Positions 1 to 64,000 of a stretch of DNA of 64,000 nt are shown piece after piece. Source of the DNA: Planotetraspora phitsanulokensis (GTDB lineage: Bacteria; Actinomycetota; Actinomycetes; Streptosporangiales; Streptosporangiaceae); NCBI RefSeq assembly GCF_016863295.1, contig NZ_BOOP01000003.1:1-64000 (forward strand), in the 5' to 3' direction. A program made the position numbers and the translations under genes. Below the pieces are notes generated by a model that was not told the DNA's origin, made no database searches, and worked only from the letters and a program-made list of their open reading frames with translations. Each line of letters opens with the position of its first letter. Within the stretch, counting starts at the first letter, position 1.

Positions 1-798
1 CTGCTGGTCCTGGTCAACGCCGAATCCCTCCCCAAGGACCACCCCGACCCCGACCCCGAGTCCGAGTCCGACCCTTACTCTGACGGTGCCGAACCGCGCG
101 CAGGCGGTCAGTCCGATGCGCAGAGCAAAACGGACGCGTGCAGCAACGATCCGACCGGCGACCAGTCCGCACCCACCCGCATGGGCGGCATCAGCGGGCC
201 AGACGCGAGCGGGCCAGGCGCGAGACCAGAAGAGCCGGATGGACAGGAAGAGCCGGAAGGGCTACAGAGGAGCGGGCTGGAACAGTTGGAAGGGCTGGTC
301 CAGCGTGGGGTCGTGCCGGGATTGTTGCTGGCCACCGGCCAGTTCCTGTCCCCAGATGACCTGCACCGGCTCGCCCGCACCTCGACCCTGGTACGGCTGG
401 TCATGGACGCCGACGGCCAGGTCCTGGACATGGGACGCAAAGTCCGCCTGGGCAACGCCGCCCAGCGGCGCGCCGTGTTCGCCCGCTACGCCACCTGCTG
501 GATAGACGGCTGCCCGCTGCCGGCCACGATGTGCCAGATCGACCACGCCGACAACTGGTCCGACGGCGGCCACACCGACCTGCGTCTGCTCGGGCCCGCT
601 TGCCAGTTCCACAACCGCGACCGCTACCGCCGCCCCCACCACTACCAACGCCGGCAAACCGGCAAAGACCGCTGGGCCTTCACCTACACCGGCCGACCCC
701 AGTACGCCGGCCGAAGGACACCCTCCACCCCGGACGCCACCACAGGCGACGCCCAGACCACCGCATCAACCAGCGGAAAGAAACCGAACGCGCCATGA
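1..798 (+). CDS. DUF222/13E12-family HNH endonuclease-like protein, 5' truncated by window edge
   Basis: The frame is open from base 1, so the start lies upstream of the window; a methionine codon at 181 is probably internal. About 265 residues are visible. The first residues (LLVLVNAESL) resemble the end of a DUF222 domain, followed by an acidic, low-complexity linker. The C-terminal part carries the HNH core: C-x-I-D-H near visible codons 179-182, then W-S-D-G-G-x-T and C-x-F-H-N-R about 25 residues later. Actinomycete genomes hold many such 13E12-type proteins, often linked to mobile DNA, and most have no tested function. The C-terminal tail is Thr/Ser/Pro-rich. Family assignment is firm; activity is unknown. 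Confidence 0.85.
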   Translation: MLVLVNAESLPKDHPDPDPESESDPYSDGAEPRAGGQSDAQSKTDACSNDPTGDQSAPTRMGGISGPDASGPGARPEEPDGQEEPEGLQRSGLEQLEGLVQRGVVPGLLLATGQFLSPDDLHRLARTSTLVRLVMDADGQVLDMGRKVRLGNAAQRRAVFARYATCWIDGCPLPATMCQIDHADNWSDGGHTDLRLLGPACQFHNRDRYRRPHHYQRRQTGKDRWAFTYTGRPQYAGRRTPSTPDATTGDAQTTASTSGKKPNAP

Positions 799-824
799 AA
801 GGACCATCGAGAAAGGACCATCGA
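797..824 (+). repeat. 14-bp tandem duplication at HNH gene stop
   Basis: The unit GAAAGGACCATCGA occurs twice head to tail (797-810 and 811-824), starting inside the HNH stop codon. It looks like a small replication-slippage duplication; no function is implied. Confidence 0.7.
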
Positions 825-1169
825 GCAAACGATCATCGCGGCGGCCGCCGCCGAAACGTCCTTCGTGGATGGCCGCCCCTCGCCCACCGGCCGACGGCCG
901 CTGATCAACCATGCCCTCAGGGCGGGAACGACTGCTGGATTTCTACGAGGCATGCTTCGACACGCCCGCGACCGAGGTCATCGCCACGAGGACGGCGGCC
1001 CGGATGACCTTGACTCCCAGGACGAGGGCCGCCTTGCAGATGACACCGCGGACAAGTCCCCCACACAGGATCCGACCAGCAAAAATGAGATCATTGACCG
1101 ATACTTGACCAACAGTTACATTACGTCGGCAGATCGGGGGTCCCGGATGCTCGAAGGGAGAACCGTTCT
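799..1169. other. Intergenic stretch without a recognised gene
   Basis: The 371 bases between the HNH gene and the peptidase hold only short open frames (for example 911-1108 plus) whose translations match no family I recognise. The last part carries the ribosome binding site AAGGGAG (1154-1160) for the peptidase. The sequence around 1080-1130 is more AT-rich than its surroundings and is the likeliest place for the peptidase promoter, but I see no convincing hexamer pair. Confidence 0.5.
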
Positions 1170-2507
1170 ATGGTCCGACGAGTTCTGATCGGCGCAGCAG
1201 CTGTACTTCTCCTCGTCTGGGGTGTTCCATCGGCCGTATTCGCGGCGGACGGCACCCGGACTCCCTCCGCACCGTCCTACACGGTCACCCTGACCAGCAA
1301 CGCGTCGGGAAGCACCTGGACCGGCCACGAGAGCATCACCTTCACCAACCCGTCCGCGGATCCGCTGACGGAGGTCTACCTCCGGCTGTGGGACAACTAC
1401 CACGGCTCGTGCCCGTCGACGCCGATCACCGTGACCAACGTGACCGGCGGCACGCCGTCGCCGTTGTCCGTCTCCTGCACCGCGCTGAAGATCACGCTGC
1501 CTGCTCCGCTCAACCAGAACCAGAGCGCCTCGGTCGGGTTCGACCTGAGCATCGTGGTGCCCGCCGGCGCCGACCGGTTCGGCCGCGACGGGTCCTACAA
1601 CTTCATCGGCAACGCGCTTCCCGTGCTGGCGGTCCGCGACGCGAGTGGCTGGCACCTCGACCCGTACAGCAACAACGGCGAGTCCTTCTACTCGCTCATC
1701 AGCAACTACTCGGTCACGCTCGACCATCCGACCTCGCTGCTCGTGCCCGCCACCGGCACCTCCGTCGACACGCCGGGGACGTCCGGCCGCACGATCACCA
1801 AGGCCACCGCGAACAACGTCCGCGAGTTCGCGTGGGGGGCCGGGCCGTTCGTCAAGACGACCAGCACCACCACCACGGGCGTGGTGGTGAATGTCTACCG
1901 GGTGAGCTCGATCAGTTCGAGCAGCGCCGCCTCGATGATGACCACCGCGAAGAACGCGCTCGTCGCCCACGCCGGGCGCTTCGGCGCCTACCCGTACGGC
2001 GAGGCGGACGTGGTGCTGGACAACAACTTCTGGTTCGGCGGCATGGAGTATCCCGGGTTCGTGCTCGACGTGATCAGCTCCACGGCCCTGGCCCACGAAC
2101 TGGCCCACCAGTGGTGGTACGGGATCGTCGGCGACGACGAGTACACCAGCCCGTGGCTGGACGAGTCGTTCACCGACTACGCGACCGACCTGTACAACGG
2201 CGTCTCGGGCACCAACTGCTGGAACAACGTCTCCTGGCAGTCGTCGGCCGAGAAGATCAGCAACTCGATGGCCTACTGGGACGCCCATCCGAACCGGTAC
2301 GGAACCGTCGTCTACACCTACGGCAAATGCGCGCTGCACGACCTGCGACGCACGATCGGCACGACGGCGATGACGAACCTGCTCCGGAACTACGCCGCCG
2401 GCCACTGGTACGGGGTCTCGACCACCGCGGACTTCAAGGCCGCCGCCCAGGCTGCGACCTCGGTCAACCTGTCGTCGTTCTGGACCACCCACCGCATCGA
2501 CGGCTGA
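1170..2507 (+). CDS. Secreted M1-family zinc metallopeptidase
   Basis: The 445-residue protein begins with a Sec signal peptide (MVRR, a hydrophobic core, then AVFAADG, cleavage near residue 25). The gluzincin centre is complete: H309-E310-L-A-H313 binds zinc and supplies the general base, and E332, exactly 19 residues after H313 in WLDESF, is the third ligand. FGGMEYPG about 30 residues earlier corresponds to the GAMEN exopeptidase motif of M1 enzymes. The N-terminal half is the beta-sandwich typical of aminopeptidase N. Its length fits the short secreted M1 forms that lack the large C-terminal helical domain. The ATG has AAGGGAG 9 nt upstream. It is probably an extracellular aminopeptidase for peptide scavenging; the substrate is unknown. 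It appears monocistronic. Confidence 0.9.
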   Translation: MVRRVLIGAAAVLLLVWGVPSAVFAADGTRTPSAPSYTVTLTSNASGSTWTGHESITFTNPSADPLTEVYLRLWDNYHGSCPSTPITVTNVTGGTPSPLSVSCTALKITLPAPLNQNQSASVGFDLSIVVPAGADRFGRDGSYNFIGNALPVLAVRDASGWHLDPYSNNGESFYSLISNYSVTLDHPTSLLVPATGTSVDTPGTSGRTITKATANNVREFAWGAGPFVKTTSTTTTGVVVNVYRVSSISSSSAASMMTTAKNALVAHAGRFGAYPYGEADVVLDNNFWFGGMEYPGFVLDVISSTALAHELAHQWWYGIVGDDEYTSPWLDESFTDYATDLYNGVSGTNCWNNVSWQSSAEKISNSMAYWDAHPNRYGTVVYTYGKCALHDLRRTIGTTAMTNLLRNYAAGHWYGVSTTADFKAAAQAATSVNLSSFWTTHRIDG

Positions 2508-2773
2508 CCAGCTCGAGACGCCGAGAAGCCGGCGCGTGCCTGACGTACGATGCAGGCCCTCACCGGGCTCGGCGCGAGGAACGGGACGACCGGCGGCGGG
2601 AGGCGAGGACGTGATCTCGTCTACGCCTCCCCCGCCGGCGCACATGTCCCGGATTCCGGGTCGGCCGCCGCACTCATCACACTCCACGCAGCGGAGCCGA
2701 CCGGGCCGACGAACCCGGACATCAATAAGTCACCGAGTGAACCTGGTCGCCGGCCGACAATTCGGACGCTCGA

Positions 2774-4051
2774 TCACGCGTAGGCGACGCGAAGCGGAAG
2801 CGTGCGCGGCCCCCGGACCTGACCCGCCGCCCAGGTCACCGCCGCCGGGTCCTGGAGGGTGAATTCCGGGATCCGCTCGAGCCAGACCTCGAGGGCGACC
2901 CGGAGCTCCATCCGCGCCAGGTGCGAGCCCACGCAACGGTGGATGCCGAGTCCGAACGCGACGTGCCGGTTGACCTCACGGTCGATGACGACCTCGTCCG
3001 CCTGCTCGAACTGCGCCGGGTCACGGTTGGCGGCCGGGAACGACAACAGCACCCAGTCCTCGGACTTCATGTCGACGCCGTTCCAGTGCATGTCCTCCTT
3101 CACCAGCCGCGCCATCGTCACCGGGGCGTAGGCCCGCAGGAACTCCTCCATCGCGGTCGGCAGCAACTCCGGCTCGGCGACCAGGCGCCTTCGATCCGCC
3201 GGGGTCTTCGCCAGATGCCACAACGACGCGCCGATCGCGCTCCACGTCGTGTCGATCCCGGCGATGAGCAGCAGGGCCATCGTCCCGGCCACATGCGACG
3301 GTTCGAGCTTGCGGCCGTAGAGCTCGGCGTTGATGAGATAGGTCGTCAGGTCGTCGCGCGGGTTGTCGACGTGGTCGCGGATCTGCGCGAGCAGGTAGTC
3401 GAACAGCAGCGCCATCCGCTCCATGCGCTCCTCCGGCGGACGGTTGACGCCTTCGAGCGCGTTCTCGATGAACTCACGGAATCGCGGGCCGTCCTCCTGC
3501 GGGAAGCCGAGCATGTCGGCGATGACCCGCATGGGAATGTGCTGCGCGTATTCGTGGGCCGCGTCGACGTCCTGCCGGCCCTCGAACGCGTCGATGAGCG
3601 AGTGGCACAACGCTCTCGTCGCCTCCTCCCGCCTGGCGACCTCCTTCTTGGTGAACACCGGAAGTAACAGCTTGCGGGCGTCGTGGTGGAACGGCGGGTC
3701 GGAGGAGATCGGCGGCGTGCCGCCCACCGGCGCCAGCTCGCGGGGCGGCCGGAAGTTGCTCATGATGATCGACCGCGAGGAGAAACGCTCGGTGTCGTAG
3801 GCGATGGCCGCGACGTCCTCGTAGCTCGTCGGCAACCACCCGCCGCCGAACCGGTCGGTGTGCGCGATGGGGCACCGCTGACGCAGGTCGTCCTGGATGG
3901 GGTACGGGTCGGCGGCCCATTCGGGTTCGAGGTGGGAGAAGTCGGTCGCCCAGTCCGAGACCGGGCCGGTGACGATCTCGTTTCGCGTGCCGAGGGGCTG
4001 GTCTCCTCGCGTCTCCCGGAAGTCGCGGGTGAAGCGTTCGTCGAGCGTCAT
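2774..4051 (-). CDS. Cytochrome P450 monooxygenase
   Basis: This 425-residue soluble bacterial P450 shows all core motifs: the I-helix oxygen-activation motif A-G-I-D267-T268-T, the K-helix E-E-F-L-R, and the heme loop F-G-L-G-I-H-R-C373-V-G with C373 as thiolate ligand. It lacks a membrane anchor. The start ATG lies 2 nt after the ferredoxin stop codon, with GAGGAG just upstream, so the two are translated from one message. The adjacent one-iron-cluster ferredoxin is its likely electron donor; no ferredoxin reductase is present in the window, so one must come from elsewhere. The substrate cannot be told from sequence. Confidence 0.93.
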   Translation of the reverse strand: MTLDERFTRDFRETRGDQPLGTRNEIVTGPVSDWATDFSHLEPEWAADPYPIQDDLRQRCPIAHTDRFGGGWLPTSYEDVAAIAYDTERFSSRSIIMSNFRPPRELAPVGGTPPISSDPPFHHDARKLLLPVFTKKEVARREEATRALCHSLIDAFEGRQDVDAAHEYAQHIPMRVIADMLGFPQEDGPRFREFIENALEGVNRPPEERMERMALLFDYLLAQIRDHVDNPRDDLTTYLINAELYGRKLEPSHVAGTMALLLIAGIDTTWSAIGASLWHLAKTPADRRRLVAEPELLPTAMEEFLRAYAPVTMARLVKEDMHWNGVDMKSEDWVLLSFPAANRDPAQFEQADEVVIDREVNRHVAFGLGIHRCVGSHLARMELRVALEVWLERIPEFTLQDPAAVTWAAGQVRGPRTLPLRVAYA

Positions 4052-4052
4052 G

Positions 4053-4253
4053 TCAGGCCTCCTCGACCAGGTCGATCGCTCTTTCCGGACAGTTGGACAC
4101 CGCCAGGCGCGCCGCGTGCTCCTGGTCCGGCGAGACGGCGCTGTCGCCGATCACCTGTCCATAGCCCTCGTCGTCCTCGCCGAAGAGGGCGGGGGCCAGG
4201 GTGTAACAGCGGCCATGTCCATGGCACCGCTGGGGATCGATCTGCACTTTCAC
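4053..4253 (-). CDS. [3Fe-4S] ferredoxin, P450 redox partner
   Basis: A 66-residue ferredoxin. The cluster ligands are C10, C16 and C55 (followed by Pro); the position where a fourth cysteine would sit holds His13, as in the single [3Fe-4S] ferredoxins that serve actinobacterial P450s. I place the start at the GTG 4253 because AGGGGAG lies 7 nt upstream and the resulting length is normal; a longer upstream frame runs into the TetR gene and adds a His/Arg-rich stretch with no homology. The GTG overlaps the TetR stop codon (GTGA, 4 nt), so the TetR, ferredoxin and P450 genes form a translationally coupled operon. Confidence 0.88.
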   Translation of the reverse strand: MKVQIDPQRCHGHGRCYTLAPALFGEDDEGYGQVIGDSAVSPDQEHAARLAVSNCPERAIDLVEEA

Positions 4254-4867
4254 TGAGTGGCTCCCCTCTGTGCAGTGATGTCGGTGGGGGCGAGGGCGGT
4301 CACGACACGGGTGAGTAACGCGGTCCACTCCTCGTCACCGACGGAATGCAGGTCCGGCGGGATGAGCGCGCTGCCCATCGCGAGAAGGAGGCAGAAGTGG
4401 GCGAGCGCGTTCGGCGACAGCGCCGAGTCGAGTTCGCCGCCCGTCTGTCCGGCGCGGACCAGGTCCGCGACCCAGTCGGCGCGTTCGCCGACGTAGTCCC
4501 GCATCGGCCGGGCGACGTCCTCGTCGCGACGCGCCGCGACCAGGGCCTCCACGATGAGGTAGCCCCGGGCGTCACGGCGGCGGGGAAGCCACCGGCCGAT
4601 GGCGAGGAGCAACTCCGTGATGGACCGATCGGGATCGGCGGCCAGCACCGCGGCGAGCAACTGCCGTCCATGAGTGCGCAATGCCGCCACGAGCAGTTCT
4701 GCCTTCGAACCGAAGTGCGCGTACAGCGCGCCGTTGCTCACGCCGGCCGTCGCGGCGATGTCCGCCACGCGCGTGCCGTCGTACCCGCGCTCGGCGAAGA
4801 CGTCGGCCGCCGCGCGCAACAACCGTTCACGCGTTTCCGCCGCGGTGACACCCGCGATCCGCCCCAT
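4250..4867 (-). CDS. TetR-family regulator, first gene of the P450 operon
   Basis: This 205-residue protein has an N-terminal TetR helix-turn-helix (about residues 9-55, with TRVADIAATAGVSNGALYAHF) and a helical ligand-binding C-terminal domain. It is the promoter-proximal gene of the TetR-ferredoxin-P450 operon, overlapping the ferredoxin by 4 nt, so it probably represses its own operon until a P450 substrate or related small molecule binds. The upstream DNA contains AT-rich sequence around 4875-4900 where the promoter and operator should lie, but the dyad there is weak. Confidence 0.88.
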   Translation of the reverse strand: MGRIAGVTAAETRERLLRAAADVFAERGYDGTRVADIAATAGVSNGALYAHFGSKAELLVAALRTHGRQLLAAVLAADPDRSITELLLAIGRWLPRRRDARGYLIVEALVAARRDEDVARPMRDYVGERADWVADLVRAGQTGGELDSALSPNALAHFCLLLAMGSALIPPDLHSVGDEEWTALLTRVVTALAPTDITAQRGATQ

Positions 4868-5043
4868 GGTGGAATTAAAAGACCGTTCATTTCATTGGTC
4901 AAGGCATCTGCTCGTCCGATGGGCCGTGTCTGGCATCGCTCAACCTGACAGCTGCACCGCCCGTCGTAGAGGTGCTCTAGTCGCTGCAGGGTCCCCCATG
5001 GGTCGCGCTTACCGCAGGACGCGGGATGTGCAGGGATCCGCCG

Positions 5044-5118
5044 TCAGCGGGCGGTCATTCCGCCGTCGATCGCGAGCGCGGCTCCGGTGATGAACCGGGC
5101 TTCATCGCTCAGCAGGAC
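5044..5118 (-). pseudogene. Remnant of a short-chain dehydrogenase 3' end
   Basis: Reading the minus strand from 5118 gives VLLSDEARFITGAALAIDGG followed by MTAR and a stop at 5046-5044. This is the conserved C-terminus of classical SDR enzymes (S-D-E-A-x-x-I-T-G-x-x-x-x-x-D-G-G). Upstream of 5118 the homology ends abruptly and the frame continues into unrelated residues, so about 90 percent of the gene is missing. The fragment differs from the intact SDR at 6920-7723, so it is not a copy of that gene. It marks an old deletion or rearrangement junction between the P450 operon and the hydrolase cluster. Confidence 0.75.
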
Positions 5119-5167
5119 ACGACCACTCCCGTGATCAGTCAGGCCAGTACGGGCCAATGTCTCGCAA

Positions 5168-5200
5168 ATCGGTATGATGGTACCGTATTCCCATACCGAT
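5168..5200. promoter_or_regulatory. Perfect 9-bp inverted repeat, candidate operator
   Basis: Arms ATCGGTATG (5168-5176) and CATACCGAT (5192-5200) are perfect inverted repeats with a 15-nt spacer, which itself contains GGTACC. The GGTA/TACC half-sites are typical of TetR-family operators. It lies in the leader of the hydrolase-TetR-SDR group, so the TetR protein at 6253 is the natural candidate ligand. Confidence 0.55.
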
Positions 5201-5244
5201 CACGTAATAGATCGGCTCGACCAGAACGTAGGGCGACAAGGCGG

Positions 5245-5272
5245 CATACAGTGTGTCTATACATGCTGTATG
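5245..5272. promoter_or_regulatory. Second inverted repeat in the hydrolase leader
   Basis: Arms CATACAG (5245-5251) and CTGTATG (5266-5272) form a perfect 7-bp inverted repeat with a 14-nt AT-rich spacer. The CATAC/GTATG core repeats that of the element at 5168-5200, 45 nt away, suggesting two operators for one regulator around the promoter. No clear hexamer pair is visible. Confidence 0.45.
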
Positions 5273-5322
5273 GTGGCCCTGGAGGGTGCGCCCGATTTCC
5301 ACACAGCCGTTCAAATCCGCGA

Positions 5323-5370
5323 GGAGACCCGCGCCCCCGAATGCATTTCCGTGCATTCGGGGTGGTCTCC
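5323..5370 (+). promoter_or_regulatory. Long leader stem-loop before the alpha/beta hydrolase
   Basis: CCCCGAATGCA (5335-5345) pairs perfectly with TGCATTCGGGG (5352-5362) across a 6-nt loop. Beyond a 5:1 internal loop, GGAGACC (5323-5329) pairs with GGTCTCC (5364-5370), giving 18 base pairs in all. There is no U-tract, so it is not a standard terminator. It ends 76 nt before the hydrolase ATG and would sit in its mRNA leader: a structured RNA or a large operator. Confidence 0.6.
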
Positions 5371-5446
5371 CCATGCCCTTTCTCACCGGTCGTGCGCAGC
5401 GAGTCGCACGCTTCTTTCGCCATCCCCATCACCAAGGAGGTGCCCG

Positions 5447-6169
5447 ATGCAGGAACCCGCAGACCGTCCCACATTCCTCCTGGTACACGGAGGCCATCAC
5501 GGCCCCTGGTACTGGGAGAGGTTGCAGGGCGTACTGGAGAAAAAAGGCTGGACGAGCGACACGGTCACGTTGCCCAGCGCCGTCCATGAGGCCACCGCCG
5601 AACCGCTTCCCGGCATGTACGACGACGCGGCGGTGATCCGGAAAACCCTTGACGACATCTCCGGACCGGTGATCGTCGTCGCGCATTCGTACGGCGGCGT
5701 GCCCGCCACGGAGGCCGTCGCCACGGCGACCAACGTCGCGCACATCGTGTATGTCGCCGCGTACATGCTGGACGTCGGGGAAGGCATGTTCCAGACACAC
5801 GGCGTTCCCGTTCCGGAATCCCTGGCCGGACTACGGGCGCCGGAGAATCCCGATCTCAACCTGCCCGCCGCCTTCTACGACGGCGACGCGACCAACTCGG
5901 AAACCGCCGAGGCGACAGCCCGCCTGGTCCCGCAGACGGTGCGGGCCGACTACGAGACGGTGACACAAGCCGGCTGGCGGACCGTGCCGAACAGCTATGT
6001 CATCCCCGACAACGATGTCTCCATCACCGGAACCATCGCGGAGAGCATGGCCGCGCGCGCCGACGCCGTATACCGGTGCCCCGGGCACCATGCGCCTTTC
6101 TATTCACATCCCGCGGAATTCGCGGACATTCTTCTGGATATCGCCTCGCGCGCTTCCCTGCCCGGTTAG
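5447..6169 (+). CDS. Alpha/beta-fold hydrolase (esterase-like)
   Basis: A 240-residue cytoplasmic hydrolase. LLVHGGHHGPWYW near the N-terminus forms the oxyanion-hole turn, the nucleophile elbow is A-H-S81-Y-G-G, and the C-terminal P-G-H214-H215 supplies the catalytic histidine, followed by HPAEFADIL. The pattern matches the small esterase/hydroxynitrile-lyase-like group of alpha/beta hydrolases. The ATG at 5447 has a perfect AAGGAGG 6 nt upstream; the frame extends further 5' but without comparable signals. It is followed by a TetR gene and an SDR gene on the same strand. A role in converting or detoxifying an ester or lactone, with the SDR acting next, is inferred. Confidence 0.88.
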   Translation: MQEPADRPTFLLVHGGHHGPWYWERLQGVLEKKGWTSDTVTLPSAVHEATAEPLPGMYDDAAVIRKTLDDISGPVIVVAHSYGGVPATEAVATATNVAHIVYVAAYMLDVGEGMFQTHGVPVPESLAGLRAPENPDLNLPAAFYDGDATNSETAEATARLVPQTVRADYETVTQAGWRTVPNSYVIPDNDVSITGTIAESMAARADAVYRCPGHHAPFYSHPAEFADILLDIASRASLPG

Positions 6170-6252
6170 ACGAGGGCTCTCCGACGGACGGCACCGCGAT
6201 CCGCGCACGCCGATCCTAGGTCGCCGAGGCGCACCCGTGGACCACCTCTAGT

Positions 6253-6957
6253 ATGTGGGACATGGCTTCCGTGACCCGTAAACGTAAAGACAATGACGAG
6301 CGGCCGACCGCCGCCGAGAAGCAACTGCTGGCCGCACTGGAACGACTCCTCAAAAGAGGGGAGTCTTTCACGGAAATCAGCGTGCAACAGATCATTGAAG
6401 AGGCGGGGGTGTCGCGCGCCACCTTCTACGCCTACTTCCGGGACAAGAGTCACCTGCTGATCCAGCTCACGGACGCTTTGAGAAGCACTCTGCTGGAAAA
6501 GGCCAGGAAGTGGGATCCGAGTGCGGGCGAGGACGGCGCGGCGAGGTATGCCCGCTTCTTCATCGAAGTGATCACCATACATCGCGACAATCATGCGGTA
6601 CTTTCCGCCCTGCGAGAACTGTCGTCCTATGACGCGTCCGTCCGCGATTTCTACACGGCGGATCTGGAGAAATTCGACGAGGCCGTTCTCAAGACGATCG
6701 TCGACGAACAGGCGTCGGGATCGACGCCTTCCGACCTAGACGCCGCGGCGGCGAGCCGGGTGATCGTCTGGGGCGGGGAACAGGCGATCGCCCGCCATAT
6801 CAGCGTGGACGACGGAAGCGGCGACGAGGCATTCGCCCGAGAGCTTGGGAAAATCTGGTGGTACGGCGCCTACCGCCGTCCCGCCGAACAGCCGGTAAAC
6901 GAATCTGAGAATCATCGGAATGCCGAGAAAGAAAACAGAAATGAACGAAGAGAGTGA
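6253..6957 (+). CDS. TetR-family regulator
   Basis: This 234-residue protein has an N-terminal HTH (about residues 24-70; ISVQQIIEEAGVSRATFYAYF) and a longer C-terminal ligand domain. A second ATG at 6262 would remove three residues; neither start has a strong ribosome binding site. The C-terminus is charged (rich in Asn, Glu and Arg) and its last 38 nt overlap the SDR frame, which implies co-transcription. The gene uses more A/T-ending codons than its neighbours, as does the hydrolase before it, hinting at separate ancestry. Likely targets are the inverted repeats at 5168-5272. Confidence 0.85.
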   Translation: MWDMASVTRKRKDNDERPTAAEKQLLAALERLLKRGESFTEISVQQIIEEAGVSRATFYAYFRDKSHLLIQLTDALRSTLLEKARKWDPSAGEDGAARYARFFIEVITIHRDNHAVLSALRELSSYDASVRDFYTADLEKFDEAVLKTIVDEQASGSTPSDLDAAAASRVIVWGGEQAIARHISVDDGSGDEAFARELGKIWWYGAYRRPAEQPVNESENHRNAEKENRNERRE

Positions 6958-7723
6958 AGGGCTTCCTGCACGGCCGCTCATCGGCAGAACTGCGGTCGTC
7001 ACGGGCGGTGGGCGCTGTGTCGGAGCCGGCGTGGCGGGTCTCCTGGCCCGCGCCGGGGCCCGGGTGGCGCTGGTCGGCCGGTCGGAGGACTCGCTGCGGG
7101 CGGTAGCGCGCGAACTGCCGAGGGACACTGAGGTGATTCCGGCCGACCTGTCACAACCCGATGCCCCCGCCGCCGTCATCGACGCCGCGATCCGGCGACT
7201 CGGCAAGGTGAACATCCTCGTGAACAACGCGGGAGCGGAGAACTTCACCCCCAGCGACCAGCTGACCGCGCAGGAGGCGGACGAGCTGTGGGCCCTCAAC
7301 GGACGTGCTCCGTTGCTTCTGGGCGGAAAGGCCGCCGCGCACATGGCGTCAATCGGCGGTGGCAGCATCGTCAACATCTCGTCGGTGGTCGGCAGCGAGC
7401 GGAGCATCCGCGGTCAGAGCCTGTACGCGGCGACGAAGGGCGCGGTCGACGCCATCACCCGTTCGCTGGCCGCAGACTGGGGAGGCAAGGGCGTGCGGGT
7501 GAACGCCGTCCGCCCGGCTGTGACGCGTTCGGACATGTCCGCCGCGATCTTCACCAACCCTGACCTCAAGAATGCCCTGACCGCCCAGTACGCGCTGGGA
7601 CGTCTGGGCGAGCCCGAGGACATCGCTCAGGCGGTGCTCTTCTTCGCGTCCGACGCGAGCTCCTACGTCACCGGCCAGACTCTGAGCGTCGACGGAGGCT
7701 GGATCTCCGCCCTCGTCCACTGA
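6920..7723 (+). CDS. Short-chain dehydrogenase/reductase (SDR)
   Basis: A classical SDR of up to 267 residues. Motifs: cofactor turn T-G-G-G-R-C-V-G-A-G near residues 28-37 (a Cys stands where Gly is common), N-N-A-G, a Ser pair S154-S155, the catalytic Y169-x-x-x-K173, and the C-terminal Y-V-T-G-Q-T-L-S-V-D-G-G-W. An Arg after the first strand (VALVGRS) suggests NADP(H). The start is uncertain: ATG 6920 overlaps the TetR gene by 38 nt, and ATG 6941 would be seven codons shorter; neither has a strong Shine-Dalgarno sequence. It probably oxidises or reduces a hydroxyl/keto group on the product of the hydrolase at 5447. Confidence 0.88.
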   Translation: MPRKKTEMNEESEGLPARPLIGRTAVVTGGGRCVGAGVAGLLARAGARVALVGRSEDSLRAVARELPRDTEVIPADLSQPDAPAAVIDAAIRRLGKVNILVNNAGAENFTPSDQLTAQEADELWALNGRAPLLLGGKAAAHMASIGGGSIVNISSVVGSERSIRGQSLYAATKGAVDAITRSLAADWGGKGVRVNAVRPAVTRSDMSAAIFTNPDLKNALTAQYALGRLGEPEDIAQAVLFFASDASSYVTGQTLSVDGGWISALVH

Positions 7724-7754
7724 GCAGGCCAGACTGCGGGTGCGACATGGCACG

Positions 7755-7773
7755 GCCTGGTCAGGGGCCAGGC
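7755..7773 (+). terminator. Short hairpin after the SDR gene
   Basis: GCCTGG (7755-7760) and CCAGGC (7768-7773) form a 6-bp GC-rich stem with a 7-nt loop, 31 nt after the SDR stop. It is weak and has no U-tract, but its position fits the end of the hydrolase-TetR-SDR transcript. Confidence 0.35.
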
Positions 7774-7820
7774 ATTGAGGTGATTCCATGACGCCCCCCA
7801 TGACAACGAATTGAGCGAGC

Positions 7821-8924
7821 ATGATCTGGACAGCCGGCTTCCGTACCGCAGTGATCAGTCCCTACGAGCAGATCCAGTTCACCGCACCGCGCGGCTTCGC
7901 CGACCAGACGGTGCGTCAGGTGCTTCACATGGCCGGCGGAGGAGAACTTCTCCGCGTACGCCTGACGAACCGCTACGGTCGCGCCCCCTTGACCATCGCC
8001 GCCGCGACAGCCGCCACCGAGCACGGGCAGTCCGCCCTCACCTTCGACGGCGCGGAGAAACTCACCATCCCGCCGGGAGAAGAGGCCGTCAGTGATCCGG
8101 TGGATCTGTCCATCGCCGCCGGCGCCGACTTGGTGCTCAGCCTCTATCTCCCCGAGGAGACAGGTCTGGCCACCTATTCCCACATGCCCATGGAGACCGC
8201 TCACATAGTCGGCGGCAACCACGTCACGTCTCCCGCTCTGCCGAAGGCTGAGCAGGTAGAAGCCAGGTTCTACGTCTCAGGCGTCGACGTGCTCACCCCG
8301 GACGACACCGCGATCGCCGTGGCGTTCGGCGACTCCTGGTTCGAAGGGGTCGGCACCACGACCGGCGCGAACAACCGCTCCGTCGACTTCCTCAACCGGC
8401 GCCTGAAGCCGGGATGGGTCGTCAACCAGGGCATCGCCGGAAACCGCCTGCTGAGAGACAACGTCGGCGAGCACGCGCTGGCGCGCTTCGACCGCGACGT
8501 CCTCTCGGTTCCCGGCCTGACCCACGTCCTGGTGCACTTCGGCATCAACGACCTCGTCCTCCCCAGCATGACCGGCGAGCCTCCCGCCACCTCCGACGCC
8601 CTCATCGAGGGCTTCAAGGCCCTGGCCTACCGTGCTCACCAGGCCGACCTGAAGATCCTCGCCGCCACCATCGGCCCCTTCGGGGGCGCCGTCCTCCGCG
8701 GGATCGGCACCTCTGAGGGCCTCGCCGTTCGACGCGAGGTGAACGACTGGATCCGCACCACCGGCACCTTCGACGCCGTCTTCGATGTGGCCCGAGCCGT
8801 CGAGAACCCCGAAGTTCCCGACTGCATCCACCCCGGCCTGGACAGCGGCGACGGCATGCACCTCAACGACAGAGGCGCCCACGCCATGGCCGACGCCGTG
8901 GACCTGGAAACCCTCGCCCTCTAG
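7821..8924 (+). CDS. SGNH/GDSL-family hydrolase with N-terminal beta-domain
   Basis: A 367-residue protein without a signal peptide. The first 150 residues are beta-rich (ending in METAHIVGGNHV), followed by an SGNH catalytic domain: block I G-D-S172-W (nucleophile), block II in NQGIAGNRLL, block III G-I-N243-D, and block V D344-G-M-H347 (catalytic Asp and His). All four consensus residues are present, so it should be an active serine esterase or carbohydrate deacetylase; acyl-sugar esterases share this two-domain form. An in-frame stop at 7812 fixes the start no further upstream than 7821. The Shine-Dalgarno sequence is weak. Confidence 0.88.
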   Translation: MIWTAGFRTAVISPYEQIQFTAPRGFADQTVRQVLHMAGGGELLRVRLTNRYGRAPLTIAAATAATEHGQSALTFDGAEKLTIPPGEEAVSDPVDLSIAAGADLVLSLYLPEETGLATYSHMPMETAHIVGGNHVTSPALPKAEQVEARFYVSGVDVLTPDDTAIAVAFGDSWFEGVGTTTGANNRSVDFLNRRLKPGWVVNQGIAGNRLLRDNVGEHALARFDRDVLSVPGLTHVLVHFGINDLVLPSMTGEPPATSDALIEGFKALAYRAHQADLKILAATIGPFGGAVLRGIGTSEGLAVRREVNDWIRTTGTFDAVFDVARAVENPEVPDCIHPGLDSGDGMHLNDRGAHAMADAVDLETLAL

Positions 8925-8984
8925 AAACCGGCTATGTCCTGTCGCTGGGCCACTGGCTCGTCACGCGATACTCGGACATCGCGA

Positions 8985-9018
8985 CGATGGGACCCCGCGC
9001 ATTCCAGGGTCCCCATCG
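8985..9018. terminator. Bidirectional hairpin between convergent genes
   Basis: CGATGGGACC (8985-8994) pairs with GGTCCCCATCG (9008-9018), with one bulged base and a 13-nt loop. It sits between the SGNH hydrolase (plus) and the methyltransferase (minus), which converge here, and can serve both strands. Confidence 0.6.
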
Positions 9019-9065
9019 CTGTTTCGCTTCGGCCGGCGTACGGAAATCCCGGGCGAGGAAGAGGG

Positions 9066-9932
9066 TCAACCTCGGGGACGGGACGCGGTGACCAGCCAGT
9101 GGCTGCCGTCCAGCCGGACGCCACCGGGCCCCTCGTACGGCTCGAGGTTCACGGTGACCTCCTCACGCGCCTGGTCGACGGCTCGAGGATCGGCATGGCG
9201 GAGGTTGTAGCGCATCGGTCCCATGGCGAAGATGAACCGGGCCGCGTCGGCCGCGTCCCGGCCGAAGACCATCGGCGCCGTGACGGCTTCATGCGTCACA
9301 TCGGTGAATCCGGCGCCGCTCAGCACCTCGTGGATCCGGTCAGGGTCGGCGAATGAGCCCGGCCCCTGCTGCCGGTCGCCCGAGTCGTCCTCGGGAGCGT
9401 GCTCGCCCAGCAACGCGTAGAGCGGGCGGAGCACACGGGCGAAGTCCTCTCCGGCGTCGGCGCCCCGCAGGCATATGAAGGCCAGGCGCCCACCTGGACG
9501 CAGCGCGCTCCCGATGTTGGTGAAAGCGGCGACCGGGTCGGCGAAGAACATGATCCCGAACCGGCTGACCGCGACGTCGAACGTGTTGCGCGGAAACGGA
9601 TGAACCTGGGCGTCGCCCTGTTCGAAGGTCACGTTGGCGATCGCATCCGAGGCCGCGGCGGCACGCGCCTGCGCCAGCATCGGAGCCGACAGGTCGACGC
9701 CGACGGCCCGCCCCCGGGGCGCCCGGCGAGCGGCCAGCCGGGTGATCTGCCCGTTGCCGCATCCGAGGTCGAGCACGTGGTCACCTTCGCCGATCGCGGC
9801 CGCGGTGAGGAGCGGTTCGTTGAAGCCGCTGTTCATGGCGTCGTAGCGGTCCCGGTTCTCGGCCCAATGCACACCTTCGTAGCCGTTCCACGCCTCGGCC
9901 TGCTCGGTGTTGACGATGTCCGTGCCGCTCAT
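9066..9932 (-). CDS. Class I SAM-dependent methyltransferase
   Basis: A 288-residue enzyme with the Rossmann SAM-binding motif V-L-D-L-G-C-G-N-G-Q near residues 50-59, motif II V-G-V-D-L-S, and F-E-Q-G-D-A-Q at the adenine end. The start ATG at 9932 has AGGAGG 10 nt upstream; the open frame runs 56 codons further but without homology. It is clearly paralogous to the methyltransferase at 31201-32037 (shared AEAWNGxEGVHWA, SAPML, FEQGDAQVH, RPGGRLAF). The substrate is unknown. A 28-codon open frame overlaps its start by 4 nt. Confidence 0.88.
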   Translation of the reverse strand: MSGTDIVNTEQAEAWNGYEGVHWAENRDRYDAMNSGFNEPLLTAAAIGEGDHVLDLGCGNGQITRLAARRAPRGRAVGVDLSAPMLAQARAAAASDAIANVTFEQGDAQVHPFPRNTFDVAVSRFGIMFFADPVAAFTNIGSALRPGGRLAFICLRGADAGEDFARVLRPLYALLGEHAPEDDSGDRQQGPGSFADPDRIHEVLSGAGFTDVTHEAVTAPMVFGRDAADAARFIFAMGPMRYNLRHADPRAVDQAREEVTVNLEPYEGPGGVRLDGSHWLVTASRPRG

Positions 9933-10015
9933 CGGGACATCGCCTCCTGCCGCTTGCCGGCTCGGACATGCCTGCCAGGCGTTCCTTGCTGCGCGAATTC
10001 CTCGTTGAACTTCAT
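9929..10015 (-). CDS. Possible 28-residue leader ORF coupled to the methyltransferase
   Basis: The minus-strand frame from ATG 10015 encodes 28 residues (starting MKFNEEFAQQ, ending EAMSR) and stops at 9929, overlapping the methyltransferase ATG as ATGA. AAAGG lies about 10 nt before it. The arrangement is that of a translationally coupled leader peptide or the remnant of an upstream gene. The peptide matches nothing I know, and a frame this short can occur by chance. Confidence 0.3.
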   Translation of the reverse strand: MKFNEEFAQQGTPGRHVRAGKRQEAMSR

Positions 10016-10391
10016 GAGGGTCTGGACCTTTCTCAGAGGTTTCCGTGAGCGCCGCCGGTCTCGGTTCGTTCCGGTGAGCGTCGTCGGCCCTGATGCTCAA
10101 TCGCGAGCGGCGGCCTGCGCCGCCCCGCGTGCGGACGGTTCCACGGGGTCAATGCTGGCTGCTCCGCCGGCCGCCGTCGTCGCACGTGGGGAGGCGGTTG
10201 CGCCTACTTCTCCGACCGCCGTCCGCGGCGTGAGTACGTCGTCGGGAGTAGGGCGGATCTCATCCCTCAGAGGTCCGGCAGCCGATCGGCGACCGATACC
10301 GTTCGCGGGCGAGACCGTCGCACCCGGGAGCCGCCACGCCACGGGCTCGGCGCGTGCTGCCGGCCTGATGCGTCGCCGCCGGATCGCGCCG
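10016..10391. other. Intergenic stretch between methyltransferase and LacI gene
   Basis: These 376 bases separate the LacI stop from the leader ORF. A minus-strand open frame (10342-10097, 81 codons) is Ala/Pro/Thr-rich with no recognisable family and no ribosome binding site. I see no clear promoter or hairpin; the methyltransferase promoter should lie here. Confidence 0.4.
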
Positions 10392-11414
10392 TCACACGCT
10401 CGTGGCCGTAGCGGCCGACCCCCGCACGATCAGTTCGGTGGCCAGTTCGACGTGATGGGAGTCGATCTTCTCGCCCGCCGCCAGGCGCAGTGCCGTACGT
10501 ATGGCGACGCCGCCCATCTCCCGCAGGGGCTGGCGGACGGTGGTCAGCGGCGGCGAGCCCATCCGGGCGACCTGGGTGTCGTCGAAACCCACGATGCTGA
10601 GGTCTTCGGGGATGCGCAGACCCCGCGCCCGGGCGGCCTCGATGATTCCGAGGGCGGTCTCGTCGCTGCCCGCGAATATCGCCGTCGGGGCCTCCGGCAG
10701 GTCGAGCAGCTCCGCGCCCAACTCCACGCCGTCGTTGTAGAGGAAGTGCCCCTCCCGCACGTAGCCGGGGCCCACGGGCGCCCCCGCGGCCTCCATGGCG
10801 GCCCGGTAGCCGTGCATGCGCGCCTGGTTGCAGGCTGCCGTCGCCGGGCCGCCCAGGTAGGCGATGCGACGGTGGCCGAGGGAGAGCAGGTGCTGGGTCG
10901 CCGCGAGGCCGCCGGCGAAGTTGGTCGACCCGACGCTGGTCACGTCGGTGCGCGGCAGGTTGAGCGGGTCGATCACCACCAGCGGCAGGTTGGCCCGCGA
11001 CAGCGCGGTCAGCTGCCTGGCGGTCATCTCCGCTGTGACGGCGATCACCGCCCTCCGCCCGGCGGAGACCAGGTCGCGGGCCCATCCGGTGGTGCGCTCC
11101 GCGCCCCTCCGGATGCTCACGACGACCCCGACACCGACCTCGGCCCCGGCGTCGACGGCGCCCTGGATGATCTCGGTGGAGTACGCGTTGATGTCCGTGT
11201 CGAACTCCACCTCGATGGTGCCGGCCGCGGCCGCGTCGCCCCGCCGCGGCGACGGGGCGACGTAGTCGTGCTGCAGCAGCAGCGACTGCACCAGCGAGCG
11301 CGTCGTCGGCGCGACGTCGCTGCGGCCGTTGAGCACCTTGGAGACCGTCGCGATCGACACTCCGGCCGAGGCCGCGACGGTGGCCAGAGTGGCGCGCCTA
11401 GGATTGACCGGCAT
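10392..11414 (-). CDS. LacI-family regulator of the GH3/ABC sugar locus
   Basis: A 340-residue repressor: N-terminal HTH and hinge (residues 8-55, TLATVAASAGVSIATVSKVL), then a periplasmic-binding-protein-like sugar domain ending VGFDDTQVARMGSPPLTTVRQP. The ATG at 11414 is preceded by AGGAGG with 6-nt spacing and overlaps the end of the GH3 gene by 17 nt, so GH3 and lacI are one operon. The probable operators are the paired 14-mers at 14012-14025 and 14200-14213, which flank the divergent GH3 and importer promoters. The inducer is probably the oligosaccharide handled by GH3. Confidence 0.9.
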   Translation of the reverse strand: MPVNPRRATLATVAASAGVSIATVSKVLNGRSDVAPTTRSLVQSLLLQHDYVAPSPRRGDAAAAGTIEVEFDTDINAYSTEIIQGAVDAGAEVGVGVVVSIRRGAERTTGWARDLVSAGRRAVIAVTAEMTARQLTALSRANLPLVVIDPLNLPRTDVTSVGSTNFAGGLAATQHLLSLGHRRIAYLGGPATAACNQARMHGYRAAMEAAGAPVGPGYVREGHFLYNDGVELGAELLDLPEAPTAIFAGSDETALGIIEAARARGLRIPEDLSIVGFDDTQVARMGSPPLTTVRQPLREMGGVAIRTALRLAAGEKIDSHHVELATELIVRGSAATATSV

Positions 11415-13974
11415 CTCTTCCCTCCTGCTGCCCGGCGGCGGTGCCGGACGCCGGCACCACCTCCACCGGTGTGACGAGTCGCCTGTCGTGGCCGACGACG
11501 CGCAACGGCCCGGTCAGCCGTACGGTGCCGCGGCACGGAAGGTCGGCCGCCGAGGTGCCGACGAGCACCTGGATGTCTCCCGGCTCGACGATCCGCCGCA
11601 GGTCACGGCCGGTGAACGCGGTCCGGTCGGCGTGCACGTGGAACCGCACCTCCGCGCTCGCGCCGGGCTCCAGGTGAACTCGCGCGAACCCCGTCAGCTG
11701 CTTCACCGGCCGGGTGACCTGGGCGACGACGTCGCGCAGGTACAGCTGGACGACCTCGTCACCCGCCCTGGCGCCCGTGTTGCGGACGCGGACCGACACG
11801 CTGAACTCGCCGTCGGTGGGAACCTCCGTGCCGTCGACGCGCAGGCCGTCGACCTCGAAGGTGGTGTACGAGGTGCCGTACCCGAACGGGAACAGCGGGG
11901 TCGGGTCGACGTTGCTGATGCCGTGGCTGTCGTCCCCCAGCGGCGGCTGCAGGTAGGTGCCCGGCTGCCCGCCGGGCCTGCGGGGGATCCGCACCGGCAG
12001 CTTGCCTCCCGGCTGGACACGTCCGGAAAGGACGCCGGCGATCGCCGCCGCACCCTCCTCACCGGGCATGAACGCCTGAACGAGCGCGGCGGCCCCGGCG
12101 TGCACGTCGCCCAGGGCGTACGGGCGGCCTGAGACGACGACCACGACGACCGGGGTCCCCGTCGCGGCGAGATCGGCCAGCAGGTCCGCCTGCACGCCGG
12201 GCAGCCGGAGGTCCTCGGCGTCGCAGCCCTCGCCCGAGGTGCCGTGCCCGAACAGGCCCGCGAGGTCGCCCACGACGGCGACGCACAGGTCCGCGTCGCG
12301 GGCCGCGGCCGTCGCCGCGGCGAAGCCCGAACGGTCCGCACTCTGAACGTCGCAGCCACGCTCATGGACGATCTCGGCGTCCGGCAGTTCCGCCCGGAGC
12401 GCGTCGAGCACGGTGGGAGCGGCGATGCCGAGCCCGAGGCCGGGGTGGCGGGGCAGGACGTGGTTGGGGAAGGCGTAGCACCCCATGAACGTGCGCGGGT
12501 CGGCCGCGGCCGGTCCGACCACGGCCACGCGGCGAAGCTCCGGACGTCCCTGTCCGAGCAGGGGCAGCGCGGTTCCGGCGTCGAGCAGGACGATGGAGCG
12601 CTCGGCCATCTCGAGGGCCAGGGCGCGGTTGGACGGCGAGTCCAGATCCGTCGCGTCGGCCGCGGCCACCGACCCCTCGGGCGTCCAGTCCTCGTCGAGC
12701 AGCCCGAGCTGCACCTTCTGAGTGAGCAGGCGGCGCGCCGCGCGGTCCACCAGGGACTCCGGCACCTCTCCCCGGCGCACCCGCTCGACCAGGTGCTGGC
12801 CGAAGCCGAGGGTGTCGGGGAGCTCGACGTCGACGCCCGCGGTGAGCGCCTGGACGCCGGCGTCGTCGGTGTCGGCTGCGATCCCGTGCATCGTCGCGAG
12901 GAACGGCACGGCCCAGTAGTCCGACACGACGGTCCCGGTGAATCCCCACTCGTCGCGCAGCACCTCGGTCAGCAGCCACGGGTCGGCCCCGGCCGGGACG
13001 CCGTCCACGTCGGAGTAGGAGCACATCACCGAGCGGGCGCCGCCGAGGGCGACGGCGGCCTCGAACGGGGGCAGGATCATGTCCATGAGCTCGCGGCGTC
13101 CCATCGGGACGGGACCGTGGTTGCGGGCCGCCCGCGACGCGGAGTATCCGGCGAAGTGCTTGAGGGTGGCGATGATCCCCGCGCTCTCCAGGCCGCGGAC
13201 ATACGCGGCGCCGAGCATCGCGACGAGATGGGGGTCCTCGCCGATCGTCTCCTCGACCCTCCCCCAGCGATAGTCGCGGACGACGTCGAGCAGCGGTGAC
13301 AACCCCTGGTGCACTCCCACCGCGCGCATGTCCCGCCCGATGGCCGCGGCCATCCGTTCCACGAGGCCGGCGTCGAACGTCGCGCCCCATGCGATGGCGG
13401 CCGGGTAGACGGTCGCGCCGTAGGTCGTGAATCCGGTGAGGCACTCCTCGTGGACGAGGGCGGGGATGCCGAGCCGGGACCGCTCGATGACCGCGCGCTG
13501 CAGCCGGACGACCTCCGCCGCGCCCTCCGCCGGGGTCACCGGGCCGCTTCCGAACACGCGGGTCAGGTGACCGAGCCCGAACCGGGCCGCCTCCTCGATC
13601 GGGATCGTCCCGGACGCGGCGAAAACGTCCTGCATCGGCGCGACGTTCAGCGTCGCCGCGTCGGTGGCATCCGCCGCATCAGCTCCGTCGGCTGCAGCGG
13701 CTGCGTGGCCTGCGTCGACTGTGCCGGCGGTCGCAACGGCCTCGCCGGAATCCGCGGCCGGGCCGCCGTCCGCATGGGGATCCGCACCGGAACCGCCATC
13801 GCCATCGTCGACCTGCATGTCGTTGCCGATCCACCGGCTGCCCAGCTGCGCGACCTTCTCCTCCAGAGTCATCTCCGCAAGGAGGGCATCGACCCGGTCG
13901 GACACGGGAAGCGTCGGGTCCTGCCACGCACGCTGGACCTGCTCCGACGTGGGGGTCCGGTCTAGAGCCGTCAT
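11398..13974 (-). CDS. GH3-family beta-glycosidase
   Basis: This 858-residue cytoplasmic enzyme has the GH3 barrel with nucleophile D352 (V-V-S-D-Y-W), the alpha/beta sandwich with acid/base candidate E582 (T-S-G-E-G-C-D), and a C-terminal fibronectin-III-like domain (VRVRNTGARAGDEVVQLYL). No signal peptide is seen, so it acts on imported oligosaccharides. Between residues about 52 and 110 there is an Ala/Asp/Gly-rich, low-complexity insertion absent from ordinary GH3 enzymes. GAAGGAG lies 7 nt before the ATG. It is transcribed divergently from the ABC sugar importer at 14334-17493. Beta-glucosidase or beta-xylosidase activity is likely; sequence alone does not decide. Confidence 0.92.
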   Translation of the reverse strand: MTALDRTPTSEQVQRAWQDPTLPVSDRVDALLAEMTLEEKVAQLGSRWIGNDMQVDDGDGGSGADPHADGGPAADSGEAVATAGTVDAGHAAAAADGADAADATDAATLNVAPMQDVFAASGTIPIEEAARFGLGHLTRVFGSGPVTPAEGAAEVVRLQRAVIERSRLGIPALVHEECLTGFTTYGATVYPAAIAWGATFDAGLVERMAAAIGRDMRAVGVHQGLSPLLDVVRDYRWGRVEETIGEDPHLVAMLGAAYVRGLESAGIIATLKHFAGYSASRAARNHGPVPMGRRELMDMILPPFEAAVALGGARSVMCSYSDVDGVPAGADPWLLTEVLRDEWGFTGTVVSDYWAVPFLATMHGIAADTDDAGVQALTAGVDVELPDTLGFGQHLVERVRRGEVPESLVDRAARRLLTQKVQLGLLDEDWTPEGSVAAADATDLDSPSNRALALEMAERSIVLLDAGTALPLLGQGRPELRRVAVVGPAAADPRTFMGCYAFPNHVLPRHPGLGLGIAAPTVLDALRAELPDAEIVHERGCDVQSADRSGFAAATAAARDADLCVAVVGDLAGLFGHGTSGEGCDAEDLRLPGVQADLLADLAATGTPVVVVVVSGRPYALGDVHAGAAALVQAFMPGEEGAAAIAGVLSGRVQPGGKLPVRIPRRPGGQPGTYLQPPLGDDSHGISNVDPTPLFPFGYGTSYTTFEVDGLRVDGTEVPTDGEFSVSVRVRNTGARAGDEVVQLYLRDVVAQVTRPVKQLTGFARVHLEPGASAEVRFHVHADRTAFTGRDLRRIVEPGDIQVLVGTSAADLPCRGTVRLTGPLRVVGHDRRLVTPVEVVPASGTAAGQQEGRDAGQS

Positions 13975-14011
13975 GTGCCGCTCTCCTTCAAAGGGGGGTT
14001 AGTGTCGCAAA

Positions 14012-14025
14012 TTCTCGCAACATTT
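14012..14025. promoter_or_regulatory. Candidate LacI operator, GH3 side
   Basis: TTCTCGCAACATTT on the plus strand matches 13 of 14 bases of the reverse complement of 14200-14213. It lies 38-51 nt before the GH3 ATG. Each of the two sites also adjoins TGTCGCAAAT (14003-14012 and 14194-14203). Confidence 0.65.
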
Positions 14026-14147
14026 CGGCGCCGTGAAGCGTCCCTGGGGGCGGACCTCCTTGACACCGATTGACCAGCGCGACGCCCCGGCGAGCGTACC
14101 CCACACGTGCCTCACCGAACCCAGTTCGAGTCGGTGAGTCAGAGGTA

Positions 14148-14176
14148 TTGACACACCATCTACCGAAATCTAAATT
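14148..14176 (+). promoter_or_regulatory. Sigma-70-type promoter of the ABC sugar importer
   Basis: A consensus -35 box TTGACA (14148-14153), a 17-bp spacer and a -10 box TAAATT (14171-14176) precede the GTG start at 14334. The predicted transcription start is near 14183, giving a leader of about 150 nt that contains the operator at 14200-14213. Confidence 0.75.
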
Positions 14177-14199
14177 GACGTGCCGCGCGGTCATGTCGC

Positions 14200-14213
14200 A
14201 AATGTTTCGAGAA
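14200..14213. promoter_or_regulatory. Candidate LacI operator, importer side
   Basis: AAATGTTTCGAGAA is the inverted partner of 14012-14025. It lies about 20-30 nt downstream of the predicted transcription start, where a bound LacI repressor would block elongation or initiation. Two such sites 188 bp apart could also support looping. Confidence 0.65.
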
Positions 14214-14333
14214 CGTTGCTCAAGGAGGAATTGAAGAGCGGCATCGGGGGGTGCTGATCCATGACCGCCGGCCGACGCATTCGATGATCAACGAGCCGCG
14301 GCCAGCCCCCGGCATTCGAGTACGGAGATCAGC

Positions 14334-15674
14334 GTGGATTCCAGGAACACATCTCGCCGCACCTTCCTCGGCCTCTCCATGGGCCTGCCCCTCGGGGCGG
14401 CGCTCGCCGCCTGCGGCACCTCGGGCCCGTCCCAGCCCGGCGGAGGCTCCAGTGGGGGTGGCGCCAAGGCCACCTACTGGTACCTGTCGGTCCAGCCACA
14501 GGAAGGCGTGCGCACCAGGGCCGTCGAGCGCTTCAACAAGGCCAACCCCAACGGCCAGATCACAGGAACCCCCTTCCAGAACGACGCGTACAAGACGAAG
14601 ATCAAGACGGCTATCGGAGCCGGCCAGGCACCCACGATCATCTGGGGCTGGGGCGGCGGCACGCTGCGCTCGTACGTGAAGGCGGGCCAGGTCGAGGACC
14701 TCACCTCGTTCTTCGACCAGAACGCGGCGGTGAAGGACCGGCTGTTCCCCTCCTCGTTCGGCGCCGCGACGATCGACGGCAAGATCTACGCGATGCCGTG
14801 TGAGACGGTGCAGCCCATCGTCCTGTTCCACAACAAGACGGCGTTCGAGAAGATCGGCGCCGAGCCGCCCCAGTCGTGGGGCGACATCATGGACCTGGTC
14901 CCCAAGTTCAACAAGGCCGGCATCGCGCCGTTCTCCCTCGGCGGCCAGTCCCGTTGGACGAACATGATGTGGCTGGAGTTCCTCCTCGACCGCATCGGCG
15001 GCACCGAGGTGTTCCAGGCCGTGTTCGACGGCGAGAAGGGCGCCTGGTCCAACCCCGCCGTCCTCGACATGCTCACCAAGGTGCAGGAGCTCGTCAAGGC
15101 GAACGGGTTCATCAAGGGCTTCTCCTCGATCACCGCCGACTCCAACGCCGACCAGGCCCTGCTGTACACCGGTAAGGCCGCGATGATGCTGCACGGCACC
15201 TGGACGTACGGCGGCATGTCCCAGGACGGCGGCGACTTCGTGCCCGGCGGCCACCTCGGCTACACGAACTTCCCGCCGGTCGACGGTGGTAAGGGCGACC
15301 CCAGCAACACCGTCGGCAACCCCGGCCAGTACCTGTCGATCTCCTCCAAGGCGACCCCCGAGCAGAAGGAGATCGCCAAGAAGTTCTTCGCCGAAGGCGT
15401 GCTCACCGACCAGGAAGGAAAGGAGTGGGTCGAGACGGGCGGCGTGCCGATCGTCAAGGGCGCCGACGCGGCGTGGGCCGGCTCCAAGGACGCCGACTTC
15501 CTGAACTTCGTCTACGGCATCGCGAGCAACGCCAAGGTGTTCGCCCAGTCCTGGGACCAGGCGCTCAGCCCGGCGGCCGCCGAGGTGCTGCTGGACAACA
15601 TCGCCAAGCTGTTCCAGCTGTCGATCTCGCCCCAGCAGTGGGTGGACAACATGAACGCGGTCATCGGCCAGTGA
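14334..15674 (+). CDS. ABC importer sugar-binding lipoprotein (Tat-type)
   Basis: This 446-residue solute-binding protein starts with a twin-arginine motif (S-R-R-T-F-L-G) and a lipobox L-A-A-C, so it is probably exported folded and lipid-anchored. A Gly/Ser-rich linker precedes the family 1 extracellular binding domain (about residues 48-440), rich in Trp (YWYLS, WGWGGG) for stacking against sugars. The start is GTG 14334 with GGAG 6 nt upstream. The downstream permease GTG overlaps its stop codon by 4 nt. No ATPase gene is present; as in many actinomycete sugar importers a shared MsiK-type ATPase elsewhere probably energises it. Confidence 0.92.
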   Translation: MDSRNTSRRTFLGLSMGLPLGAALAACGTSGPSQPGGGSSGGGAKATYWYLSVQPQEGVRTRAVERFNKANPNGQITGTPFQNDAYKTKIKTAIGAGQAPTIIWGWGGGTLRSYVKAGQVEDLTSFFDQNAAVKDRLFPSSFGAATIDGKIYAMPCETVQPIVLFHNKTAFEKIGAEPPQSWGDIMDLVPKFNKAGIAPFSLGGQSRWTNMMWLEFLLDRIGGTEVFQAVFDGEKGAWSNPAVLDMLTKVQELVKANGFIKGFSSITADSNADQALLYTGKAAMMLHGTWTYGGMSQDGGDFVPGGHLGYTNFPPVDGGKGDPSNTVGNPGQYLSISSKATPEQKEIAKKFFAEGVLTDQEGKEWVETGGVPIVKGADAAWAGSKDADFLNFVYGIASNAKVFAQSWDQALSPAAAEVLLDNIAKLFQLSISPQQWVDNMNAVIGQ

Positions 15675-16597
15675 GCGCATTCGCGCCAACTGCCCGGAGA
15701 GGGACGCCGCCCGCCGCCACGCGTGAGGGGCGTGGCGGCGTCCTGCCGTGGCTGGCCGTGCCGGCCCTGGTGGTCTTCGTGGGCTTCGGAGTGATCCCGC
15801 TCATCGGCGTCCTTTTCCTCAGCTTCACGTCCTGGGACGGGCTCGGCGAGATCAACCTGTCCGGGCTCACGAGCTGGCAGACCGTGCTCGCCGATCCCGG
15901 GCTGCCGCACGCGCTGTGGATCACCTTCCTGGTGATCGCCGCGTCCTGGGCGTTCCAGACGCCGCTCAGCCTCCTGATCGGCGTGTTCCTGGCCGGGCGC
16001 CAGCGTTACCGTGCGGTGCTCGCGGTGGTGTTCTTCATCCCCCTGCTGCTCAGCCAGGCGGCCATCGCGATCGCGTACAAGGCGCTGCTCGATCCGAACT
16101 TCGGTCTCGGCGCCGGCCTGCACATCGACCTGCTCGTGCAGGACTGGCTCGGCAGGCCCGTCCTCGCCTTCAGCGTCGTGATCTTCGTGGTGTCGTGGCA
16201 GTTCATCCCGTTCCACTCGCTGATCTACCAGGGCGGCGTGCGGCAGATTCCGCGCTCCATGTACGAGGCCGCGGAGCTGGACGGCGCCGGCCGGATGCGC
16301 AAGTTCTTCAGCATCACGCTGCCGCAGCTCAAGTACACGATCATCACCTCCTCCACGCTCATGGTCGTCGGATCGCTCACCTTCTTCGATCTGATCTTCG
16401 TGCTGACCGCGGGCGGTCCCGCCGACGCCACCCGGGTTCTCGCCCTGGACATGTACAAGCGCGGGTTCCAGGCCTCTCTCATGGGTCCGGCCAGCGCGAT
16501 CGCCGTCATCCTCGTCCTCGTGGGCCTCGCCCTGGCGCTGCTGCTGCGCCGGCTCGGCGGCCGTGACCCTCAGGCCAGCCAGCTGGAAGGGGCGTGA
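15671..16597 (+). CDS. ABC sugar permease (MalF-like)
   Basis: A 308-residue inner-membrane protein with six predicted membrane segments and the permease cytoplasmic loop E-A-A-E-L-D-G-A-G (the EAA motif that contacts the ATPase). The start is GTG 15671, overlapping the binding-protein stop as GTGA; the open frame continues upstream inside the binding-protein gene but that part is a shadow. The next permease overlaps its end by 4 nt. It belongs to the CUT1 oligosaccharide importer family. Confidence 0.92.
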   Translation: MSAFAPTARRGTPPAATREGRGGVLPWLAVPALVVFVGFGVIPLIGVLFLSFTSWDGLGEINLSGLTSWQTVLADPGLPHALWITFLVIAASWAFQTPLSLLIGVFLAGRQRYRAVLAVVFFIPLLLSQAAIAIAYKALLDPNFGLGAGLHIDLLVQDWLGRPVLAFSVVIFVVSWQFIPFHSLIYQGGVRQIPRSMYEAAELDGAGRMRKFFSITLPQLKYTIITSSTLMVVGSLTFFDLIFVLTAGGPADATRVLALDMYKRGFQASLMGPASAIAVILVLVGLALALLLRRLGGRDPQASQLEGA

Positions 16598-17493
16598 CCA
16601 TGGACGTGACCCAGACCAAGGAACGCGAGCGAACCGCCGCGTCCGGAACGCACCGGCGCCTGAACGGCGCGCGGGGGGAGCGGCCCAACTGGCTGGGCGG
16701 TCTCGTGAGCCTGCTGTGGCTGGCAGTAGTGATCATCCCGATCTACTGGATCGTGATCACCAGCTTCAAGGCGCAGAGCAGCTACTACGCGACCAACCCG
16801 CTGGCTCCGCCCACCGAGCCGACCCTGGCCAACTACCGGATGGTCATCGAGTCGGACTTCCCGCTGTACTTCGTGAACAGCCTCATCGTCACCATCGGCG
16901 CGGTCGTCCCGGCGGTCGCGTTCTCGTTCATGGCGGCATACGCCATCGTCCGGGGCAACGCGGGCCGCTTCCTGCGTGGGGTGAACTCGCTCTTCCTCAT
17001 GGGACTGGCCATTCCGCTGCAGGCGACCATCATCCCGGTCTACCTGATCATCATCAGGCTGCACCTGTACGACTCGCTGCTGGGACTGATCCTGCCGTCG
17101 ATCGCGTTCGCGATCCCGCTGTCGGTGCTGGTCCTGTCCAACTTCATCCGCGACGTCCCCAAGGAGCTGTTCGAGTCGATGCGGCTGGACGGCGCGAACG
17201 AGTGGATGACGCTCTGGCGCCTGGCGTTCCCGCTGACCCGGCCGGCCGTCGTGACCGTGACGATCTACAACGCGCTCCAGATCTGGAACGGGTTCCTGCT
17301 GCCGCTGATCCTCACCCAGAGCCCGGACAAGCGCACGCTGCCTTTGGCGCTGTGGACCTTCCAGGGGCAGTACAGCGTGAACGTGCCGGCGGTGCTGGCC
17401 TCGGTCGTCCTCACCACGCTGCCCATCCTGATCCTCTACGTGGTGGGCCGGCGTCAGCTCCTCAGCGGCCTGACCGCGGGGTTCAGCAAGTGA
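16594..17493 (+). CDS. ABC sugar permease (MalG-like)
   Basis: A 299-residue membrane protein with six predicted segments and the loop E-S-M-R-L-D-G-A-N-E (variant EAA motif). The start is GTG 16594 overlapping the previous stop (GTGA); an ATG at 16600 is an alternative. The N-terminal 30 residues are Arg-rich and cytoplasmic. With 14334-16597 it completes the CUT1 importer that presumably feeds the GH3 enzyme. A strong hairpin follows the gene. Confidence 0.92.
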   Translation: MTMDVTQTKERERTAASGTHRRLNGARGERPNWLGGLVSLLWLAVVIIPIYWIVITSFKAQSSYYATNPLAPPTEPTLANYRMVIESDFPLYFVNSLIVTIGAVVPAVAFSFMAAYAIVRGNAGRFLRGVNSLFLMGLAIPLQATIIPVYLIIIRLHLYDSLLGLILPSIAFAIPLSVLVLSNFIRDVPKELFESMRLDGANEWMTLWRLAFPLTRPAVVTVTIYNALQIWNGFLLPLILTQSPDKRTLPLALWTFQGQYSVNVPAVLASVVLTTLPILILYVVGRRQLLSGLTAGFSK

Positions 17494-17591
17494 CCGCTGT
17501 ACGGCCTGCCGTACGGCTCGGCGGCTGCGGGACGTCGGTCGCGAGGGCGCGACGGAGACGACGGCCCGGCGTCGTGTGACGGCGATGAATT

Positions 17592-17638
17592 TCAGGGGGT
17601 GGATCCCAGGCGGCGACGGCCGCCGGTCCACCCCCTGA
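17592..17638. terminator. Strong bidirectional terminator hairpin
   Basis: TCAGGGGGTGGA (17592-17603) and TCCACCCCCTGA (17627-17638) are perfect 12-bp inverted repeats; the loop holds a second stem GGCGGC/GCCGCC. It lies between the importer operon (plus) and the XRE-cupin gene (minus), which converge here. Confidence 0.75.
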
Positions 17639-17644
17639 CCCGTG

Positions 17645-18220
17645 TCACGCGGGCCGGGCACGCAGGTGGGCGCGTTCACCCTGCGGGCCGAAGAGCACGA
17701 GCAGTTCGACGGGGCGGGCGTCGGCGGATCCCAGCCAGTGAGGGACGTGGGTGTCGAACTCGGCCACCTCGCCCGGTTTCAGCACGAGGTCCCGCTCTCC
17801 CAGGAGCAGGCGCAGCCGTCCTTCCAGGACGTAGAGCCACTCGTAGCCCTCATGCGACTTCAGGTCGGGTTCGCCCCCGTCACTCCGCGGCGGGATGACC
17901 AGTTTGAGAGCCTGCATGCCGCCGGCCCTGCGGGACAGCGGCACGAAGGTCATGCCGAGTCGATGCACCGGGCGCAGGTGCACCCGCGGGGCGCCGGTGT
18001 GCGGCGCGCCGACCAACTCGTCGAGCGGGACGCCGTAGGCGTGGGCCAGGGGAAGAAGCAGTTCCAGGTTGGGCCGCCTACTGCCGCCTTCCAGCCGCGA
18101 CAGCGTGCTCTCCGAGATCCCGGTGCTCCGTGACAGCTCCGCCAGCGTGATGCCTCGTTGTCTTCTCAGGTCACGCAGCTTCGGTCCGACGGCCGCCAGC
18201 ACGTCCTTCAGCTCGTCCAT
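17645..18220 (-). CDS. XRE-family regulator with C-terminal cupin domain
   Basis: A 191-residue regulator. Residues about 13-67 form an XRE helix-turn-helix (LRRQRGITLAELSRSTGISE, then STLSRLEGG). Residues about 105-185 form a cupin-2 beta-barrel (EGYEWLYVLEGRLRLLLGE, then HVPHWLGS), which in this family binds a small-molecule effector. Such regulators often control amino acid or polyamine genes, but here the nearest genes are the sugar loci, from which it is separated by a terminator. Its target is not evident. GGTGGG precedes the ATG. Confidence 0.88.
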   Translation of the reverse strand: MDELKDVLAAVGPKLRDLRRQRGITLAELSRSTGISESTLSRLEGGSRRPNLELLLPLAHAYGVPLDELVGAPHTGAPRVHLRPVHRLGMTFVPLSRRAGGMQALKLVIPPRSDGGEPDLKSHEGYEWLYVLEGRLRLLLGERDLVLKPGEVAEFDTHVPHWLGSADARPVELLVLFGPQGERAHLRARPA

Positions 18221-18256
18221 GTCCCACCGCCGAACTCACCCCTGTTAATCCACCGT

Positions 18257-18282
18257 GCCGGACCACCTTGCCGGACCACCTT
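18257..18282. repeat. 13-bp tandem duplication
   Basis: GCCGGACCACCTT occurs twice in tandem (18257-18269, 18270-18282) in the short gap between the XRE-cupin and LacI genes. Probably neutral slippage. Confidence 0.6.
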
Positions 18283-18333
18283 GCCGAAACAGCACGGAGA
18301 ATTGCAAACGGGTGGAGAGACGACCGTGGCCGG

Positions 18334-19359
18334 TCAGTGCAGCGCCGGCGGGGCCGCGGAGTCTCTGATGACCAGACGGCACGGCATGCGGTGGATCCCG
18401 CTGGTGGCCCGTCCTTCGATGGCGGCGAACAGGTGCTGCGCCGCCGTACGGCCCAGCAGTTCGAGGTTCATGTCCATGGTCGTCAGCGGTGGCCGCGTCT
18501 CCTCCGACAACACCTCCCAGTTGTCGTAGCCGACCACCGCGATGTCGTCGGGCACCCGCCGCCCCCGCTCCCGCGCCGCCTCGATCAGCCCCGCCGCGAT
18601 CTGGTCGCTGCCGCAGAAGACGGCGTCCACCTCGGGATCGGCGTTGAGCACGATCTCGGCCGCGTGCCGTCCCCACCGCTGCGACCAGGCCCCGTAGACC
18701 ACGCGGCCTCCGGACAGGGGGAGCCCCGCCGTCTGGAGCGCGGCCAGCGCCCCCTCCGCGCGCTCTCGCGCGGCCGTGTAGTGCGTCGGGCCCGTGACAT
18801 GGGCGATCCTCCGGCGTCCGAGCGCGATCAGATGGCGTACGGCGTCGCCGGAGCCGGCCACGTCGTCGGGGACGAACGACACGTCCGCCGGATCGTCGGA
18901 CGGCGCATAGGCGTAGACGACGGGGATGGGCAGGTCGCGGCTGATTGAGGGCCGCGGGTCGGTGCTCTCCCCCACGACGATCAGGCCGTCCACGCGCCGG
19001 GCGAGCAGCGTGCGCAGGTAGTGCTGCTCGCGGAAGGCATCACCCCGGGCGTCGCACAGCAGCACCGCGGTCTCGCCCGAGCCGAACGCGTCCTCGGCGC
19101 CGAGCATGACGGGGATGCCGAAGCGGCCCACGCTGTCGCTCGTCAGCAACCCCACCGTGCGGGTCTGACCGGTCACCAGGCTGCGGGCCAGCGGGTTGGG
19201 CTGGAAGGACAGCTCACGTGCGGCGGCGAACACCCGGTCCCGGGTTTCCGCGCGCACCTGGCCCCGCCCGTTGAGCGCCTTGGACGCGGTCGCGATCGAC
19301 ACCCCGGCCAGGGCCGCCACGTCGTTGATCGTGACCGCGCGTGGTCGCTCAGGAGGCAT
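18334..19359 (-). CDS. LacI-family regulator A of the arabinoside locus
   Basis: A 341-residue LacI repressor: HTH at residues 10-32 (TINDVAALAGVSIATASKAL) followed by the hinge and a sugar-binding domain (VGYDNWEVLSEETRPPLTT). It is divergent from the importer at 19627. It closely resembles regulator B at 28237 along the whole chain (LLCDARGD, DGLIVVGES, SQRWGRHAA, FCGSDQIA, VGYDNWE), and the recognition helix T-A-S-K-A-L-N-G is identical. A palindrome GAAAACCTTTTC at 19363-19374 overlaps its own ribosome binding site, which implies autoregulation. Confidence 0.92.
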   Translation of the reverse strand: MPPERPRAVTINDVAALAGVSIATASKALNGRGQVRAETRDRVFAAARELSFQPNPLARSLVTGQTRTVGLLTSDSVGRFGIPVMLGAEDAFGSGETAVLLCDARGDAFREQHYLRTLLARRVDGLIVVGESTDPRPSISRDLPIPVVYAYAPSDDPADVSFVPDDVAGSGDAVRHLIALGRRRIAHVTGPTHYTAARERAEGALAALQTAGLPLSGGRVVYGAWSQRWGRHAAEIVLNADPEVDAVFCGSDQIAAGLIEAARERGRRVPDDIAVVGYDNWEVLSEETRPPLTTMDMNLELLGRTAAQHLFAAIEGRATSGIHRMPCRLVIRDSAAPPALH

Positions 19360-19362
19360 TGT

Positions 19363-19374
19363 GAAAACCTTTTC
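19363..19374. promoter_or_regulatory. LacI operator copy 1 (lacI-A leader)
   Basis: GAAAACCTTTTC, a perfect 5-bp-arm palindrome around CC, lies 4-15 nt upstream of the lacI-A ATG and covers its purine-rich Shine-Dalgarno sequence. It matches the motif found at four other places in this locus. Confidence 0.7.
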
Positions 19375-19473
19375 CTCAGGAACATCACTGTCGCCAGAGA
19401 GCTCGATCTACCGTTCACGCAGACCATAACGGTCGTTCCGACATCACGGCAACCAGCGGCGCCGCCGCGCCCA

Positions 19474-19502
19474 TTGACAGCGCATCAGATGACGTTTACG
19501 TT
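19474..19502 (+). promoter_or_regulatory. Promoter of the second ABC importer operon
   Basis: TTGACA (19474-19479), a 17-bp spacer and TACGTT (19497-19502) form a sigma-70-type promoter. The operator copy at 19506-19517 begins 4 nt after the -10 box, where a repressor would block open-complex formation. Confidence 0.7.
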
Positions 19503-19505
19503 TCC

Positions 19506-19517
19506 GAAAACCTTTTA
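19506..19517. promoter_or_regulatory. LacI operator copy 2 (importer promoter)
   Basis: GAAAACCTTTTA overlaps the predicted transcription start of the importer operon. One arm deviates at its outer base from GAAAA-CC-TTTTC. Confidence 0.65.
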
Positions 19518-19626
19518 TTTTGCTTCACACCGGTGAGATCGCAAGCAGTTGCTTGGTTGGGGCGCGAACACCGGGCATCGGCCGCCGTGACGGACGGCAA
19601 CCCCCCAGAAGTGCAAGGAGCAGGAC

Positions 19627-20901
19627 ATGGCAAAAAGGTTTTCGGCGGCGATAGCCGCTGGGCTCTTGGTGACAGCGCTGGCCGCCTGTGGCGGCGACAA
19701 GACGGAGGGCGGTGCGTCCGGCGCCCCCGACAGCGGGACGACGATCACGATGTGGACCCGCGCGGCCACACAGGCCCAGAGCCAGCGGCTCGTGGACGCC
19801 TACAACAAGACCCACAAGAACCAGGTCAAGCTGACCGTGATCCCGATCGACAACTACCAGCCGCGCATCGCCGCCGCGGCCGGCGCCGGGCAGCTCCCCG
19901 ACATCTTCGCCGCCGACGTGATCTTCGTGCCGAACTACACGTCGCAGGGGCTGTACCTGGACATCACCGACCGGATCGCGAAGCTGCCCTTCAAGGACTC
20001 GCTCGCCGCCTCGCACATGAAGCTCGGGACGTACGAGAACCGGATGTACACCCTTCCGCACACCCTCGACCTGTCGGTGTGGTTCTGGAACAAGGATCTC
20101 TACGAGAAGGCCGGGCTCGACCCGGAGAAGGGCCCGACGACCCTCAAGGAGTTCGCCGCCCAGGCGACCACGGTCCAGGAGAAGCTCGGCAAGGACGGCA
20201 AGGTCCACGGCACCTTCTTCGGCGGCAACTGCGGCGGCTGCTACGTCTTCACCTTCTGGCCTTCGGTCTGGGCGGCCGGCGGCCAGGTCATGAACGAGCA
20301 GGGCACCAAGTCGCTGGTGAACCAGCCGCCGATGACCGACGTCTTCAAGATCTACAAGGACCTGTACGACAAGGGCATCAGCGGGCCGACCACGAAGGAG
20401 GAGCAGGGGGCGACCTGGACGGGCTTCTTCCCCAAGGGGGAGATCGGCGTGATGCCCATGCCGTCCACGACGCTCGGCTCCATGCCGGCTGACATGAAGA
20501 TCGGCGTCGCCCCGATCGCCGGGCCCGACGGCGGCCAGTCCACGTTCGTCGGCGGCGACTCGATCGGCATCTCCGCCACCACCAAGAACGCGGACGCGGC
20601 CTGGGACTTCCTGTCCTGGACGGTCGGCGACGAGGCCCAGGTCGAGGTCCTCGCCAAGAACAAGGACGTGCTGGCCAGGACCGACCTCGCCAGCAACAAG
20701 TACTCCGCGGCCGACCCCAGGGTGGTCCTGATCAACTCCCTGGTCGCCAAGGGGCAGACGCCGTACGCCCTGCGCTTCGGCCAGACCTTCAACGACCCCC
20801 AGGGTCCGTGGCTGCGCTTCGCGCGGGAGGCCGTCTTCGGTGACCCCGCCAAGCTGGCCGAGCTCAACGTCGCCGTCGACAAGTCGCTCGCCCAGTCATG
20901 A
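19627..20901 (+). CDS. ABC importer sugar-binding lipoprotein (arabinoside locus)
   Basis: This 424-residue protein has a lipoprotein signal peptide (MAKRFSAAIAAGLLVTALAA then C21) and a family 1 extracellular solute-binding domain. The pattern of Trp/Tyr-rich segments (FTFWPSVWAAGGQV, TWTGFFPKGEIG) is that of an oligosaccharide-binding CUT1 protein. AAGGAG lies just upstream of the ATG. Codons 2-6 coincide with a copy of the LacI operator motif (19632-19643). It is the first gene of an operon with two permeases and GH127; the following permease ATG overlaps its stop codon (ATGA). No ATPase gene is nearby. Confidence 0.93.
   Translation: MAKRFSAAIAAGLLVTALAACGGDKTEGGASGAPDSGTTITMWTRAATQAQSQRLVDAYNKTHKNQVKLTVIPIDNYQPRIAAAAGAGQLPDIFAADVIFVPNYTSQGLYLDITDRIAKLPFKDSLAASHMKLGTYENRMYTLPHTLDLSVWFWNKDLYEKAGLDPEKGPTTLKEFAAQATTVQEKLGKDGKVHGTFFGGNCGGCYVFTFWPSVWAAGGQVMNEQGTKSLVNQPPMTDVFKIYKDLYDKGISGPTTKEEQGATWTGFFPKGEIGVMPMPSTTLGSMPADMKIGVAPIAGPDGGQSTFVGGDSIGISATTKNADAAWDFLSWTVGDEAQVEVLAKNKDVLARTDLASNKYSAADPRVVLINSLVAKGQTPYALRFGQTFNDPQGPWLRFAREAVFGDPAKLAELNVAVDKSLAQS
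19632..19643. promoter_or_regulatory. LacI operator copy 3 (inside the binding-protein gene start)
   Basis: AAAAAGGTTTTC followed by GG overlaps codons 2-6 of the binding protein, 126 bp downstream of copy 2. The spacing would allow looping or a roadblock. Because the same bases encode Lys-Arg-Phe of a signal peptide, coincidence cannot be excluded. Confidence 0.5.
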
Positions 20902-21815
20902 CGCGACTCGCCTCGCCCCGCGCGGGCCGTGACCTCGACGAGGTCGCGGCCCGCGCGGCCCACGCCCGTGGCCGTCCCCGCTCCCGCAAGTACATCGGGC
21001 TGCTCTACGCGGCTCCGACCGCCCTCATCGTCGGAGTGCTGTTCCTCGCCCCGCTCGCGCTCGTCGTCTGGATGTCGCTGAACAAGTGGCCGCTGCTGGG
21101 CCAGGCGAGGTTCAACGCCCCGGACAACTACACCAAGATCTCCGACGACCCGTTGTTCGTGGACTCGGTGTGGTTCACGCTGAAGTACACCGTGATCATC
21201 ACGGTCCTGCTGTCGGCGGTCGCGCTCGGCCTGGCCCTGCTCGTGCAGAACCGCCGGCCGGGGGTCGCCTTCTTCCGCACGGCCTTCTTCCTCCCGGGCG
21301 CGGTCGGATTCGCGGCGGCCTCCCTGCTGTTCTACGGCATGCTCAATCCGGACTTCGGACCGCTCGGGTTCATGGACGTGAAGTGGATCGGCACGCCGAA
21401 CATGGCGCTGTTCTCCACCATCGCGCTGGTCCTGTGGCGGTTCGCCGGGTTCAACATGCTGATCCTGCTCACCGGCCTGCAGGCGATCCCGGTCCAGGTC
21501 TACGAGGCGGCCAGGACCGACGGCGCCACCAGGTGGCAGACCTTCACCAAGATCACCCTGCCCCTGCTGCGCCCCACGATCGCGCTGATGCTGATCCTGA
21601 GCATCACCGGCTCGCTGCTGGCCTTCGACCAGTTCTTCATCTTCACCAACGGCGGCCCCGACAACAGCACGGTGTCGATGGTCATGGTCATCTACCGCAA
21701 CGCGTTCTTCCGCTTCGACCTCGGCGGAGCCGCGGCGCTGTCCGTCGTGCTGCTGGCGGCACTGGTCGCGCTGAACGCCCTGCAGTTGCGGGTCCTCAGG
21801 GGAGGCGACAAATGA
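20898..21815 (+). CDS. ABC sugar permease (MalF-like, arabinoside locus)
   Basis: A 305-residue membrane protein with six predicted segments and the EAA loop E-A-A-R-T-D-G-A-T. Its ATG overlaps the binding-protein stop (ATGA) and its own stop overlaps the next permease ATG, so the genes are translationally coupled. The first 30 residues are Arg/Ala-rich and cytoplasmic. It forms the channel of the CUT1 importer with the gene at 21812. Confidence 0.93.
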   Translation: MTRLASPRAGRDLDEVAARAAHARGRPRSRKYIGLLYAAPTALIVGVLFLAPLALVVWMSLNKWPLLGQARFNAPDNYTKISDDPLFVDSVWFTLKYTVIITVLLSAVALGLALLVQNRRPGVAFFRTAFFLPGAVGFAAASLLFYGMLNPDFGPLGFMDVKWIGTPNMALFSTIALVLWRFAGFNMLILLTGLQAIPVQVYEAARTDGATRWQTFTKITLPLLRPTIALMLILSITGSLLAFDQFFIFTNGGPDNSTVSMVMVIYRNAFFRFDLGGAAALSVVLLAALVALNALQLRVLRGGDK

Positions 21816-22618
21816 GGCGCACCGGCTCGTATTCCGCCACGTCGGCGCTCGCCGTGCTGTTCCTGTTCCCGCTGGTCTGGAGTGGGTGGTCGTCCCTGAA
21901 GGGGCAGCCGGGCAGCGGCCAGACCAACGGGTACGGCTTCGGCAACTACTCGAGGATGGCCGGCTTCGGCGAGGGCCTGACCTCCTATCTGACCAACAGC
22001 CTGCTGGTGTCCACGATGACGGTCGCGGGGACGCTGGTGGTCTCGGCGCTGGGCGGCTACGCCTTCGCCAGGTTCGCCTTCCCCGGCAAGAACCTGCTGT
22101 TCCTGGCGACGCTCGCCATCCTCATGGTTCCGTACGCGACGATCCTCATCCCGCTCTACGTGCTGCTGGGCAAGATCGGCCTGCAGAACTCCCTGGTCGG
22201 GCTCAGCCTCGTCTTCGTCATGTTCCAGCTGCCGTTCGCGCTCTACATGATGCGCAACTCGTTCGAGGCGGTGCCGCGGGAGCTGGACGAGTCGGCGCTG
22301 GTCGACGGATGCGGCACGTTCCGCGCCTTCACCCTGATCCTTCTCCCTGCGGTCCGGCCTGGTCTGGTCACCGTCGGGCTGTTCGCCTTCCTCGCTTCGT
22401 GGAACGACTTCCTCGCCCCGCTGATCCTGCTCAACGACGGGGCCAGCTTCCCGCTCCCGGTCGCCGTCTGGAGCATGACGCAGCGCACGTTCGGGGCGAT
22501 CGACTACGGGATGCTCGAAGCCGGGGTCATGGTCATGGCCATTCCCTGTCTGCTCCTGTTCATCGTGCTTCAGCGCTACTACGTGCGCGGATTCATGTCA
22601 GGCGCGCTGCGCGGCTAG
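21812..22618 (+). CDS. ABC sugar permease (MalG-like, arabinoside locus)
   Basis: A 268-residue membrane protein with six predicted segments; the EAA-equivalent loop reads E-L-D-E-S-A-L-V-D-G-C-G. It starts at ATG 21812, overlapping the previous stop by 4 nt with GGGGAGG upstream; the much longer open frame around it is a shadow of the preceding gene. It is slightly shorter at the N-terminus than the usual 280-300 residues. GH127 follows after 38 nt. Confidence 0.92.
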   Translation: MRRTGSYSATSALAVLFLFPLVWSGWSSLKGQPGSGQTNGYGFGNYSRMAGFGEGLTSYLTNSLLVSTMTVAGTLVVSALGGYAFARFAFPGKNLLFLATLAILMVPYATILIPLYVLLGKIGLQNSLVGLSLVFVMFQLPFALYMMRNSFEAVPRELDESALVDGCGTFRAFTLILLPAVRPGLVTVGLFAFLASWNDFLAPLILLNDGASFPLPVAVWSMTQRTFGAIDYGMLEAGVMVMAIPCLLLFIVLQRYYVRGFMSGALRG

Positions 22619-22656
22619 CGGCTTCCCTTCGCATGAGAACTCTGAAAAGGACAAAT

Positions 22657-24624
22657 GTGACTGGCATCGTCGAAAGACACACCTCCCCTGTCGCCCCCGT
22701 CGTCCCGCGCGGCGGGGTGTTCACCCCGCTCGGTCTTGATGAATCACGTCTCGCCGGAGGATTCTGGGGGGAGCGCCAGGAACTCAACCACGACGCGATC
22801 ATCCCGCACGCGCTCCACTGGCTGGAGCGTGCGGGCTGGGCGGGGAACTTCGACGACGCCGCCTCCGGCCGGCCGTACGAGCATCGGGGCATGCAGTTCG
22901 CCGACTCCGAGATCTACAAGATCATCGAGGCGATCTCCTGGGATCGGGCGCGTAACGGCCCGTCGGCGGACCTCGACGCCGGCCTCGACACCGCGCTCGA
23001 CGGGCTCGACGCCGCGCTCGACGGGCTCGTCGACCGGCTGGCGGCGGCGCAGGACGCCGACGGCTACCTGCACACGCAGTTCGGCCGGGCCTGGCAGCGC
23101 CCCCGGTACTCGGACCTCTCCTGGGGGCACGAGCTCTACTGTTTCGGCCATCTTCTGCAGTCGGCGGTCGCCAACGCGCGGGCGGGCGCCAACGCCAAAT
23201 ACCTGCAGGTGGCAAGGGCGGTGGCCGACCACGTCTGCGTGATGTTCGGGGAGAACGGGCTGCGCACGGTGTGCGGCCACGCCGAGATCGAGCTCGGCCT
23301 GGTCGAGCTCTACCGGCTCACCGGTGAGCGCCGTTACCTGGACCAGGCGGCGCTGTTCATCGAACGGCGCGGCGCTGGAACGCTCCCCCGCATCGAGTAC
23401 GGCAGCGCCTACGCGCAGGACGACATGCCGGTTCGCGAGGCCACCGTGCTGCGCGGCCACGTCGTGCGGGCCCTCTACCTGGCGGCGGGCGCCACGGACG
23501 TCGCCGTGGAGACCGGCGACACCGAGCTGCTGCACGTTCTCGAGACCCAGTGGGCCAACACCGTCGCGACCCGCAGCTACGTCACGGGCGGCATGGGATC
23601 CCACCACAACGACGAGGCGTTCGGCCTCGACTACGTCCTGCCTCCCGACCGTTCCTATTGCGAGACGTGCGCGGGCGTCGCCTCCATCATGTTCAGCTGG
23701 CGGCTGCTGCTGGCCACCGGGAAGAGCCGGTACGCCGATCTGATCGAGCGCACTTTGTACAACGTCCTCGCGGCGTCGCCCGCACGTGACGGCCGGTCCT
23801 TCTTCTACGCCAACACGCTGCACCAGCGCTCGGTGAGCGTTCCGGCGCCGGTCAACGCCGACGGCCTGTGCCTGAGAGGCGCGAGCAGCCGGCGCGAGGC
23901 GTGGTTCGAGGCGTCCTGCTGCCCCACCAACCTGGCCAGGACGCTGGCGAGCCTCGGCGCGCTCTGGGCGACCAAGGACGCCGAGGGCGTGCAGGTCCAC
24001 CAGTACGGCGGCGCGTCGGTCGACACGGTCCTCGCGGACGGCCGGCGGGTCAGCCTCGACGTGGAGACCGAGTACCCCCACGAGGGCACGATCAGGATCA
24101 CGATCCGGGAGTCCCCGGGCACCCCGTGGACGCTCTCGCTGCGCGTCCCCTCGTGGGCGGACGGCGCGAGCGCGTCGGTGAACGGGTCCGTGGAGGCGGC
24201 CGCGCCGGGTGTCTTCTCGGTCACCAGGGTGTTCGTCCCGGGGGACACGATCACGCTGGAGTTGCCGATCGAGGCGCGGTTCGTCTTCCCGCACCCCCGC
24301 GTCGACGCGGTCAGGGGCTGCGTCGCGGTTCAGCGCGGCCCCGTCGTCCACGCCCTTGAGTCGGTCGACCTGCCCGGTGGCTGGAGCACGGAGTCGGCGG
24401 TCGTCGACGTGTCGAAGCCGCCCCGGTCGGATCAGGACGGCGTGCATGTGCACCTCTCCTCGAGGGATGAGGCCGCGTGGGAGCTTCCGTACACGGCCGA
24501 TGCCGCGGACGCCGCCCCCCGCCTCGCCGCCTCGGCCGAGGTGCCGCTGACGCCGTACTACGACTGGGCGAACAGGGGCCCCTCGACCATGCGCGTCTGG
24601 ATCCCCGCGAGCACGGCCGAGTGA
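22657..24624 (+). CDS. GH127 beta-L-arabinofuranosidase
   Basis: At 655 residues this matches the characterised Bifidobacterium enzyme HypBA1 (658 residues) in length and active-site layout. The GH127 residues are all present: E320 (S-H-H-N-D-E, acid/base), E336 and C338 in C-E-T-C, and C421-C422 in S-C-C-P-T-N, where HypBA1 uses a zinc-bound cysteine (C417) as nucleophile. No signal peptide, so it acts on imported oligosaccharides. I choose GTG 22657 because AAAAGG lies 6 nt upstream; an ATG at 22633 in the same frame has no ribosome binding site. Last gene of the importer operon, followed by a strong hairpin. It should release L-arabinose from beta-L-arabinosides such as those on plant hydroxyproline-rich glycoproteins. 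Confidence 0.93.
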   Translation: MTGIVERHTSPVAPVVPRGGVFTPLGLDESRLAGGFWGERQELNHDAIIPHALHWLERAGWAGNFDDAASGRPYEHRGMQFADSEIYKIIEAISWDRARNGPSADLDAGLDTALDGLDAALDGLVDRLAAAQDADGYLHTQFGRAWQRPRYSDLSWGHELYCFGHLLQSAVANARAGANAKYLQVARAVADHVCVMFGENGLRTVCGHAEIELGLVELYRLTGERRYLDQAALFIERRGAGTLPRIEYGSAYAQDDMPVREATVLRGHVVRALYLAAGATDVAVETGDTELLHVLETQWANTVATRSYVTGGMGSHHNDEAFGLDYVLPPDRSYCETCAGVASIMFSWRLLLATGKSRYADLIERTLYNVLAASPARDGRSFFYANTLHQRSVSVPAPVNADGLCLRGASSRREAWFEASCCPTNLARTLASLGALWATKDAEGVQVHQYGGASVDTVLADGRRVSLDVETEYPHEGTIRITIRESPGTPWTLSLRVPSWADGASASVNGSVEAAAPGVFSVTRVFVPGDTITLELPIEARFVFPHPRVDAVRGCVAVQRGPVVHALESVDLPGGWSTESAVVDVSKPPRSDQDGVHVHLSSRDEAAWELPYTADAADAAPRLAASAEVPLTPYYDWANRGPSTMRVWIPASTAE

Positions 24625-24632
24625 TCGGTCAC

Positions 24633-24689
24633 ACCGGCCGGGGGTCGCGATGGCGTGAGACGTGCGCCATCGCGGATTGAGCGGCCGGT
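24633..24689 (+). terminator. Terminator after GH127
   Basis: The core stem CGCGATGGCG (24646-24655) / CGCCATCGCG (24665-24674) is perfect with a 9-nt loop. It is extended by an outer stem ACCGGCCG (24633-24640) / CGGCCGGT (24682-24689). It begins 9 nt after the GH127 stop. Confidence 0.75.
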
Positions 24690-25051
24690 CTCCGTGAGCC
24701 GCGGTGACAGGTCACTTGCGCAGCCTGTCGCGCACGGTTCGCGGATCGACCGGCCCGGGGCCCGGGGCCGGGTTCGCCTTTCGAACCCGCCCCGGGCCGC
24801 CGTCCGTCCGGGATTCGGACCCTCTGGGAAGGACTTCCGCGTGCGCGCCGGCAGGCGCATCGCGGCGAACCCTGCCTGCTCCGGCGTCCTCGGCTTCCGT
24901 TTCACGGCCGACATGCCGGGTCACCACGCCTGACGACACGAAAGTGATCTCGCACGGGCCTGGGCTCGCTACCCATGCTCCAGCGCAGCGCGCTCGACGT
25001 CTCGCGCGCCGCCGCTCAGCTCGGCTGGAAGGCGGATAGCGGGGACCGCAA
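24690..25051. other. Intergenic stretch between convergent transcription units
   Basis: These 362 bases separate the GH127 terminator from the terminator of the secreted enzyme. Short open frames on both strands are Arg/Pro/Gly-rich and match no family. I see no promoter or repeat of note. Confidence 0.5.
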
Positions 25052-25079
25052 TGGCGGAGGAGGGGGACCTCCTCCGCCA
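25052..25079 (-). terminator. Terminator after the secreted glycosidase gene
   Basis: TGGCGGAGGAGG (25052-25063) and CCTCCTCCGCCA (25068-25079) form a perfect 12-bp stem with a 4-nt loop, 22 nt downstream of the stop of the minus-strand gene at 25102. Confidence 0.75.
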
Positions 25080-25101
25080 CGGGGGTCGGACCGCCGTCAC
25101 C

Positions 25102-27960
25102 TCAGCGGTCGTAGATCTTGATTTCGGTGAGGCCGGACTTCGCGCCGGACGCGTTGGTCATCAACACCCGCACCCGCTGCGCGCTGACCGGGGTGAACCG
25201 GACCACGTTGTAGTTGCCCTGCGGGGTGCTCGGCGTCTTGACCTGGGCCGCGGCGTTGGTCCAGGTGCTGCCGCTGAGGTACTGGATCTGGTAGGCGGAC
25301 GGCGGCCGGTAGGTGCCGCTGGCCGGACGGCTGTCCTTGAAGTAGAGCCGGACCTCGTCGAGGGTCTTGGCGCTGCCGAGGTTCACCTCGTACCAGTCCT
25401 GGGCGTTGGGCGAGCCGCCCGCGCCCCAGTAGGGCTCGTTGACGGGGTAACCGTCCACCGCGCCGCCGGTGCTGGTGCCGCCGGCCGTGTAGGAGGCCGA
25501 CACGGTGGCGCCCTGGGCGAGGTTGGTCAGGTTGGCGGTGAGGTCGACTCCGGCCTTGGCGAGCTCGTCGACGACGCGAGCGTCGGACTGGACGACCTGC
25601 TGCGGCGCCCGGAGCCCGGAGATCGCCGTGCTGAAGGCGACCGTCCCGGTGGTGCCGCTGAAGGTGACCGCGCCGGTGTCGGGGTTCCACACGAACGGCA
25701 CGAGCTGGTTCACCGTCGCGGCGCGGGTGCCGTTGATGTAGATGGAGTAGCCCTGCGGCACTCCGGGGTACTTGACCACGCCGTCGGCCGGGTCGTCCCA
25801 GACGATGGACAGGTCGGCGTTGCGGTACCTGATGTTGTTGACCGCGAAGTTGGACCAGCCGATGTTGATCGGCGACAACTCCACCCTGTTGTCGTTGCGG
25901 GGGCGCAGCCCGGCGACGTCCTCGATCAGCGTCCAGTTGCTGCTGCCGAGGATGTTGTGGTGGATCCACGAGCGGTAGGTGATGGACGAGCCGTTCCAGT
26001 TGGCCCAGAACTCGTTGGCGTCCGGCCACTGGGTGTTGCCCCCGACGTACTGGGCCCAGGTGTTCCAGTAGAGGAGCTTCTTGTAGTCGGTGGCGGTGAT
26101 GTAGGAGCTCGGGTAGTTGCGCAGCGCTGAGGAGAACAGCCGGAACTGCACGGTGGAGTTGATCGTGGAGAAGTTGTTGCTGCCCGGGCTGCCCGCGGCC
26201 GCGGCGGCCGCCTTGTCCTTCTGGTTGGCCGTGTAGAAGGGGAAGAGCGGGTACTCGGCCGGGTCGGTGAACAGCCGCAGCGCCTCGCGGTAGGTCGCCG
26301 TGTTGGGCATGAGCCCCACCGAGTACGGATAGAAGTTGTTGATCTCCTTCCACGGGTCGAGCGCGTTGGTGGCCACGTGGCGGTGCTGCAGCACACGCGC
26401 GGTCGGGTTCCACAACACGTTGACCACCGCGTTCTGCACGCGGGTGGCGAGCGTGCGCATCTCGGCCGCCTTGGTGGTGTTGCCGATCGCGTCGTACGCC
26501 TGGGCGGCCGCCAACGCCCCGCTGTAGACATACGCCGACTCGGTGCGGTCGAGGTTGCCGCTGCGCCAGTGGAACGAGACGGCGTCGGCGTCGTTGCCGG
26601 TCAGCGCGCCCCAGTCGTATTCGATCAGGCCGTTGTTGTCATGGTCGTAGAAGCTGAGCTGGCCCTTCGCGTCGCCTTCGGCGTACTTCGCGAGGTTGGC
26701 CGCGATCCCGGGCTGGCCGCCGTGGATCTGGTAGCTGCGCCAGGCCGCCTCCCCGATGTACTGGGTGTAGCTGTTCGACCAGTTGGCCGGGTCGCCGGGG
26801 TTGTCCAGGAACCTGCCGCCCTTGGAGATCTGACCGACCGAGAGCCAGTCGCCGTACGCGTAGAGCGGGGTGCGCAGGTACTTCAGATCGTCGATGTGCA
26901 TCGGCTGGGTGAGCGCGATGGCGTTGTTGTACCCGAGCGCGCCCTCGACCGAGGTGGGGAACTGGTAGGTCTGGCCGGGCAGGTTGGCGTCGAGGTTGTT
27001 GAACCTCATCAGCCACCATCGGTAGTAGTAGTTCTTCTTGATGGCGGGCTCGGGCGAGTCGAAGTACGGGATGTTCTGCGCCCACCACAGGTTGTACGCC
27101 CGGACGTGCGTGGCGAACGCGGTGGCGTTGGTGTAGCCCTTGTAGGCGTTGTACTCGGTCAGCGACTCGGGGATCTCGTTGGTGGTGAAACCCATCACGA
27201 TCTTGGCGGTGACGGTGGCGCCCGCGCCGACGGTCACCGAACGGTTGAGCCCGCCGCTGGTGACGGTGAACCCGTCGCCGGACAGGCGCGTCGAGAGGGT
27301 CGTCAGGTTGTTGAACGAGTTGCGGCTGCCGGTCAGCTCGTTGCCGCTGCCGGACGTCGCGTACGGCGAGGTGGCCCGCAACTGCAGGGTGGTCGCCGAG
27401 CTGCCCGAGTTGGTGATCGAGAAGTTCGCCACGGCGACGTTGTTCTGGGTGATGAACTTGGTCTGCTCGACGCGGACCGAGCCGCTCGTGTGCACGCTCT
27501 TGAAGTAGCTGGGCGCCTGCCAGCGCTGGGAGACCTGCTCGGTGAAGGTGCCGGGCGTGATCGCCACAGTGAACGCGCTCTGGTTGCTGATGCTCTCGAT
27601 GTAGGCCACGTTGCCGGCGAAGCCGAGCGTCCCGGGGTTGTGGGTCTTCATGAACAGCGCCCGGCCGCGGGTCATCAGGATGCCGCCGTCGGCGTCGGAC
27701 GGATCGCTGCCGGAGCGGCTGAGCAACCGGTCGATCCAGAAGTTCGTGCCCGAGCTCTCGGAGTCGTAGATGGCCTGCATCATGTTGCCGGTGTTGTAGG
27801 CGACGGGTGGCGCCGGCACGGCGGGACCGGTGAAGGTCGGGTATCCGATGGTCTGGGCCGCGGACGCTTGCCGTCCTGGGGCCACGATCGCGCCGGCGAC
27901 GAGGCAGAGCAGGGCCAGGATGACCAATGTTCTCGATCTGGAGCGGGCGTGCACCAGCAT
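25102..27960 (-). CDS. Secreted (alpha/alpha)6-type glycoside hydrolase-like protein with C-terminal discoidin/F5-8C domain
   Basis: A 952-residue exported protein: Sec signal peptide (MLVHARSRSRTLVILALLCL then an Ala-rich stretch, cleavage after A-S-A near residue 34), an N-terminal beta-sandwich region (about 40-260), a long helical region with repeated aromatic motifs (NYYYRWWLMR, LDPWKEINNFYPYS, YRSWIHHNI) resembling the MGH1/GH63-like helical barrels (about 270-700), a beta region, and an F5/8 type C or CBM32-like domain (about 810-952; WYEVNLGSAKTLDEVRLYF). I cannot name a CAZy family. GAGGTGA precedes the ATG. It is divergent from lacI-B with an operator between them, so it probably makes the oligosaccharides imported by the neighbouring ABC system. 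Confidence 0.8.
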   Translation of the reverse strand: MLVHARSRSRTLVILALLCLVAGAIVAPGRQASAAQTIGYPTFTGPAVPAPPVAYNTGNMMQAIYDSESSGTNFWIDRLLSRSGSDPSDADGGILMTRGRALFMKTHNPGTLGFAGNVAYIESISNQSAFTVAITPGTFTEQVSQRWQAPSYFKSVHTSGSVRVEQTKFITQNNVAVANFSITNSGSSATTLQLRATSPYATSGSGNELTGSRNSFNNLTTLSTRLSGDGFTVTSGGLNRSVTVGAGATVTAKIVMGFTTNEIPESLTEYNAYKGYTNATAFATHVRAYNLWWAQNIPYFDSPEPAIKKNYYYRWWLMRFNNLDANLPGQTYQFPTSVEGALGYNNAIALTQPMHIDDLKYLRTPLYAYGDWLSVGQISKGGRFLDNPGDPANWSNSYTQYIGEAAWRSYQIHGGQPGIAANLAKYAEGDAKGQLSFYDHDNNGLIEYDWGALTGNDADAVSFHWRSGNLDRTESAYVYSGALAAAQAYDAIGNTTKAAEMRTLATRVQNAVVNVLWNPTARVLQHRHVATNALDPWKEINNFYPYSVGLMPNTATYREALRLFTDPAEYPLFPFYTANQKDKAAAAAAGSPGSNNFSTINSTVQFRLFSSALRNYPSSYITATDYKKLLYWNTWAQYVGGNTQWPDANEFWANWNGSSITYRSWIHHNILGSSNWTLIEDVAGLRPRNDNRVELSPINIGWSNFAVNNIRYRNADLSIVWDDPADGVVKYPGVPQGYSIYINGTRAATVNQLVPFVWNPDTGAVTFSGTTGTVAFSTAISGLRAPQQVVQSDARVVDELAKAGVDLTANLTNLAQGATVSASYTAGGTSTGGAVDGYPVNEPYWGAGGSPNAQDWYEVNLGSAKTLDEVRLYFKDSRPASGTYRPPSAYQIQYLSGSTWTNAAAQVKTPSTPQGNYNVVRFTPVSAQRVRVLMTNASGAKSGLTEIKIYDR

Positions 27961-28094
27961 TGCGTCACCTCTTTCGGGGGGTGGACTGGCGGGGGGGTGC
28001 GGAGGGTCGAGAGGTGCGGTCGGGGGTGGAAAAGCGGGGGTGCGATTCGTGCCGACGCGCCCGGGATGCGTCGCTTCCGTTCACGATCGACTCC

Positions 28095-28106
28095 GAAAAG
28101 GTTTTC
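28095..28106. promoter_or_regulatory. LacI operator copy 4 (between secreted enzyme and lacI-B)
   Basis: GAAAAGGTTTTC lies inside a perfect 7-bp-arm palindrome, arms CCGAAAA and TTTTCGG around GG (28093-28108). It is the best copy of the motif and lies about 135 nt upstream of the secreted enzyme's ATG. Confidence 0.75.
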
Positions 28107-28148
28107 GGCAACGTTAAATTTCAATAACCAGGGCCCTGCGGCAAAGTG

Positions 28149-28177
28149 TTGTGTCAGGGAGATCTTCGACATAAGCT
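28149..28177 (+). promoter_or_regulatory. Candidate promoter of lacI-B
   Basis: TTGTGT (28149-28154), 17 bp, TAAGCT (28172-28177). A plausible but imperfect sigma-70 pair, giving a leader of about 50 nt before the GTG at 28237. Confidence 0.45.
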
Positions 28178-28223
28178 CAGGCAACGCGCCCCTACCGACT
28201 CAGTCGGCATCGTGAAACGCTTT

Positions 28224-28235
28224 CGAAAGGTTTTC
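28224..28235. promoter_or_regulatory. LacI operator copy 5 (lacI-B leader)
   Basis: CGAAAGGTTTTC followed by GG differs from GAAAAGGTTTTC at two outer left-arm positions and lies directly before the lacI-B GTG, covering its Shine-Dalgarno sequence, as copy 1 does for lacI-A. A further dyad GAAACGCTTTC (28214-28224) abuts it. Confidence 0.6.
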
Positions 28236-28236
28236 G

Positions 28237-29442
28237 GTGGGCCGACGTCGTTCGGAAACGGTGACCCTCGCTGACGTGGCCAAACTGGCCGGGGTCTCCG
28301 TCTCGACGGCCTCCAAGGCGCTCAACGGAAAACCCGAGGTCGCCGACGCGACCCGGTCGCGTGTACGGCACGCCGCCGCGGAGCTCGCCTTCCACCCCAA
28401 CCCGCTCGCCCGCGGGCTGATCTCCGGCCGCACCCGCACCATCGGGCTGCTCACCGACGAGCTCGGCGGCCGCTTCTCCATGCCGGTGCTGCTGGGCGTG
28501 GAGAACGCCCTGGGCAACGAGGAGATGTCGGTGGTGCTCTGCGACGCCCGCGGCGACTCCATCCGCCGGCAGCACTACATCCGCACCCTGGTGGCCCGGC
28601 AGGTCGACGGGTTCATCATCCTCGGCGAGAGCAACGACCTGCGCCCGTCTCTGACCCGCGACATCCCGGTGCCCGTGGTCTACGTGTACGGGGAATCCGG
28701 CGACCCCGGGGACCTGTCGATCCTCGCCGACGACGAGGGCGGCGCGCGCCTCGCCGCCGAACACCTCATCTCTCTGCAGAGGCGGCATGTCGGGCACATC
28801 ACGGGCCCGGTGCTGTACCGCGCCGCGCGTGACCGGGCGGCCGCTCTGCGCCGGGTGCTGCACGACTCCGGGCTGGACCTGGCCGGCGGCGAGCCCTTGC
28901 ACGGCGAGTGGTCGCGCCGCTGGGGACGGCACGCGGCGCACATGCTGGTCACCGCCGACCCCGACGTGGACGCGATCTTCTGTGGCAACGACCAGATCGC
29001 CGACGGCGTCTGCGAGGCGCTGACGAACCTCGGGCGGCGCATCCCCGACGACGTCGCGGTGGTGGGTTACGACAACTGGGAGACTCTGGCGGCCGACTGC
29101 CGGCCACCGCTGACCACCATCGACCTGAACCTGGAGCAACTGGGCGCCGTCGCGGTGGAACACCTGTCCGCCGCCCTCGACGGGCACCGCACGACCGGTG
29201 TCATCCGCCATCCGGGACGGCTGGTCGTCCGCGAGTCGACCGGCCCGTCACCCCACCGCTCAGGGCGTGGGCTCGGGGGACGCCTCGGCCCGGACCACGC
29301 CGGCGGCCCGCCGATCACCCGTGCGCAGGACGCCCGCGAACACGGCGAGCCCGAACGCGAGCGCCGTCACCACACCGAACGACACCACGAGGCTGGTCGC
29401 GTCGGCGATCGTCCCGATGACGAACGGGGCGATGAGGCCTGA
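28237..29442 (+). CDS. LacI-family regulator B of the arabinoside locus, with run-on C-terminus
   Basis: LacI repressor with HTH (TLADVAKLAGVSVSTASKAL) and sugar-binding domain (VGYDNWETLAADCRPPLTT), paralogous to regulator A at 18334. Family homology ends near residue 340 (GRLVVRESTGPSP); the frame then continues for about 60 Arg/His/Gly-rich residues that lie antisense to the MFS gene and look like non-functional run-on, giving 401 residues. The original stop codon seems to have been lost. The start is GTG 28237 with AAAGG upstream. It is divergent from the secreted enzyme and probably controls it, itself and the importer through the GAAAA-SS-TTTTC operators. Confidence 0.9.
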   Translation: MGRRRSETVTLADVAKLAGVSVSTASKALNGKPEVADATRSRVRHAAAELAFHPNPLARGLISGRTRTIGLLTDELGGRFSMPVLLGVENALGNEEMSVVLCDARGDSIRRQHYIRTLVARQVDGFIILGESNDLRPSLTRDIPVPVVYVYGESGDPGDLSILADDEGGARLAAEHLISLQRRHVGHITGPVLYRAARDRAAALRRVLHDSGLDLAGGEPLHGEWSRRWGRHAAHMLVTADPDVDAIFCGNDQIADGVCEALTNLGRRIPDDVAVVGYDNWETLAADCRPPLTTIDLNLEQLGAVAVEHLSAALDGHRTTGVIRHPGRLVVRESTGPSPHRSGRGLGGRLGPDHAGGPPITRAQDAREHGEPERERRHHTERHHEAGRVGDRPDDERGDEA

Positions 29443-30495
29443 GGTGTAGGTGACGGTGGCGACGCCCGCGATGGCCTGGCTCGGATTCGGTCCCTTGCGT
29501 CCCGCGGCGGCGAACGCCAGCGGCACGACGACCGCGATGCCCACGCCCAGCAGCGCGAAGCCGGCCATCGCCACCAGCGGATGCGGGGCGGCCATCACCA
29601 GCAGGCCGCCGACCGCGGCGATCACACCGCTGGCCCGCACCGTGCGTACCGACCCGAACCGGTCGACCAGGGCGTCGCCGGCGATCCTGGCCACGGCCAT
29701 GGTGAGCGTGAATCCCGTGGTCGTGGCGGCCGCCACTCCGGCCGAGGCCGTCAGGACGTCACGCAGATACACCGCCGACCAGTCCAGGCTCGCGCCCTCG
29801 CCGAACGTGGCGCAGAACGCGACCGCCCCGATGAGCAGCGCCGACCTGGGCGGAAGCGTGAACCGCGGAGGCGGTTCCTCGTCCTGGTCAGGACGCAGGT
29901 CGAGCACGTATCGGCAGGCGGCGAGGCCGATCGCCATGAGGGTTACGGCCGCCACGGCGTGGTGGATCTGGGCGCTCACCTCGAGGTGCGCGGCGAGTGT
30001 GCCCACCGCGGAACCGATCAACGCGCCGACGCTCCACATGCCGTGCAGCCCGGACATGATCGACTTGTCGAGCCGTCTTTCGACGTCGACGCCCAGCGCG
30101 TTCATCACCACATCGCACATCCCCGCCGACGCGCCGAAGACGAACAACGCCAGGCACAACGTCAGCAGGCCCGGCGCCAGCGACGGCGGGATCAGGGCCA
30201 GCGTCCACATGATGAGCAGGCCGCGCTGTGCCGCACGGGTGCCGAAGCGGTGACTCACCCGGGCCGCGAGGGGCATCGACAGGGCGGCGCCGATCGCCGG
30301 GAAGGCCAGCGCGATCCCCAGTTGGCCCGCGCTGAGCCCGGCGTGTTCCTGGATCCACGGGACCCGGGTCGCGAAGGACCCGGTCACCGCGCCGTGGACG
30401 CAGAACACGACGGCCACCGCGTAACGGGCGCGCCTGACGGTGCGCTGGTCATAGCGTGCCAACGGGAGACCCCCGGGTGTCCGATCGGCCCACAT
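29260..30495 (-). CDS. MFS transporter
   Basis: About 411 residues with 12 predicted membrane segments and MFS signatures (ARVSHRFGTRAAQRG after segment 2; DALVDRFGSVRT after segment 8). The DMT-like features are absent; it resembles small actinobacterial efflux-type MFS proteins. I use ATG 30495, preceded by GGGGCGG; a GTG at 30507 is an alternative. The 3' end overlaps the run-on part of the LacI gene by 183 nt, tail to tail. It is divergent from the TetR gene at 30582 with a near-perfect palindrome between them, so it is almost certainly the TetR target. The substrate is unknown. Confidence 0.88.
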   Translation of the reverse strand: MWADRTPGGLPLARYDQRTVRRARYAVAVVFCVHGAVTGSFATRVPWIQEHAGLSAGQLGIALAFPAIGAALSMPLAARVSHRFGTRAAQRGLLIMWTLALIPPSLAPGLLTLCLALFVFGASAGMCDVVMNALGVDVERRLDKSIMSGLHGMWSVGALIGSAVGTLAAHLEVSAQIHHAVAAVTLMAIGLAACRYVLDLRPDQDEEPPPRFTLPPRSALLIGAVAFCATFGEGASLDWSAVYLRDVLTASAGVAAATTTGFTLTMAVARIAGDALVDRFGSVRTVRASGVIAAVGGLLVMAAPHPLVAMAGFALLGVGIAVVVPLAFAAAGRKGPNPSQAIAGVATVTYTSGLIAPFVIGTIADATSLVVSFGVVTALAFGLAVFAGVLRTGDRRAAGVVRAEASPEPTP

Positions 30496-30522
30496 CGGCC
30501 GCCCCACAGAACACTATGCTCA

Positions 30523-30544
30523 ATACCGACCAAGTGGTAGGTAT
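30523..30544. promoter_or_regulatory. TetR operator between MFS and TetR genes
   Basis: Arms ATACCGACCA (30523-30532) and TGGTAGGTAT (30535-30544) are inverted repeats matching at 9 of 10 positions around AG. This 22-bp dyad sits in the middle of the 86-bp divergent promoter region, as expected for a TetR repressor controlling both genes. Confidence 0.75.
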
Positions 30545-30581
30545 CTGACTTGGATATCTAGCGTGGAAAGAGACGGAGACC

Positions 30582-31181
30582 GTGACCGGCGGAACTCAGC
30601 ACGGCTACGAGAAGGGCCGTGCGAAGCGACGCGAGATCATCGACCGCGCCATGGCGTCGTTCGGCGAGGTGGGTTACCGGGGCGCCTCCCTGCGCGACAT
30701 CGCGGCCCGCTGCGGCATCTCCCATCCCGGCCTGCTGCATCACTTCCCCACCAAGGAGTCGCTGCTCCTCGCCGTGCTCAAGCACCGCGACGAGGTGGAC
30801 GGGCGGTGGCTGGCGGCCGACGGAGCCACCGGCCTGGAGGCGCTTCGCCGCCTGGTCGACCTCGTCGCGCTGAACGCCACACGCCGGGGCATCGTGGAGC
30901 TGTTCTCCGTGTTGTCCGCCGAGGCGACGTCGGCCGCGCATCCGGCCCACGACTACTTCGTCGAGCGCTACCGCATGTCCGTGGCGTCCTTCGAGCTGGC
31001 CTACACGCGGGCTCGCGACGAGGGGATCCTGCGGCCCGGCATCGACCCTCCTACGGCGGGGCGCCAGCTCGTCGCCCTCATGGACGGCCTGCAGGTTCAG
31101 TGGCTGCTCGACGACTCGGCGACGGACATGGCGGGGGTCGTCCGGGCACACGTCCAGGCTCAGCTGACCGTGGATCTGTGA
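30582..31181 (+). CDS. TetR-family regulator of the adjacent MFS transporter
   Basis: A 199-residue regulator with HTH at about residues 20-63 (ASLRDIAARCGISHPGLLHHF) and a TetR_C-type ligand domain. The start is GTG 30582 with an AGAGACGGAG purine run upstream. Divergent from the MFS gene, with the operator 30523-30544 in between, it is probably a drug- or metabolite-responsive repressor of that exporter. Confidence 0.9.
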   Translation: MTGGTQHGYEKGRAKRREIIDRAMASFGEVGYRGASLRDIAARCGISHPGLLHHFPTKESLLLAVLKHRDEVDGRWLAADGATGLEALRRLVDLVALNATRRGIVELFSVLSAEATSAAHPAHDYFVERYRMSVASFELAYTRARDEGILRPGIDPPTAGRQLVALMDGLQVQWLLDDSATDMAGVVRAHVQAQLTVDL

Positions 31182-31200
31182 GCGGCCCCGGCCCGAGGAC

Positions 31201-32037
31201 TCAGGTGCGGACGGCGCTCACCAGCCAGACGGCGCCGGGGATGCGGACGCCCTCTGAGGCCTCGTAAGCCCCGAGCCCGGCTCGCAGTTCCTCCCGCGTC
31301 CGTTCGACGACGGCCTGGTCGACCCCTTCCAGATTGAAGCGGACCGGTCCCTGACTGAGGATGAACTCCGCCGCGTCGGCGGCGTCGCTGCCGTAGTCCA
31401 TCAGCGCCTCGACTGGAGTGACACTCACATCGGCGAACCCGGCCTCACCGAGCACCTCGTGGATGCGGGCCGGCTCGACCAGGGATCCCATCCCCCGCGC
31501 GGCGGGCGACGGCCCGCGCATCAGCGGCTTCAGTGCCGCGGTGGCACGGGCGTAGTCACTGTCGGGGGTACCGCCCTGCGGGCCCATGAACGCGAGCCGC
31601 CCACCTGGTCGCAGCCCTCGACGGATGTTGACGAAGGCGGCCACCAGATCTCCGAAGAACATGACGCCGCCACGGCTGATCGCGACGTCGAAGCCACCGT
31701 CGGGAAGGTGGTGAACCTGGGCGTCCCCCTGCTCGAACCTGACGTTGGCGACGCCCTGCTCCGCCGCGTCGGCGCGGGCGCGCTCCAGCATCGGCGCCGA
31801 GATGTCGAGGCCGACGACGTTCCCTCGGGACGCCTGGCGTGCCGCCAGCAGCGTGATCTGGCCCGTCCCGCAGCCGACGTCGAGGACGCGGTCGTTCTCG
31901 TCGATCGCGGCGACTCGGAAGAAGTCCTCGTTGAAGGCGGCGACTATCGCGTTGTAACGGGCGGGATTCTGCGCCCAGTGGACGCCTTCCCAGCCGTTCC
32001 ACGCTTCCGCGTGCCGGATGTTGGCGATGGCCTGCAT
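31201..32037 (-). CDS. Class I SAM-dependent methyltransferase (paralogue)
   Basis: A 278-residue methyltransferase with motif I V-L-D-V-G-C-G-T-G-Q and motif II V-G-L-D-I-S-A-P-M-L. I place the start at ATG 32037, which has AGGAGGAG at 5-6 nt; the frame upstream adds 11 residues. It is a clear paralogue of the enzyme at 9066. It is divergent from a TetR gene with a perfect palindrome between them, so its expression is probably induced by a ligand of that regulator, which would fit methylation of a foreign or toxic compound. Confidence 0.9.
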   Translation of the reverse strand: MQAIANIRHAEAWNGWEGVHWAQNPARYNAIVAAFNEDFFRVAAIDENDRVLDVGCGTGQITLLAARQASRGNVVGLDISAPMLERARADAAEQGVANVRFEQGDAQVHHLPDGGFDVAISRGGVMFFGDLVAAFVNIRRGLRPGGRLAFMGPQGGTPDSDYARATAALKPLMRGPSPAARGMGSLVEPARIHEVLGEAGFADVSVTPVEALMDYGSDAADAAEFILSQGPVRFNLEGVDQAVVERTREELRAGLGAYEASEGVRIPGAVWLVSAVRT

Positions 32038-32069
32038 GAGCTCTCCTCCTGTGTTTCGCATGCACGTCA

Positions 32070-32103
32070 CTAGAGTTGAACTCTAGTGTTGATATCTAGA
32101 GTT
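32070..32103. promoter_or_regulatory. TetR operator between methyltransferase and TetR genes
   Basis: CTAGAGTT (32070-32077) and AACTCTAG (32079-32086) form a perfect 8-bp inverted repeat around one base. A further half-site CTAGAGTT follows at 32096-32103, 26 bp downstream in register, suggesting two bound dimers. The elements fill the 77-bp divergent promoter region. Confidence 0.78.
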
Positions 32104-32114
32104 AAGCTACAGCC

Positions 32115-32747
32115 ATGGGTCAGGTCAAGGGCGAGGACAAGCGGGCTCGGAAAGCGCAGGAGACGCGCAGGCGCATGCTGGAGGCCGCGAGCGAGCTGTT
32201 CGTCCAGCATGGATACGGCGCGACGACGCTTCAGGAGATCGCCGACCAGGCAGGCGTCGCCGTGCAGACGATCTACTTCACGTTCGGCAACAAGCGCGCG
32301 CTGCTCAAAAAGCTGATCGACGTGTCGATCGCGGGAGACCACGAGCCGATCGCGACGATGGATCGGCCGTGGTTCCACGAGGCCCTCACCGCGGAGACCG
32401 CCGACGCCCAGTTGCGGCTCCATGTCCGGGGCACTCGGGGGATCCTGGAGCGAGTAGCGCCGATCATCGAGATGCTGCGCGCCGCCGCCTCGGCCGACCC
32501 CGGGATCGCCGAACTGTGGGACCAGGACGCCGACCCGAGGTTCACCGTCCACGCGGCGGCCGCTCGGTCGCTGGTGACCAAACCGGGAATCCGCCCTGGC
32601 GTGACGGCCGAGCACGCCGCCGACCTGCTGTTCGGCCTGCTCAGCCCGGAACTCTATCTGCTGTTCGTCCGCGACCGCGGCTGGTCGCCCGACCAGTGGG
32701 AGCGCTGGTCATACGAGACTCTGACCCCCCAGCTCTGCGTGGGGTGA
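32115..32747 (+). CDS. TetR-family regulator of the adjacent methyltransferase
   Basis: A 210-residue regulator; HTH at about residues 20-62 (TTLQEIADQAGVAVQTIYFTF), basic N-terminal arm (KGEDKRARKAQETRRR), helical ligand domain. Only 11 nt separate its ATG from the CTAGAGTT half-site, so it must be autoregulated. It is transcribed divergently from the methyltransferase. Confidence 0.9.
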   Translation: MGQVKGEDKRARKAQETRRRMLEAASELFVQHGYGATTLQEIADQAGVAVQTIYFTFGNKRALLKKLIDVSIAGDHEPIATMDRPWFHEALTAETADAQLRLHVRGTRGILERVAPIIEMLRAAASADPGIAELWDQDADPRFTVHAAAARSLVTKPGIRPGVTAEHAADLLFGLLSPELYLLFVRDRGWSPDQWERWSYETLTPQLCVG

Positions 32748-32805
32748 GACGGCCCTCGGCTCGTCGTTCCCGGTGCCCTTCCTCCACCCGCCGCGCCCAC
32801 AGGAA

Positions 32806-32820
32806 TACCCTAGGGGGGTA
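32806..32820. promoter_or_regulatory. CsoR-type copper operator
   Basis: TACCC and GGGTA (32806-32810, 32816-32820) flank a G-rich centre (TACCCTAGGGGGGTA). This is the G-tract dyad typical of CsoR boxes and lies 40 nt before csoR, where copper-free CsoR would repress the cop operon. Confidence 0.75.
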
Positions 32821-32860
32821 AGGTGTTGCCCAAGGAACGAACCGATTCCCAGGTGGAGCG

Positions 32861-33142
32861 ATGGCCGGATACACACACAGCAAGGACGATCACCTCAAGC
32901 GGCTGCGCCGCATCGAGGGCCAGGTCCGCGGCCTGGAGCGGATGGTCGACGAGGACAAGTACTGCATCGACGTCCTCACCCAGGTGTCGGCCGCCAACAG
33001 AGCGCTTCAGGCCTTCGCGCTGGAGTTGCTCGAGGAGCATCTGGCGCACTGCGTCGCCGACGCCGTCGCCAAGGGAGGCGCGGAGGCCGAGGCCAAGGTC
33101 AAGGAGGCCTCTGACGCCATCGCCCGCCTCGTCCGTTCCTGA
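32861..33142 (+). CDS. csoR: CsoR copper-sensing repressor
   Basis: A 93-residue helical protein of the CsoR/RcnR family (DUF156). The Cu(I) ligands are present in the C-H-C arrangement: C35 (K-Y-C-I-D), H60 and C64 (E-E-H-L-A-H-C). Apo-CsoR binds GC-rich dyads such as that at 32806-32820, and Cu(I) releases it. It is the first gene of the operon csoR-copZ-33400-copA, all on one strand with tight spacing. Confidence 0.93.
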   Translation: MAGYTHSKDDHLKRLRRIEGQVRGLERMVDEDKYCIDVLTQVSAANRALQAFALELLEEHLAHCVADAVAKGGAEAEAKVKEASDAIARLVRS

Positions 33143-33190
33143 TCGATACAGCGCAGATACGCAGACACATAGAGCTAGGAGATTTCCGAT

Positions 33191-33403
33191 ATGACCACCG
33201 CGACCTACACCGTCAAAGGCATGACCTGCGGTCACTGTGTCAGTTCGGTCAAGGAGGAGGTCGGGGGCATTCCCGGCGTCTCCGGTGTCCAGGTCGATCT
33301 CGGCACGGGCCTGGTGACGGTGGAGAGCGAGACCCCCGTCGACGCGGCGCTGATCAGGAGCGCCGTCGCCGAGGCCGGATACGAAGTGGCGGATCCGTCG
33401 TGA
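33191..33403 (+). CDS. copZ: CopZ-like copper chaperone
   Basis: A 70-residue single heavy-metal-associated domain with the Cu(I)-binding loop G-M-T-C-G-H-C near residues 10-16. It should ferry Cu(I) to the ATPase at 34365, whose N-terminal domain has the related G-M-T-C-A-S-C. TAGGAG lies 9 nt before the ATG. Its stop overlaps the next gene's GTG by 4 nt. Confidence 0.93.
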   Translation: MTTATYTVKGMTCGHCVSSVKEEVGGIPGVSGVQVDLGTGLVTVESETPVDAALIRSAVAEAGYEVADPS

Positions 33404-34338
33404 ACGCCCCGGCCAAGCTGGGCGCGTACGGTCTCGGCCTCGTGGTGATCTTCAGCGCCGCCCTCGGGATCGGCAACACGGTGGGCGCGGTCGGCGCAGT
33501 CGGCCCGTCGCCGGCCGGGGACGGTCACGGTGCTCACGCACCCTCCTTACCGGCCCGCCCGGCCGCGGAATCCGTTCCGGCAGGCCTGCAGGTGTCCCAG
33601 GACGGCTACACCCTCACCCCGGAGACGACGACGCTCGCCCCCGGCGAGCGCACCGCGTTCCGGTTCACCGTGACCGGACCCGACGGCCGGCCGGTGACCA
33701 GCTATCAGGTCGCGCACGAAAAGAAGCTGCACTTCATCGTGGTGAACCGCGACCTGGGCTGGTTCCAGCACCTCCATCCCACGGAGGTCGGCGGCGGAGT
33801 CTGGTCGGTCCCCCTGTCGCTCCCCCAGGCCGGGGCCTATCGCGCCTTCGCCGACTTCGTCCCTGAAGGCCATGAAGGGCTCACCCTCGGCACCGACCTG
33901 TTCGCCCCTGGCGACCACACCCCGCAGCCGCTGCCCCCCGCCACCCGTACGGCCGAGGCCGACGGCTACACCGTCGAACTCGACGGCGACCTGACGCCGG
34001 GCACGTCCAGCAGGCTCACGCTCACGGTCAGCAAGGACGGTGCGCCCGTCACCGACCTGGAGCCCTACCTGGGCGCCTATGGCCACCTGGTCGCGTTGCG
34101 CGCGGGCGACCTGGCGTACCTGCACGTGCACCCGGACGGCGAACCGGGTGACGGCGTGACCCGTCCCGGGCCGGCGATCACCTTCAACGCCGAGGTGCCG
34201 AGCCGCGGCGACTACCGGCTCTTCCTCGACTTCCAGCACGGGGGAACCGTCCACACCGCCGCCTTCACCCTCCGAGCCGTCCCGTCGCCGGCAGGCGCGA
34301 CACCGGCCGGGGCCGATCACGAGCACTCCGGCCACTGA
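33400..34338 (+). CDS. Membrane-anchored His-rich protein of the copper operon
   Basis: A 312-residue protein: one N-terminal hydrophobic segment ([19 protein letters not shown]), a His-containing linker (GDGHGAHAP), two related beta-domains, and a His-rich end (ADHEHSGH). The two domains share a motif: [18 protein letters not shown] and [16 protein letters not shown], each ending in H-x-H-P, which could bind Cu at the outer face of the membrane. The pattern resembles YtkA/FixH-type domains but I cannot assign a named function. Translationally coupled to copZ (GTGA) and 26 nt before copA, it belongs to the copper response. Confidence 0.8.
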
Positions 34339-34364
34339 CGCCCGGGACGCGGAAAGGGGTGGTG

Positions 34365-36614
34365 ATGACCTCCACCACGCATGACAGACCGCCGGCCGCC
34401 GGTGGTGCCGTCGAACTCTCGATCGGCGGAATGACCTGCGCGTCCTGCGCCGCCAGAATCGAGCGCAAGCTCAACAAGCTGGAGGGCGTGACCGCGTCGG
34501 TCAACTACGCCACGGAGAAGGCCAAGGTGACCTTCCCCGGGGATCTCGATCCGCAGCGCCTCGTCGCCGAAGTCGAAAAGGCCGGGTACACCGCCAGGCT
34601 GCCCGACCCGACCAAGGCGGGACCCGACGCCACGGAGCGGGAGCCCGACGAGCTCCGGCAACTGCGGACACGGCTGATCACCTCGGTGGTCCTGGCCGTC
34701 CCCGTGATCGCGATGTCGATGGTGCCGGCGCTGCAGTTCACGTACTGGCAGTGGCTCTCGCTGACGCTCGCGGCGCCGATCGTGGTCTACGCGGGCCTGC
34801 CCTTCCACAAGGCCGCGTGGACCAACCTGCGACACGGCACCGCCACCATGGACACGCTGGTGTCACTGGGCACGATCGCCGCGTTCGGCTGGTCGCTGTG
34901 GGCGTTGTTCCTCGGTACGGCCGGCACTCCCGGCATGACCCATGGGTTCGAGTTCACCATCGCGCGCGGCGACGGGACGGGCGACATCTACCTGGAGGCC
35001 GCCGCGGGCGTGACGGCCTTCCTCCTGGCGGGCCGCTACTTCGAGACGCGGTCCAAGCGCCGCGCGGGCGCCGCGTTACGGGCGCTGCTGGAGATGGGGG
35101 CCAAGGACGTCACCGTGCTCCGCGACGGTGCCGAGACGCGTATCCCCGTCGACCGGCTGGCCGTGGCCGACCTCTTCGTCGTACGGCCGGGCGAGAAGAT
35201 CGCCACCGACGGCGTGATCGAAGAGGGCGCCTCGGCCGTCGACGCGAGCATGCTGACCGGCGAGTCCGTACCCGTCGAGGTCAGACCGGGCGACGCCGTC
35301 ACCGGCGCGACCGTCAACGCGGGCGGCCGGCTGGTGGTCCGCGCCACGAGGGTGGGCGCCGACACCCGGCTCGCCCAGATGGCCAGGCTCGTGGAGGAGG
35401 CCCAGACCGGCAAGGCCCGGGTGCAGCGGCTCGCGGACCGGATCTCGGCGGTCTTCGTGCCTGCCGTGATCGCGCTGGCGGTCGGCACCCTGGGCTTCTG
35501 GCTCGGCACCGGCGCGGGCGCCGGGGCGGCCTTCAGCGCCGCGGTCGCCGTGCTCATCATCGCCTGCCCGTGCGCGCTCGGGCTGGCCACCCCGACCGCC
35601 CTGCTGGTCGGCACCGGCAGAGGAGCTCAGCTCGGCATCCTCATCAAGGGGCCCGAGGTGCTGGAGTCCACGCGCAGGATCGACACCGTCGTCCTGGACA
35701 AGACGGGCACCGTCACCGAGGGCAGGATGACCCTGGTCGACGTCGTCACCGCCGACGGCGAGGACGCCGATGAGGTGCTGCGCCTGGCAGGGGCGCTGGA
35801 GAACGCCTCCGAGCACCCGATCGCCCAGGCGATCGCCCGTGGCGCAGTCGAGCGGGTCGGCGACCTGCCTGCTCCCGAGGAGTTCGCCAACGTCGAGGGC
35901 CTGGGCGTGCAGGGCGTGGTGGACGGCCACGCCGTACTCGTCGGGCGGCCGCGGCTGCTCGCCGAGTGGTCCCAGCATCTCCCCGGCGACCTGGAACGGG
36001 CACTGCACGCCGCGCAGGACGCCGGCCGTACGGCAGTCGCCGTCGGCTGGGACGGCCAGGCGCGTGCCGTGCTCACGGTCGCCGACGTCGTCAAGCCCAC
36101 CTCGGCCGAAGCCGTCTCCCGGTTGCGCGCACTGGGGCTGACTCCGGTGTTGCTGACCGGCGACAACGAGACCGTCGCGCGGTCCGTCGCCGCCGAGGTC
36201 GGCATCACCGAGGTCACCGCGGAGGTGCTGCCCGCCGGCAAGGCCGACGTCGTCAGGGCGCTACAGGCCGAGGGCAAGGTGGTAGCCATGGTCGGCGACG
36301 GCGTCAACGACGCGGCCGCGCTCGCCCAGGCCGACCTCGGCCTGGCCATGGGCACGGGCACCGACGTGGCCATCGAGGCCGCGGACCTGACGCTGGTACG
36401 CGGCGACCTTCGAGTGGCGGCCGACGCGATCCGGCTGTCGCGCCGGACGCTGCGCACGATCAGGAGCAACCTGTTCTGGGCCTTCGCCTACAACGTGGCG
36501 GCCCTGCCGCTCGCCGCGCTCGGGCTGCTCAATCCCATGATCGCCGGTGCGGCCATGGCGTTGTCCAGCGTCTTCGTGGTGAGCAACAGCCTCCGCCTGC
36601 GCCGGTTCCGATGA
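34365..36614 (+). CDS. copA: Copper-translocating P1B-type ATPase
   Basis: A 749-residue Cu(I) exporter. One N-terminal HMA domain (G-M-T-C-A-S-C), eight predicted membrane helices with the transport motif C401-P402-C403, actuator motif T-G-E-S, phosphorylation site D445-K-T-G-T, nucleotide-binding S-E-H-P and hinge G-D-G-V-N-D-A. All catalytic motifs are intact. The start is taken at ATG 34365 with AAAGGGG upstream; two in-frame GTG codons (34359, 34362) directly precede it. Last gene of the cop operon, followed by a hairpin at 36627-36650. Confidence 0.95.
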
Positions 36615-36626
36615 TCTGATCCGCGG

Positions 36627-36650
36627 GGCCTCCGGGTGACTCCGGAGGCC
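36627..36650 (+). terminator. Terminator of the copper operon
   Basis: GGCCTCCGG (36627-36635) and CCGGAGGCC (36642-36650) form a perfect 9-bp stem with a 6-nt loop, 13 nt after the copA stop. Confidence 0.7.
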
Positions 36651-36841
36651 TGTCGGCGTCGAGGAACCGACCCGCCCTTCGTCGAGAACTTTCCGCCCCT
36701 GGCCAGGGCATATGTGATTCCTGATCGGGGAGACGCGATAATCGTCGGGGCGTCGGGAAAGCGATGACAGCCCGGAACTCATCCCCGGCACGGACATCCG
36801 TGCCGCCGGAGGCGGTTTCTGACGACAGGAAGGCCGGACCC

Positions 36842-37225
36842 ATGCGCACGTACACGGCGCGGATCGTCGAGTCACCAGGTGAAGGGATACGTCTCGAGCC
36901 CACGGAAGACTCCGGCGTCCCCGAGCACCCGAGCGAGATCAACCTGCTCGGCCTGGCCGTGGCGCTGGCGCTGGGCAGCGCGGGATACGAACATCACCCG
37001 GAGCCCAGGAACACGGAGATCCAGACGATCGAGGCGTTGCTGGAAGGCACGGCCACCATGCCATGGCGGTCCCGACCGGCCGGTGCCGCGGCCGGCGATG
37101 CATCTGGCGAAGCGGGCGGCGAGGCCGAGGGCGCGCCGGAAACGGCGGCCTTCGTCGTGTGCGAGCGTTCGGAGTCGGGTGTGTCGAAATGCCGGGTGGA
37201 ACACCGGCCCGTGGAGCCGCAGTAG
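36842..37225 (+). CDS. Small protein of unknown function
   Basis: A 127-residue predicted cytoplasmic protein I do not recognise. The N-terminal part is beta-like (MRTYTARIVESPGEGIRLEP), the middle has a hydrophobic helix (INLLGLAVALALGSAGYE), then an Ala/Gly/Glu linker and a Cys-containing end (FVVCERSESGVSKCRVEHRP). AGGAAGG lies 8 nt before ATG 36842, which I prefer to the in-frame ATG 36764. It stands alone between the copper operon and the DGPF gene. Confidence 0.6.
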   Translation: MRTYTARIVESPGEGIRLEPTEDSGVPEHPSEINLLGLAVALALGSAGYEHHPEPRNTEIQTIEALLEGTATMPWRSRPAGAAAGDASGEAGGEAEGAPETAAFVVCERSESGVSKCRVEHRPVEPQ

Positions 37226-37261
37226 ACGCTCGAGATTTTCCACATTCGCTCGCGACAGAAC

Positions 37262-37288
37262 TGTCCGGAACCGGCCGCCCCGTTCGTC
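37262..37288 (+). promoter_or_regulatory. Possible ECF42-type promoter
   Basis: TGTCCG (37262-37267), a 17-bp spacer and CGTC (37285-37288) stand 38 nt before the DGPF gene. ECF42 sigma factors are reported to use a TGTC-type -35 and a CGTC/CGAC-type -10; the match suggests the pair is autoregulated. The consensus is recalled, not computed. Confidence 0.4.
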
Positions 37289-37325
37289 ACCATGGTGCGA
37301 TCACGTCAATCCAAGGAGCGCAGCG

Positions 37326-37655
37326 TTGAAGTACATGATGTTCGTCTGCACCGATTCCGAGCCCGAAATGGTCGCGGAGGACCACATCGACCAGTGGGTG
37401 GCTGAGAACGACGCCCTCGGCCGGCGTCTGCAGGGCAGTGAGCTGGCCCCGACGACCGCGGCCACCACCGTCCGCGTCCGCGACGGGCGACTGCTGGTGT
37501 CCGACGGCCCGTTCGCCGAGACCAAGGAGGTGATCGTGGGCTTCGACCTGCTCGAGTGCGCCGACCTGGACGAGGCGATCGAGGTCGCGCGGGCGCATCC
37601 CATGGCACGGAGAGGACGGCTGGAGCTTCGTCCGCTCGTCGGATCCGAACAGTGA
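37326..37655 (+). CDS. DGPF (YCII-related) domain protein
   Basis: A 109-residue ferredoxin-like-fold protein of the YCII/DGPF family with the name-giving motif D-G-P-F-A-E-T-K-E. I take TTG 37326 as start because AAGGAG lies 7 nt upstream and the sequence MKYMMFVCTD then aligns with family N-termini; ATG codons at 37335 and 37338 are alternatives. DGPF genes are the regular companions of ECF42 sigma factors, as here, where the sigma gene follows after 4 nt. Their biochemical role is unknown. Confidence 0.85.
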   Translation: MKYMMFVCTDSEPEMVAEDHIDQWVAENDALGRRLQGSELAPTTAATTVRVRDGRLLVSDGPFAETKEVIVGFDLLECADLDEAIEVARAHPMARRGRLELRPLVGSEQ

Positions 37656-37659
37656 GCGC

Positions 37660-39027
37660 GTGACCGACATGCGGTCCGCCGCGGCGGAATCGGACGTCAC
37701 AGCGGAGCCGGCGGGCGCGGCGGGCTTGGCGGGCTCGACGGGCTCGACGGGCTCGACGGGCTCGACGGGCTCGACGGGTTCGGACATCACGGCGGACGCG
37801 GCCGTCGCGGAGGCGGGCGTCGGCGCCTACCCCCGCATCGTGGCCGCGCTGATCCGCGTCACCAGCGACTGGACGCTGGCCGAGGACTGCGCGCAGGAGG
37901 CCCTGGCGCTCGCCGTGCAGCGGTGGCCCGAGGAGGGGTTGCCCGCCAATCCGGGCGGCTGGCTCATGACGGTGGCCCGCAACCGGGCGATCGACACGAT
38001 GCGGCGCGCGTCGGTGGAGCGCCGCAAACTGCGGGACCTGGCGGTGCTCGCATCCGTGGCCGCGGATGCGAGCACCGCTGCGGACGCCTTCGCGCTCGCG
38101 GAAGCGGGCGACGAGGTCGTGGACGACCGTCTGCGGCTCATCTTCACGTGCTGCCACCCCGCGCTCGCGCTCGAGGCACGTGTCGCGCTGACCCTGCGGA
38201 CGATCTGCGCGGTGCCGACCGGCGACATCGCCCGCGCGTTCCTCGTGAGCGAGTCGACCATGACCCGCCGCCTCACCCGGGCCAAAACGAGGATCGCCGA
38301 CGCCGGCATCCCCTACCGGGTGCCCAGCGGCCCGGCGCTCGCCGAGCGGCTGCCGGGCGTCCTCTCCGTGCTGTACCTGCTGTTCACCCACGGCTACAAC
38401 GCCGACGGAGAGCCGGCGTTCGCCGAGGAGGCGATACGCCTGGCCCGGCTGCTCGGGCACCTCATGCCCGAGCAGTCCGAGGTGTCCGCGTTGCTGGCCC
38501 TGTTCCTCTTCCAGCACTCGCGTCGTGACGCCCGCCGCGATCCCGACGGCAATCTGCTCACGCTCGGCGAGCAGGACCGGTCCCGCTGGGACCACGCGGC
38601 GATCGCCGAGGGCCTCCGCGTCCTGGCCGGAACGGAGCCGGACGGTCCCTACGCACTGCAGGCGCGCATCGCCGCCTGCCACGCCACCGCGGCAACCGCC
38701 GACGCCGTCGACTGGCCGACGATCGCGCGATGCTACGACGAGCTCGCCCGGACCCAGCCCACGCCCGTGGTCGAGCTGAACCGTGCCGTGGCGCACGGGT
38801 ACGCGCACGGACCCGCCGCCGGACTAGCGCTGCTGGCCCGGGCGCGCGCCAGTGGCGCTCTGGACGGCTACCCCCTCGCGATCGCCGCGGAGGCGGACCT
38901 CACCGCCCGGCACGGCGACCACGCCCGGGCCGCCGGCCTGTTCCGGCAGGCGGCGGCCGCCGTCCGCAGCAAAGCGGAGCGCCGCGCGCTGCTCGTCCGC
39001 GCCGAGGAGTGCTCAGGCGGACGATGA
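37660..39027 (+). CDS. ECF42-group RNA polymerase sigma factor with C-terminal TPR-like domain
   Basis: A 455-residue sigma factor much longer than common ECFs. After a disordered N-terminus with five Gly-Ser-Thr repeats, region 2 (about residues 55-110; LAEDCAQEALALAVQRW, then GWLMTVARNRAIDTMRR) and region 4 (about 160-215; ALTLRTICAVPTGDIARAFL) are followed by about 230 residues of helical repeats (DUF6596/TPR-like), the hallmark of ECF42. The TPR extension is thought to control activity in place of an anti-sigma factor. The GTG start lies 4 nt after the DGPF gene. Confidence 0.88.
   Translation: MTDMRSAAAESDVTAEPAGAAGLAGSTGSTGSTGSTGSTGSDITADAAVAEAGVGAYPRIVAALIRVTSDWTLAEDCAQEALALAVQRWPEEGLPANPGGWLMTVARNRAIDTMRRASVERRKLRDLAVLASVAADASTAADAFALAEAGDEVVDDRLRLIFTCCHPALALEARVALTLRTICAVPTGDIARAFLVSESTMTRRLTRAKTRIADAGIPYRVPSGPALAERLPGVLSVLYLLFTHGYNADGEPAFAEEAIRLARLLGHLMPEQSEVSALLALFLFQHSRRDARRDPDGNLLTLGEQDRSRWDHAAIAEGLRVLAGTEPDGPYALQARIAACHATAATADAVDWPTIARCYDELARTQPTPVVELNRAVAHGYAHGPAAGLALLARARASGALDGYPLAIAAEADLTARHGDHARAAGLFRQAAAAVRSKAERRALLVRAEECSGGR
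37732..37776 (+). repeat. Five tandem 9-bp repeats in the sigma factor gene
   Basis: GGCTCGACG is repeated five times without interruption (37732-37776), encoding Gly-Ser-Thr five times ahead of sigma region 2. Being a multiple of three, copy-number change would alter only linker length. A sixth, degenerate unit (GGTTCGGAC) follows. Confidence 0.9.
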
Positions 39028-39107
39028 AAACCGCCCTCGCGGAAGGAGCCCGGAACCCGATCGCGGCGCCGTCCGTTGTCCGCGGCGACAAGCCGAGTGA
39101 GGGGTGA

Positions 39108-39881
39108 ATGGTGTTCCGGAAGTTGATGGCCGCATTCGGGGCCGGCGTCGAGGTGGACACGGTATTGAGCACGCCGCGGGTACGCCCGGGCGGGCTCCTC
39201 CAGGGCGAGGTGCGTTTCCAGGGAGGTTCCAACGACCACAAGGTCGACGAGATCACCGTCGACTTCACCGCCGTCGTGGAGGTCGAGCACGGTGACAGCG
39301 AGCACCACGCCACCTACACCTTCCTGAGATCCCGCGTCAGCGGGCCGTTCGAGCTCAAGGCGGGCGAGGCCCGGTCCCTGCCGTTCTCGATCCCGGTGCC
39401 GTGGGAGACGCCCGTCAGCGCGATCGGGGGGCACCCACTCCGCGGAATGCGCCTCGGGGTCGCTACCGAGCTCGCACTCGCGGGGGCCCTCGACAAGGGC
39501 GACCTCGACCCGCTGTACGTCGAGCCGCTGCCCGAGCAGGGACACCTGCTCGCCGCCCTCGACCGGATGGGCTTCCACTTCAGCCGCGCCGACCTGGAGA
39601 ACGGCACGCTGCGCGGCTCGTCGATGCCCTTCTACCAGGAGATCGAGTACCACGCCGGCCCGGAATGGCGCCGCCACTTCAACCAGCTCGAGCTGACGTT
39701 CATCGCCGGGCCGCACTCGATGGACGTGATCCTGGAGGCCGATACGCGGGCCGGCTTCCTCACCTCCAGCCACGACGTCTACAACCGATTCCCGGTCCGC
39801 TACGGCGACCATCCCGGAGCGGTGGAACAGTCGTTGCGCGACGGTCTGGCCGCCATGGCCCGCCGCCGCGGCTGGTTCTAA
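39108..39881 (+). CDS. Spo0M-family sporulation-control protein
   Basis: A 257-residue protein of the Spo0M family with an arrestin-like beta-sandwich (VDTVLSTPRVRPGGLLQGEV, IPVPWETPVS) and an acidic C-terminal part ending in M-A-R-R-R-G-W-F. Homologues in Bacillus affect sporulation onset; in actinomycetes they are common and probably act at the cell envelope or in differentiation, without a defined biochemical role. GAGGGG precedes the ATG. The last codons lie in the first unit of a 19-bp tandem repeat. Confidence 0.88.
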   Translation: MVFRKLMAAFGAGVEVDTVLSTPRVRPGGLLQGEVRFQGGSNDHKVDEITVDFTAVVEVEHGDSEHHATYTFLRSRVSGPFELKAGEARSLPFSIPVPWETPVSAIGGHPLRGMRLGVATELALAGALDKGDLDPLYVEPLPEQGHLLAALDRMGFHFSRADLENGTLRGSSMPFYQEIEYHAGPEWRRHFNQLELTFIAGPHSMDVILEADTRAGFLTSSHDVYNRFPVRYGDHPGAVEQSLRDGLAAMARRRGWF

Positions 39882-39927
39882 CAGAGCCAGCTGGTTCTAA
39901 CAGAGCCGGCTGGTTCTAGCGAAGCCG
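39871..39927 (+). repeat. Three 19-bp tandem repeats at the spo0M-like stop codon
   Basis: Units at 39871-39889, 39890-39908 and 39909-39927 (GCTGGTTCTAACAGAGCCA and variants). The first unit encodes Gly-Trp-Phe-stop of the Spo0M protein; the other copies repeat the stop downstream. Each unit with the preceding G can fold GGCT against AGCC. Confidence 0.85.
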
Positions 39928-40006
39928 GGCGGGTTTCCGGCGGATCCGTCGGTCTTCCCTGGCTCCCCGGCTCCCCCCTGGGACGGCGTTGAAGACGGCG
40001 TTGGGA

Positions 40007-40047
40007 CGCGGGGGACGACGCGGCGTCGCACCGCGCCGTCCCCCGCG
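40007..40047. terminator. Bidirectional hairpin between Spo0M and DUF899 genes
   Basis: CGCGGGGGACG (40007-40017) and CGTCCCCCGCG (40037-40047) form a perfect 11-bp stem with a 19-nt GC-rich loop. It separates two convergent genes. Confidence 0.7.
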
Positions 40048-40060
40048 GCTTTGCGGACCT

Positions 40061-40690
40061 CTATCCGTACGTGGGCCGCTGGGGCCAGCCGGGCGGGGAG
40101 TCCTCCCAGTCCTCCTGCCTGCCGTAGGGGGTCAGATCCAAGATGCTGTGCTCGAAGACGAGCCGGTCCACGCCGCGCGAGGTGGTGCCGTACGTCCGGT
40201 AGACGTCCTCGCCGTCGCGGAGGAACACGCTGAACATGAACCCGGGGCCGGCGCCGCAGTCGTCCGCGAACGACGTCCCGTGCGACGACACGAACGGGAC
40301 CGTCCAGCCTCTCAGCGCCTTGTACGCCTCGATCTGGGCGAGCGGCATGTTCGACACGTTCACCCACGTGATTCCGCGCTCGGCCAGGCTGGCCGGCGCG
40401 GTCGCGGGGATGTTGTCCGTGAACTTGGTGCAGCCCGGGCAGTAGTGGTCGGGCCCGTTGTCCATGAACTGGTAGACGACCAGCTGTCCCCGGCCCTCGA
40501 ACAGGTCCAGCAGCGTCTTGGGGCCGGCGGGTGTGTCGAAGACGTACCCATCGGCGAACTTGACCATCGGGAGGCGGCGACGCCGCGCCGCGAGCGCGTC
40601 CTGCGCGCGCGTGAGCTCCTTCTCGGCCTTGAGCAGCTCATCGCGGGCCGACTGCCACTCTTCGGCCGATACGATCGTTGGCTTCTCCAT
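40061..40690 (-). CDS. DUF899 thioredoxin-like protein
   Basis: A 209-residue protein of the DUF899 family, which has a thioredoxin-like fold. The N-terminal helix (TIVSAEEWQSARDELLKAEK) is the family hallmark, and Y-C-P-G-C-T near residue 84 occupies the position of a thioredoxin CxxC. A redox role is suggested by the fold and the cysteine pair; no substrate is known. It ends next to the hairpin at 40007-40047. Confidence 0.88.
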   Translation of the reverse strand: MEKPTIVSAEEWQSARDELLKAEKELTRAQDALAARRRRLPMVKFADGYVFDTPAGPKTLLDLFEGRGQLVVYQFMDNGPDHYCPGCTKFTDNIPATAPASLAERGITWVNVSNMPLAQIEAYKALRGWTVPFVSSHGTSFADDCGAGPGFMFSVFLRDGEDVYRTYGTTSRGVDRLVFEHSILDLTPYGRQEDWEDSPPGWPQRPTYG

Positions 40691-40803
40691 GCGGCGATTG
40701 TCTCCGCGGGGACCGACAAAATCCCGTCGTCCGCTTCGAGGGCCTCACGCCGCACGAGGCCTCCCCTGGGTCTTCCGGGCCGGTGTGCCGGTGCGACGGG
40801 AGG

Positions 40804-41598
40804 TCAGAGGCCCGCGAGCAGGTTCCGCGTCAGTTCGGCGAGGCGCCGGCGGTAGTCCGGATCGTAGGCCTCCTCGGAGGCGCGGGCGTCCTTGTCGCCG
40901 TCGAAGTAGCGGCCGGTGACCTCGGCCAGTTCGGGGTCGTCCACCAGGCGCCGGGTGGCCGCCACCCCCTGCTCCAGCGTGTCCACGACGTCCATGCCCG
41001 ATCTTCTCGACATCGCGGTCGGCATGTACGTCGCGGGGTGGACGCTGTTGACCGTGACTCCGCTTCCGGCGAGTTCCCCGGCGAGGTCGAAGGTGTGGGC
41101 GATGAGGGCGAGCTTGGACCTGCAGTACGCGGCGACGTCGGTGTATCCGCGCTCCAGTTGCGGGTCGTCGAAGTCGATCGGCGCCTGGCCGATCGAGGCG
41201 ACGTTGACGATCCGGGAGGGGGCGGACCGGCGCAGCAGTGGGAGCAGTTCGCGGGTCAGCAGCACCGGCGCGAGGTAGTTGACCGCGAAGCGCAGTTCGT
41301 GCCCGTCGGCCGACGTCTCCCGTGTGGCTCCTTCCACGTGGAACCCGATCCCGGCGTTGTTGACGAGGACGTCCAGCCGCTCGTGCGATTCGGCGATCTC
41401 CGCGGCGAGACGCCGGGCATCGGCGAGGGACGAGAAGTCGGCCGTGAAGGTCTCGCCGCCGGTCGCTTCGGCGACCTCAGCGAGTCGCCGGGCGTCGCGT
41501 CCATGGAGCAGCAGCCGGTGCGTGCCGCTGGCGGCGAGGTCCTCCGCCAGCGCCCGGCCCAGCCCGTCCGACGCGCCCGTGATGAGAATGGTTGCCAT
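40804..41598 (-). CDS. Short-chain dehydrogenase/reductase
   Basis: A 264-residue SDR resembling retinol-dehydrogenase-like members: T-G-A-S-D-G-L-G-R cofactor motif (residues 7-15), N-N-A-G, S in VNVASIG, and the catalytic Y-C-R-S-K. An Arg after strand beta2 (LLLHGRDARR) points to NADP(H). It lies downstream of the frameshifted DJ-1/PfpI gene on the same strand and divergent to the LysR gene, which may control both. Confidence 0.9.
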   Translation of the reverse strand: MATILITGASDGLGRALAEDLAASGTHRLLLHGRDARRLAEVAEATGGETFTADFSSLADARRLAAEIAESHERLDVLVNNAGIGFHVEGATRETSADGHELRFAVNYLAPVLLTRELLPLLRRSAPSRIVNVASIGQAPIDFDDPQLERGYTDVAAYCRSKLALIAHTFDLAGELAGSGVTVNSVHPATYMPTAMSRRSGMDVVDTLEQGVAATRRLVDDPELAEVTGRYFDGDKDARASEEAYDPDYRRRLAELTRNLLAGL

Positions 41599-41658
41599 GT
41601 CTTCGACCTTTCGATGAGGTTTCGTTCCGCCACTCAGGCGTGGGTTCGGGCCGTCGGC

Positions 41659-42355
41659 TCAGCTCAGCGCCTTGAGCAGTTCAGCGGCCAGTGGGGCGGA
41701 GGAGGCGGGGTTCTGCCCGGTGTGGACGTTGCGGTCGACGACCACGTGCGGCGCCCACGGCTCGCCCGCGGAGAACCGCGTGCCCAGGGCGACCAGCCGG
41801 TCCTCCAAGATCCACTTAGCCCGCTCGGCGAGTCCGGCCTGGATCTCCTCCGCCTTGGTGAAGCCGGTGACCCGGTAGCCGGTGAAGGGCGAGGTCCCGT
41901 CCGGACGCTCGGTGGCGAGGAGGGCCGCCAGGCCGTGACACATCACGCCCACCGGCTTGCCCGCGTCCACAGCGCCGGCGAGGAGCCGAGCCGACTCGGC
42001 GTCGACCGCCAGATCCTCCATCGGGCCGTGACCGCCGGGGTAGAAGACCGCGGCGTATTCCGCCAGGTCGGCGCTCTCCAGCGTGATCGGACGCCGGAGC
42101 TCGGCGGCGGCGTGGAGCGCAGTGGTCAACGCGGCGACGACGTCCGGGCCGCCGACGATCTCGGGGGTGAGGCTCGCCCGGTCGACCGTGGGCACGACAC
42201 CGCCGGGGGGTGGCGACGACCACCTCGTGCCCGGCCGCGGTGAACGCCTGATAGGGAGCCACGAACTCTTCGGCCCAGTAGCCGGTCGGGTGCTCGGTTC
42301 CGTCGGCCAGCGTCCAGTGGCGGGCGCCGGTCATCACAAAAAGAATCTTCGCCAT
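41659..42355 (-). pseudogene. DJ-1/PfpI-family gene with a +1 frameshift
   Basis: Two overlapping frames encode one protein. The 5' part (from ATG 42355: MAKILFVMTGARHWTL ... GHEVVVATP) and the 3' part (VPTVDRASLTPEIVGG ... LAAELLKAL) join smoothly if one base is removed from the G6 run at 42205-42210, giving ...ATPGGVVPTVDRA. The restored protein would be about 231 residues with the nucleophile elbow V-M-C-H-G-L-A, like Hsp31/glyoxalase-III-type DJ-1 proteins. Either a true frameshift mutation or a homopolymer sequencing error. It would form an operon with the SDR at 40804. Confidence 0.85.
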
Positions 42356-42489
42356 TTACTCGTGCTCATCTCCGCGGCCCCTCGCATAGAGGCGAGAGGG
42401 GACGAACCGACGAGGCTCTGCTGCTCGCCAGCGGGAACGACGCCGATCGTAGGTCGCCCAACCATAGGTAAACCAATAGCATCGACACT

Positions 42490-43440
42490 ATGAGCCATAG
42501 GGAATCTGATACCTCAGATCCTCTCGCAGCGGGACGGGCGGACGACGGGCCGCTGGATCTGATGCTGCTGCGGACGTTCCTGGCCGTGTACCGCGCCGGC
42601 TCCTTCACCGCGGCGGGCGCGATGCTGGGGCTGTCCCAGCCGACGGTGACGAGTCAGATACGCGCCTTGGAGGCGCAGCTCGATCGCCAGTTATTCGAGC
42701 GGCTGCCCCGGGGCGTGGTCGCCACGTCGGTGGCCGACGAACTGTCCGCGCAGGTCGCCGGCCCCCTGGACGAACTTGCGGCGGTGGCCGGACGAGGACG
42801 ACCAGGCGGTGCGACCTCCGAGCCGGTGCACCTCGGGGGCCCTGCCGAGGTGCTGAGCACGCGGATCCTGCCCGCCCTGGCGCCACTGGTCGAGCAGGGC
42901 GTGCGGCTGCGGGTCACCACGGGCCTGGCCGACGATCTGCTCGACGGCCTGCGCGCGGGGCGTTTCGACCTGGTTCTCTCGGCGATCCGCCCACGCGGGC
43001 GCTCCGTGATCGCCGTGCCGCTCATGGACGAGGAATTCGTACTGGTGGCCGCACCCGTGTGGGCCGACCGGATCGGACCCGTCGACTCCGGCGACACCGG
43101 CCCTCTGGACGACGCCCCGCTGGTCGCCTACGCCGAGGACCTGCCCATCCTCCGCAGGTACTGGCGCCACGTCTTCCGTACGCGTCTGACCAGGTCACCC
43201 GCGGTGGTCGTCCCCGATCTGCGCGGAGTCCTGGCGGCCGTCGTCGCCGGAGCCGGCGTCACCGTGCTCCCCCGCTACCTCTGTGACCGCGAGCTCGGCA
43301 CCGGCGAACTCGTGACGCTCCTCGACCGCGAGGACCCGCCCATCAACACCGGCTTCCTCGCGCAACGTCCGGGCGCGCCCGAACGCCACCACGTCGCACT
43401 CGTCCGCGACCGACTGCTGCGTGCGGCCCGGTCCTGGTGA
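42490..43440 (+). CDS. LysR-family transcriptional regulator
   Basis: A 316-residue LysR protein: winged HTH at about residues 22-80 (LRTFLAVYRAGSFTAAGAML then LSQPTVTSQIRALE) and a type 2 periplasmic-binding effector domain. It has an unusually long N-terminal extension of about 20 residues before the HTH. It is divergent from the DJ-1/PfpI-SDR pair. The 134-bp intergenic region contains several ATAG/CTAT elements (for example around 42461-42490), which fit a LysR T-N11-A-type site, but no single dyad stands out. Confidence 0.9.
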   Translation: MSHRESDTSDPLAAGRADDGPLDLMLLRTFLAVYRAGSFTAAGAMLGLSQPTVTSQIRALEAQLDRQLFERLPRGVVATSVADELSAQVAGPLDELAAVAGRGRPGGATSEPVHLGGPAEVLSTRILPALAPLVEQGVRLRVTTGLADDLLDGLRAGRFDLVLSAIRPRGRSVIAVPLMDEEFVLVAAPVWADRIGPVDSGDTGPLDDAPLVAYAEDLPILRRYWRHVFRTRLTRSPAVVVPDLRGVLAAVVAGAGVTVLPRYLCDRELGTGELVTLLDREDPPINTGFLAQRPGAPERHHVALVRDRLLRAARSW

Positions 43441-43553
43441 GAGCGGCTGTACGGCGAGAACAGAGCCAAAGAGCCACTCGAGCCGACCGGCTGCGTCACT
43501 CGGGTCTCGAGAGTCGATCTGGCACGGTGTGCGGCTGGCCAAATTGCGCCGTG

Positions 43554-43739
43554 ATGAATGATGAGGGCATGGTCACCAAGGACCGCGCCGTCGAACTGGT
43601 TGAATCCCTGCTGTCGCGTACGCGGCAAGAGTCGCCATGGATGGCAGGACTACCCGAACTCGCTGTCCTTGACGTGGAAGAACGTGCCCTCGGATGGCTG
43701 GTCTTCTGGCAGTCGGTGGAGTACGTCCACAGCCGCTGA
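43554..43739 (+). CDS. Short YrhB/Imm35-like protein, probably truncated
   Basis: A 61-residue frame (MNDEGMVTKDRAVELVESLL ... LAVLDVEERALGWLVFWQSV then EYVHSR). The pattern resembles the first half of YrhB-domain or immunity-protein-35-like proteins common in Streptomyces relatives, which normally run on for 40 or more residues; here a stop follows immediately. A start at ATG 43569 is possible. It may be a degraded immunity or SMI1-like gene. Confidence 0.5.
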   Translation: MNDEGMVTKDRAVELVESLLSRTRQESPWMAGLPELAVLDVEERALGWLVFWQSVEYVHSR

Positions 43740-43823
43740 CGGGACATGCGGGTTCGAGCCCTGCGAGTCCCTGCCGACCGACCGCTTTCATGACCCGCAT
43801 GCCGATCCTGCGTCAGGCCCGGA

Positions 43824-43943
43824 TCAACGCAGGAACACGTTCACGAGCCCGGTCAGCACCAGCGAAAGGACGATCGACAACACGATCATGGTGAGGCAGC
43901 CTGCCGCGCCGCCGAGAGGCCGGATCTTGAAGTTGCGCGTCAT
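43824..43943 (-). CDS. 39-residue single-span membrane microprotein
   Basis: The minus strand from ATG 43943 encodes 39 residues: a basic N-terminus (MTRNFKIRPLGGAAG), one strongly hydrophobic helix (LTMIVLSIVLSLVLTGLVNV) and the end FLR before a stop at 43824. A GAGGGGG purine tract lies about 11 nt upstream. The positive-inside layout and clean helix are typical of a real small membrane protein. Similar tiny proteins are common in actinomycetes, often next to STAS or sigma-related genes. No function known. Confidence 0.6.
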   Translation of the reverse strand: MTRNFKIRPLGGAAGCLTMIVLSIVLSLVLTGLVNVFLR

Positions 43944-44042
43944 AGAGGTGTCGCCCCCTCACTCCGCGTACGCCTCCCGGCCGGTTGTCCTCACCGGGCC
44001 CATCGCCTTCCAGAAATCGCGGTCCAGAACAGGCGGGTTGCG

Positions 44043-44375
44043 TCAGCTCAGCCGCCGGCGGTCCGCCTGGATCGGGTCGAGCCGGTGATCGAGGGAAAGA
44101 ATCGACAGCAGCCGGTCGACCCTGGGCGTGACGTGCATCAGGATCAGCGTGCCGCCTTCCTTGCTGAGCCGCACCTTCGCATGGATCAGGGCGCGGAGCC
44201 CCGAGCAGTCCATGAAGGGCACGCCGCTCATGTCCACCTCGAGGTACGAGACCTCCGGCCGCAGCAGTGCCTCATCGAGCGCGCGTTCCAGGAGGTACGC
44301 GGTGGCCAGGTCGAGATCGCCCCGCGGACGGACCACGGCGGGTTGGTGTTCTATGGTGACGTTCAGCCCCTCCAT
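44043..44375 (-). CDS. STAS-domain anti-sigma factor antagonist
   Basis: A 110-residue single STAS domain of the SpoIIAA/RsbV type. The phosphorylatable serine is S58 in F-M-D-C-S-G-L, and the beta-strand V-R-P-R-G-D-L-D-L precedes it as expected. Unphosphorylated, such proteins bind an anti-sigma kinase and free a sigma factor. No partner kinase or sigma factor gene is adjacent, so it is an orphan. The 39-residue membrane protein lies about 100 nt downstream. Confidence 0.9.
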   Translation of the reverse strand: MEGLNVTIEHQPAVVRPRGDLDLATAYLLERALDEALLRPEVSYLEVDMSGVPFMDCSGLRALIHAKVRLSKEGGTLILMHVTPRVDRLLSILSLDHRLDPIQADRRRLS

Positions 44376-44619
44376 CGCCGCCTCCAGAGGTCAGCCGGGC
44401 GAGCCACGACGAGCCCCCCTAGCTCTTGCTAACAGATCGGCCGCCCTCCGTGAGCGATGACCAGGTCAAACCAGCGCAATATGTCAGATACCCGGTAAAT
44501 GGCGATATCGCAGGGTCTATGAGCACCTCCAAGCGATCCGGCATCTGTCGCCCCCATGGGCGCGTCATCCCTTGAGGGGACGTCACCCTCCGTGACGCGT
44601 GATGCGCCGAGTCCGTGCG

Positions 44620-45771
44620 TCAGCTGAGCTTGCTCGGGTGGATGAGGACCTTGGTCCAACCATGGTCCCGGCGGTCGAAGTGCTCGTACCCGTCAGGCGC
44701 GTCGTCCAGGTCCAGCTCGTGCGAAACGACCCAGGACGGCCGGCCCCTGCCCGCGTGGATGAGCGTGCAGAGCTGCCGGTTGTAGCTCTTCACGTTGCAC
44801 TGGCCGTTGCCCATCGTCTGGCCCTTGAACCAGAACATCCCGTAGTCGAAGGCGATCTCGCCCAGCTTGTAGAGATCGTCCGGGCTGCCGGGGTCGGACG
44901 GGATGAAGACGCCGACGACGCCGATGGTCCCGGTGAACTTGACCGATCGGACGAGGTCGTTGAGCGTCATGTTGGGATGCTCGTGCCCCTGTGGATCGTG
45001 CGCCTGGTAGCCCACGCACTCGCAGCCGCAGTCGGCGCCGAGGCCCCCGGTGAGCTCCATGACCTGGTCGACCGGCGAGACCTGGGAGTCGTCGATCGGG
45101 ATCGCGCCGATCTCCTCGGCCTTGGCGAGACGATCGGGGTGACGGTCGACGATCATCACCTTGCTCGCGCTCCTGAGCATGGCGGAGTAGGCGGTCATCA
45201 GCCCGACGGGCCCCGCTCCGTAGATCACGACCGAGTCGCCCGCCTCCATACGGGCGAGCCGGGTGGCGTGCCAGCCGGTGGGCCAGATGTCGGAGAGCAT
45301 CACGTAGTCGTTCTCCTTCTCCTTCGCGTCCTCCGGAAGGATCAGGCAGTTGAAGTCCCCGTACGGCACGCGCAGGAGTTCGGCCTGACCCCCGCTGTAG
45401 GGCCCCATGTCCGCGAAACCGTAGGCCGCCCCGGCCATGCCCGGCTCGGGGTTGGTCGTGAGGCAGTAGGCCGTCAGGCCCTTCTCGCAGTTCGCGCAGA
45501 ACCCGCATGCGATGTTGAACGGGATGCAGACCACGTCGCCGACGCGGACGTGGTCGACGGCCGATCCGATCTCGATCACCTCGCCGAGGTTCTCGTGCCC
45601 GAGGACCCGGCCCGTCTCGATATCGGTACGGCCTTCGTACATGTGCAGGTCCGACCCGCAGATGTTGCTCGTTGTGACGCGGACCAGGACGTCGGTGGGC
45701 CGTTCGATGTGCGCGTCCGGGACTCTCTCGACGTTGACCTGCCGAGGCCCCTCGTAAACGACGGCTCTCAT
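44620..45771 (-). CDS. Zinc-dependent MDR dehydrogenase, glutathione-independent formaldehyde dehydrogenase-like
   Basis: A 383-residue medium-chain dehydrogenase. Catalytic zinc ligands occur in N-I-C-G-S-D and G-H-E; the structural-zinc lobe C-G-F-C-A-N-C...C is complete; the NAD(P) Rossmann motif is G-A-G-P-V-G. The insertion NPEPGMAGAAYGFADMGPYS is characteristic of the glutathione-independent formaldehyde dehydrogenase group. The start is ATG 45771 with GGGGGGA upstream; the longer frame upstream is Arg-rich and unsupported. It may detoxify formaldehyde or oxidise another alcohol/aldehyde. Confidence 0.9.
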   Translation of the reverse strand: MRAVVYEGPRQVNVERVPDAHIERPTDVLVRVTTSNICGSDLHMYEGRTDIETGRVLGHENLGEVIEIGSAVDHVRVGDVVCIPFNIACGFCANCEKGLTAYCLTTNPEPGMAGAAYGFADMGPYSGGQAELLRVPYGDFNCLILPEDAKEKENDYVMLSDIWPTGWHATRLARMEAGDSVVIYGAGPVGLMTAYSAMLRSASKVMIVDRHPDRLAKAEEIGAIPIDDSQVSPVDQVMELTGGLGADCGCECVGYQAHDPQGHEHPNMTLNDLVRSVKFTGTIGVVGVFIPSDPGSPDDLYKLGEIAFDYGMFWFKGQTMGNGQCNVKSYNRQLCTLIHAGRGRPSWVVSHELDLDDAPDGYEHFDRRDHGWTKVLIHPSKLS

Positions 45772-46069
45772 GATTCCCCCCGGTGATTGCGAAGAATCGG
45801 AGCGGCGGCGCCACGGCGCCTCGCCGTTCGCGAAGGCCGTCCGCCGAGATCGACGGGCCCGGTCTCGGGCCGGATCCCGCATCGGCGGCGTCTGAATGCA
45901 CCCGTCGCGCGGAGCCGGCCCCCGGGGCCGCGCCGCCTGGTCTTCGGTGCGCCGCTGTGACCCTACCCGTCTCGGGAGGTCGAAACCCGCGGGCGGCGGA
46001 TCGTCGGTCAACTATCCCTTGACCCCTGTTTTCCTTCCCGCTGCCTGGAGATGTCCGGCCCGGCACCGG
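45772..46069. other. Intergenic stretch between dehydrogenase and clpB
   Basis: About 300 bases that must hold the promoter of the minus-strand dehydrogenase. I see no consensus hexamers, operator dyad or conserved frame. Open frames here are Arg/Pro/Gly-rich. Confidence 0.45.
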
Positions 46070-46111
46070 CGAGGACGCGGGGCCGGTGCGGCGACCGCCC
46101 CGGCGTCCTCG
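46070..46111 (-). terminator. Terminator of the chaperone operon
   Basis: CGAGGACGC (46070-46078) pairs with GCGTCCTCG (46103-46111); an inner GGGGC/GCCCC stem continues it after one bulged base. It starts 17 nt beyond the clpB stop on the minus strand. Confidence 0.65.
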
Positions 46112-46127
46112 GCCGACGATCGCGTGG

Positions 46128-48746
46128 TCAGCGCTCCGGGTTCTCGTACGCGACCGTGAGCGTCCCGTCCGACAGGCCGACGCGGATGACTGCGCCGTCG
46201 AGGACGTCGCCTGCGACCAGGGCGCGGGCGATGCGGGTCTCGACCTCCCGGGCGATGAAGCGGCGCAGGGGCCGGGCGCCGTAAACCGGATCGAAGCCCT
46301 GCTCGGCGATGTGCCGGACGGCCTCGGGAGTGACCTCCAACGTCATCCGGCGGTCGGCAAGACGTGCCTTCACGTCGCTGAACATCAGCCAGACGATCTG
46401 CTCGACCTCCGCCTCGGTCAGCGGCTTGAACAGGACGATCTCGTCGATCCGGTTGAGGAACTCGGGACGGAACCGGGCACGCAGCTCGGCCATGACCATC
46501 TCGCGCACCTCGGGGTCGATCTCGCCCGCCGGAGCGGCCTTCTCGCTCAGGTAGTGCGAGCCGATGTTGGACGTCATGATGATCACGGTGTTGCGGAAGT
46601 CGACCGTCCGGCCCTGGGCGTCGGTGAGCCGTCCGTCGTCGAGCACCTGCAGCAGGATGTTGAAGACGTCCGTGTGCGCCTTCTCGATCTCGTCGAACAG
46701 CACCACGGAGTACGGCTTGCGCCGCACGGCCTCGGTGAGCTGGCCGCCCTCCTCGTATCCGACATATCCGGGTGGCGCGCCGACCAGCCGGCTGACCGTG
46801 TGCCGTTCCTGGTACTCGCTCATGTCGACGCGGACCATGTTGTCCTCCGTGTCGAACAGCGCCTGCGCGAGCGTCCTGGCCAGCTCGGTCTTCCCGACGC
46901 CCGTCGGGCCGAGGAAGATGAACGAGCCGATGGGTCGGCGCGGGTCCTTGATCCCGGAACGCGCCCGGATGACGGCGTCCGCGACGGCCTGCACGGCCTC
47001 GTCCTGGCCGATCACGCGCTCGTGCAGGATCTGGTCGAGCCGCAGCAGTTTGTCCCGCTCGCCCTCCTGGAGCCGTTGAACCGGGATGCCGGTCCAACGG
47101 GACACGATGCCCGCGATCTCCTCCTCGGTCACCACCTCGCGCAGCAGCCGGCGCCCGCCCTGCTTGGACTCGAGCTGCTCCTCGCCCGCGGCGAGCTTGC
47201 GCTCCAGCTCGGGAAGCCTCCCGTGCGTCAGTTCGGCGGCGCGGTTCAGGTCGTACGTCCGCTCGGCCTGGTCCGCCTCGCGCCGCACGTTCTCGATCTC
47301 CTGGCGCAGTTGCTGCACTTTGTGCAGGGCGTGCCGTTCGGCCTCCCACTGCGCGCGCATGGCGTCGGCCCGCGCCCGCATGTCGCTCAGTTCGCCGCGC
47401 AGGGCCTCCAGGCGGTCCCGGCTCGCCGGGTCGTCCTCCTTGGCCAGGGCCGCCTCCTCGATCTCCAGGCGCATCACCACGCGGGTGAGCTCGTCCAGCT
47501 CGGCGGGCATGGAGTCGATCTCCGTACGGAGCATCGCGCAGGCCTCGTCGACCAGGTCGATCGCCTTGTCCGGGAGGAAGCGGTCGGAGATGTAGCGGTG
47601 GCTCAGCACGACCGCCGCGACGACGGCGCTGTCGGTGATCTTCACGCCGTGGAACACCTCGAGGCGCTCACGCAGGCCGCGCAGGATGGAGATGGAGTCC
47701 TCCACGGACGGCTCGTCCACGAAGACCGGCTGGAGGCGGCGCTCCAGCGCGGCGTCCTTCTCGATGTGCTTGCGGTACTCGGTGATCGTCGTCGCCCCGA
47801 TCATGTGGAGTTCGCCGCGGGCCAGCATCGGCTTCAGCATGTTCCCCGCGTCCATGGCGCCCTCGGCCGCGCCCGCGCCCACGACGGTGTGGACCTCGTC
47901 GACGAACAGCAGGATCCGGCCCTGCGACGCCGTCACCTCCGTGAGCACGGCCTTGAGCCGCTCCTCGAACTCGCCCCGGTACTTCGCCCCCGCGACAAGG
48001 GCCCCCATGTCGAGGCTGAAGATCGTCTTGTCCTTCAGGCCCTCGGGCACGTCGCCGCGGGCGATGCGCTGGGCGAGCCCCTCCACGATCGCGGTCTTGC
48101 CGACCCCCGGGTCGCCGATGAGCACCGGGTTGTTCTTGGTCTTGCGGGACAGGATCTGCACGACCCTGCGGATCTCGCCGTCCCTGCCGATGACCGGGTC
48201 CAGCTTGTCGGCCCTCGCCGCGGCCACCAGGTCGCGGCCGTACTTCTCCAGGGCCTCATAGGCGACCTCCGGCATGGCGGAGGTCACCCGCTGGTTGCCG
48301 CGCACCTGGGTGAGGATCTCCAGGAAACGCTCACGGTTCAGCCCGTGACCCCGCAGCAGCCGCCCGGCGGCGCTGTCGGTCCCCTCATCGAGCAACGCCA
48401 GCAACAGGTGCTCGACGGAGACGTACTCGTCCTTCAGCCGCCGCGCCTCCCGGTCGGCCGCGTCCAGCAGCCGGGACACGCGCTGGGTGAGGTAGACCTG
48501 GCCGGGGGCCGCGCCGGGGCCGGTGACCCGGGGCCGCCGCTCCAGTTCCGCCTCCAGCTCCAGCCGCAGCTTGTCGGCGTCCGCGCCCGCAGCCGACAGC
48601 AGCCGGGGCACGAGTCCCTCGGGCTGCTCGAGCAGCGCCGACAGGAGGTGCTCGCCGTCGACCTCCGTGTGCCCGTGGCGGATCGCCTTGGTCTGGGCGT
48701 CGTGGAGGGCCTCCTGCGACTTCTGGGTCAGACGGTTGATGTCCAC
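46128..48746 (-). CDS. clpB: ClpB disaggregase (Hsp100)
   Basis: An 872-residue AAA+ disaggregase: N-terminal Clp_N double repeat (about 1-145), first ATPase module with Walker A G-D-P-G-V-G-K-T, the long coiled-coil middle domain (about 400-525) that contacts DnaK, second ATPase module with G-P-T-G-V-G-K-T and pore loop G-Y-V-G-Y, and the C-terminal D2 small domain. The start is GTG 48746 with GGGAGG 6 nt upstream and only 2 nt after the cbpM gene; the longer frame upstream is a shadow. It works with the DnaK, GrpE and DnaJ of the same operon to resolubilise aggregates. Confidence 0.96.
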
Positions 48747-48748
48747 GA

Positions 48749-50646
<1,898 letters not shown>

Positions 50647-50657
50647 TCAGGCGCCCG

Positions 50658-52541
<1,884 letters not shown>

Positions 52542-52625
52542 CACTCCACCCCCTGAGGATCCGGCACGCCATCCGGTCCCCGTCCGGCGATCTCCGGTCG
52601 CACCGCTGATCTCCGCCTTCGCCGT

Positions 52626-52648
52626 CTACGTGGAGGTCTCCCTACGTG
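52626..52648. promoter_or_regulatory. Spaced direct repeat upstream of dnaK
   Basis: CTACGTG occurs at 52626-52632 and 52642-52648, 16 bp apart (about 1.5 helix turns), with GGAG/CTCC between. It lies about 90 nt before dnaK on the minus strand, where a regulator or sigma site could be. No known heat-shock element matches. Confidence 0.35.
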
Positions 52649-53053
52649 ACCGCGTCCACCGGCGCGCAGCCGCCGGGCCTCATCGTCGGACTCCGGAGCC
52701 CCCACGCGGCGGCGTGTCCGACGGGGAGGTCGGGCCGGCAGATCTGCGCGCTGGGTCGCCTCGTCGGTGTTGTGGCCGACCGCCACAGTCTGGGCGGACC
52801 CGCGTCCCGGGTGCCCACGGGGATCAACCCCCACCGGGGGTCGTTCCTCCTGCCGAGAAGCGTGGTCCCCGCTCCTGGTCTCCGGGCTGTCTCACCGCGC
52901 TCATCGGCCACGGCTCGAACGGCGACGAACGGACCTCGAACCCTTCAACAACCAGCCAAACCGCGTGCACGTATCCCCGAAACCCTCAAACAACCATGTT
53001 TGGATCAAACTCCGACGACCCCCCGCCCGGGAGGGAAGCGCCGCGACCCGCTG
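52649..53053. other. Intergenic stretch upstream of dnaK
   Basis: About 400 bases between the ligase gene and the dnaK leader. It contains several open frames without recognisable products and no HspR (CTTGAGT-N7-ACTCAAG) box that I can see. The part near 52925-53000 is relatively AT-rich. Confidence 0.45.
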
Positions 53054-54043
53054 TCAGCCGGCCTGGCGGCCGGGTGGAACCTCCCGGACCACGTCGGCCG
53101 GCGCCTTGTCCGGCCGCAGGCCACGCCACGACGGGTGCCGCAGGTAGCCGTCGCCGGTCCACTCGGCGTACTGGACCTCCCCCACGAGGCGCGGCTCCAC
53201 CCAGTGCGCGTCCCGGGCGTGCTCACGCGGCACCGGCCCGTCGAACGGAGGTGCCGGCCGTTCCAGCGGCGCCAGCATCTCCCGCAGCTCGCGCAGCGCC
53301 GCCTCGGTGAACCCGGTGCCGACGTGCCCGGTGAACACCAGCCGCCCGTCGTGGTCGTGGATGCCCAGCAGCAGCGATCCGATCATCCCGGCGCGCCGGC
53401 CGCCGCCCGGCTTCCACCCGCCGATGACGACCTCCTGCGTCGCGAAGTTCTTCACCTTCGTCCAGTCGGCCGACCGCCTCCCCGGCCGGTACGGCGAGTC
53501 GAGCCGCTTTGCGACGACGCCCTCCAGGCCCATCTGCAGTGACAAGGCGAGCGCGACCTCTCCGGCGCCGGGGAACCACGCCGGCACCTGCCAGCGGGGG
53601 CCGGCGGTGACCACGCTCTCGAGCAGGCCCCGGCGCTCCGTGTACGGCATCGCGACCGAGGTGGCCGCGTTGACGTGCAGGATGTCGAACACCAGATACG
53701 TGACCGGCACCAGCCTCACCAACTGGGCGATCCTGTCGCGGTTGCGCTGGTGCATGCGGGGTTGCAGCGCCCCGAACGAGGGCCGTCCCGCCTCGTCGAA
53801 CGCGACGATCTCCCCGTCGAGGACGCAGTCGTGGCCGCCGGTGGCCCCGGCGAGGGCGAACAGCTCGGGATAGGCGACGGTGACGTCGTTCCCGTTCCGG
53901 GAGACCAGCCGTAGGGCGCGGGCCTCCACGTAGGCCAGCGCCCGGACGCCGTCCCACTTCATCTCGTGCCCGTAGTCCGCTCCGCGCTCCGGAAGGGGGC
54001 CGAGCTGGGCCATCATCGGCGCGTACGGAGGGAGAGACCCCAC
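53054..54043 (-). CDS. ATP-dependent DNA ligase (LigC/LigD ligase-domain type)
   Basis: About 329 residues: adenylation domain with motif I K29-W-D-G-V-R (K29 is the adenylated lysine), motif III F-D-E-A-G..., motif IV E-G-V-V-A-K-R, motif V W-T-K-V-K, then an OB-fold domain. There is no polymerase or nuclease module, so it is a stand-alone ligase as in LigC or split LigD systems of actinomycete NHEJ. Ku is not in the window. The start is uncertain: GTG 54043 (VGSLPPYAPMMAQLG) fits family N-termini; the frame runs far upstream antisense to the MFS gene. Confidence 0.88.
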   Translation of the reverse strand: MGSLPPYAPMMAQLGPLPERGADYGHEMKWDGVRALAYVEARALRLVSRNGNDVTVAYPELFALAGATGGHDCVLDGEIVAFDEAGRPSFGALQPRMHQRNRDRIAQLVRLVPVTYLVFDILHVNAATSVAMPYTERRGLLESVVTAGPRWQVPAWFPGAGEVALALSLQMGLEGVVAKRLDSPYRPGRRSADWTKVKNFATQEVVIGGWKPGGGRRAGMIGSLLLGIHDHDGRLVFTGHVGTGFTEAALRELREMLAPLERPAPPFDGPVPREHARDAHWVEPRLVGEVQYAEWTGDGYLRHPSWRGLRPDKAPADVVREVPPGRQAG

Positions 54044-54104
54044 ATCGAGCCTGGTACCCCAGCTGGAGATCGGTACCGGACGCGACGCCGCGACGCCTCC
54101 GGCG

Positions 54105-55496
54105 TCAGCCCGAGGCCGCGAACCACGCTCCCGAGGCCGCGCACACCACGGCCGCGAGCAGGAACGCGTACGTTGATCCGGCCCCGGCACCGGCACCGGC
54201 ACCGGCCCCGAGACCGACGCTCGCGCCCATCGCGGCGACGCCGAGAGTGGCGCCGCTCTGGCGGGTGGCGTTGAGAAGACCGCTGACGGCTCCGGCCGTG
54301 CCGTCCGGGGCGGCGCCCATGATCGCGGTGACCAGAGCGGGCAACGCGAACGACACCCCGAGCCCGGTGAGCAGCAGACCGAGCGCCGACAGGCCGTATC
54401 CGGCGTCGGACCGGACCGCGCCACCGAGCACCAGGCAGCCCGCGGTCATCAGCGCCATCCCGGCCAGGATGGGCGGGCGCGCGCCGAGCCGTACCACGAT
54501 CCTTCCGGTGATCGGCGGGTTGAGGACGAACGGCAGCGTGAGCGGGAGAAACGCCAGCCCGGTGGCGATCGGGCTGAGCCGGTGCTCCTGCTGGAGCAGC
54601 AGCGGCAGCACGAACAGTCCTCCGGAAAGCGTGAAGTTCACGGCGGCCCCGACGGCGAGCCCGGCCCCCACTCCTCCGGCCCGGAGCAGCACCCGGTTGA
54701 CGACCGGGGCCGGGCTGCGCCGTTCCGCCCGCAGGAACACGGCCCCGGCGAGCACCGTCGCGGCCCCTGATCCGGCGGCGTGCGCCCACGACCGCGCGCC
54801 CGCGGCGATGAGCGTGTCGGTCGCCAGCGCCAGCACCACGCAGCCGGCCGCCTGCGCGGCCCAGTCGATCCGCCGGTCGCCGCGCGGACAGCGGACCGCC
54901 CTCCCGGCGGTGAGCGAAAGCACCAGGACCGCGATCGGCACGTTGACCAGGAAGACCGCCCGCCAGCCCGCCAGTCCGACCAGGGCTCCGCCGACGATCG
55001 GGCCCGCCGCCATCGCGGCTCCGCTCGTGGCCGCCCACGTCGCCACCGCACGGGTGCGTTCGGCCGCGTCCGGATAGAGCCGCGTGATCATCGCCATCGA
55101 AGCGGGGACGCAGGCCGCCGCGGCCACACCGAGGACCGCCCGCAACGCGACCAGGATTCCCAGTGCCGGCGCGAGGGCGCACAGAAGCGAGCCGACTCCG
55201 AACACGATGACGCCGGCGCGGAAGACCCGATGCGCACCATGGCGGTCGGAGACCGCGCCGGACGACAGCAGGAGCGCGGCGAACACCACCGTGTAGCCGG
55301 TGGTGGCCCACTGCAGACCGGAGGTCGAGGTGTGCAGGGAGGCGGCCAGATCCGGCTCGGCGACCGAGAGCACGGTCATGTCCAGCAACACCATGAAATA
55401 TGCCAGCGAGATGCCGAACAGCGTGGCCGTCCGGCGACGTGTCCGCGGGGCGACCTGCGCCCGCTCGCCGAACGGAGAGGGTTCAAGGGTGGTCAT
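54105..55496 (-). CDS. MFS drug exporter (DHA2/EmrB-QacA type)
   Basis: A 463-residue membrane protein with about 14 predicted segments. Motif A-like S-D-R-H-G-A-H-R-V-F lies after segment 2, and motif C-like sequence A-A-G-P-I-V-G-G-A-L-V-G, typical of antiporters, in segment 5. The C-terminus has a Gly-Ala run encoded by hexamer repeats near 54185. The start is ATG 55496, with GAGG upstream; the frame before it is Arg-rich. Divergent from the LysR gene at 55595, which likely regulates it. Confidence 0.9.
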   Translation of the reverse strand: MTTLEPSPFGERAQVAPRTRRRTATLFGISLAYFMVLLDMTVLSVAEPDLAASLHTSTSGLQWATTGYTVVFAALLLSSGAVSDRHGAHRVFRAGVIVFGVGSLLCALAPALGILVALRAVLGVAAAACVPASMAMITRLYPDAAERTRAVATWAATSGAAMAAGPIVGGALVGLAGWRAVFLVNVPIAVLVLSLTAGRAVRCPRGDRRIDWAAQAAGCVVLALATDTLIAAGARSWAHAAGSGAATVLAGAVFLRAERRSPAPVVNRVLLRAGGVGAGLAVGAAVNFTLSGGLFVLPLLLQQEHRLSPIATGLAFLPLTLPFVLNPPITGRIVVRLGARPPILAGMALMTAGCLVLGGAVRSDAGYGLSALGLLLTGLGVSFALPALVTAIMGAAPDGTAGAVSGLLNATRQSGATLGVAAMGASVGLGAGAGAGAGAGSTYAFLLAAVVCAASGAWFAASG

Positions 55497-55594
55497 GCGC
55501 CTCACTGTTCTGCTCCGGCGCCGGAGCCTCCACCGGAGCACCCGTACACTCCGTTCGGAAAATCCGAACACTCCTGGCGGGGCTGGTGAGCGGC

Positions 55595-56473
55595 GTGGAA
55601 CTGCGTCAGTTGAGGACCTTCGAGGCAGTGGTCCGGCACGGTACGGTGACCGGCGCCGCCAACGTTCTCGACCAGGCCCCCTCCAGCGTGTCCGAGCAGA
55701 TCCGGGCCCTGGAGCGGTCGCTTGGCGTGGCGCTGTTCGCCCGTACGGCCAGGGGGATGCGCCTGACCGAACAGGGCGAGGTGTTGGCGCGCTGGGCCCG
55801 CGGCATCCTCGACCAGGTCGAGCAGGCGCGCCGCGAGGTGACCGGGCGGCCTCAGGCGGTGCGGCTCGGCGCGCTGGAGACCATCGTCGCCACGTACGTG
55901 CCGAAGGTGCTGGCCAGACTCGCCGAGCGCCGCCCGGGCGTCATCGTGGAGGTCCGGGCCGAGACGAGCCGGGACACGTTGCTCGCCGACGTGACCGCCG
56001 GGCGGCTGGACGCGGCGCTGCTCCTGGACACCGGGGACGCCCTCGGCGATCTCGGCTTCCCGCTGCCCGCCGCACCGCTGACCTTCGTCGACCTCGACCC
56101 GGTGCCGCTCCTCCTGGTGGCCGCACCCGATCACCGGCTCCGCGGCCTCCGCCAACCGGAGCCCGGCGATCTGGCCGGCGAGCAGTTGCTGGTCAACGTG
56201 CCGAACTGCTCCTTCCGGATGGCGGCCGACAAGCTCCTCGGCCCCGGCCCTCGGCGGGTCCAGGTAGGCGGTGTCGCGGTGATGCGCGCCTGGGCGGAGC
56301 AGGGCCTCGGCGTGGCGCTGCTCCCCGAATTCGCCGTGGACGCCGCCCTGCGGTCCGGCACGCTCATCGACCTCGGTCTTGTCGCGCCGGACCTCCACCT
56401 GCGGTTGATCTGGCGGGCCGACAGGGAGGACCTCCCCGGGCTGCGTGACGTCCTCTACGCCGCCAGCGCCTGA
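55595..56473 (+). CDS. LysR-family regulator of the adjacent exporter
   Basis: A 292-residue LysR protein with winged HTH at residues 1-60 (VELRQLRTFEAVVRHGTVTG then NVLDQAPSSVSEQIRALERS) and an effector domain. The start is GTG 55595; GTG 55586 is equally possible. It is divergent from the MFS exporter with roughly 100 bp between, so it probably controls that gene. A T-N11-A site is plausible but not unique. Confidence 0.9.
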   Translation: MELRQLRTFEAVVRHGTVTGAANVLDQAPSSVSEQIRALERSLGVALFARTARGMRLTEQGEVLARWARGILDQVEQARREVTGRPQAVRLGALETIVATYVPKVLARLAERRPGVIVEVRAETSRDTLLADVTAGRLDAALLLDTGDALGDLGFPLPAAPLTFVDLDPVPLLLVAAPDHRLRGLRQPEPGDLAGEQLLVNVPNCSFRMAADKLLGPGPRRVQVGGVAVMRAWAEQGLGVALLPEFAVDAALRSGTLIDLGLVAPDLHLRLIWRADREDLPGLRDVLYAASA

Positions 56474-56495
56474 CGGCCCGGCGGGTCTGGTCTCG

Positions 56496-57305
56496 TCAGG
56501 AGGTCAGCGCCGTCCACTCACCGTGGCCGGCGACGCGCAGGCGGGACGCGAGCCCGGCGTCGTCGAAGGCCTGCTCGATCTCGGCACGTCCTTCGCTGAA
56601 ATGAGCCCATCCGTCGTAATGCGCGGGGATGACGACGGGCGCCCCCAGGACCTCCGCGGCCGCGGAGGCGCGCTCGGCGGTGAGCGTGAGAGGCCGGCCG
56701 CGCTCCTTCACGGGGACCCGCGCCCCACCGATGAACAGGACGGCCACGTCGACGGGGCCCACCCTCCGGGCGATCTCGGCGACCGCCTCGACCGACGCGC
56801 TGTCACCGCTGACGTACACCGTGGGCAGGTCCGTGCCCGACAGCAGGAACCCGGTGACCTCGCAGTTCACATGACCGTCGTCGTCCCGGGCGCCGTCCTG
56901 CGGGCCGTGTACGGCCGGCAGCGCCTGGACCTCCAGGAGTCCGCCGCCGTCGGCGCGCGGGAGCTCGTACGTGGTCCAGTAAGGGAGACCGACGGCGGGC
57001 GGGCCCAGCCTCCTGGCGCTCACCGGCCCGGTCAGCAGCACCGGCGCGCCCAGGGCGAACGCGCGGCCACGCTCGTCGAGGTTGTCGGGATGGAGGTCGT
57101 GGCTGACCAGCGCCGCGTCAACGGCTCCGACCTCCGGCTCGGCGGCGGCGGGACCCTCGAGCTTGGTCAGATACGCCTTCGGTCCCGGGTCGTCGAACGT
57201 GGGGTCCGCGATGATCCGCAGGCCACCCATGTCGATCACCGTCGTGGGCCCCCCGAGCACAGTGATCGCGCACTTCTGCCGTTCGGGCCCGATCCGATGT
57301 GCCAT
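56496..57305 (-). CDS. MBL-fold metallo-hydrolase (UlaG-like)
   Basis: A 269-residue metallo-beta-lactamase-fold protein. The metal motif reads S-H-D-L-H-P-D-N: the first His, second His and Asp of HxHxDH are kept and the last His is Asn, as in the UlaG-like subfamily. Further ligands are in Y-V-S-G-D-S and P-A-H-Y-D-G. It is cytoplasmic and the substrate is unknown. GGGGAGG lies 8 nt before the ATG. Confidence 0.88.
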   Translation of the reverse strand: MAHRIGPERQKCAITVLGGPTTVIDMGGLRIIADPTFDDPGPKAYLTKLEGPAAAEPEVGAVDAALVSHDLHPDNLDERGRAFALGAPVLLTGPVSARRLGPPAVGLPYWTTYELPRADGGGLLEVQALPAVHGPQDGARDDDGHVNCEVTGFLLSGTDLPTVYVSGDSASVEAVAEIARRVGPVDVAVLFIGGARVPVKERGRPLTLTAERASAAAEVLGAPVVIPAHYDGWAHFSEGRAEIEQAFDDAGLASRLRVAGHGEWTALTS

Positions 57306-57428
57306 GCCCGCCGCCTCCCCGCCGACTCGCCTGCTTTCCCGTTCCCCCGTCCGCCGCGAAGCGGCTTCCACATGCATCTGGCACGGACGATGACCGCTCA
57401 CCACGGCGGACGAATGGTGGCGCCTACT

Positions 57429-58190
57429 TTAGAGGGACACCAGTCGCCCGCTGCGACCCCGTAGGCGGACCGAGGTCAGGATGTCGCAGACCAGCGCCAC
57501 GCACAGGAGCACCCCGCAGGCTCCGGCCAGGGTCCGGGTGTCGCCCGCGAGAGCGGCGTGCAGACCACGGACGGCCCAGTAGCCGGGTGAGATCGGGGCC
57601 GCGTCCGCGACCCAGGGCGGCAGGACGGCGAGCGGGACCAGGGCCCCGCCGAGACTGCTGAGCAGCATGCCGCCGATGTCGTAAGCGGCCGAGAGCTCAC
57701 CCATGCTGCGGGCCAGGACACCGAGAAGCGCGCCGAGGCCGAGCAGCGCGCAGCTCCAGCTGAGCAGGACGGCCAGCAGCAGGAGGGGGTGCGGAACGTT
57801 CAGGCCGAGGACGCACACGGCGAAGCCGACGATGAGCAGCTGCTGGGCGAGCATGGCCGCGAAGACGGGGACGGCCTTGCCGATCAGCATCTCCGCGGGG
57901 TGGAGGGGCGCGCCGCGCAGGCGGTCCCAGGTGCGCCCGAGCCGTTCGGTGAGGATCGCGCTGCCCGAGATGCTGAGTGCGAGCAGCGAGAAGGTGACCA
58001 CTGTGCCGACGACCGCCTGTTCGGTGCCCGCCGTGCGGCCCTGCGCGGCCACGTACAGCGGGCGCAGCAAGACGATGAAGACGAGCGGCAGGATCATCCG
58101 GCTCAGCAGCGGACCCGGTTCGCGCAGCATCAGCAGCAGGTTGTGCCGCACCAGGGCGCCCGTGCGGGCGGCGGATTCACGCGGCGACAT
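57429..58190 (-). CDS. ABC-2 type exporter permease
   Basis: A 253-residue membrane protein with six predicted segments and the ABC-2 signature (ILTERLGRTWDRLRGAPLHP, A-A-Y-D-I-G-G-M-L). The start is ATG 58190, overlapping the ATPase gene by 14 nt; the longer frame is a shadow of the ATPase. With 58177-59058 it makes a DrrAB-like exporter, probably of a drug or lipid, under the TetR protein at 59103. Confidence 0.9.
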   Translation of the reverse strand: MSPRESAARTGALVRHNLLLMLREPGPLLSRMILPLVFIVLLRPLYVAAQGRTAGTEQAVVGTVVTFSLLALSISGSAILTERLGRTWDRLRGAPLHPAEMLIGKAVPVFAAMLAQQLLIVGFAVCVLGLNVPHPLLLLAVLLSWSCALLGLGALLGVLARSMGELSAAYDIGGMLLSSLGGALVPLAVLPPWVADAAPISPGYWAVRGLHAALAGDTRTLAGACGVLLCVALVCDILTSVRLRGRSGRLVSL

Positions 58191-59058
58191 CACGGGTCTC
58201 CTGCTCGCCGTCACCGGCTGCGGCTTCCAGCGAACGGTAGAGGTCGTCCAGGCTGGGGCGGCGTACGTCCACGGAGACGGGGGTGCGGCCGGAGGCGAGT
58301 AACGCGGCGAGGTCGGCACCGGGATCCGTCGTCGGCAGACGCAGATCGGGTTCGCCCGGGTCGGCGAAGGTGACCAGAAGCTCACCGGGCAGGTGGCGGG
58401 TGAGCTCCTGCTGGGTGCCGCGCGCGATGACGCGCCCGGCGCGGGCGAGCGCCAGAGTCGCGTCGAGATCGACGAGTTCCGGCAGGTAGTGGGTGGTGTA
58501 GAGAACGGCGGTGCCGGCTTCGGCACGGGCCTTGACGGCGGCCAGCAGGGCCGAGCGGGTCTCCGGGTCGGCGCCGGCGGTCGGCTCGTCCAGCAGCAGC
58601 AACGGCGGCGAGGCGACCATCGCCGTGGCCGCCTGGACACGGCGGCGCTGGCCACCGGACAGGACGCCCACGAGCCGGTTCGCGAGCGCGGCCAGGTGGA
58701 GCTCGTCCAGGACGCGGGCGATCTGTCGGTCACGGTGCCGCCCGCGAAGCCCGGAGATCGCGGCGAACAGGCGCAGGTTCTCCCGCACGGTCGCGCGGTT
58801 GTACAGGGCGAGCTCCTGCGGAGCCACGCCGAGCAGCTGCCGTGCGGCACGACCGGCACGCAACGCGTCGATCCCGCCGATGCGCACCTGCCCCGTGTCG
58901 GGGCGCACGAGGCCGGTGACGACCTCGACGAACGTGGTCTTGCCCGCGCCGTTGTGACCGATCAGTCCGACGATCTCGCCGGACGCGACCTCGAGGTCGA
59001 AGCCGTCGAGCGCCGGGCGGCGGCCGTAGCGCTTCACCAGTCCCTCTGCGATGAGCAT
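58177..59058 (-). CDS. ABC exporter ATP-binding protein
   Basis: A 293-residue ATPase: Walker A G-H-N-G-A-G-K-T, Q-loop in VAPQELALY, signature L-S-G-G-Q, Walker B L-L-L-L-D-E-P, and switch His in T-T-H-Y. A C-terminal extension of about 80 residues follows, as in DrrA-type exporters. It is the first gene of the exporter operon and starts 12 nt from a 30-bp palindrome that also precedes the divergent TetR gene. Confidence 0.93.
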   Translation of the reverse strand: MLIAEGLVKRYGRRPALDGFDLEVASGEIVGLIGHNGAGKTTFVEVVTGLVRPDTGQVRIGGIDALRAGRAARQLLGVAPQELALYNRATVRENLRLFAAISGLRGRHRDRQIARVLDELHLAALANRLVGVLSGGQRRRVQAATAMVASPPLLLLDEPTAGADPETRSALLAAVKARAEAGTAVLYTTHYLPELVDLDATLALARAGRVIARGTQQELTRHLPGELLVTFADPGEPDLRLPTTDPGADLAALLASGRTPVSVDVRRPSLDDLYRSLEAAAGDGEQETRDVAA

Positions 59059-59070
59059 CCCGCCTCCGAT

Positions 59071-59100
59071 GTCTACGGTGTATACGTCTACACTGTAGAC
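59071..59100. promoter_or_regulatory. 30-bp TetR operator palindrome
   Basis: Arms GTCTACGGTGTATA (59071-59084) and TCTACACTGTAGAC (59087-59100) match at 12 of 14 positions around CG. It fills nearly the whole 44-bp gap between the divergent ABC exporter and TetR genes, leaving 2 nt before the TetR ATG. Confidence 0.82.
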
Positions 59101-59102
59101 CT

Positions 59103-59735
59103 ATGGGAGGCAGGCGGGAAGAGATTCTGGACGCGGCACTGGCCATCGCCGACGAGCACGGCCTCGACGCGGTCTCGATGCGAGCGGTGGCCGACCGCGT
59201 CGGAGTCACACCCATGGCGCTGTACCGGCACGTCAGCGACAAGGCCGCACTGTTGGACGGAGTCGTCGGGCGGCTGCTGGCCACACTCCTGCCGTCGGAC
59301 GCCGAAGCCGGCCACGCCTGGAACGAACGCCTCAGCGCCCTCGCCCACGCCTGCAGGGCGATCACCCAGCTTCACCCCTGGGCGGCGCACCTGCTCTTCT
59401 CGCGGCCCGCGGTCACACCGGACGCCGTACGCGCGGTGGACGTCATCTACACAGCGCTCATCGAAGCCGGAGTGCCCGAGCGTGAAGTGCCCCGGCTGGA
59501 ACGCCTGATCAGCACCTTCGTTCTCGGGTTCGCCGCCTCCGAGGCCTCTGGGCGTTTCGCCCCCGGCCCCCTCGACCCGCGCAGCCACCGCGGCAGGCTC
59601 CCCGACGGTGAACTTCCCGGCCACAGCAGAATCGCGCCGTGGCTGGACCTGCCCGTCGACCTCGGCGCCGAGTTCGAGGCCGATCTGGACGACATCCGGC
59701 GGCTGATCGAGACGGTCGCACGCGAGCAGGGATGA
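59103..59735 (+). CDS. TetR-family regulator of the ABC exporter
   Basis: A 210-residue TetR protein with HTH at residues 8-48 (VSMRAVADRVGVTPMALYRH) and a TetR_C-type domain. The ATG lies 2 nt after the operator, with no Shine-Dalgarno sequence, so the mRNA may be leaderless (a -10-like TACACT occurs at 59089-59094). It should repress itself and the exporter until its ligand, perhaps the exported drug, binds. Confidence 0.9.
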   Translation: MGGRREEILDAALAIADEHGLDAVSMRAVADRVGVTPMALYRHVSDKAALLDGVVGRLLATLLPSDAEAGHAWNERLSALAHACRAITQLHPWAAHLLFSRPAVTPDAVRAVDVIYTALIEAGVPEREVPRLERLISTFVLGFAASEASGRFAPGPLDPRSHRGRLPDGELPGHSRIAPWLDLPVDLGAEFEADLDDIRRLIETVAREQG

Positions 59736-59795
59736 GCTCAGAGATGGTCACCGGCGCGAAATCGTGAGCCCCGCCGTTCTCGTGCGGATGAGGTC

Positions 59796-59816
59796 CCGCG
59801 CCCTCATGAGGCGCGG
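59796..59816. terminator. Hairpin overlapping the P-loop gene stop
   Basis: CCGCGCC (59796-59802) and GGCGCGG (59810-59816) pair around a 7-nt loop that contains the stop codon of the minus-strand gene at 59804. It separates convergent genes. Confidence 0.5.
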
Positions 59817-60445
59817 TCGGCGGGCAGGACGTCGAAGCGGATGTCGGCGAGCCGGTCGGCGGCGCTCCGGTCCAGCACGGTGACGCTCGCCGCCGGGGGC
59901 AGCCCTCCGGCGCGAGCCCGCCGTACGAGCAGCCGCCAGCGCCGGCAGTGGCGGGCGAAGGTGGCCGTGGTGACGACCCGCCCACGCGAGTACTGCCCGG
60001 CGCGTGCCGTCTGCGGCGGGGTGTCCAGAAGGATCAGGTGAAGATCGCGTCCGCGGCGCCTGGCGAGCCAGGCGAAACCGTGCAGGATGTGCGGCCAGGT
60101 GCCCCGGGTGTGCGCGACGACGGCGTGCCCGCGCAGCACCGCCCGGGTGATCCGCAGAACGTGCGTGGTGTGCACGAGCGGGGTGCGTGCCCGGGAGGGC
60201 ACCGGCCCGAGGAAGCGCGCCCACCAGTTGCGCGCCTGGCGGGAGTCGACCACGCGCACGTCACCGGCCACCACCGGCTCCGTCTCGTCGCCGTTCAGCC
60301 CGTACAGGCGGGCGAGGAGCGTGCTCTTGCCCGCGCCGGGCAATCCCGCGAGCAGCACCACCGATCCGACCGGGAAACGCAACTGCTCGGTGTGCGCACG
60401 GCGTGGCTCTCGTCTCGGCGGGGGCATGGTCGGCTCAGGCGTCAT
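59804..60445 (-). CDS. P-loop NTPase of unknown role
   Basis: A 213-residue ATP-binding protein with Walker A G-L-P-G-A-G-K-S-T (about residues 32-40) in a single compact domain, similar to AAA/zeta-toxin-like kinases and cytidylate-kinase-fold proteins. Further motifs: RVVDSRQARNWW, L-H-L-I-L-L-D-T-P-P. I take ATG 60445 with GAGG nearby; an upstream ATG 60496 is possible. It is basic (many Arg). No clear operon partner; the substrate is unknown. Confidence 0.75.
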   Translation of the reverse strand: MTPEPTMPPPRREPRRAHTEQLRFPVGSVVLLAGLPGAGKSTLLARLYGLNGDETEPVVAGDVRVVDSRQARNWWARFLGPVPSRARTPLVHTTHVLRITRAVLRGHAVVAHTRGTWPHILHGFAWLARRRGRDLHLILLDTPPQTARAGQYSRGRVVTTATFARHCRRWRLLVRRARAGGLPPAASVTVLDRSAADRLADIRFDVLPADRAS

Positions 60446-60618
60446 CGACCTCACGTCATCCACTTGGGAGCCCGGCGAACCCCCGATGGGGGTCACCGGT
60501 CCTGTCGGCCCGTCGGCAGGAACAACGTGCGGGAGGCGCCGGGAGTTTCAGACCCCCGTACGGCCAGGCCCCCGGTGCGGCTGTCTCCGGTCCCGGAGCG
60601 GTGCCGTTTTACGAGGTC

Positions 60619-61827
60619 CTACAGGCTCGGCTGGGCGGCGACGTGGCGGAGCAGGGTCAGGCCCGGCACGGGCACGCGGGCGAGTTCACGCCCGTCCCGG
60701 GGGTCCAGTCGCACGGCTCCCCCGTCGACGCCCGCGTACAGGCTCCCGTCCGTGCCCACCGCCAGCCCGCGTGGGCGTCCCGGCGTCCTGGCGGTGTGCA
60801 GCACGTCCAGGGAATCGAGGTCGACGGTGAACAGCGACCCGCCGGCAGCCACGTGAAGGGCGTCTGACGACACCGCGGCGAAGGCCGGGCCAGGCGACGC
60901 GGGGAGCGCGCCCACCTTCCCGATCGCCAGTTCCCGCACGTCTGCTCGCACAAGCCGTCCGCTGGCGCCGTCGAACACGTAGAGGCTGTCGGGCGAGACG
61001 GCGATCGCGTGTCCCTCCGCCGGCCCGTGCCCGAACGGCTCGGGCAGGTCGAGGCAGTACGCCCAGCGCTCGGTCAGGCTCAGCACGTGCACGAACGCGT
61101 GGACGCCGGTCGACCGCCCGGCGACCAGATCCCGGGTGTGCAGGTGGTTGGCCTGATGGGTGTAGAGCGTGTAGAGCCTGTCCCGGTAGGGAGAGAGCAC
61201 GGCGAGCCGGCTCTCCCCGCGCATGGTCTCCTCCTCGGCCACCGGAGTCTTCTCCCTGCTGAGAACCGGGCCCACCTCGCGGGACGCCAGGTCGAGCATC
61301 CGGACGCGGTACGCCTCGGGAGCCGTCGACGGGAGGTACTGCAGCACGAACAGCGCCCCGCCCTCCGCCGAGAAGGCGTCGGGCTCGTAGTTCCCGTCCA
61401 GTTCGATGGTCATGGCCTCCCGGCGGCCGGAGGGATCGGCGATCACCAGGCGGGTCGTGCGACGGCCGGGCGAGCCGTACGGCGTGGCGGGGGCGGGGTC
61501 CCCGAGAGCCGCCAGGACACCGTTCGGCGAGACCACGCGGACGGCCTTCGAGGAGGGCACACCGGTGCTGGAGATCCTCCGCCCGGTGACGGCGTCCACG
61601 GTCATCAGGGAGTTCCCGGAGAGGGTGAACAGGCGGGTCCAGTCGGCCGCGGGGACCGTGGACGGGGAATTCGCGAGGCTGCGCCCGCTCCGCGTCTCCA
61701 CGGCGGCCAGACCGGACGTCGTGTCGGCGTAGAGGAGGTGGGCCGGACCTCTCGGCGGCACCGGACCGGCACACGCGCCGACCAGAGCCGTTCCGCCGCA
61801 GATCTTGAGGAAGTCGCGTCGCTCCAT
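60619..61827 (-). CDS. Tat-exported beta-propeller-like lipoprotein
   Basis: A 402-residue protein with a twin-arginine signal (M-E-R-R-D-F-L-K) and a lipobox-like V-G-A-C19. The mature part is a string of beta repeats of the YVTN/propeller kind (SLYAGVDGGAVRLDPRDGRE, LLYADTTSGLAAVETRSGRS). No catalytic motif is visible. The start is ATG 61827 without a Shine-Dalgarno sequence, perhaps leaderless. It may be an extracytoplasmic scaffold or binding protein. Confidence 0.75.
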   Translation of the reverse strand: MERRDFLKICGGTALVGACAGPVPPRGPAHLLYADTTSGLAAVETRSGRSLANSPSTVPAADWTRLFTLSGNSLMTVDAVTGRRISSTGVPSSKAVRVVSPNGVLAALGDPAPATPYGSPGRRTTRLVIADPSGRREAMTIELDGNYEPDAFSAEGGALFVLQYLPSTAPEAYRVRMLDLASREVGPVLSREKTPVAEEETMRGESRLAVLSPYRDRLYTLYTHQANHLHTRDLVAGRSTGVHAFVHVLSLTERWAYCLDLPEPFGHGPAEGHAIAVSPDSLYVFDGASGRLVRADVRELAIGKVGALPASPGPAFAAVSSDALHVAAGGSLFTVDLDSLDVLHTARTPGRPRGLAVGTDGSLYAGVDGGAVRLDPRDGRELARVPVPGLTLLRHVAAQPSL

Positions 61828-61943
61828 GTGATGTCTACACCGGGCGGGGCCGAATGGTTCGCGCCCCTTCCCGGCCCGTTCGCCGGCTCGGTGTCGTGCC
61901 GTCGACGGTGTGCGGCCGCCGAGTCCGCCCTGAGTCCCGCGGC

Positions 61944-62549
61944 TCAGTGGAACAGCGCGAGCGCCTGATCCGACGTCAGGCAGCCGGCCGTCGCCAGATC
62001 CAGGTTGGCCAGCGACATGGTGTGGGCCTCGTCGGTCGCGGCCGTGACGCAGTCGCTGACCGTGTGGACGGTGAGGCCGAGGTCGGTGCCGTGCCTCGCG
62101 GTCTGCTCGACGGTGAGGTTGGTGGCGACTCCGGTCACCAGCAGCGTGCCGATCCCGCGCTCGGCCAGCCACGCGGGGAGGTCGTTGCCGGCCAGGCCGG
62201 ACAGCTTCTGGTTGTCGACGACCCGGTCGCCCTCGGCCGGCGTCCGCATCTCCGGGATCAGTTGGGCGCCCGGAGCGTCCGGGCGGAACGCCTCCTGCGC
62301 GTCGCCGACCGCGTTCATGAAGCCGGTGTTGCGGACCAGGCCGCCCTCACCCACGGGCACCGTGAACCGGGTGAAGACCACCGGCACTCCCGCCGCGCGC
62401 ATGGATCGGTGGAACCGCACGGCACGCCCCACGACGCCGCTGCGCGCGACCGGCTCGCCGAGCATCGCGCCGAAGAATCCCTCGGGCTTGATGACGTTCA
62501 CCTGCCAGTGCAGGGCGAGAACGGCGGCGGTCCGCGGATCGTAGGTCAT
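61944..62549 (-). CDS. Isochorismatase-family protein lacking catalytic Asp and Cys
   Basis: A 201-residue cysteine-hydrolase-fold protein. Family members use an Asp-Lys-Cys triad. K115 is kept (N-Q-K-L-S-G), but the position of Asp is H14 (A-L-H-W-Q), and the nucleophile Cys in the G-V-A-T-N-x-C-V-E motif is Thr146 (G-V-A-T-N-L-T-V-E). The protein is therefore probably not a standard hydrolase: a pseudo-enzyme or an altered chemistry. AGGA lies 7 nt before the ATG. It is divergent from the DHA2-type exporter. Confidence 0.85.
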   Translation of the reverse strand: MTYDPRTAAVLALHWQVNVIKPEGFFGAMLGEPVARSGVVGRAVRFHRSMRAAGVPVVFTRFTVPVGEGGLVRNTGFMNAVGDAQEAFRPDAPGAQLIPEMRTPAEGDRVVDNQKLSGLAGNDLPAWLAERGIGTLLVTGVATNLTVEQTARHGTDLGLTVHTVSDCVTAATDEAHTMSLANLDLATAGCLTSDQALALFH

Positions 62550-62679
62550 GTCGTGATCCTGCCGCACCCCGCCCCAGGCCGGAAGAGCCACGCGACCGCG
62601 GCGCCCCAGGCGGCACGCGATCTTGGATCGGACATAAGCACCATACCCGCCGAAAAACGCCCATAGGGCATCACATATA

Positions 62680-62694
62680 GTTGCCCTCGGCAAC
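62680..62694. promoter_or_regulatory. Inverted repeat in the exporter promoter region
   Basis: GTTGCC (62680-62685) and GGCAAC (62689-62694) are perfect inverted repeats around CTC, overlapping a -10-like TATAGT (62676-62681). TTGCC-N3-GGCAA dyads are typical of MarR-type operators. It lies in the 333-bp region between the isochorismatase-like gene and the exporter; the rest of the region shows nothing definite. Confidence 0.5.
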
Positions 62695-62882
62695 CAGATG
62701 AAGGTGGTCAGGGCATCGAGGCATGAGCCGTACGCATCCGTGTCCTCGCACCGCCCCCGCGAGACCCTCGGCGCCCCCGCCGAGGTGATCGCCGAACTCC
62801 CCCACACAAGCAGGCCCCCGTACTCCCGCCGTGCACGCCTCCCGCACCCCCGCCCCGCACGGCTCCCCGCGAAAGGACCCAG

Positions 62883-64000
62883 ATGACAACCGCAGTACCG
62901 GCCGATGCGCGGGATGTGGCCCGTGATCCAGCCGGGTCGATGTCGCACCGGCAGATCCTGGAGGCGCTGTCGGGGCTGCTGATCGGCCTGTTCGTGGCGA
63001 TCCTGGCGGCGACCGTCGTGTCGAACGCACTGCCCACGATCATCGCCGACCTGCACGCGAGCGAGACCACCTACACCTGGGTGATCACCACCGACCTGCT
63101 CGCGACCACGATCTCCACGCCTCTGTGGGGCAAGCTCGCCGACCTGGTGAGCAAGAAGGTGCTCGTCCAGCTGAGTCTGATCATCTTCGTGGCCGGCTCG
63201 GCGGTCGCCGGGCTCGCGCAGAACCCCGGGATGCTCCTGGGCGCCCGGGTCGTCCAGGGCATCGGCGCCGGCGGCCTCACCGCCCTCACCCAGGTGATCA
63301 TGGCGGTGATGATCTCGCCGCGCGAGCGCGGCCGCTACTCGGGCTATCTCGGCGCGGTCTTCGCCCTCGCCACCATCGGCGGCCCGCTCATCGGCGGTGT
63401 GATCGTGGACACCTCCTGGCTGGGCTGGCGGTGGTGCTTCTACGTGGGCGTGCCGTTCGCCGTCCTCGCGCTGATCGTCCTGCAGAGGACGCTCCGTCTT
63501 CCCGTGCTCAAGCGCGAGGTGAAGATCGACTGGGCCGGCGCGACGCTGATCGTGGCCTCGGTGTCGCTGCTCCTCATCTGGATCTCGTTCGCCGGCAACA
63601 AGTACGACTGGCTGTCCTGGCAGACCTATGCGATGGTCGGCGGCGCTCTGGTGCTGGCGCTGCTCTTCCTCCTCGTGGAGCAGAGGGCCAGCGAGCCGGT
63701 CGTGCCGCTGCGCCTGTTCCGCAACAGCACGATCAGCCTGGCCGTGGTGTCCAGTCTGCTGGTCGGTGTCGCCATGTTCGGCGCGACCACCTTCCTCTCC
63801 CAGTACTTCCAGCTCGCGCGTGGTGACACGCCGACGAAGGCCGGGATCATGACCCTGCCGCTGATCCTCGGTCTGGCCGTGTCGTCGACCGCGGCCGGGC
63901 AGATCATCACCCGCACGGGCCGCTGGAAGATCTTCCTGGTCGCGGGCGGCCTGTTCCTGACCGCCGGGTTCGGGCTCATGGGAACGCTGCGGTACGACAC
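62883..64000 (+). CDS. MFS drug exporter (DHA2/EmrB type), 3' truncated by window edge
   Basis: The frame from ATG 62883 is open to the last base (372 codons plus 2 nt), so the gene runs off the window. AAAGGA lies 6 nt before the ATG. The N-terminus is a 25-residue cytoplasmic tail, then membrane segments (LSGLLIGLFVAILAATVVSN). Motif A G-K-L-A-D-L-V-S-K-K-V follows segment 2, motif C A-T-I-G-G-P-L-I-G-G-V lies in segment 5, and the cytoplasmic loop LKREVKIDWAGATLIV starts the second half. Fourteen segments are expected in full. It is divergent from the isochorismatase-like gene; an MarR-like dyad lies between them. Confidence 0.92.
   Translation, partial: MTTAVPADARDVARDPAGSMSHRQILEALSGLLIGLFVAILAATVVSNALPTIIADLHASETTYTWVITTDLLATTISTPLWGKLADLVSKKVLVQLSLIIFVAGSAVAGLAQNPGMLLGARVVQGIGAGGLTALTQVIMAVMISPRERGRYSGYLGAVFALATIGGPLIGGVIVDTSWLGWRWCFYVGVPFAVLALIVLQRTLRLPVLKREVKIDWAGATLIVASVSLLLIWISFAGNKYDWLSWQTYAMVGGALVLALLFLLVEQRASEPVVPLRLFRNSTISLAVVSSLLVGVAMFGATTFLSQYFQLARGDTPTKAGIMTLPLILGLAVSSTAAGQIITRTGRWKIFLVAGGLFLTAGFGLMGTLRYD

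Follow-up and report, generated by a model that had tools for sequence, protein, structure and literature searches.

The BauR1 regulon of Bifidobacterium is the closest described counterpart of the locus analysed here. According to the passages of PMC5928203 that deal with it, the predicted targets of a LacI-type repressor are its own gene, hypBA1 (GH127), hypBA2 (GH121) and the genes of an ABC importer for beta-arabino-oligosaccharides, and these repressors fall into two groups, BauR1 and BauR2, represented in 9 and 5 genomes, respectively. In one sentence of the same paper, the labels GH127 and GH121 are interchanged between the two enzymes. For two related repressors residing in one genome, the precedent is the GalR/GalS pair of Escherichia coli, LacI-family paralogues that are 54% identical, recognize the same operator and respond to one common effector (PMC3877293); GalR also regulates galR and galS, as stated in the relevant parts of PMC3877293 and PMC5110547.

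Here, we analysed a 64-kb stretch of DNA (hereafter the window) from Planotetraspora phitsanulokensis, representing 0.7% of a genome of 9.17 Mb in 95 contigs. It holds the gene set of the BauR1 type, namely a LacI gene adjoining genes for GH127, GH121 and an ABC importer, together with a second, paralogous LacI gene. A preliminary description of this DNA had pointed to five copies of one operator-like dyad at these genes. Our comparisons suggest that these dyads are conserved operators, which both repressors probably read.

Locus organization and gene products

The genes are arranged in the order lacI-A (minus strand), ABC importer genes and the GH127 gene (plus), the GH121 gene (minus) and lacI-B (plus). 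The first of them, lacI-A (18334–19359, minus strand), encodes a LacI-family repressor of 341 aa with the Pfam domains LacI and Peripla_BP_3, which belongs to the A clade described below. The importer is composed of a sugar-binding protein (19627–20901, plus strand; Pfam SBP_bac_1), permease 1 (20898–21815, plus strand; Pfam BPD_transp_1) and permease 2 (21812–22618, plus strand), the last of which was named by its position and translation, being the open frame directly downstream of permease 1. The adjoining GH127 beta-L-arabinofuranosidase of the HypBA1 type (22657–24624, plus strand) carries three GH127 Pfam domains, matches the structures 4qjy (E 7e-93) and 3wkw, the HypBA1 entry (E 6e-75), and is presumably a cytoplasmic enzyme. 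The GH121 beta-L-arabinobiosidase of the HypBA2 type (25102–27960, minus strand), with an F5/8 type C domain, was assigned by Pfam and by its match to 6m5a (E 1e-182), and its N-terminus, judged by eye, suggests secretion. The residues aligned with the acidic triad of HypBA2 (E383, D515 and E713) are all present in the alignment to 6m5a, the triad numbering being that of the pertinent passage of PMC7263609 and the chain offset of 31 having been derived by hand.

The second repressor gene, lacI-B (28237–29442, plus strand), was likewise recognized by Pfam as coding for a LacI-family repressor and falls into the B clade of the tree; the final ~60 residues of its open frame lie outside the conserved domain. 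LacI-A and LacI-B are 57% identical, and in both PF00356 and PF13377 score over the cut-off, in keeping with the LacI/GalR domain plan. L61 of either protein aligns with L56, the intercalating hinge leucine of E. coli LacI. The closest named relatives are other Planotetraspora species, with LacI-A of P. kaengkrachanensis (locus L014) being 98–99% identical. In the family-wide comparison described below, the four genomes assigned to this genus match at coordinates identical to those in the genomes of the four Planotetraspora loci.

Operator sites in the window

When the 64 kb were searched for GAAAASSTTTTC at up to two mismatches, exactly five sites were found, against 1.08 expected and with none of 100 shuffles giving five. 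They are the five dyads of the preliminary description, and deviate from the motif by 0 (19363), 1 (19506), 1 (19632), 0 (28095) and 2 (28224) mismatches. Operator 1 (19363–19374), in the lacI-A leader, reads GAAAAGGTTTTC on the lacI-A strand. Operator 2 (19506–19517) belongs to the importer promoter, and operator 3 (19632–19643), found by the motif search, lies within codons 2–6 of the binding protein. Operator 4 (28093–28108), between GH121 and lacI-B, reads CCGAAAAGGTTTTCGG and is indeed the 7-bp-arm palindrome that had been claimed for it, CCGAAAA-GG-TTTTCGG. The dyad reported at 28224 in the lacI-B leader is also present, but is better described as CGAAA-GGT-TTTCG with a 3-bp spacer (operator 5, 28224–28236). 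As previously proposed, the dyads at 19363 and 28224 each include the GG of the likely Shine–Dalgarno sequence of a regulator gene, located, as counted by hand, 8 nt from the start codon of lacI-A and 6 nt from that of lacI-B.

Operator 5 is overlapped by a probable extra dyad, TGAAA-CGC-TTTCG (28213–28225), which is weaker and whose centre is 11 bp away. With the two A matrices defined below, position 28212 comes sixth (wide matrix) and eighth (strict matrix) in the window. In relatives, 2 of 18 B-clade genes have the CGAAACGCTTTCG form as their best leader dyad. Among 24 distinct spacings between sites, no helical phasing was detected (10.5-bp period; R 0.18, p ~0.46), and DNA looping by phased operators, considered as a candidate mechanism, was therefore rejected.

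Promoters, leaders and the coding site

The importer promoter (19474–19502, plus strand) consists of a −35 hexamer TTGACA (19474–19479) and, after 17 bp, a −10 hexamer TACGTT (19497–19502). Because the latter ends 3 bp before the dyad, operator 2 overlies the expected transcription start. The same architecture recurs in relatives: a perfect TTGACA followed at 16–18 bp by TAnnnT precedes the importer site in 52 of the 64 A-type loci, compared with 1 of 3400 shuffled segments, and the operator begins 3 bp after the −10 hexamer in 46 of the 64.

In leaders, we looked for CGAAA-Nk-TTTCG dyads no more than 45 bp from the start codon, with shuffles that kept the Shine–Dalgarno core as a control. Of 67 A-type genes, three Kibdelosporangium-type ones included, 62 have such a dyad at up to two mismatches (shuffles 10%) and 54 at up to one (shuffles 1.0%), and all 18 B-clade genes have one at up to one mismatch (shuffles 0.6%). 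The spacer is typically 4 bp in A-type (51/67) and 3 bp in B-clade leaders (17/18), and AAGG lies inside the dyad in 61/67 and 16/18 cases, respectively. The new details are operators centred on Shine–Dalgarno sequences, leader spacers that are mostly 4 bp (A) or 3 bp (B) long, and the probable extra dyad; a search for papers on operators over Shine–Dalgarno sequences returned nothing on point among the matches listed.

The coding site, operator 3, is present in L014, L015, L016 and L076 as well. It uses the codon TTT, which accounts for none of the 165 Phe codons of ten window genes, and this otherwise complete absence speaks for selection on the DNA.

Genome-wide occurrence and a decayed cassette

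Exact copies of GAAAASSTTTTC occur at two places in the 9.17-Mb genome, both of them in the window. At up to one mismatch there are nine, of which four are in the window, two at C34:93718 and C34:93805, and three on contigs C28, C4 and C8 (L011–L013); the sites of L011 and L013 lie inside open frames of 3.2 and 3.4 kb, that of L012 in none larger than 0.8 kb. A backwards control pattern likewise yields nine places, so that the motif shows no genome-wide excess. The enrichment that the preliminary description expected from such a search is thus seen at the locus (P = 2.9e-7 for at least 4 of 9 falling in 0.7% of the genome) but not in the total: the signal is the clustering at these loci. With a wider 14-mer at up to three mismatches, 972 matches were counted in the genome versus 325 for its control.

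The site pair on C34 sits at a decayed copy of the cassette, of which part of a lacI gene (50% identity across 110 aligned positions) and residues 4–61 of the binding protein remain; it is adjoined by a second GH121 gene (43% identical). One GH43-like and one GH127-like gene, labelled by reading and tblastn, also adjoin it. Thirty LacI loci were compared in this genome (from 38 matches in all), corresponding to 29 different LacI genes, as the L101 row repeats the L096 gene; a site at up to one mismatch is found only at lacI-A and lacI-B, and none in the 28 other LacI stretches (L096–L123).

Conservation in relatives

A scan for the LacI pair with one genome per species provided 80 loci, the best of 195 relatives, with 87 A/B-type LacI genes and 86 usable upstream regions (the LacI-B gene of L018 was left out). 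A site at up to one mismatch lies within 300 bp upstream of 84 of the 86 genes (shuffles 0.3%); it is exact in 36 regions and has one mismatch in 48 and two in 2. Because the loci were picked by protein rather than DNA, this count is an independent test of the motif, although orthologous sites are related and the 86 regions are not independent of each other. Moreover, among all 1024 palindromes of the form w5-N2-rc(w5), GAAAA-N2-TTTTC ranks first in each clade taken separately, with 17 matches in 18 A-clade representatives (runner-up 11) and 9 matches in 9 B-clade representatives (runner-up 3). The palindromic site is thus conserved at lacI and importer promoters of relatives as well as in the window. 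Over 18 kb of G177 (L125), a genome with B and without A, no site appears even when one mismatch is allowed; G060 does have one.

The association with GH121 is looser. Within 700 bp upstream of the GH121 genes of relatives, a site at up to one mismatch is present in 7 of 44 cases and absent from 37. In Nonomuraea and Catellatospora, the GH121 gene follows GH127 or importer genes in the same orientation and could be co-transcribed with them; in Acrocarpospora and Herbidospora, it mostly stands apart. A GH121 search of 394 genomes of the class gave matches in 22 genomes, and of 19 GH121-bearing loci from it (L133–L151), 7 have a site at up to one mismatch and 12 have none in the few kb examined. 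The 37 genes without a site and the isolated position of GH121 in Acrocarpospora and Herbidospora indicate that control of GH121 by this operator is not general.

Two repressor clades and the sites they read

A quick tree splits the LacI proteins into two clades, A with 65 rows (SH-aLRT 95) and B with 21 (SH-aLRT 99), each containing one of the two proteins of the window. Among the 41 genomes behind the loci, 13 hold a B-grade protein without an A-grade one, 6 hold both and 22 lack a B-grade protein, B-grade denoting 71–77% identity to LacI-B and A-grade 57–62%. When ten candidates were scored in each of 200 genomes of the family, LacI-B (at least 68% identity) was found in 8, of which 6 also have A and 2 have B alone, and A alone was found in 30. 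Among the loci of the LacI-pair scan and the genomes behind them, the two genes are co-resident in three genera. By sequence comparison, either repressor, where it is the only one, is associated with this operator.

The recognition-helix residues T-A-S-K-A-L-N-G, said earlier to be shared by both LacI proteins, do occupy positions 24–31 of each, and the majority residues at 24–30 are identical between the clades; residues 22–23, the counterparts of Y17/Q18 in E. coli LacI, read I-A in LacI-A and V-S in LacI-B. As a sufficient sign of a common operator this string was rejected, as a paralogue on contig C49 (56% identical) also has it, and upstream of that gene there is just a two-mismatch GAAAACGGTTGC. 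The promoter consensus on the GG strand is GCCGAAAAGGTTTTCG for B-only and TAAAAGGTTTTCGG for A loci, and in A-type importer sites one arm mostly reads TAAAA or TTAAA, where B-type sites have CGAAAA.

To compare the sites, we used three matrices. The wide A matrix contains 61 sites from all A-type loci outside six co-resident ones; it took in L017 (P. thailandica), L076 and L047, of which the L047 genome does hold B, and the second LacI of L029 (60% identical) was left out of it and of the leader counts. The strict A matrix was built from 17 A-type loci in genomes checked as lacking B and includes no Planotetraspora. Under this strict matrix, as under the wide one, the five sites occupy ranks 1–5 in the 64 kb, with scores of 13.7–23.5 versus 10.1 for the best other position. 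The B-only matrix (13 loci) places four sites at ranks 1–4 (16.4–25.9), and the fifth, 28224, at 11.6, tied for ranks 5–6 with one unrelated position. The A-side sites 19506 and 19363 reach 16.4 of 25.9 under the B-only matrix, with the best unrelated position at 11.6, and the B-type site 28095 is the top window position under the A-only matrix.

The earlier proposal that both LacI proteins may bind the same sites is therefore favoured to the extent that A-only and B-only genomes carry the same core, from which both repressors probably read these dyads. The two directions of cross-talk differ: since 28095 scores best under the A matrix and 19506 is weaker under the B matrix, LacI-A at LacI-B sites is the safer half. 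By these scores, LacI-A should bind all sites, whereas we are less sure of LacI-B at the importer sites.

Discussion

The explanation we consider likely is a regulon induced by its substrates, beta-L-arabinofuranosyl oligosaccharides of plant hydroxyproline-rich glycoproteins, in which two LacI isorepressors read one CCGAAAASSTTTTCGG-like operator. GH121 would act on these substrates outside the cell and, after uptake by the ABC importer, GH127 inside it. Without inducer, repressor dimers would occupy 19506, 19632, 28095, 19363 and 28224–28236 and keep down expression of the transport and enzyme genes, of each other's genes and of their own, until an imported arabinoside released them. Binding, repression, autoregulation, the inducer and the reach of LacI-B onto LacI-A sites are what we infer from the sites and their distribution. 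LacI-A and LacI-B are most likely GalR/GalS-like isorepressors with cross- and autoregulation.

How the two proteins divide the signal is a separate matter. It is quite conceivable, albeit somewhat short of an even chance, that the same sugar acts on both, with the second copy serving to adjust dosage or dynamics, a special case of the isorepressor reading. Their 57% identity and the GalR/GalS precedent, as presented in the cited passages of PMC3877293, are consistent with it. So is the invariance, across both clades, of the residues corresponding to R197, W220 and D274 of LacI. However, the clades have different majority residues (A, B) at the positions of LacI S69 (S, D), P76 (G, S), L148 (A, V), F161 (P, A) and N246 (S, N), which we take to be inducer-touching, and the two genes occur together in three genera. 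Clade-specific pocket residues would permit different inducers for A and B, and the two-signal control envisaged in the preliminary description is possible on this ground. A stronger form of this idea is an AND gate in which the repressors share one operator and respond to different arabinosides, such as one short beta-arabinoside and another that is longer or linked differently, both ligands being needed for full induction of GH121 and the importer. The operators embedded in Shine–Dalgarno sequences would then make the amounts of both repressors depend on these signals as well. We regard this form as rather unlikely.

Slightly less probable still are two insulated modules lying side by side, LacI-A with the importer and GH127 and LacI-B with GH121, kept mostly apart by the flanks of their sites (TAAAA...CGG versus CCGAAAA...TTTTCGG) and by the 4- and 3-bp leader spacers. 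The site types do differ in one arm and in the leader spacer (4 bp in 51/67 A-type, 3 bp in 17/18 B-clade leaders). Operator 4 is found at the same place, between GH121 and lacI-B, in the co-resident loci L014, L015, L016, L019 and L020, and no site occurs in the 12.5 kb examined around the GH121 gene of an A-only sister species (L152). Yet 28095 heads the window under the A-only matrix, B promoter sites also carry the 4-bp spacer, the recognition helices are nearly identical, and in two A-type Streptomyces loci (L025 and L033) sites lie between lacI-A and GH121, all of which speaks against such insulation.

It is improbable that a single repressor controls all the genes and its partner is silent or vestigial. 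Genomes holding both are a minority (6 of the 200 in the family, next to 2 with B alone and 30 with A alone), and in a Microbispora pair the codon changes of LacI-B, 34 silent to 20 replacing (51 to 15 in LacI-A), indicate that LacI-B is less constrained there. Both frames of the window are, however, intact, and within Planotetraspora codon changes are mostly silent, with 43 silent to 6 in LacI-A and 41 silent to 4 in LacI-B compared with L014. Chance A+T-rich islands in a G+C-rich genome, which would suit a genome-wide count no higher than that of the backwards control (9 and 9), are scarcely credible given the clustering (P = 2.9e-7), the conservation in relatives, the 0 of 100 shuffles reaching five sites, and the recovery of the sites by clade-alone palindrome ranking and by single-clade matrices.

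With our results, the beta-arabinoside regulon predicted in Bifidobacterium is extended to soil actinomycetes, and a ready-made operator matrix is available for it. Two paralogous LacI repressors may share an operator set or split it between them, and the occurrence of A-only, B-only and co-resident genomes offers a natural setting in which their specificity, cross-talk and divergence in effectors can be measured with evolutionary controls. In addition, operators built around Shine–Dalgarno sequences would constitute a compact form of autoregulation.

Compared with E. coli LacI, the two proteins share the domain plan and the residues aligned with R197, W220 and D274, but the operator differs and LacI-A ends without the LacI C-terminal stretch. 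In E. coli LacI, this stretch makes the tetramer. The GalR/GalS pair is similar in consisting of two LacI-family paralogues (54% identical there versus 57% here); in the passages cited above, its two genes are described as lying at distinct loci and its proteins as sharing one effector, whereas here the genes flank their regulon and have clade-specific pocket residues. The BauR1 regulon, compared by gene content, shares the set of LacI, GH127, GH121 and ABC importer genes, with the difference that the relevant passages of PMC5928203 describe one repressor per regulon and this cluster has two. According to the preliminary description, two-signal control was not known to have been described for this enzyme set. 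That view stands in part: one LacI for these enzyme and transporter genes had already been predicted (BauR1, in the same passages of PMC5928203), while among the matches listed from open-licence papers there was no report of two co-resident repressors. Taken together, these parallels suggest that the cluster is probably a combination of a BauR1-type regulon with a GalR/GalS-type pair, and hence an established mode of regulation in a new context.

Related cassettes within the genome and in relatives

Elsewhere in the same genome, a decayed copy of the lacI/importer cassette lies on contig C34 at 92.3-94.2 kb (8300-10200 of the fetched stretch L010), where it retains two operator-like sites, each with one mismatch, and is flanked by a second GH121 gene (1578 aa) and a GH127-like gene. 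A third LacI paralogue, encoded on contig C49 at 24856-25908 (L096), is 56% identical to LacI-A and has the residues T-A-S-K-A-L-N-G in common with it; the sequence upstream of its gene, GGAAAACGGTTGCC, differs from the operator, and the adjoining gene, judged by eye, apparently encodes a sugar-binding protein.

Because LacI-A (96%) and the importer (89-91%) of Acrocarpospora corrugata (locus L076) are so similar to those of the window despite the difference in genus, and because the same assembly carries two further A-type genes (79% and 76%; L026 and L061), the L076 cassette looks, from sequence comparison, like a product of transfer. The genome of Sphaerisporangium corydalis encodes two B-grade and two A-grade genes, with lacI-B and lacI-A in tandem adjoining GH121 (L020/L127). 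The name of one record, Rhodococcus rhodnii (L079), may be wrong, since its lacI locus is nearly identical to that of Kibdelosporangium aridum (L080) and its genome measures 12.4 Mb.

Operator-like sequences in unusual locations

At seven loci (L061-L066 and L069, at 10247), GAAAACGCTTTC lies within the lacI coding sequence, across the E-N-A-F codons, and may represent either an intragenic operator or inherited codons. In Microbispora (L126), an exact operator occupies 10264-10275, with the matched 3′ end of lacI-B on one side and that of the facing GH127 gene on the other, an odd location for a repressor site.

Distribution of GH121

Our class-wide search identified GH121-like genes in 22 of the 394 genomes, spanning four families, whereas the abstract of the 2020 structure paper describes GH121 as occurring mainly in bifidobacteria and Xanthomonas.
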